Shown: positions 1 to 64,000 of the stretch, in pieces | How the letters are laid out: the number at the start of each line of letters is the position of its first letter | How positions within the stretch are numbered: position 1 is the first letter of the stretch | From: Anadara kagoshimensis | Taxonomy: Eukaryota; Mollusca; Bivalvia; Arcoida; Arcidae | Direction: 5' to 3' | Assembly (NCBI GenBank): GCA_021292105.1 | Contig: CM037874.1 | Coordinates: 23,123,534-23,187,533 of the forward strand | Length of the DNA stretch: 64,000 nucleotides | Notes under the pieces: generated by a model | What the model saw: only the letters and a program-made list of their open reading frames with translations | Database searches by the model: none | Told to the model about the DNA's origin: nothing | Made by a program: the position numbers and the translations under genes

Positions 1-1167
1 TTCGCTGAAATTAAACGACAAAAACACTTTTTGTCTGTTCCATTTTTGAACTAAAATGTTATCATGCATACTACTAACACAGAAACAAAAATCAACTCTC
101 AACTAAAAAGTTTGATCATGCAAAAGATTATTTATTAAAATAAAAAGTATCTTTTTTCAACACTCCATCAGCTTGGTCGGCATCCAATCTCAATTTTTTA
201 ATTTGGAACAATTAAACCCCAATGAATATGCAGTAAAACCTGTATAAAAAGACTCAGTGCTCATTAAAGGATTTTTCCTTAAAGTTTATATGTAGGCGGT
301 CCCGATATAGCAGGGTTTACTGTATTCAACATAAACAATGGTTTTAACATCAATATCAGCAAATCTTCACAGAAAATTTTGCTGTACTCGCAGGTGTACC
401 TGTATTTGAACACAAAACTTACCGAGAATTCCATTCAGGTATGCTGTATATATGTTGTTCAACATGTTGACATCCATTTTTATATACATTCCAGTTTCCA
501 TAGAAATTTAAATATAAGTCCTTCTCCTATTGCTCACCTGGTCTATTTTACAATGGGGTTCGCTCTAGTGTACCATGTGATACCATATAACATTTCTACA
601 GAACAGTTATTTCCATTGGAGATGGAATCGCTTCAGGTCATGTTTTCCTGTGAAAATGACGTTACTCTGGGAAATTTCAAAGTAAATGTTTTCCAAAATG
701 TTCTGCACAAATGTTAAGGGGTATTGATCACATAGTACACTCCCAAACTTCATTATTCCACACTAAGATTATGCATGCAATTATTCACTATTCTTGCCAA
801 TATTACTTTTTTTCATATTATTGGAAATAATGAATCCATCTTTATGGGGGTTGACCATGACCAATATATTTAGTCTTATTTAGTTTTGAATAAATTCAGG
901 GCTACCTCTTCGACATTTATATTTTTTTCATACTGATCTTTCTAAATAAAACGTCTCAAGTCAGGTAACAGTATTTTATAATTTCTACTCAATTTTTTGA
1001 AAACATGGCCCCTGCTTTTTTCAAGGCCAGGGCCAGGATGACCTTGCCAACTGTTTCTGGATTGAACAAGAGACAATATGACAATATAACCCTGTAGGGA
1101 AACCATATCCACAAGTAAGGCTAGCCTAGATTTTGTTTCTATGGTCAGAAATTAAGGACAAATTAAT
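1..1167. other. AT-rich noncoding with a short MITE
   Basis: No coding evidence was found. A small TIR element is likely at 231-325: it starts CAGTAAAACCTG and ends CAGGGTTTACTG, with an internal block about 70 bp long. The 112-codon open frame at 379-717 has no recognisable motif or splice context. Confidence 0.5.
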
Positions 1168-1387
1168 TACTATAAACCAACTTTTATTCGCATACCATTA
1201 TTAACTTTCATGTTTCAGGACAAAATAATCGCGAAAGTTAATGGTTGCAAATTTTGTTTCCGAAAATGGTTTTATTAATACCAAATATTCAGCTAATTTC
1301 CATAATGTGAAAGTTAATAGTTGCAAAATGGTTTTAATAACAGAATCGCGAAAGTTAATATCCACGAATAAAAGTTGGTTTACAGTA
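1168..1387. mobile_element. MITE, copy 1 (TAAACCAACTTTTATT ends)
   Basis: A 220-bp element with terminal inverted repeats TATAAACCAACTTTTATTCG and CGAATAAAAGTTGGTTTACA. The interior has repeated GCGAAAGTTAAT motifs in both orientations. A second copy is at 5349-5562. Confidence 0.75.
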
Positions 1388-4240
1388 TCAGGATCATTTC
1401 TAATTCATAACATTATACTTCAGTGGTCTGACACTATAAAACTGATTTATTTGTTAGATAAAGAGATCCCATTATGAGCCTCCGATCAACATGAGGAAAT
1501 TCTGATCAAGTGGTCAGATATTTGTGTCTCAAACGAGACTCCACAGAGTTTAAGATAAAATTATTTCACCATGAGATAGGAATTTCCTTATCTCAATCTG
1601 AAACTCATAATTGATTCGTTTTCTCACATGAGGATTTAAATTTTTTCTCACATAAGGATTTTAATTACTATCTTACTACATGTAATATGAATAAATGTAG
1701 TCCCTGTTATACTGAGTTAGCCTATGTGGGGTGCAAAAGGAACCACCTATCCCATGAGATTGATCAGTTACAGATGTGAGAAATGACTGTACTGAGTAAT
1801 TAAAGTATTATATGCTAGGTAGGATTAATTCACTTATATAGAGACATCACCAGCTATGGGTGAGGGTTCTGATTTCTTTATCATGGCAAACATAAAGTGA
1901 CATGCCAACATTGTTTTGAAAGATCTCGTCTGAAGATACATTGACTTTCAATAAAATGAAGAAAGAGACATTTGCCAATAAAATGTCACATCATTGGCTG
2001 AAACAGCCTCTTAGAACAAAGAGCTGAACTTCTGGAAGGAAATATCTGAAAAAATTCTGAAAACACCTATTTTTGGCAATCAAATGAGACCAAGTTAATA
2101 TCTTTTGTCAAGGGTATGGAGAAATCTCATTAAGACCTCAGACTAAATCATTCTGGTGCTTTATTGGTGTTATATCTGATGATGTGAGGGTAGTATAGGC
2201 AAACAACATTGACCTGTCTGCTTGACCTTAAATTTAGATATTTATTATGGAAGAGAGCATTGATGTATAGGGATCACAAGCGTTATTTCGTTTACATAAT
2301 AGGAACACTGTTATCAGAGAGTAAACATGTGTTCTCAAGGAAAGGTCAAGCAGACAGGTCAATGTTATTTGCCTTTAAACACAAAATAAGTGATGAAAAC
2401 AAACAAATAAAAAATAAAATAAAAAGAAATAAAACTTTAATATAAAAAAGGATTTATTTGTGTTTGTAATAATTTATTTATTTCTAGAGGTACGGTTACC
2501 TAGGAGACAATAACAATATTACACCTGTCTGTACATAACAAAAACATAATAATAATAATCTTCACATATCTAGCTGTCTGGTATTAAATTGTGTATTAGA
2601 AAACACGAATCTTACTTTAAATATGTGTGTATGTTTATCTGGATTATGGAGCGATATTTTTTCCCATAAAACACTTCATGCCATGCCATTTTGTACCATA
2701 ACTTGAATTTTTGGTCCTGTACATTGGACATTTTCTATCCATACTTTTATTACAGTGAATTTCCTTTTACATTCAATTAGTTATTATAACTGACATAGGA
2801 TGTTATTTCAAAGATGTCCCCCAAGCAAACCCCAAGCATTTTTTCTCAAACATGTGCACCATTAAAATATGAAAAGCCAATAGTACATCTACTTTACCAA
2901 AAGATTGTCCCTGTTAAGTTTCAAAATACGTTAAATAGTTTTGGAGAAACATGACAAAATGCTGGCCAGTAGAAATGGAACAGACATTGTAAGTCTCCCC
3001 ACTACGACATTTTATGTTTTCAATTTTAAAAATAAGTTCTTTAGGATGTTGTATAAAATGTCCAATGTCTGGTACAAAATGTCTTGGACATGAGACTAAA
3101 CTTATGAACTGAGTAAAAAAATTCTCATGTTTTTTTTTAAAACTATTGCCTATTTTGCATTTTAGAGCCAGAACCAGATTATTATGATGAATCTCAGAGA
3201 ATTTATTCTTTGACTAATTCTTAAAATGGGGAAAAAGCATGCCACCACTTTCGAAAATCTATTGTTGATTGTAATTCAATCTTTACCCTTATCTTTTTAG
3301 CATATCCTCACACTAATTTTAAAATAGGCTTTACAGCAATTTAGTTTCTGTCTGAAAACGGTCACTAAAACCTTATAATAAAGCCTGAAATCATAGGAAT
3401 TGTTGTCAGTTTGTCCAATGAATCTGCAATACAAGAATTTTTCAAACTCTTGAATTTTTAAAATCTTCAAATCAAGTATTTGTAATTGAAAGCTCCCACA
3501 CATAGATTAAAACAAAAATTTGCCACTTAATATTTCTCATTTTTTTGCATAAACATAAATTTTTAATCAAAATTAGTAATTTTAACAAGATACATGTATA
3601 TGTAACTAGTTAACAAATTTCATGTAACAAAAGATATATTTTTATTTGAAAAAAAAATATTTTCATGTCAAAATTAATTATGAAATAATTTTTTTTGTTT
3701 ATAGACAACTTATTACATGAGTTTTAAAGTTTCATTAAAAAATTAAATTTGTAAAATATTAATTGATATTTTCTGATTACAGATTGTAGAATTATTAGAA
3801 CGCATATAAATAACAGAAAATCTCAAACATTGTACTATATCGTAGTAATGGTTTTAACCGAATCTTTAATGTTTACCATTGAAAATTATTTTGACTTTGA
3901 AAGTAGGTCAAGGTCAACAAATTCTACAAACTTGAAAGCGATTTGGCTAAAGAACATCAAATTTAAATTTTACTACAATTGGTTTACTAGTTCTGGATAT
4001 GAAGTTGAAAATGTGTAAAAAATTAAGAAAGGATAACACACAAATGATGTCGGCAGACAATACATGATAGAAATCGGTCACCAAGAGGTTTTTGCCCCTG
4101 TGACCGAAAATGTTTGTCTCAGCTGATCTAGAAAAGTTTGTATAAAAAAATCCAGAAAACAAAACAATACAAACATTTTATATACTAATTATATGTCATA
4201 AAAATATATTTCTGAAATTCAAAAATAATACAAGACCTCC
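1388..4240. other. AT-rich noncoding, nothing recognised
   Basis: No exon-like open frame with splice sites, RNA gene or mobile-element terminus was recognised. The short open frames here have no protein-like character. Confidence 0.4.
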
Positions 4241-4925
4241 TAGCCTAGAAACCATTGATCCTTATATGTAAACCAATGACTCTGATTTACAAACCAACAA
4301 TTTTCTAGTTTACAAATCACTGACTCGTATATGTAAACCAATACATCTCTGGTTTAAAAACCAATAAATCTCAGGTTTAGAAACCATTTACTCTGCTCTG
4401 TAAACCAGTAAGTCTTTTGTTTACAAATGAACAATTTTCTGGTTCAGAAACCATTGACTCCTGATCTATAAACCACTGACTCTCTGGTTTACAAACCAAC
4501 AATTTTCTGGTTTTCAAATAACTAACTTGTATATGTAAACCAATAAGTCTCTTGTTTACAAACCAATAAATCTCAGGTTTAGAAACCATTTACTCTGCTC
4601 TGTAAACCAGTAAGTCTAATGTTTACAAATTAACAATTTTCTGGTTCAGAAACCATTGACTCCTGATCTATAAACAACTGAGTCTCTGGTTTACAAGCTA
4701 ACAATTCTCTGGTTCAGAAACCACTGACTTCTGAATTATAAATTGCTGAGTCTCTGGTTCACAAACCATGATTCTCTCGTTGAGATTTTTTTCCTGGTTT
4801 CATAACCACTTAATTTTTGGCTTTAAAAACCATAAATTCTCTAATTCTGAAACCACAAATGCTCTGATTTAGAAACCACAAATTTTTTAATTCATAACAT
4901 GCATTTTGGTTTCTAAACCAAGTAC
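4240..4925. repeat. Degenerate minisatellite with TGGTTT...AAACCA palindromes
   Basis: About 30-bp degenerate units are built on 'ctggtttacaaaccaa', which is itself nearly palindromic. A higher-order duplication of about 202 bp is visible: the block 'aaaccatttactctgctctg' occurs at 4381 and 4583. A 70-codon open frame on the minus strand (4377-4589) is a by-product of the repeat. Confidence 0.8.
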
Positions 4926-5348
4926 ACTTCTTATTCTATAACCACAAACCAATCCTTTCATCCTTAATAATATAAAGTAAATTGTGTAGGTCTATCTCTA
5001 GAGCACCTGTCTATAATATGGAAAATTAACTGATTTAATTGGAAAAACACCATAAGGCATAACAATAATAGTATCTTGAAATTTACAGGCTTAACTAGTT
5101 CGGTTTAAGGTTTGTCCTATTTAGAGGTCTAAAAAAAGGAAGGAAGGAGTGTAGTAGTGAAATCTATTTTCCCATTCCTGGTAGCAAAAATCACTCACCA
5201 TTGCCTACTAATTTCTCAAAAATTCTTTCAAAACGTAACCTATCTTAGCACAATTGTGATTATAAAAATACTCTAAAAAGACTATATTTTCACAAATTTT
5301 GAAATTATCATAGCAAATTTGTAATTATAAAAAATACTTTAAAAAGGA

Positions 5349-5562
5349 CAACTGTAAACCAACTTTTTTCACGTTGGATTGACTTTCGCATGTTTTACAA
5401 GGACAAAATAATCGTGAAAGTTAATCGTCGCAAATTTGTTTCAAAAAAATGTTTTTATTAATGCCAAATATTCAGCTAATTTCCATATCCCGAAACTAAA
5501 TAGTGGTGAAATGGTTTTAATAAGAGAATCACTTATTGCAAATAAAAGTTGGTTTTAAAGTA
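5349..5562. mobile_element. MITE, copy 2 (TAAACCAACTTTT ends)
   Basis: About 214 bp, same family and orientation as 1168-1387. It shares the interior 'gacaaaataatcg', 'gccaaatattcagctaattt' and the end 'aataaaagttggttt'. Confidence 0.75.
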
Positions 5563-5817
5563 TATTTTCAAAAATTTTGGAAATTTGGCTACTGATGAAT
5601 TTAAATGTGTGGAAACCTAAGGAAGTGATATATGGTTAGAGTCTGACTAGATCAGATGAATATTGAACACTTGTGTCATTTAAAACTGAGAATTATCAAG
5701 GTAAGACCATGTTCACACCTTTATCCAACTCAAACAGAAATAGTTTGTATGTTAATCATTTTATATAACAAAATTCTATCAGAAATAATGATTATTAACA
5801 AGATTGTCAGAGTATGT

Positions 5818-5819
<2 letters not shown>

Positions 5820-5860
<41 letters not shown>
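5820..5860. repeat. (AC)n microsatellite
   Basis: An uninterrupted AC run of about 20 units. Confidence 0.95.
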
Positions 5861-5861
<1 letters not shown>

Positions 5862-6324
5862 AAAATCCATTTTCTCTTTCTGAATTTATGTCTGGATATC
5901 TTACTGCAATTTTGTAAATTAATCTACAGTTAAGTTTAAGACACAACAATATTTTATTTACTTCATAAATTGAACAGATATACTTCATATCATGATTTTT
6001 CTAAATTAAAACTCAAGATGCTCAAGAGCAATTTTATTAACATAAAATATTAACATTTTAAAAGTTATTTACAATTTTAATAAAATTCACTTTAGCTCAG
6101 TGACCAGTAATTTTTTTTTTACTTAAAATCATTATTTTTTTTGCACATGGATGAACAAAATCTCTGATTTGTTAAACATTTTCCTAGTATAAAATTTAAT
6201 ATTTTCCTGATCATATTTAAATTTATTTTTATGTAATAGTTAGAAGAAAATAGTTTTTATTTTTTATTTTAAGATTGAATCTGAATTACATAATCTGTAT
6301 GTAACCATGGTTACTTATTTAACC

Positions 6325-6492
6325 ATTGAACCAACTAGAAATGGCATTTATAGTGCTTTAACTTCCATTGCTGTGCAAACCAAACTATATGGTGAACCAA
6401 CTGAATAATATGCACTAGCATGTTATGGTTAGTTTACTTCGCACAGCAGGGGAAGTCCTAGTACCATAAACACCATTTCTAGACAGTTCAAT
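6325..6492. mobile_element. Foldback MITE
   Basis: An imperfect palindrome of about 168 bp. It starts ATTGAACCAACTAGAAATGG and ends CCATTTCTAGACAGTTCAAT, with paired inner segments GCTGTGC and GCACAGC. Confidence 0.6.
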
Positions 6493-9206
6493 AATTACAT
6501 TTATATTTTGCATTTCATTAAAATCTTTTTAAAGTATTTTTAATCCTGACTGAAATTTAAAACAATTCATCTTACAACATGCATGTCCAATTGCTGAAAG
6601 AGCCAATGAAGGATGTCACATGTATGTATACACGAATGACATCACATGATCAATGGTAATTATGGCTAAATAATTACATTGGGTCTCAAAAATTGAGTTT
6701 TATAGAACAAAAAGCAAAAAAAAAAAAAAAAAAAAAAAAAACTAACATTTTCTTTTATAATTTAGTTATGGTTTAACTCCTGGTAAATTTTATTAAAATT
6801 AATTGCTAGACACAGCGATTAAAAGATATATTATGCCCGAAAAAGTATTATTATTATATTACTCCTGAATTTATAATGGTACATTCCTGACATGCAACTC
6901 TAAGACTAACTCATTTGAAGATAGGGATGACAAAATGAAAAATATCTTTCTCTATTTTAATACTAGTCTACTACAAGATACAAACATAAAAATATTAATC
7001 TTACATATAGTGATATATGAAATGGTTTGTTTTTATTTTATATAAAAAAATCACTTAATCAACAGACAACAGTTTATGATAAATAACAATTAACATGATC
7101 TACAGGTGATTAATTACTTACACAGTTGTCTAGGAGAACTTAAGTCTACAGAATATTTACACAATTTTTAACAGTACTGAGCAATATAAAGAAGTCATGA
7201 AATAACACAAACAATTATAACTAGTCAAATGCATAGTCAAATAGATGAGAAAATAAATAGCAAACTTAAAAACAGCAGCACATCAAAAGACAGACAATCA
7301 GAAGTCTAAATTGTCTAACCATTCAGGTTAAAGTCTTGAGTTCACTACCCAACTACCCAGCTAATCAGAAGTGGTTTTTAAATCAAATGCCTAACTAGCC
7401 AATCAAAATCAATGAAAGTGTTTTTATCCAGCCAATCAAATGTGTTGTAAAATAATGACCAATCAGGAGGGTTCTTAGAGTTACATGTTTTAACACCAAT
7501 TTCACTAGTAAATATTTTTTTTACATTACTATAATGTGAAATGGAGACTAAACAATTCTACAAGGAAACATTTTTACAGAGGAATTCTTATAAAAAATCC
7601 TGCAATGAAAGAATTTAGAGGAGTTCTTTCGTGTTTAGTTTTAATTTTTTAAATACATATACAAGGATCTTATAAATTTTTAGATAAAATGTTAAACAGT
7701 GAAAAGATCAACGTTTACCAAGTAGTACTTCCCTATGCAGCCAATCACAAAACATGTCAAAGTTCAATAAACAGAACAGATCATTCCATTTTGTGATATA
7801 GGGTAAGGTGAAGTGTCTTCTCAGTGAACAATTCTTTGGAGCTTTCAAAGCCTGTAACTCTTATGTTAAAAAAGAACTTTTCTATTTTCTTAGGAATCAT
7901 GACTCGTCTTACAAGGAAAAATATAACTTTCATATTTTCTTAAATGGTTTAGTGAATAAAGCTTGTTAACTAAATTTAAAGCTTATTTCTACTATCAATG
8001 CATTCATTCACTCAGAAATGGAAAAAAATATCTATTGCACACGAGGAAACTGAGGGATTTTACGGTTTATTAATATGACTAAAGCACCCATATGATTAGT
8101 CACCAAATATGTTATTTTGGACAATTCCATTAAAATATTTAGGGGGTACTAAGTTATGGTTTCAAACTCAAACAAACAAAGGCTAGGGGATGTTAATTTT
8201 TTTAGTTGAGTTACATAATTATACAATTAAGTTAAGTATTAATATTTATAATTTTGTTAGAATATTGTTCTTTTTATTTCACAGTTGATAAATTATTGAC
8301 AACAGTTGAGCAAAGAATTTTATGTTGACTTTAGCCTGAGTAATTGTACAATATATGCAAATAAGTAAATAGTTATTTTATTCAATGCCAATATCTAAAA
8401 GATACAGAACAATGTCTTCTAATTCAAATGTAAGAATATAATACAAATAATTAAAAAACAAAGAACAATTTTACATAAGAAACAACAGCAAGAAGTGTTA
8501 CAAATTTAATTTTAGAAGACTCACTTTATCAATTTATCAAATAAAGAAATGACAAAGATTGCTCAGAAGGCTTACTGTCTCAATTTTAGTTGGAAATAAA
8601 AAAAAATTAAAAATACAAGGGCTGTTACATTTCAGAAGCCTGACTGTATCAATTTTACAAATATATAATTTTACATATATATAATTTTACATATATGTTA
8701 TGAAAACAAAAAAGATTTCTCAGAAGGCTCACTGTAAAACAAAGACTGTTATTAGTTATACATGTATTTTTGAAATCTCACTGTATCAAGTTTAGAAAAC
8801 TGTTTTCTTCAAAGTTCTTTTTGAACCGGACACTAAAAAATTTTACAGAAATTTTCGAAATAACTTTATTCAATCAACTGAAGGCTTTTGATATCCATAC
8901 TAAAATTTTTAGTGAAGGATGAAAACAAACTTATTTCCGAGAAATTTAAATAATTAAATAATTCTGAGAAGTGAGCCAGATTACGTGACTAGAGGCTTAT
9001 AGATATTTCTAATAAATTTAATAACAGAATAATTTACAAAATTTATACCCTTTATGATTTGTATATAAATCTATATCTTATTAAAGATTAAAACAAGAAT
9101 AAGACAATTCAATTCTAACATCACTGGCTTAATTTTGAAGTCAATCTTCTGTAATAAAAAATAATCAAACCTATGTACAATAATTTCAATGCCCAAGACA
9201 CTATAA
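6493..9206. other. AT-rich noncoding with poly(A) tract
   Basis: Contains a poly(A) run at about 6716-6740 and long AT-rich stretches. No coding or RNA gene evidence was seen. Confidence 0.4.
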
Positions 9207-9580
9207 GTTATACAGGGCTTTGGCAGGTTACACGGCCCCATGTACCCCGTCAAAGATTTATGTGTGGCTCAGGGTACATAAATCTTTGACGGGTACATGG
9301 GGCCGTGTAACCTGCCAAAGCCCTGTATAACGTTTTTGTCACCCTTCAAAGCGTAACCAGTTGAATCTTTTTAACTTCCATTTCGTATTTTGTGTGACTT
9401 GCGTACGTTGTCTCCATGTTTGTTTACTGTAACTAGACGTCAGCGATGTACCGAGTTACTTCCCTTTTACTGCTCAACGTCACGTGCGTTCATGTACCCC
9501 GGCAGATTTCCGAACATAGTTCCATGTACCCCGGCAAGTTAACCAATCGCTATGCGAGAAATTTCTTTGAAGGGTGACAA
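9207..9580. mobile_element. Foldback element with a near-perfect hairpin
   Basis: Positions 9207-9331 form a hairpin with arms of about 56 bp that differ by one base. The arms start GTTATACAGGGCTTTGG and end CCAAAGCCCTGTATAAC. A second, larger pair of ends, GTCACCCTTCAAAG (9337) and CTTTGAAGGGTGAC (9567), encloses a GC-richer middle with repeated CATGTACCCC motifs. No ORF is present. Confidence 0.75.
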
Positions 9581-9989
9581 ATTAGATTATTTTCAGAATT
9601 ATTATTTTTTTGGTCTATTTTATATAAATTATTTATTATTTGTTCATTAGCAGTTTGTCTATGTCTTATGACAGAATATGCATGTATATGCATCTATGTT
9701 TCCCGGTAACCATCTAACTTTCCAAGAAATTCTTTTAAAAAGGAACCACTTTAGTAAATTTGTGAAAAATACTTTAAAAAGGCTTTTATTTTCACAAATT
9801 TTGGAAATTGATCTTTTACTTATTTTGTGGAAACCTAGTGCATACACATATTTTTATATTTAAAATGTTTGGAGTTTTTTTTTAATTATTCACATAAGAA
9901 ATCATATAAATGATTAAATTCAAATAGCTTATCCTTGAAGCAAAATGTATTATTAGGTACATTCAAATACAGTAAGCCACTTTATATTG

Positions 9990-10310
9990 GCTCATACTTA
10001 GTTTAGCAATTACTTTACAAAAGGAATAAATCCAGTTTTATTTTAGGACACAAACACAAAGCTGCTAATACATAATTTTAGCACAGTTTTATTTTAGCAC
10101 ATCAACTCTTTGTTTCCATACAGAGTCACTGATACAGAATTTTAGCACATTTAATTTTAGCGAAAAATTATTTAATTGTTAAACAAAGTAGCAAAGTAGC
10201 TTTTACAAAATTTTAGCACAGTATTATTTTAGCGCACAAACTTTTCAATGTATAAAAATTAACTTTTACATAATTTTAGTACAGTATTATTCTAGCGGAA
10301 AGGACAGACT
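9990..10310. repeat. Degenerate tandem repeat with ATTTTAGCACAG motif
   Basis: The string 'attttagcacagt(t/a)ttattttagc' recurs about four times at 70-80 bp spacing. It may be the interior of a decayed MITE; no clear termini were found. Confidence 0.5.
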
Positions 10311-11254
10311 GCAAAACATGTTAAAATAAAACTGCTACTTAATATTTCCCATTTTACAGTATCCCTGGTCCTTTTTAATGATTATCTATTTAGCTGATGT
10401 GTAATGAAAGACAAGACAGCTTGGTCCCATGGATGATGATGATTTACATATGACAACATGAAGTGGAATTAATTAATTATGTATGAAATATCACACGTTT
10501 TCATTATGTTTATCAGTCATACCCATGGTAATATTATATTTTATTATTACATGACTCAATAATTAGGAAAGATAATTTTTTCAGCAGAATTTAATCTCAA
10601 GAATAAGATCATTTGATTCTGAGAAAAGAAGAAAGACACATCTTTTATTTGTTATAAGTCATTATATTGTTTAGAGATTTAACAAAAACTATTTTTGTTC
10701 AAACTTTTCGGTTTCAGAGATTCCTATGAATCTATCAAGTCTATCTAACGTGACTACTTTTTACAAAATCTGTGTACAGTATAACTGCTTTTATAACAAG
10801 TTATAACTGAAATTGAATGCCATTTCAAAAGTGTTCCCAAATGCACCCAAACATAGCCCTCTTGAAACCTCTCCATGTGCATGATCAAAATACAAATAGC
10901 CAATTGCACATTACTTCACCCAAAGATTATTCCTGTGAAGTTTCATAAATAGTTTTTGAGAAAAAGTGGAGGATAAAATGTTGACAGAAATAAATGGAGT
11001 AAACACTATATCCTCTCCCACCACTTTGTTTAGGGGACATAATTATAAACATCACACTTTAACTTTGTTTGTCATTTTACTTAGCATCGGAGTCAGCCCC
11101 AGATTGGAATTCTGCAATAAGTAGCAAAATTAAGCCAACTATTTTACAGGGCAACATTTCTGCTGCAGGGTGTTATAAAAGTAGCAAGGGGGTACTATTC
11201 AGATGTATGTATTGTCAAACACTTAAAAATGAGATGAATAGAGTTTTATTCTCT

Positions 11255-11517
11255 AGTCAAGGTTCTTTCACTTATATCAAGATGGCCATTTCAGGAATGG
11301 TTGAAGAAACCTGAGTGATTAGAGGGAACAACCAACTCATTTTTATGTAGTCAGTTCTGGGATAAAAAGAAAACCAGATTACCCAGAGAAAACAACTAAC
11401 AAATTTTCTCACACTAGAATCTGCCAGAGTGGGGTTTGAATTTTAACTAGGTGATGAGAGGTTAGGCGATGTTGATTCATAGCCTAAGCTTTAGATTACT
11501 CAGTCACTGAGGTCCAA
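11255..11517 (-). mobile_element. tRNA-derived SINE, family A
   Basis: Read on the minus strand, a tRNA-like head (A-box-like TGACTGAGTAATC, B-box-like stretch near 11440) is followed by a body containing 'cacactagaatctgcc' on the plus strand and 'tcaaggttctttcacttatat'. Related copies in the same orientation lie near 19890, 21620, 23925, 30520 and 30790. Confidence 0.6.
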
Positions 11518-12005
11518 AATATTTAAACTGAACAAATCCAAGATGATGTGTGTTATAACTAGGTTATACTGTACACATGTTTTGTATACCTATAACATTT
11601 TTGTGACCTATTTTATGTTTTGGCAAACAAACATGTTAACTTAAAGTTTCTGTGTTTTAGGTTTAAGTTCCATGCTTTAAAATAATAAAAAGTGAAACAA
11701 AAGTCTCAAAATATCCTCTAGTGAAGTGAAAAAAATAAAACTGAAAAAATAGATGTAAATAAGAATACAGTGATTGTACCACAAGTTAGTATGACTAATT
11801 TCAAGTACTTAGTATCTAGGGAGGTCACCATGAAATTTATATCAACAATATTTGTTGGAATCTGCTGGCTGGACCTTTTAAACTTATTTTGTTTTAAAAT
11901 TACCAATGTTGGTCACCATGGTGATTAAATCTTAGACCTTTATTAGTTAACAAAGATAATGACATCACACAAAATGAAAATACATGATTACACTCTCAGA
12001 TAAAC

Positions 12006-12033
12006 ACACACACACACCACACACACACACACT
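12006..12033. repeat. (AC)n microsatellite
   Basis: An AC run with one interruption. The flanks from 11518 to 13630 are AT-rich noncoding sequence, with a poly(A) tract at about 12879-12906. Confidence 0.85.
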
Positions 12034-12875
12034 ATTTTATATTAATATATATTGCACCTGTTTTAAACATAAAATGGGGACCTTTTTCTTTTAAGACAAA
12101 TCCCAACATTTTTCTCACAACTCAAAACAATTTTTATCTGTGACAAAACTTAATTTTTTCTAATGAATTCTAAATCTGTATTATGTCGGTTTTTATTACA
12201 AAAACATTCAAGCCTTTCTTTTATTTATACCGATAAATCAAATATTAAGCATAGAATGTACCAGATTTCATAAATCGGTGAATTTTCATGTTTATTTTCG
12301 CATAAATATGTAAGATTATTCAGATGCAAAAATAAAACAATCACAAATATTTTAAATTTAATGCGATTCATATACATTTGCACTGACTGGGCCCCCAACA
12401 ACGAGAAAATGAAAGTGCAAAATATACCAAAATGTCACTATTTGTGGAAAATAACTGACGCAGAATTTTCTTGATTTACTGCACCTATACATATCTTAAA
12501 TCTATAAACAATACTGTAATTTTTAATACCTATAAACATTTAGTAGAACTACTGCGCCTATAAGATGTAAAAAAAATCTAGGAAAAGCTTCATAAATACC
12601 TAACAAAGTCTCGTAATTTTAACTGTCAGTTTGAAAAGTTAGCATAAAAATAAATACTACAATCTTTTAAACTGTACAGTAAAACGTATCTTTAGAAAAA
12701 ACAAAAAGTACCTAAATGAGAAATAAAAGAAAAAGAAAAATGGATTATTCATTTTTGCGGAGGAAAAATAAAAATATAATGATAAATAAATAAATAATAA
12801 CAATAACTTGTAAGTTTTTTTTACATTTGGGGTCTCTAACTTATGTAGTTATACCTGGTAACAAAACATAATTTC

Positions 12876-12908
<33 letters not shown>

Positions 12909-13633
12909 TATAATTTTTGACAATCTTCAATACAAAAATGAAGACTAATTAATTGAATAAATATAGTAAATACAAACTTTAAAATAAAAAAATCAAATTA
13001 AAAGTCTAATTATTTTCTGAAATTTAAAAAAATATAATTTTTCAAGATGCTTGAAAAAACTTTTAATCGTCTCATAATTAAAGACGATATTGCTTTGTTT
13101 TTTTATACAAAGGGAGGTAAATCCAGTCATTGATCCATTATGGATTTACATTAAATTAAAAGTTGGAATAAAAAACAATGTATATGGAATCATTGAGTAT
13201 ATGCGATAATTATTGAAAATAGAAAAATAAAATAAATCAAGTTAAAATGTTTGTTTATTGTTTATTGTTAAATTAAGGGAGGTAAATATTGTTATTTAAG
13301 GGGAAATAACTAATTAATTTTTCAAAATGCCGATTTTAGGAAAATAAAGGAAAAATAAAGTTAAATAATGCCTTTAACTGATAAATAAAAAAAAATCCCC
13401 AAAATTTCTCTTTCAAAGTCTTGAGTGTGGTTATCGTAAGAAAATTATATTATGTAATATTTTACTTGAAAAAGTCAGTCACATAAGAGGGGCTTATTCT
13501 GTGTGATCATTAATAATTAAGACAGAAGAATCTGAAAAGTAAAAATTAATGACCTGACCTGATAACACATGATTAATACGTGATTACCTTTATAGTGTTG
13601 AGTAAAATATCTAAAATAACCTCCAGAAGGTTT

Positions 13634-13710
13634 GAAAATAATATCAGGCTATATCCGAGGCACATATGTATGAATATAAACAGAGGCACATATGTATGAA
13701 TATAAACAAA
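13634..13710. repeat. 27-bp tandem duplication
   Basis: Two copies of 'gaggcacatatgtatgaata' plus flank, adjacent. The region from here to 14115 is probably syntaxin 3' UTR or downstream flank, with no other feature seen. Confidence 0.8.
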
Positions 13711-14115
13711 GATTATTTTGTATATCAGACAATGTTAAAATAAAACAAATTTTTCTTATTTTACTAAAAACTAACTTAAATTATTCCTGCACTGTCTTAA
13801 TCTTCGTCTATCCATCTTACAAATCGAAACTCAAAACGAAATTTAGAATTCCAATATACCTCGACAGAGACACACTCTATCTCTATATAAGTTTAAAAGA
13901 AGGGGGTTAATTGCTGAAGTCAAATAAATATAGCTTTCACTTAAAACGTCAATATAACATAACATGTCTTTACAGTCACAGATAATCCCAACTCACAGAT
14001 GAAGCTTCCTATCAACACTGACAACATCTACTACAGCTTGGTCACCGAGCTACTTGGACCATGTTTCCATTATGGTAACCATGGCAACTGGAATGTTTAT
14101 CTATGCGTCCATCAA

Positions 14116-14193
14116 CTAACTCAGAGTAATAGCCAATATAATTGCAATCACAAGTAGTAATATTACAACACATATAATTATCATTATCAATTT
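14116..14193 (-). CDS. STX1: Syntaxin-1 terminal exon, membrane anchor
   Basis: This 78-bp coding segment (25 residues and TAG) follows the acceptor TTTACTTTCAG. It encodes KLIMIIICVVILLLVIAIIL, then AITLS and stop. It is a single hydrophobic helix of about 22 residues, as expected for the C-terminal tail anchor of syntaxin-1. Joined to either 2a or 2b it gives KARR followed by KLIM, so one Lys of the usual juxtamembrane KARRKK run is replaced by Leu. No second anchor exon was found between here and 17424. The segment was too short to stand out as an open frame and was located by phase and hydrophobicity. Confidence 0.88.
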   Translation of the reverse strand, partial: KLIMIIICVVILLLVIAIILAITLS

Positions 14194-14460
14194 CTGAAAG
14201 TAAAAGAAAATAAAAACAAAATTAGGAATAAAATAAAATAAACAATGTCAAAATATCTGCTGTGACACAAGTTGAAGGATGCTAACATCTGTAGAACTAT
14301 TGGTTGCTTGTTTCCTTAACAACTAAATGTACCGGGTAATTAAATACTCTAAAATGACAGACTTATATTCAGTGCATCACCAGCTATGAAACAAGTTGGT
14401 CACCAATTTCAATAACACTGATTAACTAGTTTATTATTCTAAAATGATCTCACTTATATC

Positions 14461-15375
14461 AGGGCATCACTAGCTATGACCCAAGGTATCACAAGCTATG
14501 ACACAAGTTATCACCAGCTATGACCCAAGTTATCACCAGCTATGACCCAAGTTATCACCAGATATGACCCAAGTTATCACCAGCTATGACCCAAATTATC
14601 ACCAGATATGACCCAAGTTATCACCAGCTATGACCCAAGTAATCACCAGCTATGACCCAAGTTATCACCAGCTATGACCCAAGTTATCACCAGCTATGAC
14701 CCAAGTTATCACCAGATATAACCCAAGTTATCACCAGATATGACCAAAGTTATCACCAGCTATGGCCAAAGTTATCAACAGCTATGACCCAAGTTATCAC
14801 CAGCTATGACCCAAGTTATCACCAGCTATGACCCAAGTTATCACCAGCTATGACCCAAGTTATCACCAGCTATAACCCAAATTATCACCAGCTATGACCC
14901 AAGTTATCACCAGATATAACCCAAGTTATCACCAGCTATGACCCAAGTTATCACCAGATATAACCCAAGTTATCACCAGCTATGACCTAAGTTATCACCA
15001 GCTATGACCCAAGTTATCACCAGCTATGACCAAAGTTATCACCAGCTATGACCTAAGTTATCACCAGCTATGACCTAAGTTATCACCAGATATAACCCAA
15101 GTTATCACCAGATATAACCCAAGTTATCACCAGCTATGACCCAAGTTATCACCAGATATAACCCAAGTTATCACCAGATATGACCCAAGTTATCACCAGA
15201 TATAACCCAAGTTATCACCAGCTATGACCTAAGTTATCACCAGCTATGACCCAAGTTATCACCAGCTATGACCAAAGTTATCACCAGATATAACCCAAGT
15301 TATCACCAGATATAACCCAAGTTATCACCAGATATGACCAAAGTTATCAACAGCTATGACTAAAGTTATTAACAG
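14461..15375. repeat. 22-bp minisatellite, about 41 copies
   Basis: The tandem unit is 'cccaagttatcaccagctat' plus 'ga'. It has two main variants at the end of the unit, AGCTATGAC and AGATATAAC, arranged in mixed order. It lies in the last syntaxin intron, just upstream of the membrane-anchor exon. The seed seems to be a sequence like 'atatcagggcatcaccagct', also present at both edges. Confidence 0.95.
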
Positions 15376-16625
15376 CTATGACAAGTTGGTCAACTATGTT
15401 CATTATGCTCATTAACTAGTTAAATATTCCAAAATGATATTACTTATATCAGGGCATCACCAACTATATCCAAGCCATCACGAGCTATGACCCAAGTTAG
15501 TCACCTATGTCCATAATACTTATTTACTACATAAATATCCTTAATAATCTAACTTTTATCAAAAGCTATTACTCAAGTTACAGATTTATATTTACGCATT
15601 GCTCTCTTGGCATTTGCCAATTAAAATTTGTTCAGTTATATGCTTAGCATGCAACAGGAAGTCTGTTTATAACATCTCACCTAGTGGGGTTGTACTTGAA
15701 CTTATAAATACCAAGTGGTTGCAAAAATGTAGACAACTATCTGTTTTCAAGTAAATTGTTTCACCTAACCAGGAATAGACAATCCAAATCTTCAAATTGT
15801 ACAATAAGGGAACGCCACTAACTGAGCAATGATACACAACCATATTAACTATAAATATATGCAAATAAATTCTTTTGCATTGGGAAACTTTTAAAAGCCA
15901 GGTGCAGAAAGGTGTGGTACACTATCTTAATGAAAGACTCTAGGTGTGGTACAGAGAGTCTAACTCAAGTCACAATTATTTTAAAGTTGTAGATTCTTCA
16001 TCTATACCCCCATGATTTTTCACGTAAAATTGAAGAACTCTGTGTCATTTTGTAAGATATACTTCTGATTGGTAATTGCAAGGTTTCCATGGCAACAAAA
16101 ACACTTTAAGGACATTTAAATGCAAGGTTTCCATGGCAACCAACAACAGATTCTACAGACATTTTGAATAGTCCTTCACCTTGTATCACAACAAACATTT
16201 CTCATTGTCAAAATCAAAGAAGAAAATTCAACATAATACATTTATTTTAAAACAAATCATCTACAATGTACTGCATTCTGTTTCATGCATTATGCATCAT
16301 CACACATTTTTTTCTAGTGACAGTGAAAAGTGATAATAAATAACAGAAAAATTTATCTTTACTTTGTAACTGAAATATCTAAATCAAATGTCAACTAACA
16401 CAGTGAAGTAACCAATAGAGACTGGTAGTTCAAAGTTCAAAGGTCAAGGCTATCAAAAATAAATCTAAATTGAAATTTCAAAATAAAATAGGGGAAACTA
16501 ATAAAATGGACAAAATGTGTAAAGGACAGCTTACTAATAATAAATATGGGACATTTGGTGAATGGCAGAATCATTGCTATATCTAGTCAAAAAGTCCACA
16601 TCCATTATGTATTATTGCTTGACCT

Positions 16626-16862
16626 GTTATATGGAATCGGAGCTCATTTAAAATTTATACTGTATATGGAATTGGAGCTCATTGAAAATTTACATGGTAT
16701 ATGGAATTGGCGCAGTTGAGAATTTATATTGTATGTGAAATGGGAGCGCATTTGATATTTTATACAGAATTGGAGTGCATTTGATATTTTATATGAAATT
16801 GGAGCATTTGAGAATTTATATTGTACCAGTATGTGGAATCTGAACACATTTGTGAATTGATA
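16626..16862. repeat. Degenerate minisatellite, TATGGAATTGGAGCTC type
   Basis: Six or seven degenerate units of 30-40 bp contain 'tatggaattggagc' and 'gagaatttatattgta'. The 15376-16625 stretch before it is intronic noncoding with two GGTTTCCATGGCAAC motifs. Confidence 0.7.
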
Positions 16863-17423
16863 TGGCATTGCACCGTGTCAGCGTTTTTGTGTCGGAATTT
16901 AATGAAACTGGTGCCTTTTTAAATTTATATCTCCTGAGAATGAGTTTCCCCTTTTTCTATTTTTTAAAGTAAAATAATAATGGAAGTGATAAAAACATGG
17001 AAATACCATGATAAAAATATATCAATCTAAATAAAAAATATATGCATGACATTGTGCTGCTTTTACAACATTTAGAAATACAGAGACTGCAAACAAGTTT
17101 AATCTACTACAACAGAAAAAGACAAGATTCCATCAGTCATAAGGAAAAAGAAAGCTGTGATTGAATATAATGAAATATTTGATACGGAGAGTGACCTTTC
17201 CCTCTGACCTTTGTACCCATCACTATGGAAACTTCTTATTAAAATTTTTTTAAAAAGTTGAAATCGAACACAAAAATTTTTTGTGATATAAAAAGTGAAA
17301 GATAGCACTCTCTACTCTAAAAAACAATAAAGAAAATACATGGGGTAGGGAGTTAACGACTTTACGACGCACGCACAATACGCTTGATTGCACCATGACG
17401 ACGATGATAATGCTTTTACATAC

Positions 17424-17534
17424 CCTCCTAGCTTTACTTTGATATTTAACTGCTTTTTTAGTGTCCATTTTGGCAGTTTCTATATAATCGACAGCTTGTT
17501 CAACATTATATTCAATTCGATCTATCATTTCTCC
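17424..17534 (-). CDS. STX1: Syntaxin-1 alternative exon 2a (SNARE motif, C-terminal half)
   Basis: This 111-bp exon (37 codons, phase 0 at both ends) encodes [20 protein letters not shown], then [17 protein letters not shown]. The acceptor is TTTTCACAG and the donor GTATGTAA. It is closer to vertebrate syntaxin-1 ([24 protein letters not shown]) than exon 2b. The reading frame stays open beyond the donor, so retaining the intron would add a long unrelated tail. It joins the membrane-anchor exon at 14193 in phase 0. Confidence 0.93.
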
Positions 17535-17608
17535 CTGTGAAAATAATGAATAGAAAATGTAAAAAAAACATGCATGTGCGAATGCTCTACCAAAATGTCC
17601 ATACATAC

Positions 17609-17719
17609 CCTCCGAGCTTTACTCTGATATTTAAGTGCCTTTTTAGTGTCTTTTACGGCACTGCCTACATACTCTTTAGCATTTTCAACATTAAATTCTA
17701 TACGATCTATCATTTCACC
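17609..17719 (-). CDS. STX1: Syntaxin-1 alternative exon 2b (SNARE motif, C-terminal half)
   Basis: This 111-bp exon (37 codons, phase 0 at both ends) encodes [20 protein letters not shown], then [17 protein letters not shown]. The acceptor is TTTTCACAG and the donor GTATGTAT. It provides layers +1 to +8 of the SNARE motif and the basic KARR before the membrane anchor. It differs from its partner at 17424-17534 mainly between EFNVE and DTKKA, which is largely the outward-facing part of the helix. The two exons are only 74 bp apart, which is very short for an intron and would favour use of one or the other. Confidence 0.9.
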
Positions 17720-17898
17720 CTGTGAAAATAAAATTATACATGCAAACTTCATCCCCCATACAACCTTTGGGTGCTGCAAAGAAATATAAAACTCACTTGG
17801 TTAGTTTTAACATTTTTTATCTATATCCAACAAAAAATACTAAGCAACATCATCCATTGTTTTTTAAAAATTATTTTAAAGATTTTTTGTATAGGCAG

Positions 17899-18594
17899 CA
17901 ATGCTTCAGATTGTCGGTGCGCCCGCACCAATCCTGCATTATTTTAAAAAATGGCGCATAACATTTGCTTTTAATGGGTCCACGTGGCGCATGGTTTTTC
18001 TTAGCCAAATTGATCGTTAATAATTTCTTCCCAAAACTACATATTCGATTCCATGGGGTTTTCCAATTTGACTTTCTATCTGGTTTTCTATCGGAAAATC
18101 TCTAGCGTCTTTGTTTATCTCATAATCAGCATATAGACAGGACTCCCGACAAGCCCCTTCTCTTCGCTCTATGCGTCCGTTATTAACATTAATATTTAAA
18201 GGGGGAGAACTTGTAATAAAACTTGATATGACCTTGGACGTTGTCGTTCATTTAATATACTAGCGGCAACCATGGCTACGAGATGCAGATGACTCTATTC
18301 ACATTTTTTAAAACAACACAAAGCGCAGAGAAGTAGATGCACATAAAATGAATCATCGAGGTGAAAGAGTTTAAAATATATCGTAAAGGTTAACAAAATA
18401 TAAATTAGCAGATGACAAGATCGCTTTTGGTGCATTAAATGAAGATGTCAGGTGCCGACTTTCACTTTCAGTCACGTGGCGTTACATTTAATTATGTGTC
18501 AAAACATGACCAACTATAACAAAAAAAGACCCCTTGTAATTGGACCTGGTGGGCCCTTGTGGCCCACTATCTGCAAAAACAATCTGAAGTGCTG
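17899..18594. mobile_element. Nonautonomous hAT-like DNA transposon
   Basis: A 696-bp element with ends CAATGCTTCAGATTGT and ACAATCTGAAGTGCTG (inverted, imperfect). It is flanked by the direct repeat AGGCAG (17893-17898 and 18595-18600). CACGTGGCG motifs sit near both ends. It has no transposase ORF and lies in the syntaxin intron upstream of exon 2b. The hAT assignment rests on the CA-start ends and is uncertain; the 6-bp match is shorter than the usual 8-bp duplication. Confidence 0.55.
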
Positions 18595-19467
18595 AGGCAG
18601 AAGAAAAAGTTTGAACTTTTAATAGATAAGTTGAAAAGTCTTTTAAAATCATGACATGATGTTCAAAACATGACTAGCGGGACTACCGTAATTGCTAGAA
18701 AATATACTTAAATTTCTAAGATCAGAGTATCAACCTGATGGCAACTACATATATAATGTAGAAAATCATAGGGATAATACTGATACTGGTTGTACTTTCT
18801 AACTTAATTCCTCAGTTTTTGAATTAACGATAATAAATGACATAAATAGTAATAGTGGCAATCTTGGATTGCATACAAACATGTGGGAAACAACTTTCAA
18901 TCTTATTAACAAATGACCTTCCATAGCCAATTTTGTTTTTTTTACAAATAGTCCCAGTTGTTTCAAAGGAGAAATCTAAAGTTTATGGATGCTTGCACCC
19001 GTGCACGCTTCACCAAGCCATGAGTACACACAGGCTTTTCTAGGTGCCCTACAAACAGCGTAGCATGTGATAGTAAAGACTTACTTAGGGTGGCATAAGA
19101 GTTTAAAATTTAACAATAACCCATGATGCTTGATCTCCGGGTGAGATATGGCATGTATTGGATATCGCAAAAAATGTAATGATTTTGGATTTTGAACTGA
19201 TTTCTACTTGGCACTTTTATATACATGTATTCATCTCAGATTTTGAAAGAACGCTAGACTTATTTGTCATATTTAGTGTAAGCTTCACATATCTTTGTTG
19301 AAATTTTAGCAGACATTGTACCTGTAGTTTTATAACCAAGCTAATTCAATCAAAGATGATTAAAATTTAGCACAAAGAGTGGTGTAATCAAAATTGAAAA
19401 AATGTTGGTGGTGCTATTGTACAATGAATATTTGAAGGTGAAAAGATTATGTGAATAATAATCATAT

Positions 19468-19500
19468 AATAATAATAATAATAATAATTATAATAATATA
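19468..19500. repeat. (TAA)n microsatellite
   Basis: AT-only trinucleotide run within otherwise featureless intron sequence (18601-19880). Confidence 0.85.
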
Positions 19501-19883
19501 AGAACCTTTTAATTGACATGATATTGAAGTTAAAGGCCTGCACCAGTACGAAGTGTGATAAATCATAAACACATAGATTTAAAAAAAAAAGCTGTTTGTA
19601 TTGGAAAATGGTGTGTAAAAATCAGCAAAAGTAGAACACCACCACCTTGTGATATACAGTGAACATCCTTACAATCTGGTGTAACAGGCAATGTAGGATT
19701 AATCCGCATTATTTGTAAACTTTCTTTCTACATCAATACACTGGCTTTCTATAGAAAAGTATATACATACTTAACTTTTCTTTAAACTTGTCTCAACTGA
19801 GCAAATAATAAGATGCCCAAGATGTAAAAGTAAAGTAATGAAAAGATGGGGTTCTCAAAATTCTCAGAGTAAAGTAGATTAAT

Positions 19884-20070
19884 GGTGATTTACACCTCAG
19901 TAAAGATTCTTTAACTTGTGTCAAAGTGGTCAGTTTTGAGATGATGAAGAAAACCTTAGTATCTGTAGAAAAATGCTGAACTATGGCAAGTGAACTGACA
20001 ATTTTCTCAGACTAAGACCTGCCAAAGTGGGATGTGAACCTAGGCTGTGACAGCCACTAGATTAAACAAG
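19884..20070 (-). mobile_element. tRNA-derived SINE, family A, degraded copy
   Basis: Shares 'tcagtaaagattcttt' and 'cctgccaaagtgggatgtga' with the other family A copies. The tRNA-like head at the high-coordinate end is decayed. Confidence 0.5.
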
Positions 20071-20607
20071 CAAATTAAGTGAGTTTCGATTTCCCCGCCA
20101 GTGGGTACTTTTCAGCCATGGAAAACGAGCAAACCAATTCCAGTTAATGATGTGCCAATCTCCCATTAATGTTGATGCTTTGCACCAAGTTTTGTAAAAT
20201 AGTGCTTCATACTTTTGGAGAATTACTCAGGACAAGAAGTGTCTGGACAGACGAAATAACAGACCTTCAAATTCAACACTCCCCTCTTTCTTTGAGAGGC
20301 GGGGGATAATAAAATAGAAAATTATATTAATATTTTAGACTTGACATAGTAACCAATCCTGTAATAAAGAATAAATTTATAACTTGATGAAAATCACAGT
20401 ATACAACTCATCTCAACTCCACTCGACTCATCGTCACAACCTTGACAGTAAAGAGGGTATGGCGAGAACATCTGAATAACTACTGAAAAGAGAGATACCT
20501 ACTGATTGTTCAATTTTTGTCTTTTGTTCGTATTCATCACATCAATGTAACAAACTGGACACTTATTTAATATAACATCATATATGTCTCAATTTACAAT
20601 AGGAAAT

Positions 20608-20872
20608 GGCCAAGTGGTACTGTGTCACAGGCTTTCGAAGTAAAGGGTTGTGGGTTTACACCTCACTCAGGACTTGAAAAATTTTTTGAGATGATTTTCA
20701 TCTCCTTCCCATACTAAAGCAATAAAAAGCACAATACTAGAATAGTCTTTTGGATAAGACTCAAAATCAAGGTCCCATGTCTCAGTGCACAGTAAAGGCA
20801 CCTCTGTAGAGTTCGAAAAAGAGTAGGCCACCTGTGGCTGCTACAGAAGACGCTTACAACTAAGTGACTGAA
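20608..20872 (+). mobile_element. tRNA-derived SINE, family B
   Basis: The plus-strand head ATGGCCAAGTGGTACTG (A-box-like) and GGGTTTACACCTC (B-box-like) is followed by the conserved body 'gtcttttggataagactc' and 'aaggtccc', which resembles a widespread mollusc SINE central domain. A related body is found near 53190. Confidence 0.6.
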
Positions 20873-21177
20873 ACAGACTGAGCAAAGTAAAAATGTAAGA
20901 ATAATATTGCAGAAAACAGTATTTGGCTTGAAATAATTTTTCTTAGATCAAATGTTTAAGTGATACCATGGCAACTTCCAATGCTAAAATTTTAGTAAAT
21001 TTCACTTGGATTGTAATTTTTTTATTGCCACCATAGCAACCGTAATTTAAATTAAGAACATATCACCTGGCAGTGTCTTCATAGGTACCATGGCTACAGC
21101 CAATCACTTTAAGTATAGATCGGGTTGTATAACTGTTACCATGACAACGACCAATCAAATTTGTTGTGCTATCTTAC

Positions 21178-21315
21178 CTGACTTTCTACCAGCATAGCCA
21201 TATCCATAAACATATCATGTAATTCTCTTATACTAGTTTCTAACTTTATAATATCATTATGTCTAGCTTCAATATCTGCTAATGTCTGTTTAGCTTGTTG
21301 TGTTTCCATTATAAT
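21178..21315 (-). CDS. STX1: Syntaxin-1 exon, N-terminal half of SNARE motif
   Basis: This 138-bp exon (46 codons, phase 0 at both ends) encodes [20 protein letters not shown], then [14 protein letters not shown] and [12 protein letters not shown]. The acceptor is TTATTTACAG and the donor GTAAGAT. The last residue, Gln, aligns with rat Q226, the central ionic ('zero') layer of the SNARE helix. The shared part therefore ends exactly at layer 0 and the rest comes from one of two alternative exons. A TIR element begins about 40 bp upstream. Confidence 0.95.
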
Positions 21316-21352
21316 CTGTAAATAATTAACAAAATATATCATTTTAACCAAG

Positions 21353-21536
21353 TACAGTCGAACCTGCCTTAAAGGTCACCTCTATATAAGGACTACCTGC
21401 TTATAAAGGCCAGTAGAATTGTATCCCAATTGTTCTTTATTCATATAATTTGGACCTGTTTATAAAAGTCACCTGCCCATTGAGGTCATTTTCACATGTT
21501 TCCTTGGGTGACCTTTATAGACAGGTTTGATTGTAT
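21353..21536. mobile_element. MITE with TA target duplication
   Basis: About 180 bp. It starts CAGTCGAACCTGCCTTAAAG, ends near CAGGTTTGATTG, and is flanked by TA. Subterminal GGTCACCT and GGTGACCT are inverted. It lies just upstream of the SNARE-motif exon. Confidence 0.65.
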
Positions 21537-21618
21537 TTTTTGGTATTTGTCAATAATGACATTTTCTCCCATGTTCAATGTATAACCTCAGACAAAAGGG
21601 CTATGAAGGCTAATGTGG

Positions 21619-21815
21619 AGTTATGACCTCAGTCAAGATTCTTTCGCTTATATTGAGGTAGACAATTCTCGATGACGGAGGAAACCAGATTTATCAGAAT
21701 ACAACTGATCTTCGGGAAGTGAACCACAAACTTTCTTACACTAGCATCTGCCCAAGTGGGATTCAAATCTAGGCAGCGAGAAGCAATGTGATGTTTAACT
21801 GCACTAAAGAGAGAT
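21619..21815 (-). mobile_element. tRNA-derived SINE, family A
   Basis: Shares 'gacctcagtcaagattcttt', 'ggaggaaaccag' and 'cacaaactttcttacact' with the other copies. B-box-like GGATTCAAATCTAGGC is on the plus strand in reverse sense. Confidence 0.55.
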
Positions 21816-22206
21816 TAAAACCACACCCGAGACTCGAATCAAGTGTACCAGTGTTTATAGCCCTGTCAGAATTTACAACCACACCTCCCATACTCTAGCC
21901 AAATCGATCTGTTTCTAGCCTTTTCAGAAAATATTACATCTATATCCCAGACCCTACCACGTCTCACCAGACCCAAGTTGATTACATCCATGATCAGACT
22001 CAAACTAAGTAGACCTGTGTTTCTACCCTACAGAAAAGATTACATCCACATCTAGACTACGGCTCAGTGGATCAGTGTTCCGAGCCCTTCCAGACCAGAG
22101 TATAAAACAGCCACTAAGTGGACCAGTGTTTCTAGTCCTGGCAGAATAGATTACAACCACAACCCAGACTCTAGGTGAATTTTTTTTTAAATACAAACTT
22201 GCTCAC

Positions 22207-22280
22207 CCCTTGTGTAAAAATGGCTGGATTTCCAGATTCTAACATATCTTCTAATTCTTCATTAGTAGTTGTTCTACCAG
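22207..22280 (-). CDS. STX1: Syntaxin-1 exon, Habc-SNARE linker
   Basis: This 74-bp exon encodes (T)[18 protein letters not shown], then AIFTQG. The acceptor is TTTACTTTAG and the donor GTGAGC after GGG. It contains the linker-helix LE pair within EELED that corresponds to the residues changed in the classic 'open' syntaxin mutant, so the closed-form switch seems intact. It enters in phase 1 from either alternative Hc exon and leaves in phase 0. Confidence 0.93.
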
Positions 22281-23924
22281 CTAAAGTAAATAGAAAAATT
22301 AATTATCTTGGTAAGATGACATTAGTTTTATATAAATACATATAGTTTGGAATTTTCCCCTAGAAAACTAAAACTGTCTCTCAAGAGACAAATATTGTGA
22401 ATATACACCTAAATTTGGTATGCAACACATTGTCTCATGTTGGTTTGCATTCATTCCAAATTTAATCAAAATCTATCTATCGAAATTGAAGATCATGGAG
22501 TGGACAATATATTGGGACAGAGAGGGTGATTCCTGTACACCCCTTAAACTTTGTTTGCAGCGGCATGATAAAAACATGTGATACAGCATAACATTTAGTC
22601 CACAGCAATGTATTCCCTTTGACATTTTTGTATCCGGGATGTAACCTAAAATTAATTTTTACATGATGTTTAATAATGAGATTTGGGGTATGTCCTTTTT
22701 TTAAAAGGCTACTTTTTATGACTTTGAACAAATTTCCATGTAAAATTAAATGTTAAGGTCGATGTAAAGTTGTTAAGCCCTGCATATAAGCCCATAAGTC
22801 ATATACTGTGACATTATTATTTTCCATGGTGTCCCAATTTTTGTGAATTTTTGATCTCATCATTTCTTCCTCTCTTTCCTAGGTGGCAGATGATCCTGAT
22901 CATTGTAACCTTCATGACACAATGTTGAGAACCCACTTTTAAACAAATGTACAATACTGGATCCCCATCACACACTCTTGGACAGTACTAAATATTGCCC
23001 TTCGCTCAAATTTAATTGGAGAAAGTTGATATTTCACTAAATATGCATAGACAAGAAAATGATTTCAACTCCAATTTCCAGAAATCATTGGAATTTTTTT
23101 AAATAGTAAGTTTTAACTGGCAATTGTACGGTTGTAATTTTAGCTTCAAAATTGTACTACTTATGCCAAAACTGTAAGGGTAGACAAGTATGGCCATACC
23201 TCATCCTAATGTTCATATGCTAAATCAATGTTAAAACTAGAAATATACGCTCTATTGCTCACTTAGTATATTCCTGCTTTTAACTTCAACCACTGACTGT
23301 AAATTTTGAAAAATAAAGTCGTAAAACAGGAAGTAGATGTCCGACAGACTTGAAATCAGTACCTGGGGTATGGGACCTCATACTGAACATGCATACACAA
23401 TTTCAAGTGGCTGTGCTTCGTAGTTGCTGAGAAAACTTTTATAAATATTTGTGTTTCAAGAGGACGGATAGACGGACAGAGGTATACTTGCATATCCCCT
23501 TTTTCTTTCGAAGCAGGGGGTATAATTACTAATATGCACTAATGTTTAAGCCATGTAACATAATTAGCACTACTCATATTCACTGTAAAAAATGAGGTTT
23601 TTATCAGTTAAGTACAGTAAGTTGGGTGCAAAATAAATTATGTTTTCAGAATTTGTTATCCATATATTTTATCATGCATATATTTTAAACATAAGTTTTC
23701 CATGCAAATATTATAAGATTCTTGTAAAGATTTAAAAAAAATATCTTGTGGTGAAAACCTTTGGTAAAAAACAGTGTGCATGTGTAAAAAATGTAAGAGA
23801 GTCAGTGTTATAATTGAAAAAAAAAGAAGATTTTAATGATACTTTTTGTATTTACATGATAATCATGTGTAGGATTTTGGTTTATAAAAAAACCAGAACC
23901 TTTCTCCTTTCTTTCCTTATTCAA
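22281..23924. other. Syntaxin intron, nothing further recognised
   Basis: Intron between the linker exon and alternative exon 1a. It contains decayed interspersed repeats without clear ends. No additional exon with splice sites in the right phase was seen. Confidence 0.5.
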
Positions 23925-24090
23925 AGTATAAACACTTCCAACATGTCAAATAGTGCCATAAGAAAACCACCAGTGACCTCCGGTAAACCCAATGACAAAC
24001 TTTCTTCCACTAGGGTTTGATCCTAGTTGATGAGAAAAGCTGAGCTCTATAGGATTGCACTTAAGAGCACTAAGCCACAAAAGCCCCGAA
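23925..24090 (-). mobile_element. tRNA-derived SINE, family A, partial
   Basis: Retains 'cttccactagggtttgatcc' and a head ending in 'gcactaagccacaaaagcc'. It stops about 190 bp from exon 1a. Confidence 0.45.
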
Positions 24091-24280
24091 AATGTAGTGG
24101 AATATATGTATCTTTATCTGTAGATAGAGCAAAGTCACTAAAATACATTTGGAATTCTGAGTAGAAAACATAAATTTACAACTGATAGTTATCCTGGCAG
24201 GCATACTGCATACACGAGCTTGCTAAAATATAAACTAGGCATTAATACTAAGAACGAAGCATACAGTCTAAATATCTTAC

Positions 24281-24389
24281 TTATTTCCAGTTGCCGTTGG
24301 ATACGTCCTTTACATCGCTCTCTGTAATCAATCTGACAGGCGTTGTAATCGTTCATTACTTCCACAAATTTACGAGATAATGTTGCGTG
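24281..24389 (-). CDS. STX1: Syntaxin-1 alternative exon 1a (Hc helix)
   Basis: This 109-bp exon encodes [19 protein letters not shown], then [17 protein letters not shown] plus one base. It is the canonical version, nearly identical to vertebrate syntaxin-1 over SRKFVEVM and [15 protein letters not shown]. The acceptor is TGTGATAG and the donor GTAAGAT. It joins the exon ending RKTQ in phase 0 and the exon starting CTGGTAGA in phase 1. It shares length and phases with 25248-25356 and lies 858 bp downstream of it in transcription order. The Hc helix packs against the SNARE motif in the closed, Munc18-bound form, so the choice of exon could alter the closed state (inference). Confidence 0.92.
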
Positions 24390-25247
24390 CTATCACAGAA
24401 ATAAAGAGAAAAAAGAAAACAAATTTATTTAAACCAAAACTCTTATAGGACGTAACTAGAAAAACTGCTAAGAAATAAGAACGTTGCTCGCTATGTGTTG
24501 TGTATGTCACTTCAAACAGTCATGTGATTTTTACCCATAATGCTTCTATTATGAAAAGGGAAGTAACCATTTCAAGACCTCAATCACCCAATTTTGACTA
24601 CTTAATTTTCAAAATCATGAATTAATAATTTTTAAAACAGTTGCATTTGAAGTTGAAGATTGTGGCTTATTAAAAAATATTTTTCCATAATACTTGATCA
24701 TCAGGTGTCTTTTTAGATCTAACATTACATTATAATAACTAAATCAAAACTTTGTTATTTTCTTTATTCATCATTGATTTTTCACCAAATCCCTTCAATG
24801 GCTTCATAACACTAAAATCTGACTAAAAGCAGTGTCATAGCTAAGTTCCCACAAATTTTAAATTATTATATTTTCACAAATTTTCTTAAACAGGTTACTT
24901 TTTGAGAGAATTTCTATGAAATTAGTAGCCAATAACAGTTTTGGCTACCAGGAATAGAAGCCTAGCAATGAATCAAAGTTTAACTGTATGTTGTTAAAAA
25001 TCAGATATATAATATCAAAATTACGAATAATCTGATTTTATAGCCATCTTCTGTTATTATAAAGAGATCAACACTAGCCGAGTAAAAGTCACAGAGAGTT
25101 GATGAAGTGACGTAACACTGCTGTGAAAATTAAAAAACTAATAATAAGATAAAATAAAACATCGTAAAAGGTAGTTCTAACAAACGTGCATAGTAGATTT
25201 AATAATATGCTTGGTGTCTGCAGCTAACTGCAGCAAGGTGGTCTTAC

Positions 25248-25356
25248 TTATTTCCATTTGTCGCTGAATGCGAGCTTTACATCCGTCCCTGTACTGTACT
25301 TGAGCTTCATTGTATTTGTTCATCTCTTCCACAAATTTACGATAAATTGTTGAATA
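25248..25356 (-). CDS. STX1: Syntaxin-1 alternative exon 1b (Hc helix)
   Basis: This 109-bp exon encodes 36 residues plus one base: [19 protein letters not shown], then [17 protein letters not shown]. The acceptor is TTTTTAG and the donor GTAAGAC. It has exactly the same length, phases and protein position as the exon at 24281-24389. Because 109 is not a multiple of three, including both would break the frame, so the two must be used mutually exclusively. It is the more divergent of the pair from vertebrate syntaxin-1: RERCKGRIQ is replaced by RDGCKARIQ. Two partial copies of its acceptor and first codons lie just upstream, at 25386-25430 and 25456-25500. Confidence 0.88.
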
Positions 25357-25540
25357 CTAAAAATTATAGCACATCACCTTTAGATTCACAAATTTACGAT
25401 AAATTGTTGAATACTAAAAAATTATAGCACATCATCTTTATTTAATGCTATCAGTTCCACAAATTTACGATAAATTGCTGAATACTAAAAAATTATAGCA
25501 CATCACCTTTATTAATGCTAGAAGTTTTTAACCAATCAAA
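25329..25540 (-). repeat. Three tandem copies of the exon 1b acceptor edge
   Basis: The acceptor and first nine or so codons of exon 1b recur twice upstream. The three copies start at about 25329 (functional), 25386 and 25456. Each extra copy has TTTTTTAG followed by TATTCAACAATTTATCG or the variant with GCA, runs through AAATTTGTG, and then diverges. The duplicates keep the splice acceptor but lack the rest of the exon. Confidence 0.85.
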
Positions 25541-26257
25541 AGATGGCTTACAGAGTTAATCAAGAGAACCAGAACCAGAACCACAACTTGATTGGTCAAA
25601 ACTTGATTTGCTTAGTCATTAATTAACATGTATACATCATTTTTGTAATATTGCTAATGATGTCATTTATTGTAAAATAACATCAAGACCCTTGCGTTCA
25701 GGGCTAAAAAAGATTCAACAGGACCATGTAGTAAACTTTTGGTGCATATAATTATCAGTATTTACATAGTTATATCATGATAACCAAAATTTTAATGGTT
25801 TTCAATTTAGGTAGTTTTTTGGATGTTCAATTTTTCAAATTTGAAATTTGAAAGTTGGTTGTCTTAATGTTGTTTCACATCACATTAAAAATGTATCCAT
25901 TCATGACAACCAGATATGGAAAGACAACATATTAACATTTAAGGGACCAAATGAAGACTGAGTTATCCATGGTTAAGTTTCACAATTTAAAATCATTATT
26001 AGCAAAATTTCTTATATTTGGTAAAAATACAGTACTTTTCAAAATATTTTCTAACAAAATTGCTAAAATAAGATATTTTTTAAAGAATTTCTGAAAAATA
26101 AGCAGCCAATGGCAATTATAGCTACCTGGTAAGAAATGGAAACATGGTATGGTAATTACTGACTTGTGTTAGTCAGATGTAATTTGAAGTTTAGTGAACT
26201 GTTAACCTTCATGATCAAGCAAGTCAAGGTTTAAAGAACCAAGCTTAGGCCAAAGAA

Positions 26258-29181
26258 AACAAGAGGCCCATGGGCCTGATACGCTCACCTGATAACTAAT
26301 GGCTAGCTGATAGATTTAAAGAAAACATAAATACTAAACCCCAATGACTTGTTTTTTTTACATCATGATAACCGTTGTATTAATACCTACAACATTCTAG
26401 TATACATGCCTATACAAAAAGTTAATAGTTTTCAAGATAATTAACCATTTCAGTATTGTTTCACATCTGTGACCTTGACCTTTGAACCCAAGACCTTTTT
26501 CTATACATCAAAATGATCGTATCGATACCTACAACATTCTAATATACATGCCTATACAAAATGTTTATAGTTTTCGAGATAATTAAACATTTCGGTATTG
26601 TTTCGCATATGTGACCTTGACCTTTAAACCCATAACCTTTTTCTATAAATCAAAATGATTGTTGTATCAATATCTACAACATTCTAATATACATGCCTAT
26701 ACAAAAAGTTTATAGTTTTGGAGATAATTAACCATTTCGGTATTGTTTTGCATCTGTGGCCTTGACCTTTGAACCCATGACCTTTTTCTATACATCAGAA
26801 TGATCATTGTATCAATACCTACAACATTCTAATATACAAGCCTATACAAAAAGTTTATAGATTTTGAGATACAGTTGAATCTCGTTATCTCGAACTCGGA
26901 TATCTCGAACTACCGGATATCTCGAACTTTTTTAAAAAGTCCGAACAAAGTTGTTCTTTATTAAACCAAAATCACTCCGGTTATCTCGAACTCGGATATC
27001 TCGAATTATCGGATATGTCGAACAATATTTTCGTCCCCTTGAATGAAAATCCTAGGAAAATTACACTCGTTAACTCGAACAAAAAATTTAGGAAAATTAA
27101 ATTTGTTAACTCGAACAAAAAATTTAGGAAAATTAATTTGTTACTCGAACAAAAAATTTTGAGAAATCAAATTTGTCAGCGCCTACAGATTTTTTGGTAG
27201 AAATAAAATAAAATAATTGACTGTCGGTCTCGTGTTGATTTTAAAATTACAATATTGCACTGACCTCCCAATTTCCTTAAGCCCTTAATTATTATCCCTT
27301 GCATAAGCAATTAAACCATCATGGGGATTAGCAGGTGTTATAATTACTGCCAAGCTGAACATGGCTTCCGAAAACGTGTGATGTGAACATTACTCAATAC
27401 AACCGGAAGCTTGGGATGATTAAAGTACACAAAGCGAAACTGGTATGGAGACCAAAGCGGACTCCACTATTTGTCGGCTAATAACAAGTAACAGATAATC
27501 TCCCGATTTTTTATATACTACATTCTCAATTATAAATGCAAATAATAAATAATGCAGCTTTTTATATCATGTTTGAATACATACGATATAGGAGAAACCG
27601 GCAATATACAGTTTGACCAGATAAAACCGAAAGCGACTTCCGGTAGGCGTGTACGAGTTACTTCCCTTTTGTTGTCGTTTTTAACATCGGTTATCTCGAA
27701 CTCCGGATAAGTCGAACTTTTTGCATTTCCCCGTCGAGTTCGAGATAACGAGAGTCAACTGTAATTAACCATTTCAGTATTGTTTTGCATCTGTGACCTT
27801 GACCTTTGAACCCATGACCTTTTTCTATACATCAAAATGATCGTTGTATCAATACCTACAACATTCTAATATACATGCCTATACAAAAAGTTTATAGTTT
27901 TCGAGATAATTAACCATTTCGGTATTGTTTCACATCTGTGACCTTGACCTTTAAACCCATGACCTTTTTCTATACATCAAAATGATCATTGTATCAATAC
28001 TTACAACATTCTAATATACATGCCTATACAAAATGTTTATAGTTTTCGAGATAATTAAACATTTTGGTATTGTTTCGCATCTGTGACCTTGACCTTTGAA
28101 CCCATGACCTTTTTCTATACATCAAAATGATCGTTGTTTCAATACTTACAACATTCTAATATACATGCCTATACAAAATGTTTATAGTTTTCGAAATAAT
28201 TAACCATTTCAGTATTGTTTCACATCTGTGACCTTGACCTTTGAACCCATGACCTTTTTCTATACATCAAAATGATCGTTGTATCAATACCTACAACATT
28301 TTAATATACATGCCTATACAAAAAGTTTATAGTTTTCGAGATAATTAACCATTTCAGTATTGTTTCACATCTGTGACCTTGACCTTTGAACCCATGACCT
28401 TTTTCTATACATCAAAATGATCATTGTATTGATACCTACAACATTCTAATATACATGCCTATACAAAAAGTTTATAGTTTTCGAGATAATTAACAATTTC
28501 GGTATTGTTTCGCATCTGTGACCTTGACCTTTGAACCCATGACCTTTTTCTATAAATCAAAATGATCGTTGTATCAATACCTACAACATTCTAATATACA
28601 TGCCTATACAAAAAGTTTATACTTTTCGAGATAATAATTATAATCAGAGGTAAAAAAAATTAGGTCACGACCTTCACAATTGACCTTGACCTCATTTTGA
28701 AGATACTAACAAGAAGATGTCAAAACTGAAAACCCCATGTCATTATCTGGTCAAATAGTCAAGTTATAACAATTTGAAGCTATTTTACGATTTTTTCAAA
28801 ATTAAACGCAAAAACGCGTAACCTATTTTTTATCCGATTTTTACAAAATGAACAAACTATAGGCTTAAGACCCTAGAGAAGCCAAATATCACATCAGATT
28901 TATTCTCCAATCAGTACTTTCGGAGAAGAAGATTTTTTAAGATTTTTGCACCCCTAGGTCACCTTGACCTAGTTATGGTAGCCATGGCAACGCCACGAAC
29001 AAATCTGAATTGCACCGGCCCATATATACTTCTGACAAAGTTTCATTAAAAACTGTCCAGTAGTTTCAGAGGAGAAGTCGAAAATAGGTGTTAACGACGC
29101 ACACACGCACACACGCACACACGCACATACACACGCTGCGCTATGCCATAAGCTCACATGACCTTCGGTCAGGTGAGCTAA
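26258..29181 (+). mobile_element. Helitron-like ('pearl'-type) nonautonomous element
   Basis: The left end is 'aagaggcccatgggcctg' followed by 'cgctcacctga'. The right end is a hairpin (GCTCACATGACC, loop TTC, GGTCAGGTGAGC) at 29152-29178 followed directly by CTAA, as in Helitron 3' ends. The core is a 145-bp tandem repeat with nine intact 'gaccttgacctt' registers (26471 to 28520). After the core comes a unique tail and an AC-rich block (29097-29130). No rolling-circle replicase is present. A pogo-like element interrupts the core at 26872-27761. Bivalve pearl elements share this layout. A second copy lies at 54545-55926. Confidence 0.65.
26872..27761. mobile_element. Pogo/Tigger-like TIR element nested in the Helitron-like core
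   Basis: An 890-bp element with inverted ends CAGTTGAATCTCGTTATCTC and GAGATAACGAGAGTCAACTG, flanked by TA on both sides. The neighbouring uninterrupted core units read GAGATAATTAACC, so the empty site and the TA duplication are confirmed inside the window. Subterminal GGATATCTCGAACT motifs repeat. There is a three-unit 36-bp internal repeat at about 27050-27165. No transposase remains. Confidence 0.8.
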
Positions 29182-30499
29182 AAAGTGTCTCCGCTAACAT
29201 GCTTAGAAAAATTAGGGTCTGTAGGCAAGCATTTTTAAAAAAAATACTTTTATTTATCTTATGGGGCAAAGATGCCACCTTTAACAGTGTTTGTCAAAAT
29301 ATTGTCCAAATTTTTTTAGGGTAAGCATTAAAATTTGGACTGGTCAGGTAAGCAGAAACACACATTAAGGCCTTAGATATCTGACACAAGGGGTTTAGGA
29401 CCATTGGTATAAAAATGATTACAGACAAAAACACATAAGGTCAACAAACATGCAAGATTAGCATCTCTTATTTATCTCTACTCCATCTGCTTACACACAT
29501 GAAATACAAAATAAACAACAGTTGATTGGTTGGTCAACTATCATACTACAATGTAGTATTCACTTTCACAATTGAATTATTTTAATTCTGGACACTTTGG
29601 TTATAATATATCTAGAGTACCATAGTAGATTTTAACAAAACCAATAAAACATTATAAGGAAACGTGAAACATTTTACAACTGTAGTTCCATAGGAGAAAA
29701 AAACACACACATACACACAAACTCAGGTATGAATTCACAAATACTGGGTTATACAACATAGGGTCAACATTCATTAAGGTACATCAAAACCCTATATGTA
29801 CCCAATATTTAAATAGCATACAGTGAGAAATTAATGACACACTAACAAGTGACTGAAAATAAACCACTCATCTCAAGACAATTTTTACGTATTTGGACAA
29901 ATGGGTAACAGAATAACCCAAGCCTTGTCATGTGCCAAGCTGACATAACAACTTGTTCTAAATAAATGTTCGAAAATATCTTTCCATCCTACAAGGTTTC
30001 TGGAGTTAAAACGAACATGAGCATTGGAAATTGAATAAACAAATCAAAAACACTTTGATCATTAATTATCAGCTGTTCTAAGTTCTTGGTTATTTTCTGT
30101 TAGCGACATCAAACGAAAACAAAGAGGCAATATATTTTCTTTGTCATTAACACATGGACTTTTATTGATTTTTCTCTGTATATTTTTTTTGAAACTCCGG
30201 TTGTAAAGATTTAATGATTAAATATATATGGTTAAACAATGCACAAAATATGTTCGTTAAAAAACAATGTTGAAAATTTATAGTTATAAGGATAAGATGG
30301 ATGAGGTGGAATGAAAGTTTTGTGAGAAAAAAAAGATGTTGAAATTTAAAGCTATGGAGAATCCGAAATGATGGATGAGGTGGAATGAAAGTTTCGTGAG
30401 AAAAAAAATTTAGCTATGTAGAGATGAGATGAAGTATAGTGGAATGGCATAATGATTTCATGTTTTAAACCAAAGTCAAGATGTGTTTACTTATCATAG

Positions 30500-30690
30500 T
30501 GATTATATTATTAGTTCTAGAATAGTAGAGGAAACAGGAATACCCGGACAAAACCACTGACCTTCAGTAAATGAACTGAAAAACATTCTCAAACTAGATT
30601 TTTTACTGAATCAAATTGAATATCAGCAGTGCCAGGCACTGTGATCCACAAGCCAGTGATTTGAAACATTCAGACATTGAGACCATAATT
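30500..30690 (-). mobile_element. tRNA-derived SINE, family A, degraded copy
   Basis: Retains 'tagaggaaacaggaatac' and 'ctcaaactagatttt'. It lies in the large syntaxin intron. The 29182-30499 stretch before it is intronic with no clear feature. Confidence 0.4.
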
Positions 30691-30779
30691 CAAGGAGTTG
30701 GAGTTCGGAGGTTTTTTTTTATTTTAATCATTAACAAATGGAACACTTAAATGTCAGTATTCCAAAAACAATATTTCAG

Positions 30780-31006
30780 TGAAGTAATGCAGTTTTACAC
30801 CCAAGTCAAGATTTTTACACTTGTAAGGAGACAGTCAGCTCATGGATGGTGGAGGAAACTGGAGTGTCCAAAGAAAACCACTGTCTTTAGGAAAACAAAC
30901 TGACAAACTTTCTCATGCTAGGATCTGTTAAGAGTGAGATTCAAACCTAGGCAGTGAAAGGTGATGTGATCCATGCTTTAGACCACTTAGTCACTAAGGC
31001 CCTCTC
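30780..31006 (-). mobile_element. tRNA-derived SINE, family A, best-preserved copy
   Basis: On the minus strand the head reads GGCCTTAGTGACTAAGTGGT, then a long variable-arm-like stretch, then CTAGGTTTGAATCTC (B-box-like). This suggests a Ser- or Leu-type tRNA origin. The body ends in 'ttgacttgggtgtaaaact'. Confidence 0.7.
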
Positions 31007-31555
31007 ACAGCATTGAGAGGTCTTGAGTTTGAATATCAATGTCTGAACTATTTAACCTCCAAAAGAAACTCCTAAATTCAATCTTTAAAAAAATCATCAA
31101 TGTAAATGTCATAAACTTCATTAATATTGTTAAAATTTTTCAAATTGAGTAAATTGCCTTTACATGTAGAAAACTTAACAAAGACTTCAAAAAGGAATCT
31201 TATTAAACCTCCTTAAAGAAATGTGTTTTATTTGTTGTATAAAATATACCAAGTAATTTTCTGGAATTATCATAAAGCACTCATCACAATACATGCATCT
31301 GGTACACTGTACTTTGACATTTAAACTTCACATGCTCACCACCCACTTAAAATGTGCAACTCCCACAATTTCTTATGTGTAGAATAACATCATTCAAAGC
31401 ATTAAACAGGAATTTTCTGTTTTATTGAAAGGTTATGCTGTCCAAAATCTAATAAATAAGAAACAAAAAAAAAAACTAAAGCCATCCTACAAAATTTCCC
31501 CCAAACAAATACTTTCATTGTTTAAAACAATTAATTAAAATAAAAGGACAAATGG

Positions 31556-31558
<3 letters not shown>

Positions 31559-31593
<35 letters not shown>
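31559..31593. repeat. (TC)n microsatellite
   Basis: First of several TC runs on this intron edge. Further runs are at 31832-31872, 32121-32150 and 32438-32472. Confidence 0.95.
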
Positions 31594-31597
<4 letters not shown>

Positions 31598-31802
31598 TGT
31601 TGGTTTGACAGTTGTTATAAAGCCCCCTTCATCCTTCTTTCTTGATACAGTAAAACCTTGTTATAATTTTTCTTAATAACTCTGCAACCTTACTTACTTT
31701 TACAGTACATTTGAAGTCCCAAAATCTACTACCTTTATGTTTCTCCCATTTATTACAAACCCCTTACTACATGTAACAGCAAAATCTGACCTAACAAATG
31801 AT

Positions 31803-31827
31803 ATAAAAATCAGCTGATGATTTGTAC

Positions 31828-31876
<49 letters not shown>

Positions 31877-32490
31877 TTTAATACCAGTGTTTTAAGGTCA
31901 CTTTGCTTCAAATTTCAACCAAAACTGCAAAAGGAACCTCTCTTTCTCACCACAAACATAAATTCCATCTCTCTCTCTCCCCCTCTCTCTCTCTCTCAGC
32001 TACTTCTCTATCTCTCAATATAAAGTGTTTATGTCATGTACATATGAGTCTCTCTCTCCAGTATGATATATGATAACATGATATTGGTGTCTTTTGAATA
32101 CTAAGATTGGGTGTTGATTTACTCTCTCTCTCTCTCTCTTTCTCTCTCCAGTATGATATATGATAACATACTATATTAGTGTCTTTTGTATACTAGGATT
32201 GGGTGTTGATTTATTCCATTCTTGCTCTATCTCTCTCTCCAGTTATATATAAATTTCATTATTATTTTCTCCCAAGATCAGATGATTTGATCTACTCTCT
32301 CTCCACTATGAAATACAAATACATACCAGTATTTACTCCTTTTGTATTCTTAGATCAGATGATGAATTGTTCTATTCTCTCTCTTGTATGTTATTGACAC
32401 ACTTGTGTCTTCTGTATTCAAAGATCAGCTGTTGAGCCCCCCCTCTCTCTCTCTCTCTTTCTCTCTCTCTCCAGTATATTATATATACAT
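31803..32490 (-). repeat. Degenerate copies of the RKTQ exon donor edge within TC-rich satellite
   Basis: Between (TC)n blocks there are five or six decayed copies of the 3' end of the exon at 32493-32566. They are visible on the plus strand as variants of 'tgtcttttgtattctaagatcagctgatgattt' cut at 31806, about 32085, 32185, 32270, 32340 and 32415. The copy near 32415 still has AGACACAA followed by GTGTGT; the others have lost the donor. Confidence 0.7.
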
Positions 32491-32492
32491 AC

Positions 32493-32566
32493 TTGTGTCT
32501 TTCGTATTCTAAGATCAGCTGATGATTTGTTAGAATGCTCTTCTTGTTCTATGTTTTGTTCTATAA
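32493..32566 (-). CDS. STX1: Syntaxin-1 exon, Habc region (SIEQ...RIRKTQ)
   Basis: This 74-bp exon encodes the end of the Hb helix and the start of Hc: IEQNIEQEEHSNKSS, then ADLRIRKTQ. The upstream boundary is TTTATTTACAG before TTATAG, so the exon enters with two bases that finish a codon split with the missing upstream exon. It ends CAA, then donor GTATGT, in phase 0. The residues match the vertebrate syntaxin-1 segment closely, with RIRKTQ identical. Upstream is a 41-bp minisatellite and downstream a TC-rich tract with degenerate copies of this exon's 3' edge. Confidence 0.93.
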
Positions 32567-32583
32567 CTGTAAATAAAAAGTTA

Positions 32584-33117
32584 TAAACATCAAGTCAAAC
32601 CAACATCAATTAATGTATTAAGTCTAAACATCAAGTCAAACCAACATTAATTAATGTATGAAGTCTAAACATCAAGTCAAACCAACATTAATTAATGTAT
32701 TAAGTCTAAACATCAAGTCAAACCAACATTAATTAATGTATTAAGTCTAAACATCAAGTCAAACCAACATCAATTAATGTATGAAGTCTAAACATCAAGT
32801 CAAACCAACATTAATTAATGTATGAAGTCTAAACATCAAGTCAAACCAACATTAATTAATGTATGAAGTCTAAACATCAAGTCAAACCAACATTAATTAA
32901 TGTATGAAGTCTAAACATCAAGTCAAACCGACATTAATTAATGTATTAAGTCTAAACATCAAGTCAAACCAACATCAATTAATGTATGAAGTCTAAACAT
33001 CAAGTCAAACCAACATTAATTATTGTATTAAGTCTAAACATCAAGTCAAACCAACATCAATTAATGTATTAAGTCTAAACATCAAGTCAAACCAACATTA
33101 ATTAATGTATTAAGTCA
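32584..33117. repeat. 41-bp minisatellite, 13 copies
   Basis: The unit begins 'taaacatcaagtcaaaccaa' and contains ATTAATTAAT. There are thirteen nearly identical copies with a period of exactly 41 bp. It starts 18 bp from the acceptor of the syntaxin exon at 32493-32566. Confidence 0.95.
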
Positions 33118-33177
33118 AAATTGTATCCTTTTGTTTAAATATCTCAAAGTGTTCTATAGAACATGGGGGATTTCATC

Positions 33178-33305
33178 AAAAACAAACATTCTTAATCCAT
33201 GTCCAAATCACAATCCTAAAGCAAAGTAAATATCTTGAAACTGACACATAAGGTGAACTTCTGCAAGGAAGTGAGGCCTGGTGCTTCAGAAGGGTAAGTG
33301 TATCA
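33178..33305 (+). repeat. Interspersed repeat module R, copy 1
   Basis: Begins 'aaaaacaaacattcttaatc' and contains 'gtccaaatcacaatcc', 'gcaaagtaaa' and 'aaggaagtgaggcctggtgc'. Other copies are at 43748, 50880, 59511 and, inverted, 59690. Family unknown. Confidence 0.65.
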
Positions 33306-33504
33306 AGGTTCGGAGTGTCAATATTCATTGAAAGAACCTTCATGAGCAAGCTCACATACTTCTCATGTCCAAATACCTCACACATATTGGAACTAGATTT
33401 CTCTAGTTATTTCTGTACATTTTTCAAAGACCAAGGACCATCATTTCTGTAAAAATTAGCAGAGCAAATTGATGATCTGTGACTCTTTGTGGTAGAATTA
33501 TATA

Positions 33505-34689
33505 CTGTGATTACATTTAATTTCGTGGGCTCCAATTTTCGTGGTTCTGAGAAAAAATACCATTTCGTGGGATGATAAATTCGTGGATAAAACACCTGTT
33601 TATAATATCTTCTTCTATTGTCCGTAACTTCCTTTGAAGATCGGCGAACCGTTGACGACTCTACACACATGTAAACAGGTGAGTAAAATCAGTCTTATGC
33701 AGAAGGTAATCGAAATTAATCATTAAGGTGAGCTGATACAATCAGGCACCCGGGTAAAAAAAATTGAAAAAAAATTATAATAAAAATTGTATCAATTTCT
33801 TCATTAGATATTTACGTAAAGGTAGAATAAAAAATGACCTCATTCATTGAGCCAAGATGACCCCAGATTTAACTGGTTTCTGATCAAATAAATATTTCTC
33901 GAAGGTGTAAATTTGGTGAAAATTCAACTTCTTTCGCTCGAATACAATTTTATCAGAATGACATGTGGCCAGTCCTTGTAAACAAAACACAAGCTGAAGC
34001 CATAATACAGATTTCACTGAAAGTAATAGAGCGAAACGAAATAACTCGTCTGGAACATGGAGTGTTACTCAAGATTAGTAATTAACCGTGATCATTTCAG
34101 TAATCTCTTAATCCGATTACGACCCGCGGGTGCTTGATCGGTAAAACACCCGAGTCCACGCCAGATGAGTGACTTTTTACCTCATCATAGAATATTCAGA
34201 TCCTGTTATTTACATTTCATTAGAATGTGCATGGCAATGTGTATTGCCGGTAGTTCCGGTGATTATTAATAACCGGCAATACAATGTGTTCTGTATTATA
34301 ACGATTATAAAGTTTATTTTATATCGTCAGTTGTTGTTATTTACTTTTATTTTTAATCAAATTTATTTAATTCAAATGAACTGTCGATATCGATAGATTT
34401 GCCGTTCGAAGTTCAACATTTTATTTACAAATGAAGTTTGAAAACTTTGAGATATCATCGTGAATTTAATATTTTTAAAGTGACTGAAACCTAAATCTAA
34501 TGAAGATCGCCTCTCGATGTTCGGTCGCTCGAACCCCCCGATGGCTCGAATACTTGGCCAAAGTCCCATGGACTTCGAGCCATCGAAGTTCTATTGTACA
34601 TATATATTCGTTGACATGTAAATTCGTGGGTCAAGGTATCCACGAAAACAACGAAAATTGGAACACCACGAAAATTAATGAATTCACAG
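33505..34689. mobile_element. TIR element, CTGTGA...TTTCGTGG ends, TA flanks
   Basis: 1185 bp between TA dinucleotides. The inverted ends are CTGTGATTACATTTAATTTC and GAAAATTAATGAATTCACAG, with repeated 'ttcgtgg' and 'ccaattttcg' motifs in both subterminal zones. The interior contains other decayed sequence, including an end-like 'tggacttcgagccatcgaag' near 34572. No transposase was found. Confidence 0.65.
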
Positions 34690-35049
34690 TACCAAATATC
34701 AGTTCAATCACTGCAAGCGTTTAGAAAAAGGTGCAGAAAATTGTTATTTAAAAAAAAACTGAAAAACCAAGGGATATGTGCTTCATAAAAATCAGCAGAA
34801 CAGAATGAAACATAAACTTAGTCTGTGTGATACTCAATGTGGTAGACTTGCATACCAATAATCAGCTCAAACGCTGAAAGCATTAAGAAATAAGTATGGA
34901 AAACTTATCTCAGACTGATGGACTGATGGGTTGGTGGGTCTAAAGCATACTCTGTCCATCTTTGTTGTGTGAGATATATAATAAAGAATTGGCATAGAAC
35001 ATGGGTGATTTCAGATCATGGTTCTGAGTGTTTAATATTCACTAAACAT

Positions 35050-36049
35050 NNNNNNNNNNNNNNNNNNNNNNNNNNNNNNNNNNNNNNNNNNNNNNNNNNN
35101 NNNNNNNNNNNNNNNNNNNNNNNNNNNNNNNNNNNNNNNNNNNNNNNNNNNNNNNNNNNNNNNNNNNNNNNNNNNNNNNNNNNNNNNNNNNNNNNNNNNN
35201 NNNNNNNNNNNNNNNNNNNNNNNNNNNNNNNNNNNNNNNNNNNNNNNNNNNNNNNNNNNNNNNNNNNNNNNNNNNNNNNNNNNNNNNNNNNNNNNNNNNN
35301 NNNNNNNNNNNNNNNNNNNNNNNNNNNNNNNNNNNNNNNNNNNNNNNNNNNNNNNNNNNNNNNNNNNNNNNNNNNNNNNNNNNNNNNNNNNNNNNNNNNN
35401 NNNNNNNNNNNNNNNNNNNNNNNNNNNNNNNNNNNNNNNNNNNNNNNNNNNNNNNNNNNNNNNNNNNNNNNNNNNNNNNNNNNNNNNNNNNNNNNNNNNN
35501 NNNNNNNNNNNNNNNNNNNNNNNNNNNNNNNNNNNNNNNNNNNNNNNNNNNNNNNNNNNNNNNNNNNNNNNNNNNNNNNNNNNNNNNNNNNNNNNNNNNN
35601 NNNNNNNNNNNNNNNNNNNNNNNNNNNNNNNNNNNNNNNNNNNNNNNNNNNNNNNNNNNNNNNNNNNNNNNNNNNNNNNNNNNNNNNNNNNNNNNNNNNN
35701 NNNNNNNNNNNNNNNNNNNNNNNNNNNNNNNNNNNNNNNNNNNNNNNNNNNNNNNNNNNNNNNNNNNNNNNNNNNNNNNNNNNNNNNNNNNNNNNNNNNN
35801 NNNNNNNNNNNNNNNNNNNNNNNNNNNNNNNNNNNNNNNNNNNNNNNNNNNNNNNNNNNNNNNNNNNNNNNNNNNNNNNNNNNNNNNNNNNNNNNNNNNN
35901 NNNNNNNNNNNNNNNNNNNNNNNNNNNNNNNNNNNNNNNNNNNNNNNNNNNNNNNNNNNNNNNNNNNNNNNNNNNNNNNNNNNNNNNNNNNNNNNNNNNN
36001 NNNNNNNNNNNNNNNNNNNNNNNNNNNNNNNNNNNNNNNNNNNNNNNNN
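35050..36049. other. Assembly gap (1000 N)
   Basis: Exactly 1000 undetermined bases, a conventional placeholder size. The missing N-terminal syntaxin exons could lie here. Confidence 1.
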
Positions 36050-36700
36050 CACACATAATGAACAAACACATAATTATAGCCACCACTTTATTTTTAGAAA
36101 TTGTTTTAATTTTGGTTTAAACATTTAAACTTTAGTTTAGCCTCTTCCATTTTAATTTAACACCTTCAGGTTTTGCTGAAATGTTAAAAATAACAAAGAA
36201 CCACCTGTTGCTAAAACACGCAACTTCAATAACTCTGTCTATAAATTGAAACAGTCGCCATTTTGTTTTTGAATTATGTCAAATTAAGCATGTTGCCAAA
36301 TTTAACTAAAATTTAAAACCCTTAGTACAGTTTTTGCATTGGCACATCATAACTTTAAATAGCCATTTTGTTTTAGGAATTACGGGTTTAAAAACTCAAA
36401 ATTGAGCTTGGTATTTGCCATTTTTGAATTTGGCATTCTCGAATTATGTTAATTTAATAATGTTACCAACTTTTACTAAAATTTGTCAACCCAAGTAACA
36501 TTTTTTGTATTGGTACATCAATAATTTTATCCGCCATTTTGTTTTTGAAATTATAGGTTCAAAAACTCAAAATTGAGCTTTGTTTCCGCCATATTTGAAT
36601 TCAGCATCTTCGAATGATGTTAGGAAAGCATGTTACCGACTTTTACTAAAAAATGCCGCTTCAAGTCACATTTTCTCAATTTGTTCCTAGTCTAACCCGG
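36050..36700. other. Noncoding with degenerate repeated block
   Basis: The string 'gccattttgtttttgaaatt' with 'aaaaactcaaaattgagctt' recurs about every 180 bp (near 36250, 36365 and 36530). This is a decayed tandem repeat without coding evidence. Confidence 0.5.
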
Positions 36701-36754
36701 AATCTTGGATGGGGTCGGTCCATTTTCCGTCTAATTTGACCGAAAATGTTTCCC

Positions 36755-36930
36755 AGAGGGCATGCGACGTTGATTCAACGTTGAAAATGGGGTTTTTGGT
36801 CGCAACGTTGACAACACAAATACAACGTTGATTCAACGTAATTTTGTCAACGTTGAATCTACGTTGGAACATGACGTTGAAAAAAGATTGATTTTTTATG
36901 TCATTTCGACTGATGTTTATTCAACGTATA
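36755..36930. repeat. Cluster of CAACGTTGA palindromic motifs
   Basis: About ten AACGTT or ACGTTG motifs in both orientations occur within 175 bp, for example 'gttgattcaacgttgaaaat' and 'acaacgttgattcaacgtaa'. This looks like the subterminal zone of an unidentified DNA transposon. Confidence 0.6.
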
Positions 36931-37297
36931 ATCAACGTCAGTAATTAAAATTTGATTTGAATCTTCAAAAAATTGATCAGGATTAGTTAATCGTATAACT
37001 TATTACGTCGTCTGTTGTGGAACAATAGTTAATGGAAGGGTTGTTTGCCTGATTGTTTTCCTGTTGCGTTGTTGCCCAATTTAAGTTAATAAGTGCTGGA
37101 AATTGCAAACACAGGGCACTTTTAATGATCTCAGGCTGAATTCTATAGGACATAATACTAATATGAAGGAATATTATAAAAGGTAGAATGAAAAGTCATG
37201 TTTTTAGGCACAGTTCATCTAGGAGTGAAATTTGCCTATTTTACCAATTTCTGTTCTTGGAATCTCCAGATATATTACATAGAAATTAGACGTTTAA

Positions 37298-37352
37298 ATA
37301 ATAATAATAATAATAATAATAATTAAATAATAATAAATAATAATAATAATAA
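37298..37352. repeat. (AAT)n microsatellite
   Basis: Interrupted AAT trinucleotide run. No coding feature was recognised from 36931 to 38500. Confidence 0.9.
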
Positions 37353-38499
37353 TCTCTTATTCAAATATAGTTAACGTTATGACAACACACAAACTGTAAA
37401 TGTCATACTAAGTAATTGAAGTATACACATTGGGTGCTCCTGATATCTGTAGAAACTACTAATGACAATAGCAAGTTTGCTCTTCAAAATTGGAGGAGAG
37501 GAAATTTCATCATTGCAAAATGATGCAGCAGTTTTAGATTGCAATGAATTATCAATCTTAAAAAGGGATTTGTATGCAAAATCAGAGAATATATTGTTCC
37601 AGTAGTGAAGGATATTATGCATGGAGAAAACTTTATACAAATTTTTAGCTTGTTCTGAACTTTAAACCAGAAAAAAACTAATCAAGCTGGACTGGTCAGT
37701 GTCAGTGATAGTTGTTAGCAGACGACTACTGACTGCATTGATGGACAGTGAGACTGAAGTCAGTGAAGATCAGTAATGGCATAAAGATCAAGATAACAAT
37801 GGTAAGATGAATCAATCAATACCAAACCAATGTTTAATACAGTGCATGTGTCAATATTAATACATTTTTATTCACCTTTAGTATACAGTTTCCTCATCAG
37901 TTATGTCTAGCTGGATTTTGATGAGTTTAGTCATTGAAGAAGTCTTTTTAGGTTTTGATGGACACAGACTTGGATTTTTATTGGCTATAGGAAAGATGTT
38001 ATTTGGTTTTATGGCAATATATTATGTAGCTAGCCAATGGGGGTGTGCTCGTCCGTAGCACCAAGCTTCACTTCCCTTTATTTCAAAATTTTTAATTTGC
38101 TTCTGGAGTATTTCAGTACAAAAGGTCGAGTTATATAATGGTGTTTACGTTCCATTAAAGAATATTCCACTTATATCGAGACGTTGCCAGCTATAGTCAA
38201 AGATTCAAAAATTTTACCTATGTGTTGCACTGATGCCAGTGCATTATACCTCGGGGTTTTTTATCGTGCCATGCCATCTGGACATGGGAACGGGTTGACA
38301 CTAACACTAGCCTGAGTAGTAAAAATTGGTCAGGGCTAGTGAATATTCCTTTACCAGTAATCTTATGTGCTAGCGGTTTATCTCAAAACAATTAGACCAT
38401 ACTTGATATATTGCTTTTTAGACTTTATGAATATATAATTTAAGCTTCTCCAGTTTGCAGGATTTTGTTCCATTTTATCATTGTTATTTTGTCCCGTGG

Positions 38500-38565
38500 A
38501 GGGGGGGGGGGCAGGACATACCCGAACTGAACCTACGTAAGAAGCACTCTACCAACTGAGCTACT
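38500..38565 (-). ncRNA. tRNA-like sequence or SINE head
   Basis: On the minus strand TAGTAGCTCAGTTGGTAGAG matches a tRNA D-arm/A-box and is followed by GGTTCAGTTCGGG, a weak B-box. The anticodon arm does not fold cleanly, so a functional tRNA is unlikely. It abuts the left end of the large inverted repeat. Confidence 0.45.
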
Positions 38566-39136
38566 ACAGTGTTTTTTAGAAGCAAAGATGATAGGTAGGT
38601 ATATAGGCATATGGTCATGTAAATACATGTAATATATATTTTTTGACAGTTGTAAAATTTCTTTACAATTCAAATTTTATTTTTTTTTATTTGCAGATTG
38701 AACAACCACATTCAACAACTTCGTAATTGGATTGGAGTGGATGATGGTATTGTGTATCAAAAGTGATGTTTATGAACAGACTAAAAACAATATTCTAAAT
38801 AAGTTTTCAGTGAATCATTATTTTGCGTGTTCAACAATATTAATTATCTGACTATAACCATCAAAATAGTAACTTTTTTACATATGTTAAATGTGTATTA
38901 CAGTTTCACAGTGTAGGCACTCACAAGAATATGTAAAATAAATTTTATGATTTATCATGAAGTGTATAATTTATATTTATCTAAAAAGTTTAAAAATAAA
39001 GTTGCCTTTGTTTGATAATGAGACACGAGGCAAGAAAATACTTAACAATGCACTAGTTATTTCATTGGTTGGATGCCCTGATTTCACAATCATTCCTTAG
39101 CTAAGATTTTCCATAACTTAAAACTTTAACAATTTT
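38566..39136 (+). repeat. Inverted repeat I, left arm
   Basis: 571 bp, the reverse complement of 40445-41014 with about one single-base indel. Outer ends are ACAGTGTTTTTTAGAAGC and its complement. The arm contains an acceptor, a 22-residue terminal coding segment and a poly(A)-signal-like AATAAA. Confidence 0.97.
38697..38766 (+). CDS. Possible terminal exon, unknown protein (copy in left arm)
   Basis: The acceptor-like TTTTTATTTGCAG is followed by a 70-bp open segment ending in TGA. Entered in phase 2 it reads LNNHIQQLRNWIGVDDGIVY, then QK and stop. An AATAAA occurs about 170 bp further on, near 38938. I do not recognise the family, and no upstream exon was identified in the window. An identical copy is on the minus strand in the other arm. 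It could also be chance coding in a transposon TIR. Confidence 0.35.
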
Positions 39137-40444
39137 AAATCTTTTTAATTTTGTTATTTTTAAAATATTCAGAAATTTAAGACACTTCTACATTAAAACA
39201 TTTGAATTAAGTTTTGACAAAAATATCCCCCCAAAAATAACAAAAAGATAAGCAAAATCTTTGCTAAACAATAATCGTGAAATAGGGTCAGGGTTAATGG
39301 AAAATGTAGCAAGAAGTCTTAACTACCTAAGGTAGTTCCATACTTTACAAATCGCCTGAAAACACATATTGAAGTTTTGATATGTTGTACATGGGCATAA
39401 ACTTTTAACATGCCAAAATTTCAGTGCAGGTATTCGACTTGCTTAGGAAGTTCTGAAGCGCCACCTGGGGGGCCATTTTCACGACATAATTGATCTAAAT
39501 ATAACTACTGTTATCAACAAATAAGCTTTAATAATTTTTTGCCATGCTTAGAAACCAAAAGTCTCTTGCATCTAAGTTAACCATTATGTCATGAAGATTA
39601 TTTGGACCACTGGAATTTTACTTCCGGTCATGTGGTAATTTTCTACAGCGCCACCTATCAAGAGAGAATATTAAATTTCCGGAAAACTAAAAGTAACACC
39701 CTTTCGTTAATTTGCAAATTTCTAAAAAACTTAGTCGAATATGACCCCTGATTTTCGCATATATTCCACATTAATATATCAGTTTGGTTTTCGGAAACAA
39801 AAAATAGGGGGTCGTCAAGCTATTTTTTTCATAAAATTGCATCAAAATCCTGAAACAAGAAAAAAAGCCTCACTCCTTACGTAAGAAGTTACCAATAATG
39901 TCCTAGGATACTATTATGAACTCAATGTTTTTCGTTTGGTATTCACAAATAAACAAAAACACTGATTGTGAGCTATTTGGCTGTGCAAAAACAAAACCAA
40001 TTTAAATTTTATGTGGTCTGTCACCCAAAGAAACCCATAACAACCGTTACGCAACACAGATCAGTTAAAGTGGAAAGGGGATTCGTATACATTGATGAAG
40101 CGTTCTTGATTCTAGGCCGCTGAATGAAACGCAAATACAAGAGCATAGTCAAACTGCTAAAATTTGACAACGAGAAAAATTATCACTATTACGTTTATTG
40201 AAGAATCGTCAGTTTGTGTCCTACTATTTCTATTTAAAATCAGCGAAAAAAAACAAACATAAAGCGGCATTTAAAAAACCCTCTTCAAAATTTAAACAAT
40301 TTTCTCAAATTTTTCAATTTTTTAGAATAGTTCTCTCAACGTACAGTGTAGATCTACCTAATTTCCGTTATCTACAATATACATTTTCTTCTTAAAAATA
40401 GTGCACATAATTGATATTGTGAATTCTAATCTTTTGTGAATGTG
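39137..40444. other. Spacer of inverted repeat I
   Basis: 1308 bp of unique-looking sequence with repeated 'gcgccacct' motifs (near 39460 and 39650). A 65-codon Lys/Phe-rich open frame at 40198-40395 has no recognisable domain. Confidence 0.5.
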
Positions 40445-41014
40445 AAAATTGTTAAAGTTTTAAGTTATGGAAAATCTTAGCTAAGGAATGATTGTGAAAT
40501 CAGGGCATCCAACCAATGAAATAACTAGTGCATTGTTAAGTATTTTCTTGCCTCGTGTCTCATTATCAAACAAAGGCAACTTTATTTTTAAACTTTTTAG
40601 ATAAATATAAATTATACACTTCATGATAAATCATAAAATTTATTTTACATTTCTTGTGAGTGCCTACACTGTGAAACTGTAATACACATTTAACATATGT
40701 AAAAAAGTTACTATTTTGATGGTTATAGTCAGATAATTAATATTGTTGAACACGCAAAATAATGATTCACTGAAAACTTATTTAGAATATTGTTTTTAGT
40801 CTGTTCATAAACATCACTTTTGATACACAATACCATCATCCACTCCAATCCAATTACGAAGTTGTTGAATGTGGTTGTTCAATCTGCAAATAAAAAAAAA
40901 TAAAATTTGAATTGTAAAGAAATTTTACAACTGTCAAAAAATATATATTACATGTATTTACATGACCATATGCCTATATACCTACCTATCATCTTTGCTT
41001 CTAAAAAACACTGT
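40445..41014 (-). repeat. Inverted repeat I, right arm
   Basis: 570 bp, partner of 38566-39136. No target-site duplication is evident outside the arms. Confidence 0.97.
40814..40883 (-). CDS. Possible terminal exon, unknown protein (copy in right arm)
   Basis: Identical to the segment at 38697-38766 but on the minus strand, with the same acceptor and stop. See that entry for its reading and the doubts. Confidence 0.35.
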
Positions 41015-41644
41015 TCAAGTATCTTTACGATGGCCGATATGAGCCAGTATAAATAGTTAAAGTAAAACACAATGTATAGTGGTACTATGTAACAAGTGGT
41101 AAAACAGTGGCTCATCCAACGCTCATTGAAACACCCGTCATTTATTGTTTGTTTCAGAAATGTATGAAAAAACTCGTTACCTGCTAGTACGTTAATTATT
41201 CTTTAAATAAGATTTGAGCAAAAGTGGTATGTAAAGTTAACCTATAATGGCCATTTGTAGGTTTTTGTTTTACTATTTCATCAGGATTTCTGGCGGAAAT
41301 GTTAGCTACAAGGCATGATTTACGACACAAGGACTGTTCATACGAATTTTGGTTTTAATCAAGAGGAGAAAAACATATGTAAGGATGAATACTTTACTAA
41401 GACATACGCTCAACCAGTCTGGTTATACCAGTTACCTAATAAATTACAGACGTATAACAAAAGTTGTAATATTAAATTCATGTTTGTGATGGTAATGAAG
41501 AAATAACAAAATTGTATGGTAAATCATGTATGAAGGTAATAAACAGAAAACATGGTGCAATGAGTGAATGAACTCAGCTTAATTATCCCGTGTATTCGTA
41601 GTTTTAAACTGTAGAAAGAAATCCCGAAATCGGGACGAATTTTA

Positions 41645-41855
41645 AGGTGCTAGCTCACCGAGTAAGTACGCCACAGGAAAGTGTACCATTATCCCAGTCA
41701 CATTATACTGACACCGGGTAAACCAGTAAAGGCCAAGACAAAAAAATCACTTTCCCACATGTGGTCTGAGCGGGACTCGACTGAACGCACAGAGGCGAGA
41801 GGCCCTGAACTTATAGACTGATATTTTATCTATTGAGCCACTGCGGCCTCAGAGA
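41645..41855 (-). mobile_element. tRNA-derived SINE, family C
   Basis: On the minus strand the head GGCCGCAGTGGCTCAATAGA has a long variable-arm-like GGCCTCTCGCCTC and a B-box-like TCAGTCGAGTCCC (Leu/Ser type). It is followed by a central block containing 'gtgtcagtataatgtgactg', typical of mollusc SINEs. Confidence 0.7.
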
Positions 41856-43030
41856 GTCGAATAAGAGTACCTGGTAAAACCTATAAATGTCATGGAATGA
41901 TTTAGATATTTTTCATGAAATATAGCATTTATTCTTACACATTTATACACGTATTTATTAGTACTTTACTTCTTTAAAATTCAAAATTTGCCTTTGAGAA
42001 AAGCGTTGACAAACATTGCAAAAATTTATTTCAATAATAAATATTCTTTTACATACGTTTGTATAAGCCACTGACGTGACAAAAAAGAATCTTAATATTA
42101 TGTTATTCACCATAAAAATACCTTTTTGAAATGTATAGTTTATGCCAGATGGGAGATATTTATTAAAATCAAGTTCTATATCCAGAAAATGTCAAATCTT
42201 GTTTGTGCCCATGCCCTGTTTACTTCTTCTGTATCCAAAAATAGTTGACAATTTGCACCGTCTTGATTATAAGTAAAATTTATCAACACCTCATATTAAT
42301 GTGCGAGAATAGTCTTTCTTTATTTTGAATGTCTACCAAATTTTAATGTGATATAATTGAGTAACGTGTTGGTATTTTACACCCTGCTTACATTGAACGA
42401 TCAGTTTAGGTATTGCGGATGAGTGAAGAAAAAAATTGAAAATATAGACATTTGTCCGGACTATGTTTATATTGCACTCTTTACTATGATCTACAAACCC
42501 TTAGAAGTGATCGGTAAGACAGTGCTTTTGAGACCACCTAATCACCTACACCCAAGTACTAAATGCTACCTAATTGGTTGATCAACTCATACATGTTTTT
42601 ATTTGTAAAATGTTGACGAAATTATCCATTTAAACCATATAAATGCACCATTGGAAAGATGGGTAAATATACGATACAGATAGTTTGCTTTAAGTAATCC
42701 AAGTCGCGTTCTATTTATAACCTGAGTCTATTATGTAGTAAACCCACAATTACCTGTTTGTTTAGGTTTATTATATAAGTTGCTTTTCATTTGACTTATG
42801 TTGATTTCATTTATCTTTTTACATCAAGTTCTTTATGGATACGGTCCATGAAGCATATTCTTAAAAAGCAACTGAAATAACGCGCAAGACCGCGAGATAA
42901 TATTAGTAATGTGTTTTAATCTTGTAATGTTATACCAGAAGTTTGGTACGGAAGTATCATTTTCTCGATTTTTTAAAAAGGAAAAGGACTATGGTAACCC
43001 GCTAGGATACAGCAGTATTACGTTAATACC
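41856..43030. other. AT-rich noncoding, nothing recognised
   Basis: No coding or repeat signal that I could assign. Confidence 0.4.
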
Positions 43031-43034
43031 TGAA

Positions 43035-43520
43035 GAAGCAAGAAATTCAGTAGCATCACCAATGCAAGAGTACTAAGACATATTGAAAACAATGAAATTC
43101 TTTACGAGCAACAATACGGATTCCGTATACAACGATCGTGGATAGACCATATTAATGATATAATAATAATAATATAATGATGCCACATTTGTCTGCTTCG
43201 TAGATTTAAAAAGGCATTCGACTCCGTCAACCACGATCTCTTATTGAATAAAAGCTTTTTTGCAAGGGTGTTAAGGGAATATAAAATTGATGCTAAGCAA
43301 TCTTCAATGTGCGCTACCATTAACAGCAATTTAACAAATTAAGTTTCTGTCTAGTATGGTGTTAGAAAGGGTGATAATCTAATACCTACGCTGTTCGTTC
43401 TTATTGAAGGAGCTTATACCTGAAATCAATTCCGTGAAATCCGGAGTGTCTGTTGGAAAGCGTCTTCCTATGAACGAACAATTTGTATTTATTTCCGATA
43501 CAATAGCTGGATAACTTAAA
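43035..43520 (+). pseudogene. LINE reverse transcriptase remnant
   Basis: Across several frames the plus strand reads a reverse-transcriptase core: EQQYGFR, then FVDFKKAFDSVNHDLL (43197-43245), then GVRKGDNLIPTLF (43360-43400), which corresponds to the GxxQGxxLSPxLF motif. Frameshifts and stops make it dead. Interspersed module R follows at 43748. Clade not determined (CR1/L2-like motifs). Confidence 0.75.
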
Positions 43521-43747
43521 TCCAAACTCGACGCATTACATGACTGGGCTGAATACTGGCGATACCGATAAGCACTAATAAAAAGTAAAAAGAAATGCAC
43601 GCACAGAAGGCATCCGCACACCTATCGGAGGCAGAATTATAAAATTTCGTTGGTAATGACTCGTTAGACTTTATCGAAAATACCGTTTCCTTGGATATTT
43701 GATTTTGTAAAATGCCGACTATAGCGATGGAGTAAATGAACGATACA

Positions 43748-43838
43748 AATAAAAAACAAAAATTCCAATCCATGTCTAAATCACAATCCAGAGGCAAAGT
43801 AAAAACTTTGGATCTGATAAGTCAGGTTAGACACATAA
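43748..43838 (+). repeat. Interspersed repeat module R, copy 2
   Basis: Begins near 'caatccatgtctaaatcaca', then 'gaggcaaagtaaaaactttg' and 'gtcaggttagacacat'. It lies downstream of the reverse-transcriptase remnant. Confidence 0.6.
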
Positions 43839-43857
43839 CAGTAGAAATCTAGGTTAT

Positions 43858-44165
43858 CTGATATCACAACATTTCACTCTAGACTCTCTGATATCACAAC
43901 ATTTTACTCTTGACTCTGATATCACAACATTCCACTCTAGACTGATATCACAACATTTCCCTTTAGACTCTGATATCCAAACATTTCACTCTAGACTCTG
44001 ATATCACAACATTCCACTCTAGACTCTGATATCACAATATTTCCCTTTAGACTCTGATATCCAAACATTTCACTCTAGACTCTGATATCACAACATTCCA
44101 CTCTAGACTGATATCATAGCATTTCCCTCTAGACTCTGATATCCCAACACATTTCACTCTAGACT
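43858..44165. repeat. 28-bp minisatellite, about 11 copies
   Basis: The unit is close to 'gatatcacaacatttcactc' plus 'tagactct', with truncated units. It ends where LINE coding sequence begins. Confidence 0.9.
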
Positions 44166-46743
44166 TTTGTTGGCACAGGATTTTAATTCGGTTGCATTCT
44201 GTCTTCAAGAAACGCTTATTAAGGAATCCGACAATGAAGTAAAATTTCGTCATTACATACCATATCACCTTTATTCTCCTAATGCAGACAGAGCTTCAGG
44301 AGGTTCTTCTATTTTTATTCGAAATGGGATAATCTATAGTCCCTTATCTCTTAATACTAATCTCCAAGCCATTGCGTTCGCGTAACGCTACAAAAAACTA
44401 TAACATTATGCTGAATATATATTCCTCCATCATCAGCATTATCTCTCACCGACATACAGAATTTAGTTGAACAGCTACCTAAACCACTTCTTTTAGTTGG
44501 TGATTTTAATGAACACAACCCTCTTTGGGGAAGTCCGCGCCTTGATAATAAAGGCAGAATAATAGAAAACTTGATGTCTAACAATGATCTATATATATTA
44601 AATGACGGGTCTAAAACATTTCTATCTGATGCGACTGGAACTTATTCAGCTTTAGACCTGTCGCTATTAGATCCAAATTTTTTAAATGATTTTTCATGAA
44701 AAGTCCATGATGATCGTTGTGGAAGCGATCGTTTTCCAATTATATTGGAATATACATCCGGATCAAATGATCTTTCTATTCCTAGATGGAACTTTGCAAA
44801 AGCTGATTGGAATCAGTTTCGAAATCTCTGCGCGGAAAAGATTTCTATCGAGAGATTTGAAAATGAAACTGATAAAATTCAGAGTTTTACCGATGTTCTT
44901 ATTGAAATTGCTAATAACTGCATTCCTAAAACCTTTGCAAATCCTCGTATTCGTAAACCATGGTACAACGAAGAATACAAACAAGCTAGGAAAAGTCGAA
45001 AACAAGTCGAAAGACAATTTAATAAGTCTCCTACACAAAACAATTTGCAGTTAGTCCGTTCATTTCGAGCAAAGGCTCGAAGAACAGCTAAAAAGTGTAG
45101 GAGAGATTCTTGGAGAAAATATGTCTCTAAGATCAATTCTCGCACTCCATTAAATAAAGTTTGGAATATGGTGCGCAAAAGAAAAGGCAAAGGTTCTTTA
45201 GATTCTGTTAAACATCTTAAAATAAATGATACAATTTTAACATCTGAAAAAGATACTTCAAACAAAATAGCTGAGACGATATCTAAAAATTCGTCATGCC
45301 ACTCCAAAATGCTCTTTCGAAGGCACATGATACGGCAGTTGGTCCTGATGATGTGCACTATCAACTCCTTAAACATTTACCTTCTTCTTGTCTTTCTACT
45401 CTGTTAGATATATTTAATGATATTTGGCAGAGTGATAATTTTCCATCATTTTGGCAAAAAGCTGTCATTATTCCTATTCCAAAGCCAGTAAAAGGATCAC
45501 TCTGATCCATCTAACTATAGGCCTATTGCCTTAACTAGCTGCGTTTGTAAAACCATGGAAAGGATGATCAATAATAGACTCGTTTATTATCTTGAGTCTA
45601 ACAATCTCCTCTCGAATATTCAGTGTGGTTTTAGGCGTAACAGAAGTACTGTGGATCACTTATTTCGCATTGAATCATTTATTAAAAATGCCTTTATAAA
45701 TAAACAACATGCGGTCTCTATATTCTTTGACCTAGAAAAGGCATATGATACCACTTGGAAATATGGTATTCTTAAAGATCTTTATGATATGGGTCTTAGG
45801 GGTCATACTCCTAATTTTATTAAAAACTTTCTCGAAAATCGAGAATTCAAAGTTCGGTTGGGGTCAACCTTCTCTGATGTCTTCGATCAAGAGATGGGTG
45901 TCCCGCAAGGTAGTATTTAATCTGTAACTCTTTTTAGCATTAAAATAAATAGCTTAGCTAAAGTTTTAAACAATAGCATAGATGGATCTCTCTTTGTTGA
46001 TGACTTTGGCATCTCCTGTAGAGGGACACATATGCATGCTATTGAAAGGCAACTTCAACTTTGCCTCAACAAAATACAAAAATGGTCATTAGAAAACGGG
46101 TTTAAGTTTTCAAAAACTAAAATTTCCTGTATCCATTTCTGCAATAAACGAAAAATGCATAATGACCCTGAACTATCAATGACAGTATTATTAAAGTCGT
46201 AAAAGAAGCTAAGTTTTTAGGAATCTTATTTGATTCCAAATTATCTTTTATTCCCCATATTAAAAGTCTCAAGGCTAAATGTCTTAAGGCATTGGATATT
46301 TTAAAGGTTTTATCCAATACACACTGGGGTGGTGATCAACCAACGTTACTTCATTTATACAGGTCACTTATTAGATCTAAACTGGATTACGGGTCTATTA
46401 TTTATGGATCTGCCCGTAAATCATATTTAAAAACCTTGATACAATTCATCACCAAGGTCTACGAATATGTTTGAAAGCTTTTAAAACGTCTCCAATTGAT
46501 AGTTTATACGTGGAAGCTTATGAACCTCCACTGCATTTAAGGTGTACTAAATTAACTCTGCAATATGCCACAAAATTATTTGCAAATCCATCAAATCCGG
46601 CATTTCACTGTGTTTTTAATCCTCCTTATCTAGAGCTTCACAATAAAAAGGTTAATGCTAGTGCACCTTTAGGAATACGTTTAAAGCCACATTTAGAGGA
46701 ATGTAATTTAAGACTAGATCTTATTAAAAAACACAAAGAGGTA

Positions 46744-47694
46744 TGGCGGGTTTGATGTGATTTTGTCCTAAATGGACCGTTTTGGTTTTTGAAAAATAAA
46801 AGTCTAAATATTCTTGCACTTAATTTATAAAGCAGCAGTATTTTATTTGGCTTTCAGATTTTGCCTCATACAAAGGTATATATTATTGGTATTTTTCCTA
46901 ATAAGCTCATCTTTGTGCTCTATTATGCTAAAATATGAAAAATGAGGGGGTTTTCCCGTCTTTGATAATTATTTTCAAAGTGTTCTCCTCGGAAGACCAT
47001 TTTTTATGTTATTGTTTCTGAAATATTTTTTTTAAAAATGCAATCATTACGAGTTTTCAAAAAATTGGTCCTCTTAGGAGAAAATGGTCAATTTTTGAAA
47101 ATTAGGGAAAATTAAAACTGATCACTGCACATATAACTGATGTTGCATTTTAACTCGGCTGGCACTTACTGTTGTGGTTAGCTCAGTCGGTAGTGAGGAC
47201 GCTTTGCAACCTGTACGGCATGGTTTCAAATCCCACCCGGGTACCTTTTAATTTATTCTTCTTCTTGTTTTTTTTTTTTTTATCTTTATAAAATACTATT
47301 GTTAGATTTTTCCTTTACAAATATTAGTTTTTAAAAATGAGCATTATCTTCTTTAAAAACACTACTAGCAGATCAAGCCAGGTTACATTTTTATACAATA
47401 AATCTACGCATATCACCCGTGAATTTTAGTGAAGCGTGATGTAAGTTAATACTTTATTGTTCAAGTGTTTCTGTTTATTGTATAAAGATGAAAAATGAAG
47501 ATTATGGATGTTAAGGTTTGTTCAATATCTTCGGCTCTTCAAGGAAAAACAAGTTTACACAAACAAAGCGCTTGTTTTTCATAGACCTGGTCTAATTATA
47601 GAACGCGAAATCCTCAGGTGTTTAAAAATACACCGTTACGTCATTCATCCATTCAAGCAGGGGGCAATGTGAAAAGCGCCTATCAAACCCGCCA
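46744..47694. mobile_element. TIR element inserted in the LINE, TA target
   Basis: A 951-bp element with ends TGGCGGGTTTGAT and ATCAAACCCGCCA, flanked by TA (46742-46743 and 47695-47696). The LINE flanks make a palindromic target AGAGGTACCTCT. It is AT-rich inside, has no transposase, and contains a tRNA-like stretch at 47168-47250. It is probably a nonautonomous Tc1/mariner-type element. Confidence 0.75.
47168..47250 (+). ncRNA. tRNA-like sequence inside the TIR element
   Basis: TGGTTAGCTCAGTCGGTAG fits a tRNA D-arm/A-box and GGTTTCAAATCCC fits a B-box, spaced about 40 bp apart. The anticodon stem does not pair well, so this is more likely a SINE-like or pseudo-tRNA segment than a working tRNA. 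Confidence 0.4.
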
Positions 47695-48440
47695 TACCTC
47701 TATACAGATGATCCACCTTGGCTTCTTGATAAACCAGAAGTCAATTTGGATTTAACAAACTATAAAAAGTCAGAAACAAGCCAAGACGTTTATCAACAGG
47801 AATTTGCTGCTATTAAAGATAAATATAGTCGTTTGATTCCTCCAATTATTAGAGAGGAACTACGACAGTGGCATCCAATTTATACTGATGGATCAAAAAC
47901 TGCTGGTCGGGTATCAGCGGCCGCAGTTATTGGAGACGAAACAATACAATAAGTATTCGCCTTCCAAATGAAAGCTCTATATTCACAGCTGAGGCTAAAG
48001 CAATATTGCTTGATTTACAGTTTATTTCAAAATCGCCTCATAACAATTTTATTATATGCCTGACCACCCTCTCAGCAGTGAAATTCTGGAATTGCATACT
48101 TCAATTACATATGCAGTTTCAGATTTTAATAAAATAATACATTATTGTTGGTTACCTAGCCATGCTGGTATTAAAGGCAACGCAAAAAAGCCGATTCAGC
48201 TGCTAAAGCAGCATTGTCTAAAAATATAACTTCAAGCTTAATTCCACATACTGATTTAAAACCATTGATATACAATTATATCAATGATCAATGGTCAAGT
48301 CATTGAATAGCCAAGAACATAATAAATTATTTTCAATTCAGCCTTGTCTAGGATTTACACCTTTGGGAAGGGGGGTTACTTCAACAAAATGTAAAGCTGA
48401 AATGAATCTATCATAATTCGATTCATATATAAATAAATTA

Positions 48441-48860
48441 AGGGTCATTTAAGTAGGAAAATTCAAGTGAAAACCATTTGGTTGAAAAGCGTGAAAGAGG
48501 GGTATAATTATGAAATTACCTACACAAGCGTGAAGATTTATAAACAAAAATAAAGTAAGAGTTTATAAAAATAAAGAAGGAAATGTAGGAAATGATAATT
48601 TAAGAAATTTTAATATGTTTGTTGCATGTTTTTATGAAAATAGTGCAAAAATACAGGTGTTAGGGAAAATAGTTTACACCTTGTATAACGAATTAATTTA
48701 AAAAAATGAAAAGATATTAATATAGTCAACGTCATAGAGCAGTACAAAGGGGGCAGAGTTTGTTAAAGAAATACGAGGTTTTTAAAAACTCGACACTTTA
48801 CGGTTGAGGTTTTCTATGATTTGTTTTCCTTTTAAAAATGCGTGTACCAGGCGTGATAGT
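48441..48860 (+). repeat. Inverted repeat II, left arm
   Basis: About 420 bp from 'aagggtcatttaagtaggaa' to 'aaaaatgcgtgtaccaggcg', complementary to 49078-49446 with perhaps 15-20% divergence and small indels. Confidence 0.85.
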
Positions 48861-49077
48861 TCATACTCTAAGGCTACCAACGATCCAAGGGAAGATTATA
48901 AAAGCTAAGTTTGTATATTACTTGATTATTGTTGACGCATATTCGGCTTTATATAGTTCAATATTGTTGAAACCAAACAACAATCACCTAATTCAAATAG
49001 AACAGTATTGTGTGACCGTGCACTTTTAGTGACTTGTTGTATTTTGGATTATTAGTGACCTTAGAATATAAATATCA

Positions 49078-49446
49078 CGCCTAGTACACGCATTTTTAAA
49101 AGGAAATAAATCGTAGATAACATCAACCGTAAATTCTCAAGTTCTCAAAAACCTCGTATTTCTTTAACAAACTCTGGCCTCTTTGCACTGCTCTATGATG
49201 TTGCCTATCTTAATATCTTTTCATTTTTTAAAATAATTCGTTATACAAGGTGTAAACTATTTTCCCAACACGTGTATTTTGCACTATTTTCATAAAAAAC
49301 ATTCAACAAAGATATTAAAATTTCTTAAATTATCAATTCCTACATTTCTTTCTTTATTTTTATTTATAAATATTCACGCCTGTGTAGGTAATTATACCCC
49401 TCTTTCACGCTTTTCACTTGAATTTTCCTACTAAGATGACCCTTTA
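49078..49446 (-). repeat. Inverted repeat II, right arm
   Basis: Partner of 48441-48860, about 220 bp away. The pair resembles a foldback transposon inserted just after the LINE remnant. No ORF of note. Confidence 0.85.
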
Positions 49447-50742
49447 ATGGTCAGTCGATTTTAATTCATTTCCGTTTTATTTTTAATATTACTAGTATGT
49501 CGCAATTAAATATTTCTAGTCAATAAAGAGTGACATAAGAACTAGAGTAATGCTGTAGAAGTATAGAAAACTTATGCTCTTTTAAACGGCGGATAAACTT
49601 ATGTTATCATTAAAATACAAAATATAGGAAATGCTATTGACAACTTTCATTGGCCAAAAAAGCCAAATTACAATAGACTGACATTGTTAATGTTTAATGT
49701 TGAATAATAACGCCTTTCATGAAAACAATCACATAAAAGAATTTCCTGTTGCAAATTACATTGAGGTTTGGTCCTATTTTTTAATAGATTGACTGGACTA
49801 AATAGTTTCAGAACGAGAGCTAGTTATTAAATATATCATACCTAGTTAAATCAGCAGCATCTTTATATAGACTCTTAACATGTATTGGGATCCTCTTTGA
49901 TTTTAGGTCCTTGTAATTTTACCACTGCATAAGCTAAATTGCTTAGTTGCTGTTGATTTAGCATCCCATTTTCAATGCAAACTAAAAACTCGTCGAATAA
50001 TCGACGATTGTTATTGACTTTTTAACAGTTGTTTCCGACCGACTGGAACACCCCTGGCCTAAATATAGTGCCCTTTCAGAAAATTGCCCGCAATTAACTA
50101 GATGGTCTACGATTTTGCGTTTACTTTTCCTTGTTGATATTTTCATCACATTGTTGAAGCCTTCATTTGACTCGTTATAAGCGTTGCAGCTGCAAACATA
50201 TTTGGGTAGCATTCTCTACAACGTAGAGGATAAATATATAAAGTATGGGTATTTCATATGTATTATGTCACCCCATATCTTATTGTTCCTTTGATAAATG
50301 ATTTCGAATATTTAAACAATCACACATGGAACATTCAAGTTTATCCTATTTTTAAGCGGTTAAACTACAATAAATTATTGGATTATTACTCCTTATTTAA
50401 AAAATCTTGACTAAAATAGTTTTTAATTTATAAAAATTTACTGTTCCGTTTCAAAGCATTTTTGATAAGGAGCTCGTTAGGGTTGGTAATTCATATAATA
50501 TTTGTTATAAAAGCAGAAAATAATCTGCCTTGTAAGAATCGAACTCCTAGCCACAAAAACTATGGTGCGGAAATCTTTGTAAAACATTTTAAAATGCATG
50601 TCAGTAAGATTACTAGCTTAAATGCTTTTTGATTGGATGTTGCAAGACCACATGATAATCACATTATCAAAATGGCAGCTTGAGGAGTGGAAAATTTCAT
50701 CCCGGTAGAAACATTGCATCAAAAGACGTTAAGTGATTGAAA
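49447..50742. other. Noncoding, with a weak tRNA-like 3' half
   Basis: Mostly AT-rich. On the minus strand near 50530-50590 there is AGGAGTTCGATTCTTAC, resembling a T-arm/B-box without a matching D-arm. A 76-codon open frame at 49982-50212 (minus) has no recognised domain. Confidence 0.35.
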
Positions 50743-50879
50743 ATGGACATTAACAAGGTAAGCACGATCAAAACTTCCAAAATAGTCACATACCTTTCCA
50801 CAGCAGTCAAGATAGTAATTAAGGTATTTTTCTTTATTAACTATTTTTTAACAACTATTCATTTAAAATTATTTTTATA

Positions 50880-51050
50880 ATCAAAAACAAACATACTAAT
50901 CAATGTCCGAATCACAATTTAGTAGCAAAGCAAGAATATTGGAAGTGACAAGTTAAGTTAGACACGTGAACTTCTACCAGGGAAGTGAGGCCGGGTGCTC
51001 CGGGAGGGTAAGCACCTCCTGTTTAGCTAGTTACACCGCCACATGTGTAA
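50880..51050 (+). repeat. Interspersed repeat module R, copy 3
   Basis: The longest copy: 'caatgtccgaatcacaattt', 'gcaaagcaagaatattgg', 'gaagtgaggccgggtgctcc' and 'aagcacctcctgtttagcta'. It lies next to a minus-strand retroelement ORF fragment. Confidence 0.7.
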
Positions 51051-51132
51051 TCAAAATTGCGTGAAAGAAACATGGAACTATGAGACGTCAAATATATCTA
51101 GGGCAATCCTGAACACAGAGACATCAAACTTA

Positions 51133-51390
51133 TCAACAATACTGTGATGGCGGCAACAAATTTTTGAGGGCCTTGATAAGCCTAGGCTTGCAATATTTCT
51201 GAGTCAACAATTTATTTGCAAGCAGCCTACCTCGTCGCACAAAGTCTACGTAGTGGGAACACGCTCTGCCATAGCGTATTAATTGGGAAACAAATACACC
51301 ATAAGCAGGTACATTGCTGCATAAAAAAGGAAAGTTGACAATAGAAAAATTGAAGTCATCACGTTTGTCATAGAGTTTCAAATGTAGCAT
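51133..51390 (-). pseudogene. Retroelement ORF, C-terminal fragment
   Basis: An 85-codon open frame on the minus strand contains LYDKRDDFNFSIVNFPFLCS, then PAYGVFVSQLIRYGRACSHY. These words are familiar from the C-terminus of reverse-transcriptase-like proteins found widely in marine invertebrate genomes. The exact clade is not certain. It is truncated at both ends. Confidence 0.55.
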
Positions 51391-51578
51391 TTCGTGTGCG
51401 TCATAATTCAGGTATAAGTCTAAATATGAAGCAGAACTTTTATTTCAAGCTCACTAGGATAAATGACATTTACATAGTCTACAAATTAAAATTCTGCTTT
51501 ATAAAAATAGAGAAACAAATCAGCAAGCAATGGGGCACAGTTTGTACCCCAGGATATTGGTATGTATCGTCAGTGAGA

Positions 51579-52007
51579 CACTGTGTATAACCGCTACCGG
51601 AAATTGGTACCTGTCGAAACCAAATTGCTACCATTTGAAGCGAGCGGTGTTGTCAGTCAAGGTAAGAAAATCCAATATTGCTAGATTTTGAGGAGGTGTG
51701 CTATGACGAACTATTTGCGATTTTATTGCTATGACATAGCACTATACATACACACACACAACTTCTTAATTTGTTTGCTTCTAAATACTTGAAAAACGTT
51801 TGAAATCAGGACCTGGTACTTCCATTTATTGACGTCTGTCGACTTCAGCATGTGCGTATGTCGCACGGGTCCAATATTTCGCTAATGTTTTGTTGTGAAA
51901 AGGTCACAAAGTAATAAAATATGCGCCCGAAGTCACCAGTTTCAGTAATTTAGTCTTGGTAAGAGAAATATTTGATAAATTCAAAATGCTCCGGTTCACG
52001 GCGACTT
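51579..52007 (+). repeat. Inverted repeat III, left arm
   Basis: 429 bp, complementary to 54006-54430 at roughly 94% identity. Its first 83 bp duplicate the 3' end of the exon at 54348-54530 including the donor (AAG then GTAAGA at 51662). The rest duplicates the following intron. Confidence 0.92.
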
Positions 52008-52279
52008 ATTAGTGTAGTACACGGCGTATAGCAAATAATAAATTTTTACTTTACGGCAACTTGTGGTTTTCAGTCTGATAGTATTGTTGATTATCTCTTA
52101 CAAAGATCTCTTGAATTGCACCTCACTCTAATTCTACATGGATTTTATGACGTTTTGTTACATGCAAAATATTATTCATATATATGTAAACAGGTCTATA
52201 CCATGATTCTTACCAGATATATTATATGTCATATTGAAAGGACACTTTATTTATAACTATTTAATTATGTTATTTTCAG

Positions 52280-52496
52280 AAATGAAACACAACAACTTAT
52301 AGAAAATCACTATGTAAAAGAAATGGAAATCACAAATGACTTTTTTGCCTTAGAGAGCAGTAAAGTTACCACATACTACTTCTATTTTAGAGACCATATG
52401 TTCGATTTAAAAGACCGGTCAAAAGGAAAAGCTCGACGGAAGTTGGCAACAATAGTGAATCCTGATGAGGCTGCTAGAGGTGTTGCTCTTTTTTGA
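52280..52496 (+). CDS. Possible terminal exon, unknown protein
   Basis: The acceptor TATGTTATTTTCAG is followed by an open frame (entered in phase 2) of 71 codons to TGA. It reads NETQQLIENHYVKEMEITND, then FFALESSKVTTYYFYFRDHM, FDLKDRSKGKARRKL and ATIVNPDEAARGVALF. The composition is protein-like, and AATAAA follows at 52621, 125 bp after the stop. I do not recognise the family. The upstream exon was not found: the exon copy in the left arm of inverted repeat III ends in phase 0 and does not fit. It could be the end of a transposon-encoded gene. Confidence 0.4.
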
Positions 52497-52717
52497 CAAT
52501 ACCACAAGCTGGACGAAAGCAAAATTTTGCCACATAAAAGACTTGGACTTCAGTTGTAGTGTGTAGAACAAACAAAAGTTGGACTATAGCTTAGCACATT
52601 ACTTTATGTTAATGATTGTAAATAAAATTATGTAGAAAAATTACCACCTTACACAAGATCTTTTATTCTTCAATCGTTGCGAAAGCTGAACTAACTTTTG
52701 ATACCCCGCCACAACTA

Positions 52718-53099
52718 CTGTAGATCCGGTTATTTTACCAAATACTTTATTTTCGCGAATCCAGTGTTCAGAGTTATTCCGCAAATCGAAATGTTCGTGA
52801 TTGGTGGCATATTATCATTTAAATGCGTTAAGCTCAGCAGGCCCGTAGGAAAAGGGGGCAGGGGGTAACCCCCCCCCCCACACACACACACACACGCTTT
52901 TTTGAAAATTTTTTAATTTTACATAGAAAATTGGATCGAAAGTACACTTTGGCCCCCCACTTTTGGGGTTGGCCCTCTAACTTTGAAATTGCTTGCTACG
53001 GCCCTGAGCTGTAGGTTTTCGCGATAATGCTGAATTCTCGAATGAACCCTCTCGCGAATCATTGAGAAATTTACGTGCTCGATAAAACCGGATCTACAG
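52718..53099. mobile_element. TIR element (CTGTAGATCCGGTT ends) with nested insertion
   Basis: The ends are CTGTAGATCCGGTTATTTTA and AAAACCGGATCTACAG, with 'tcgcgaat' motifs inside both ends. A second element with ends near 'ggcccgtagga' and 'gctacggccct' (about 52838-53010) and a C/AC-rich tract lies inside it. Confidence 0.65.
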
Positions 53100-53129
53100 C
53101 AAGTGGCAGGGCTTGAGATAGTGTACGTC

Positions 53130-53420
53130 CGTCTGGTTTAAAATGGGTATTGGCTGTTCCTATTCCAAACGCCCAGCATAAGATGTGAAAGTCACGGGTC
53201 TTTCGGATGAACCTTAAAAAAACTCCGTGTCATAGTAGGGGTGACATGACAAAGAATACTCACTGCAAATGCCATAAGCGCAATGCACAGGTAAAAATTT
53301 CTGTACCTTCATCTACAACTTGTGATGTCTCGATATGAGTGAAATAAACTTGACTGGGACGTAAAACCCCAAACAATCAGTCAATCACAATCAATCAATC
53401 AATCAATCAATCAGTCAATT
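53130..53420 (+). mobile_element. SINE-like element with (AATC)n tail
   Basis: Contains 'gtctttcggatga', the same central motif as the SINE at 20608, and 'gacatgacaaagaatactca'. It ends in a tail of AATC/AGTC repeats at about 53376-53420. Confidence 0.6.
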
Positions 53421-53857
53421 ATAAAGTATCTTATTGCGGCCATCTCGTCTATCGTGTTGAGCCTTTCCTTTAGTTCACGAAAAATGGTGTCTTTTATCCT
53501 GTGTCGAGTAATATTATTATTTGACGTATTTAGTGTGTTCGTTTTGTCTTTGTGCACTATGGGTACTTCGCTTGACTTTCCGCATTAAAGAATTATGGAA
53601 ACTGGTTGGCTTAAAGACAAGATAATGGTTCCAGTGGGTGTTGTATATATATATTATATCTGCGGGACAATGCTTCATTTAACTAGCATTCTGAAGCTGA
53701 CTTTTGCTAGGCTAGTATAAGTAGATTATACACTCACTTGCACAAGACTCAGTTACCTCTTGAAAAGTTTAATAACACTACACACTACAACATAATTAAC
53801 TTGGTTTAAATGCCATTTTATTTAACGGGTCTTATCTTAATTGATAATACAGTAATT

Positions 53858-53917
53858 TTATTCACTTTCTGTTGTTTTTGGTTGTCTGTGGTGTTTCAAA
53901 AACTCCAATAAACCCTT
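53858..53917 (-). CDS. Possible last exon of an unknown gene
   Basis: On the minus strand the acceptor GTTAATTTTTCAG is followed by 60 bp in phase 0: KGLLEFLKHHRQPKTTESE and TAA. AATAAA overlaps the stop and another lies about 40 bp on. It fits the phase of the exon at 54348-54530, giving a combined 80-residue C-terminus. Family not recognised. Confidence 0.45.
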   Translation of the reverse strand, partial: KGLLEFLKHHRQPKTTESE

Positions 53918-54005
53918 CTGAAAAATTAACATTCTTCACCAGAATTACCAATTCGCCGGAAACTTTTCCAGCAACACGCCGTGATGCAAATTTTGTTTAC
54001 CCCAC

Positions 54006-54430
54006 AAGTCGCCGTGAACCGGAGCATATTGAATTTATCAAATATTTCTCTTACCAAGACTAAATTACTGAAACTGGTGACTTCGGGCGCATATTTTATT
54101 ACTTTGTGTCCTTTTCACAACAATACATTAGCGAAATATTTGACCTGTGCGACATACGCACATGCTGAAGTCGGCAGACGTCAATAAATGGAAGTACCAG
54201 GTCCTGATTTCAGACGTTTTTCAAGCATTTAGAAGCAAACAAATTAAGAAGTTGTGTGTATGTATAGTGCTATGTCATAGCAATAAAATCGCAAATAGTT
54301 CGTCATGGCACACTTCCTCAAAATCTGGCAATATTGGATTTTCTTACCTTGACTGATAACACCGCTCGCTTCAAATGGTAGCAATTTGGTTTCGACAGGT
54401 ACCAATTTCCGGTAGCGGTTATACACAGTG
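54006..54430 (-). repeat. Inverted repeat III, right arm
   Basis: Partner of 51579-52007. It covers the last 83 bp of the exon at 54348-54530 and most of its intron. Confidence 0.92.
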
Positions 54431-54530
54431 TGAGAGGGCTTTCTAAAGTAAAAGGTATTCCATCACATTCAAGAATCGTCCGTTTTCTTGATTTTCCAAC
54501 TTTGGTAGTTTTTAGTGAATGATCGAATAC
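54348..54530 (-). CDS. Possible internal exon of an unknown gene
   Basis: A 183-bp exon (61 codons, phase 0 at both ends) on the minus strand, with acceptor TTTTTATTCTCTTAG and donor GTAAGAA. Only one of its three frames is open: VFDHSLKTTKVGKSRKRTIL, then ECDGIPFTLESPLTLCITAT, GNWYLSKPNCYHLKRAVLSVK. It joins in phase to the 19-residue terminal exon at 53858-53917. The Helitron-like end at 54545 lies only 15 bp upstream of the acceptor. No domain was recognised; upstream exons were not found. Confidence 0.45.
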
Positions 54531-54544
54531 CTAAGAGAATAAAA

Positions 54545-55926
54545 ACAGTTCAGGCTCAGATGAGCTATTGCAATCTATCAGCGTCCGTCGTGTGTAAACT
54601 TTACATTTTAATCTTCTCCTCCGAAACTACTGGGGGCAAATTTGATGAAACTTGGCGATTATCATGCCTGGGTAACAGCCTTTAAAAATTGTGTTTAGGG
54701 TTTGGCCACGTCCAACAAGATAAAAAAGACAAAAAAATCTTCTCTGAAACCAAAAGGTGCAGGCAAATTTTGATTGGTTATTTAGATTCAGCATACCTGG
54801 GAACATTAAAATTGTTTTTTTTTTCATGAAAATTGAGCGAAAAATAGGTTACACGTTTTTTGCGTAAAATTATGTAATTTTGAAAAGGAGACATTTATTG
54901 TTATAACTCAATAACGGCTAAAAATAATTGTATGGAGTTTTCACTGTTGATCTTGTCTTGCTATTTTCTTCCAAAAGATGTCAAAGGTCAAGGGCATGTT
55001 CCTGTTTTTTACCTTTGATAAAAAATGCTATTTTTTAAACATTTTAGATGCTAATGGCATGGGATTTTCAGTTAATTGTAGGTATTGACATGACGGTCAT
55101 TTTGATACATTGATCAAGGTCATGAGTTCAAAGGTCAAGGTCAAGGATGCACAACTATTACCGTTACAGTTGATTATCTGCAAAACTATTAACTTTTTGT
55201 ATAGGCATACATATTAGAATATTGAAGGTAATGACACAATGATAATTTTGATATATAGATAAAGGTCATGGGTTTAAAGGTCAAGGTCACAGATGCGAAA
55301 GAATACCGAAATAGTTAACTATTTAGAAAAGTATTAACTTTTTGTATAGACATGTATACTAGAATATTGTAGGAATTGATTTAACGATCACTTTGATATA
55401 TAGATTTAGGACATAGATTCAAAAGTCAAGGTCACAAATGTGGAAGAATGCCAAAATGGGTAATCATCTCAAAAACTATAAAAAAAACTTTGTATAAACA
55501 TGTATATCAGAATATTGTAGGAGTTGATTTAACAATCATTTTGATATATAGATTAAGGTCATGGGTTTAAAGGTCAAGGTTACAGATGGGAAAAGATACT
55601 GAAATGGTTAATTATCTCGAAAACTATTAACGTTTTGTATAGGCATGTATATTCGAAAATTGTAGGTAATGGCCTAGATGAAGGTCATAATTTTATACTA
55701 TTGTTTTTACTTTTTTAGCTGCTATAAATAATGTATTGTAGCTAGACTATATATATATTATATGTAGCATTCTCGGGACAAGGTATGATTAATTTGCAAA
55801 AATCTTTACATTTAATTCTGCCTTACTGCTGAAAATAAGGAGTTGTTAAATGTTATTGACCATTGAACCTCTGCATGAGATATGTACTTAGCCTCAGGTG
55901 AGCGTTAAGGCCCATGGGCTTGTTAA
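54545..55926 (-). mobile_element. Helitron-like element, second copy
   Basis: Minus orientation relative to 26258-29181. It begins 'caggctcagatgagctattg' (degenerate 3' hairpin region) with 'agcgtccgtcgtg', and ends 'ctcaggtgagcgttaaggcc' and 'catgggcttgtt'. Four or five diverged core units carry 'aaaggtcaaggtcac'. Confidence 0.65.
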
Positions 55927-57449
55927 ATTTTTATCAAATAATATCTTTAAATGTGATTAACTTCTGGCTTAGCATTATTAATATATTAAATGAAAAAAGA
56001 AAGTATTTTGTTAATTAGATAAACTTTACAATTACAACTGTAACAATTAGATTTCATGAATAACTGGCTTTTCGTACCGAGTCATGATCATTTTTTGAGG
56101 TTTTCAATCTGAAAAGTACACAACAGAATGCCCTGATATTACAAATCTATATATGCAAAACATATTGCATTTTTAACGAATTACTGTTATGAAAAGTAAA
56201 AAAAGGTTAAGGGAACGAACATTTCTTTATATACAAGTATGATCAATATTTATTCTAACAATTTCCATGTCCAGTATATTTAAAAAAATATATAAAATAT
56301 ATTGTCTAGAAAAAAGCGCTCTCTACTGTCTTCAGATAATTTCCTACAACCGCTTTGTCAATGTTTATGGAAACCGTTGATGATTTGAACTAGTGATATG
56401 AAAGCATCTGTTTTTAGGCGTGTATGTACCTTCACACACGTGTTTTGTGGCTTTGTGGCCTCTGATAAAGCTAGAACGTTTTAAAATGTAATTTCAGCAT
56501 CAAATCTGCATTCCTCATTTTTCACTCGGCTAAATGATAGAATGTTTTTGCCACCAAAAAATCCTAAATTTATAGTTTTTTTTACTTCGACTGTCATTTT
56601 CTCCATTGTATAAAAATGCTCTCGAGTTCCTGGGTGTATTTTTTTATCATATTTTGAATACCCATGTCGGCTGAGTTGCTATTTATTGACTCTTTCAATG
56701 AGATTGCGTTTGCTATGATATTAAGCAAAAGAATTTTGGCCAACTCTGTCTAAATTAAAAAAGTTTCCTTAATCTTATGAGACATTTGAACGAGCTTCGG
56801 CTGGTCCATTGTCCACAATAAGTTATCTTTCATACATTTTGTTTCTAAAGTATGAGTTGCTGCTAATAAATGAAATTCATTAATGGCACTGTCTGTCCTG
56901 TTAATTAATTTTGATATTTCTTCCCTGAATGGTAACATCGCTGTTATCACCAGTTGCCTTTACACTTTCCAAAACCAGATGTGTAGTAGTTATGACTGTA
57001 TGTCCTACTTTGATCCCAGTCATCGTCAAGCACTTGTATGCGTTTCCAGGCCTTATATTTGATTTGAACAGGTGCAACATCTGCACAAACTATAGATTTT
57101 GAAACGATAATGTATGAAGCTTGATATTTTGCAGCAGTGTCCATTTTTAAATTTACATTTTGTTGTTAACCAGTGCAGGTTTATAACAAACTGTTGAACA
57201 TCTGTCCTTTAAGGAGCATGAAATGATATGTTATCATTCACATTTTTTCCAACATGATGTATTTTCGACTGGTATACACTAGTTCCGTCCTTGTAACTTT
57301 GCGTATGATTGTAGCACGTGGATAAACATATCTTAAAATCTTCTGAAGCTAATGACAAAATTACTTTTCTTGCCTTTTTCATTACTGTGTTATTTTCTAC
57401 ACCTCTGTAAAGGACAGCATCAGACAATCTTGGATGGCTTTCAAGTCTT

Positions 57450-57558
57450 CCTCCAGCACGCCCAAGCTGACCCATTTCTCCAAAAACAGTACTCAAGAAC
57501 TTCTTCCTCCAGCACGCTCAAGCTGACCCATTTCTCCAAAAACAGTACTCAAGAACTG
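57450..57558. repeat. 54-bp tandem duplication
   Basis: Two adjacent copies of 'cttcctccagcacg' to 'acagtactcaagaact' lie at the edge of a coding-like segment. Confidence 0.9.
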
Positions 57559-59510
57559 CAGATAGTTCTTTAAACTAGTCAGCTTTCAAAAGTCTGCCTC
57601 TTCCTTTAAATATGGGCCTATTTCTTTTTTTAAATATACGCTTAAACAAGGCATGTTGCTGTTGATTTGTTAAATCATTTCTAACTATTTGACACATTTA
57701 TGTTGTATGTTAGTAAATCGCAGGGTTTGATAACTCCTTCCAGTTTTGTGTTTGAATTAGTTTTTCTATTTTGAATTGTTGCCAAAATTTCTTTTAAAAT
57801 ATCCCTGTTATTTTTTGTCTCCATAAACGTTCTGCAGTTTTTGACAATACATTGATTGACGTTAATATCTCTAGGATTCATTGTTTGAGTGATACTTTTT
57901 ACAGTATTTACACTGTTTTGATTTGTTTTCTTTAATATGAGCCGTGACATTAGCAGAAATTTGGGTAAGGTTCGCATGTTCCGAAAGTTTTTCACATTTC
58001 ATTTGAATTTTCTGGACTTTTTGGTTGATTTCATATTAATCAGAACCATTTTTTCATGAAAATGTTTGAAATGTCTTGTGTTTTTCATTTATTGTAATCA
58101 TGGTAATAAATTGAATGTTATAACAAAATCAATTGCTGATTTAATTTATAGCTACAGTTTACTGCCTATATGTTTTTATCTCTATATAGAAAACACTTTT
58201 TGGTTTTAAATCACCTAAATAGGATTCTAAATAGGGAACTTATTATAGTATTTAGACTTTACCAATCCATTTAATTTAGAAGATGTAACTAGATCATAAT
58301 TAACAAAACAACCATAACAACTCAATATAAGTGCTTGGTGCCAATTATCTTAAGCTATTATGTTAATATTAACAAATTTAAATAAGAAGATTATAAATAC
58401 ACGAGTAATTAAATTAAATAAGAATAACAAACTTATAATTTTTAAGTGTACATGATTGAATATTTTATATATCTGCTTAACATGAAATAAATCAATATGT
58501 TGTTCGGTTTAGATTTTGGATTTTTTTTAAAAAGTCAATTCATTCATCTTTAAAGTTCCAGTGTCCCTCATCTGTGTTGCTTTGTTATGTATGTATGGTT
58601 ATTTCCAACAACTACTTTTCTCTTGATTATCATCATGATACATCTGCATAAATAAGCTGCATAAACAGTTGACTTTTTATCATTTCAAGTGTTTCTTGCA
58701 AGTGTCTAGAGGGATTCTTTGCTTGCATTATAACATGCCATTGTTCCTTGCTGAGGGAAAGCGCACATATCAGTATTGCTTATATTCCACATATTGACCC
58801 GTATGTCTGTAGTGGAGCACATCTAAAGCACATATCGCCTCATTTGTGTGCAAGAAATTTCTTCTTTCTTGTGCAATTCAGTTGGCTTGGCTTTGGTGGT
58901 TTACTTTTCCATGGATATTGCATTAAAATGTTATCCATCATATCGTGGGGGTAATTCCCATACCAATGAACTACTAAGATCTTTTAAGTCAATTAATCCA
59001 TGCTTACGCTGAGATAAGTCCAATGTGTTTCTGCAGAAGACAATTCTTTGATCTTGGTATGTTATCCATGTTTATGAACATTAATAAGAAACTGAATATG
59101 CAAATATGTGTTTACAATGTGTTCGGCTGCATATGATGTGTGGTATAAAATATAAGCGTTCTCCTCTGACTGATTGTTTAATCTCTCGACTAGTTATTTT
59201 TCATATTCCATTATAGGTTAAAGAAATAGATTCTTCTACTAAATGCTTGGATGTTTTCTTTGCTGGCCTCTTCTGCCAAAGAAGTAAAAGAAATTGCTAA
59301 TAATTGTATTCATCTGGCATAATCTCTGGACTCACAAAATGTGGCTTCATAGTTATTTATTCCAGCACCTTTAAATGAACGGTGGGCTTTTATTGTCTCC
59401 AATCCCATAAAAACGGAAAAAATAGTTCGACCAAAAGGCAACACATCTCTTTTTTTGTCCAAAGCATTATATCATACCGACATGACTTGTGGGCAAACTG
59501 TTTTGGTGGC

Positions 59511-59670
59511 AATAAAAAACAAACATGCTAATCCATGTATGAGTCGCAATCCAGAAGCAAAGTAAAAAAATTGGAACTTGCAAGTTAGCTTAGACACACA
59601 AATTTCCACCAGGAAAGTGCTCCAGAAGTGTAAGCACCTCCTGTTTAGCTAGCATGATCCGCCACGTCTG
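59511..59670 (+). repeat. Interspersed repeat module R, copy 4
   Basis: Begins 'aaaaacaaacatgctaatcc' and ends near 'cctcctgtttagctagcat'. It faces an inverted copy 20 bp away. Confidence 0.7.
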
Positions 59671-59689
59671 AAAAAATGGTTCCTTTCAT

Positions 59690-59840
59690 ACAATTTTGAT
59701 AACACACGTGGCGGGTGTAGCTAGCAAAACATGAGGTGCTCACCCAGCCTCAGTGGAAGTTCGCGTGTCTAACCTGACTAATCATTTTAAAAAACTTTAT
59801 TTTGCTTATGGATTGTTATTCGGACATAGCTATGTAGGTT
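59690..59840 (-). repeat. Interspersed repeat module R, copy 5 (inverted)
   Basis: The reverse complement of the module: 'tagctagcaaaacatgaggt', 'gaagttcgcgtgtctaacct', 'cggacatagctatgtagg'. With copy 4 it forms a 150-bp inverted pair. Confidence 0.65.
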
Positions 59841-59908
59841 ACCTAGAAACTAAGCCCATGGACATTTCTCGCGCCCAGAAAGTTGTGGGGCACTGTAGAA
59901 ACGTGAAA

Positions 59909-59910
<2 letters not shown>

Positions 59911-59980
<70 letters not shown>

Positions 59981-59982
59981 AA
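59911..59982. repeat. (AC)n-(AT)n microsatellite
   Basis: An AC run followed directly by an AT run. Confidence 0.95.
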
Positions 59983-61600
59983 TCATACTATATTTTAATA
60001 TGTATTAGTTTCATAACAATCTATGCAAAAATAATGCAGTTATTGACCATTGTTTATTTCTTCATTACCGTACACGATACGGAGTAATGTAGATAACTCG
60101 AACTGATACTGGTGCTAATCCATATAACCAACAAATAATGAACAATTAAAAAGATATTTTAACCGATCGCGTCATAAGCGTTTTTGTGGAATGGTGGATT
60201 GATAAAATATAAATTTCTTATAGACTTGCCAATATTGTATATTTAAACATGAATTTTTACATAAATTCATAGTTTAGCAATCCACCTGCACCAGGAAAGT
60301 TTCGGCCCTTGTAACAAAACTAATAAAACTATAAATTTATTTACAATATGATGACACCTCAACTAAGTATGGACCATTTGAAAAATACCTGTTTAGACTG
60401 TTAAAATAATTTTAAAAACGTTTAAACTCTTAACAACACCAAATAACGCTAAAAATATTTTAATTGAAAATATATATATACCAAGAATGAACACAGTAAT
60501 AAGTATTTTTGAATATAATATTATTTAAAGCGCATTCCTTGCAGTTGAGGCATCATTTCAGTTTCTCGTGGGCCTAATCAGTTAAAGTGAGGAACTAACT
60601 AAAAGAAAAATACAAGAAACAGTACACTTAGAAAATAAACTTGTTGCGAAACTTAAAACTTTGTCCTCCAATGGACAACCTTTCAATAGCTTTTAACATC
60701 TCACAATTTACACATAATACAGACAAATGCTGCAAAAACTTATTTGTATCCAGATGGACAACAGCTAAAATACATGTAAATGTTTAAAATATCTATCCCA
60801 CCCCTGCCAATCAGTCAGTAATTTTTACCATTTTCCTTGGGATTTTATATGTTTTGCTACTTTTTATTCTTTTTATCTGGCCTGTTTTTTTTTGTTGCTA
60901 TTTTTGAAGTTAAGGGAACTTTTAACATGCCGTCAAATGATTCGATTGCATTGGATTGTCTGAATTTTAATAATTTCTGCCCCTGTTCATCAGATAAATT
61001 TACCCATAAATCATGGCTGATTTTTAAATAGGCTGCATTTGTAGTAAGTTCGAAGCAGCCTCTACCATGAAGAGCCCCACCAATATTGATGATTAGTTCT
61101 TCCTGAATATCTGTCTGTCAATTAATTGGAGCAATTTTGAAATTTTCCATGATCCAATTGCTTTAGCGATTCGAAGTTGTAATTTTTCCAATCAGGTGGG
61201 ATGGTAGGTTTTTTTTGACTGGGTAAAATTATCTTTTGATGAATAATGGAAATAAGGTTTTCTCTGTAATATTGCCCGCCAAGTTCATCCTTTTTTTTCT
61301 AAAATCTCTTGTTTTTTCAATGAAAGATATATCCGAAGTGGAAAAAAGTAACCCGTTTGTTCCAAAGATATTATTTAACATTTCTTGTCTTGATTTTTCA
61401 GGGATACCCTTGGATGTGAAGTGTCTTGCTGCGTTTTCTTTTAAAGGTCTTGTACACAGAATATGAGCAACAAGACAACTGCTTCCAAAGGATTTTCAGG
61501 GTCATATTATTTGCTTTCAAACATATATTGAAAGGGAATTTACCATGTTTAATGCCCTCTTATAATATTGTTTTTTAGCCCGAGAAGCACGCTTATATGC

Positions 61601-62855
61601 ATTTTGAGTAAGTTTAGCGTTTCCGTGACAGGATTCTCCAGGATATTCACCTATATATTCAACTACATGTAAAGTCATAATTGAATGTGTTATCTGAATT
61701 CAAACAACAACTGTGACAATAAAAGTCTTGATGAAGATCTTGGAGATCTTTAAACTGATACCCTTGCATAAACACGGAAACACTTTATAATCGCAATATC
61801 CACATTTCTTACAAATTACAAATATCACATAAAAAGTTGCAATAATTTATGGAGTTCAAATACAAAAATCTAAATTAAATTTAGCACAAGATCTGTAAAA
61901 GTAGATCTGGTTAAAAGTACGACAATACTAATTCAGATAAATAAATTATAACACTAGTCAGTTGATAATGTAGCACTAGTTATAATGTAGAAAATAAATA
62001 TAAATAGCGATATACTCACGACCTCTTCTTATAATCTTCTGATAAATTATTCGAAAAAACACTCTATTTAAGGAATGGTTTTGAAAACAAAAAAAACTAA
62101 TTACAATTTTTAGAGTTTAATTGGTGCATTTATTCTATAAACCAGACGTTCAAATAACGATCAAAAGCAAAGTTCATAGGTAAAAATGCAGTTACAAGCT
62201 AATTACATCTTTCACACGTGCCGCAGTGTACTATAGATGTTGTTTTTATGTACCATGAATGTTGTTTTTAGTACCCTGTATTACCCTCAGTTGAATTATG
62301 AAATCCACTTAATTAACTATCGTTCTAATTACCGCTTTGTGTTAATCTCCCAAATACTAAATTACAGATAATGAATTGGCTTTAGAAGTAAACAAAACAA
62401 TACTAATAATAAAATTTACAGGTCACGTAGAATATAATATAATTTTATCAAAATGTCACAAAAACACATATATATAAATATCCACTATACATACACAAAT
62501 GAAGCAATCATAAACATTTAAACATTATATACCCACGCAAATTATATGTAAACAATATTACACTTGTTATAATGTTTCTTTGTTTAAGTCACTTGTCAGG
62601 GTTTTAAGAACAAACGTCGTAGCTGCATATGATATGTCCTAAGTCCGCTGTCACTTAAATGCACCGTCTGTGTTGTAGTCTTTTGGATAACGGATCTTGT
62701 TAAAAATACCACCTGTCTTCCAAATAACTTCTCCAGTCGTCTATGGATGTATTTTCTGCAGTATCTGAAATGATTTAAGTCAAGTCCCGGAGATTTCGAA
62801 AAGTCACCTCGTTGAAGTATTTCGCCTATAAACACCTTGTGCACACCCCTCGCTT
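61601..62855. other. Noncoding, one unassigned open frame
   Basis: AT-rich. An 82-codon frame on the minus strand (62596-62844) with LEKLFGRQVVFLTRS has no recognised domain. It adjoins the L1-like fragment but does not look like reverse transcriptase. Confidence 0.35.
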
Positions 62856-63340
62856 TGTAAAATCTTAACTAGGTAATCTGTTAATTCAGAGTTTAAGTAT
62901 ATGTTGTTTATTGTTTCTGTCAGAACTGTGCCAATTATATTCCAAAAGTTTGAATAAAATTCTTTATACAGCCCATCAATACCCGGTGGTTTGTTATTAT
63001 CAAAGTGTATTAAAGCTTTCTAAACTTCATCTTCAGATATAAAATTATTTAAGTCATCTTTATCCTCTTCTGTTAATTGTTTTAAATCAATATTATCTAT
63101 GTACTTGTTATTCATCTCTTGATATATATTTTGGGTATATAACTCGGTATAAAAATCCGTAATCATTTTTATAATTTCGTCTTTATTAGTAGTCATTAAT
63201 CTTGATGAGAATTTACTTGTTAAAAATCTGGCTAGATGTACAAGTGACAATGTGGTAAATGTAAATGGTAGAAGGTTGATTAATTTATGTAAAAATATAG
63301 GTATATTAATTGGAAACGGTAGACTTGGTGGTGACAAGTC
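62856..63340 (-). pseudogene. L1/Tx1-like LINE fragment (start of reverse transcriptase)
   Basis: The minus strand reads KDEIIKMITDFYTELYTQN, LTEEDKDDLNNFISEDEV, a stop, then NNKPPGIDGLYKEFYSNFWN. This is the N-terminal region of an L1-class reverse transcriptase with its PGxDGxxxEFY motif. It breaks off near 62856. One in-frame stop is present. Confidence 0.8.
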
Positions 63341-63998
63341 ATTGGGTAGTTGTACTTATTTTTCAAATAATGGAGATAGTCTTGTTGATTATTAACTAAT
63401 AGACGAAAATTCTGTAGATGTTGTTTGTGATTTTTTAAGTATTAGATCAGAATGAGTTTTCTGCACAGTCACCGTTGTACTTCTTAATACCATGTAATGT
63501 AGTGGGTGTCGAAAAACCCGAAGTTAAAAGTGAAACCAGATTGATATTGAACGCTAGTAAAAGCAATCAATATATCCAGGTAAATCTACTAGATGAATAT
63601 CATCAACATAGGTTAAATCAACTTGCTATATCAAGTAAATTATTATATTATACAAAGTTTAAAAATCAATGTTATTTTGAATCGTATTTAGATTGTATAC
63701 ATAACAGTAAGTTTAGGTCAGTTGTTATGTAATTTTAGGTCAGTTCTAACTAATTTCAGAATTTCATCACATAATTTACAAATAGAAACTGGTAGATATG
63801 AAAAAATTGACAAGAATTAAAGGATATGTAAATGTTGTAATTCTAGTTGTATTGAAAATGAATTTCAAATATCATTTTTCATTGGTTTGTCCTTTATATG
63901 TAGATTTAAGAAAACAAATATTTCAAAAAACGGTTGTCGTTGGCCAAATCTGTCTAAATTTGTTAGTTTATTATCTGGAAAAAGGAAAATGTTATTAA
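63205..63998 (+). pseudogene. LINE with endonuclease end joined to C-terminal zinc domain
   Basis: The plus strand first reads the end of an endonuclease domain (NGRRLINLCKNIGILIGNGR, then LGSCTYFSNNGDSLVDY, 63265-63400). From about 63590 it continues with the C-terminal region of a LINE protein: YLDCIHNSKFRSV, then ISSHNLQIETGRYEKI, then a CKCC...C zinc-binding pattern near 63830. The reverse transcriptase between them is missing. It is frameshifted and runs to the window edge. Confidence 0.7.
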
Positions 63999-64000
63999 TA

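Follow-up and report, generated by a model that had tools for sequence, protein, structure and literature searches.

The minus strand of the window, i.e., the whole 64-kb stretch of Anadara kagoshimensis DNA analysed here, carries a gene of the syntaxin-1 type. Syntaxin-1 drives nerve-signal release and is among the most constrained of the synaptic proteins. The most upstream exon recognised is exon 5 (32493..32566, on the minus strand as are all the exons below; 74 bp), which ends in IEQNIEQEEHSNKSSADLRIRKTQ and is the upstream neighbour of the first pair of alternative exons; it was located by tblastn to rat and fly syntaxin, and its start was taken from the splice sites (32565 in some of the computations). 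The first pair consists of exon 1a (25248..25356, 109 bp), encoding a divergent variant of Hc, and exon 1b (24281..24389, 109 bp), encoding the canonical Hc. Exon 7 (22207..22280, 74 bp), which encodes the linker and is common to all forms, is followed by exon 8 (21178..21315, 138 bp), which encodes the N-terminal half of the SNARE motif and ends with VESQ, aligned with the zero-layer glutamine Q226 of rat. The second pair is composed of exon 2a (17609..17719, 111 bp) with a divergent C-terminal SNARE half and exon 2b (17424..17534, 111 bp) with the canonical one, and the intron between them (17535..17608) spans 74 bp. All four alternative exons possess an AG acceptor and a GT donor, and the coordinates, lengths, and 74-bp spacing that the preliminary description had given for them were all correct. 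The exon numbers 5, 7, and 8 are those of the vertebrate numbering. From exon 5 to the transmembrane exon, successive exons are separated by 7136, 858, 2000, 891, 3458, 74, and 3230 bp.

The transmembrane exon (14116..14193) encodes the anchor KLIMIIICVVILLLVIAIILAITLS and then a stop codon, with little sequence after the anchor; its tblastn match is weak (E 0.11), and it was chosen by its acceptor, hydrophobicity, and stop. Fourteen candidates passed the filter between position 17424 and the start of the window, and no second syntaxin-like transmembrane exon was found there, the other 13 being not syntaxin-like by eye. A linked switch of the transmembrane exon in the manner of STX3 was thus not encountered in the window, where one syntaxin-like transmembrane exon lies downstream. 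A 22-bp tandem repeat of 41.7 copies (14466-15382) is also present in the intron that separates exon 2b from the transmembrane exon. Toward the N terminus, tblastn found no exons for Ha/Hb and the N-terminal region within the 64-kb window, which includes 1000 Ns at approximately 35040-36040.

All four alternative exons match rat or fly syntaxin with an E value of 1e-9 or better in tblastn. When the exons were joined, furthermore, the form with 1b and 2b aligned to rat syntaxin-1A over all of the 144 residues given. The Pfam profile Syntaxin (PF00804) scored 88.0 bits for the 1b+2b form and 79.1 bits for the 1a+2a form, with the profile covered from its position 73 onward as the upstream exons are absent, and the SNARE profile (PF05739) scored 68.9 and 69.1 bits, respectively. 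By-eye counts gave 44/46 identical residues between exon 8 and PDB entry 1l4a and 23/24 between exon 5 and PDB entry 1s94; both entries are named s-syntaxin, which we take to be from squid (Loligo). Searches for relatives in contigs of viruses (11 pattern matches) and of prokaryote genomes (15 pattern matches) confirmed none, and no match to Rfam was obtained at the gathering scores. Elsewhere in the window, a reverse transcriptase fragment is present at 45492-45917 on the plus strand (Pfam RVT_1, 69 bits; nine other open frames tested alongside had no Pfam match), and 145-bp tandem repeats with similar consensus units occur at 26374-26871, 27762-28635, and 55075-55666, the third of which is apparently in the opposite orientation (by eye).

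The two pairs alter separate parts of the protein. Exons 1a and 1b correspond to residues 120-155 of rat syntaxin, namely the distal part of Hc as far as the linker, where the available text of PMC9892835 places Habc at residues 29-144 and the linker at 156-187. The earlier reading of these 109-bp exons as alternatives for Hc is upheld. The two copies of this pair are 61% identical in protein and 72% in DNA, differ at 14 of the 36 residues, and have the same net charge (K+R-D-E) of +2. As to the residues L165/E166, which we regard as the open/closed switch, their position falls in exon 7 by rat numbering, and the idea that exon 1a alters this site was found to be wrong. Exons 2a and 2b, in turn, encode residues 227-263, the half of the SNARE motif past the zero-layer Q, with identities of 73% in protein and 80% in DNA, 10 differences in 37 residues, and net charges of +3 (2a) and +1 (2b). 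One of these 10 differences (position 244, I/V) is on a core layer; the core is hence nearly unchanged, and it is the other faces of the fusion helix that are altered. The description of 2a/2b as alternative C-terminal SNARE halves accordingly holds for the segment encoded and is to be tempered as to the core. The copies detect each other by blastn within the window with E values of 2e-14 (pair 1) and 9.9e-25 (pair 2), by which chance is not a sensible explanation of the similarity. Judged from the identity to rat syntaxin-1A, 1b (31/36) and 2b (32/37) are the copies nearest to it, and 1a (22/36) and 2a (29/37) are the divergent ones.

Both copies of each pair look maintained. The dN/dS values between the copies are 0.24/1.08 (NG86) and 0.23/1.18 (ML) in pair 1 and 0.18/0.47 (NG86) and 0.16/0.92 (ML) in pair 2. 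We also simulated the neutral drift of one copy up to the observed DNA divergence, which tests the decay of one copy but not exclusive splicing; an equally conservative and stop-free outcome was obtained in 70/20000 and 29/20000 runs for pair 1, with either copy taken as neutral, and in 44/20000 and 49/20000 runs for pair 2. The upstream flanks (-60 to -21) match at 9 of 40 positions in each pair and the downstream flanks at 13/50 and 14/50; by these counts, the similarity of the flanking introns does not exceed chance once the splice signals are set aside, which suggests that the exons have been conserved since an old duplication. The fate of an unselected copy would be exemplified by exon 5: five decayed pieces of this exon are present at 32435-31806 (minus strand) amid AG repeats after the real exon, and they are 78-95% identical over 20-50 aligned positions, none of the matches covering the whole exon.

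Mutually exclusive exons are predicted when neighbouring exons are homologous, similar in length, and in the same reading frame with compatible splice sites, as described in the accessible portion of PMC3228551. In both pairs of this gene, the exons are adjacent, equal in length, phase-matched, and homologous, their splice sites are intact, and stop codons are absent; this agreement with the features listed there supports their prediction as mutually exclusive exons. Indeed, an open product of 169 residues from exon 1 to the stop is obtained from each of the four combinations with one exon per pair, so that the four isoforms proposed in the preliminary description are formally possible. In pair 1, joining 1a to 1b leads to a stop at the seventh codon past the junction, in accord with the earlier claim that double use breaks the frame, and skipping both exons also leads to stops. 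In pair 2, both double inclusion and double skipping keep the frame. The best branch-point match in the 74-bp intron is nonetheless TTTAC, whose A is nucleotide 49 of the intron and thus some 48 nt past the donor (the other matches are 12 and 3 nt from the acceptor), and a distance below 50 bp is the steric criterion for exclusive splicing in the part of PMC5740500 available. The proposal that the 74-bp spacing blocks double use of pair 2 is thus plausible but borderline. Given the stops in pair 1 and the short distance from the donor to the branch point in pair 2, exclusivity may be secured differently in each pair; it is from such sequence features that we infer the exclusive use of each pair and its regulation.

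Several other means of regulation were looked for. When the donors were compared by eye with the U12 consensus, all seven read GTAAGA, GTATGT, or GTGAGC, and incompatibility between U2 and U12 sites was ruled out. In a crude, ungapped scan of complementarity for docker-selector pairing, all 10 exon-intron combinations were in the null range, and even the best value was attained by 7 of 100 resampled introns. As raw counts, the flanking introns contain 8 and 12 arm pairs of inverted repeats, with arms of 14-28 nt and 70-93% complementarity. TGCATG, a motif of the Rbfox type, precedes exon 2a by 19 nt and exon 2b by 34 nt, the latter copy being at 17574-17569 within the 74-bp intron. About 1% of the minus-strand sites have a TGCATG ending 40 nt or less upstream, and the motif is not enriched in the window (30 versus 32 expected). 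The motif was picked after looking, and the flanks of 2a and 2b may be related; TGCATG beside these exons is hence a lead. Three more copies of TGCATG are found in the intron after exon 1b (23388-23706, minus strand). Also, the acceptor of exon 1a with the first 27-30 nt of the exon recurs in two further near-identical copies upstream (25484-25387, minus strand; 71 and 57 bp apart in turn). Splicing to the acceptor copy at 25413 would extend the exon by 57 nt that close with an in-frame stop, while that at 25484 would shift the frame.

The age of the duplications was examined by using s-syntaxin, which is known here as protein chains, with 1s94 and 1l4a assumed to be from the same transcript. 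The Hc segment of 1s94 is equally identical to 1a and 1b (26/36 each), and at the 14 positions differing between the two exons, it agrees with 1a at six, with 1b at six, and with neither at two. Among the derived residues of 1s94, i.e., those different from both rat and fly, five are common to 1a (Y120, I123, D143, A147, and M153) and two to 1b (133 and 139). In the SNARE half, 1l4a is identical to 2b at 34/36 residues, and at the 10 positions differing between 2a and 2b, it agrees with 2b at eight and with 2a at none. Three topologies were then compared for each exon, with 36 sites each. For exon 1, squid grouped with 1a was the best by 9 lnL units; the topology with 1a and 1b together was not rejected (p-AU 0.07 and p-KH 0.07), AU (0.02) rejected that with 1b and squid together while KH (0.052) did not, and SH rejected neither. 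For exon 2, squid grouped with 2b was the best by 8.2 lnL units, and the others had p-AU of 0.004-0.005 and KH of 0.0499. Omission of the fly sequence left the order of the topologies unchanged, with p-AU 0.04 and KH 0.11 for the exon-2 alternatives. Taken together, the groupings of squid with 1a and with 2b suggest that both duplications probably predate the divergence of cephalopods and bivalves and that the 1a-type sequence is expressed, for which we consider the evidence fair but not conclusive; the assignment of s-syntaxin as a form of 1a type in Hc and of 2b type in the SNARE half is supported but not proven.

These observations need to be weighed against other explanations of the same exons. 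One copy of each pair might be a dying or unused exon, with the protein made from 1b and 2b only. Indeed, rat is less similar to 1a and 2a than to the other two exons, and 1a has the fewest pyrimidines before its acceptor among the seven exons scored (10/17 versus 11-13), an acceptor that is also preceded by recent tandem copies. Given nonetheless that 1a and 2a are free of stops and length changes, have low dN/dS, and were matched in no more than 70 of 20000 neutral runs, that s-syntaxin bears residues of the 1a type, and that the decayed pieces of exon 5 have quite another look, we regard this explanation as very improbable. A duplication that is recent and confined to this lineage, with the likeness of 1a to s-syntaxin resulting from convergence, appears unlikely as well. 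In its favour, the topology uniting 1a and 1b is not rejected (p-AU 0.07), s-syntaxin is no more identical to 1a than to 1b, and the codons of pair 2 are unsaturated. Among the conserved residues of pair 2, the same codon is used at 20/26, where saturation predicts 13.1 (P 0.004); this speaks for either gene conversion or a duplication of lesser age. The corresponding number for pair 1 (14/21 against 10.9, P 0.10) is compatible with saturation, however, and the five derived residues shared with 1a versus two with 1b, the flanks devoid of similarity, and the exon-2 tree all speak against a recent origin.

Pair 2 might also not be strictly exclusive, and mRNAs might include both exons, adding 37 residues to the SNARE region, or skip both. 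The frame would be kept in either event, and introns near 74 bp are spliced in other invertebrates; the location of the best branch-point match, some 48 nt past the donor, is nonetheless unfavourable to joining 2a with 2b, and an insertion of 37 residues shifts the heptad register and should disable the fusion helix. We thus consider such a relaxed use of pair 2 improbable.

In terms of known systems, the closest parallel to pair 2 is vertebrate STX3, in which exons 1-8 are shared and alternatives from exon 9 onward change half of the SNARE domain, while no variation of Hc is reported in the available text (PMC8263458). As in STX3 with its exons 9A/9B (syntaxin 3A/3B), half of the SNARE motif is encoded here by alternative exons, 2a/2b covering residues 227-263; in STX3, however, exons 10 and 11 and hence the anchor also switch as far as described there, whereas one anchor exon was found in the window. 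The STX3 sequences align with the same 37 residues as pair 2. Against them, 2a is identical to STX3A and STX3B at 20/37 and 23/37, and 2b at 23/37 and 25/37, respectively; 2a is thus no closer to either than 2b is, and a separate origin of pair 2 and the STX3 exons is likely. Also, the Hc segment of STX3 is as close to 1a (23/36) as that of rat is (22/36), and there is no sign of a shared origin.

In Caenorhabditis elegans, the syntaxin-1 orthologue unc-64 also has alternative exons, 8a and 8b, and the choice between them depends on the cell type and is governed by the CELF protein UNC-75; its forms A and B, however, differ in the C-terminal membrane anchor and not in Hc or the SNARE half, according to the part of PMC4946901 available. 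SNAP-25, a partner SNARE, has exons 5a/5b that were duplicated in tandem and are used in a mutually exclusive manner, but it is another protein with one pair, and its duplication is placed in early bony fish in the text available (PMC2581893). Among the matches listed from the open-licence literature, we recognised neither alternative Hc exons in a syntaxin nor mutually exclusive exons in a molluscan syntaxin, which is weak evidence of absence, and the terms "STX" and "SNAP25" do not appear in the main text of PMC9741552. The gene would belong to a known kind, namely SNARE genes with exons duplicated in tandem and used in a mutually exclusive manner; here there are two such positions, the Hc one of which was not met in the literature searched.

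In conclusion, the anatomy, frames, and splice sites of the gene, as well as the signs that both copies are maintained, can be read directly from the DNA, and the explanation in which we place high confidence is that of a molluscan-type syntaxin-1 with a tandem duplication of each of two exons, where neither copy was lost and where one of 1a/1b and one of 2a/2b enter each mRNA. The first choice would exchange the distal part of the Hc helix, ending where the linker that controls the opening of the protein begins, and the second would exchange the half of the SNARE helix nearer to the membrane, with most of the changes off the core layers; the linker, the first SNARE half, and, within the window, one membrane anchor would be common to all forms. 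A frameshift would keep pair 1 exclusive, while a short distance from the donor to the branch point would do so for pair 2, and the resulting forms may adjust the closed/open state or the binding of partners from one type of secretory cell to another. More tentatively, and with somewhat less than even confidence, we propose that molluscs have had a two-position combinatorial syntaxin-1 since before the split of bivalves and cephalopods, with a switch in Hc and an independently arisen switch in the SNARE half at the exon that is varied in STX3; the neuronal syntaxin of squid seen in the crystal structures would then be 1a+2b, one of the four forms, and the vertebrate-like 1b form would serve in other secretory cells or release modes. 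The squid crystal structures would, in that event, appear to show a 1a-type form, and pair 2 would add one more instance of this SNARE exon becoming alternative in a separate animal lineage. If the two swaps are made separately, the gene would offer natural paired variants for asking which part of syntaxin-1 sets the readiness for release and which sets fusion.
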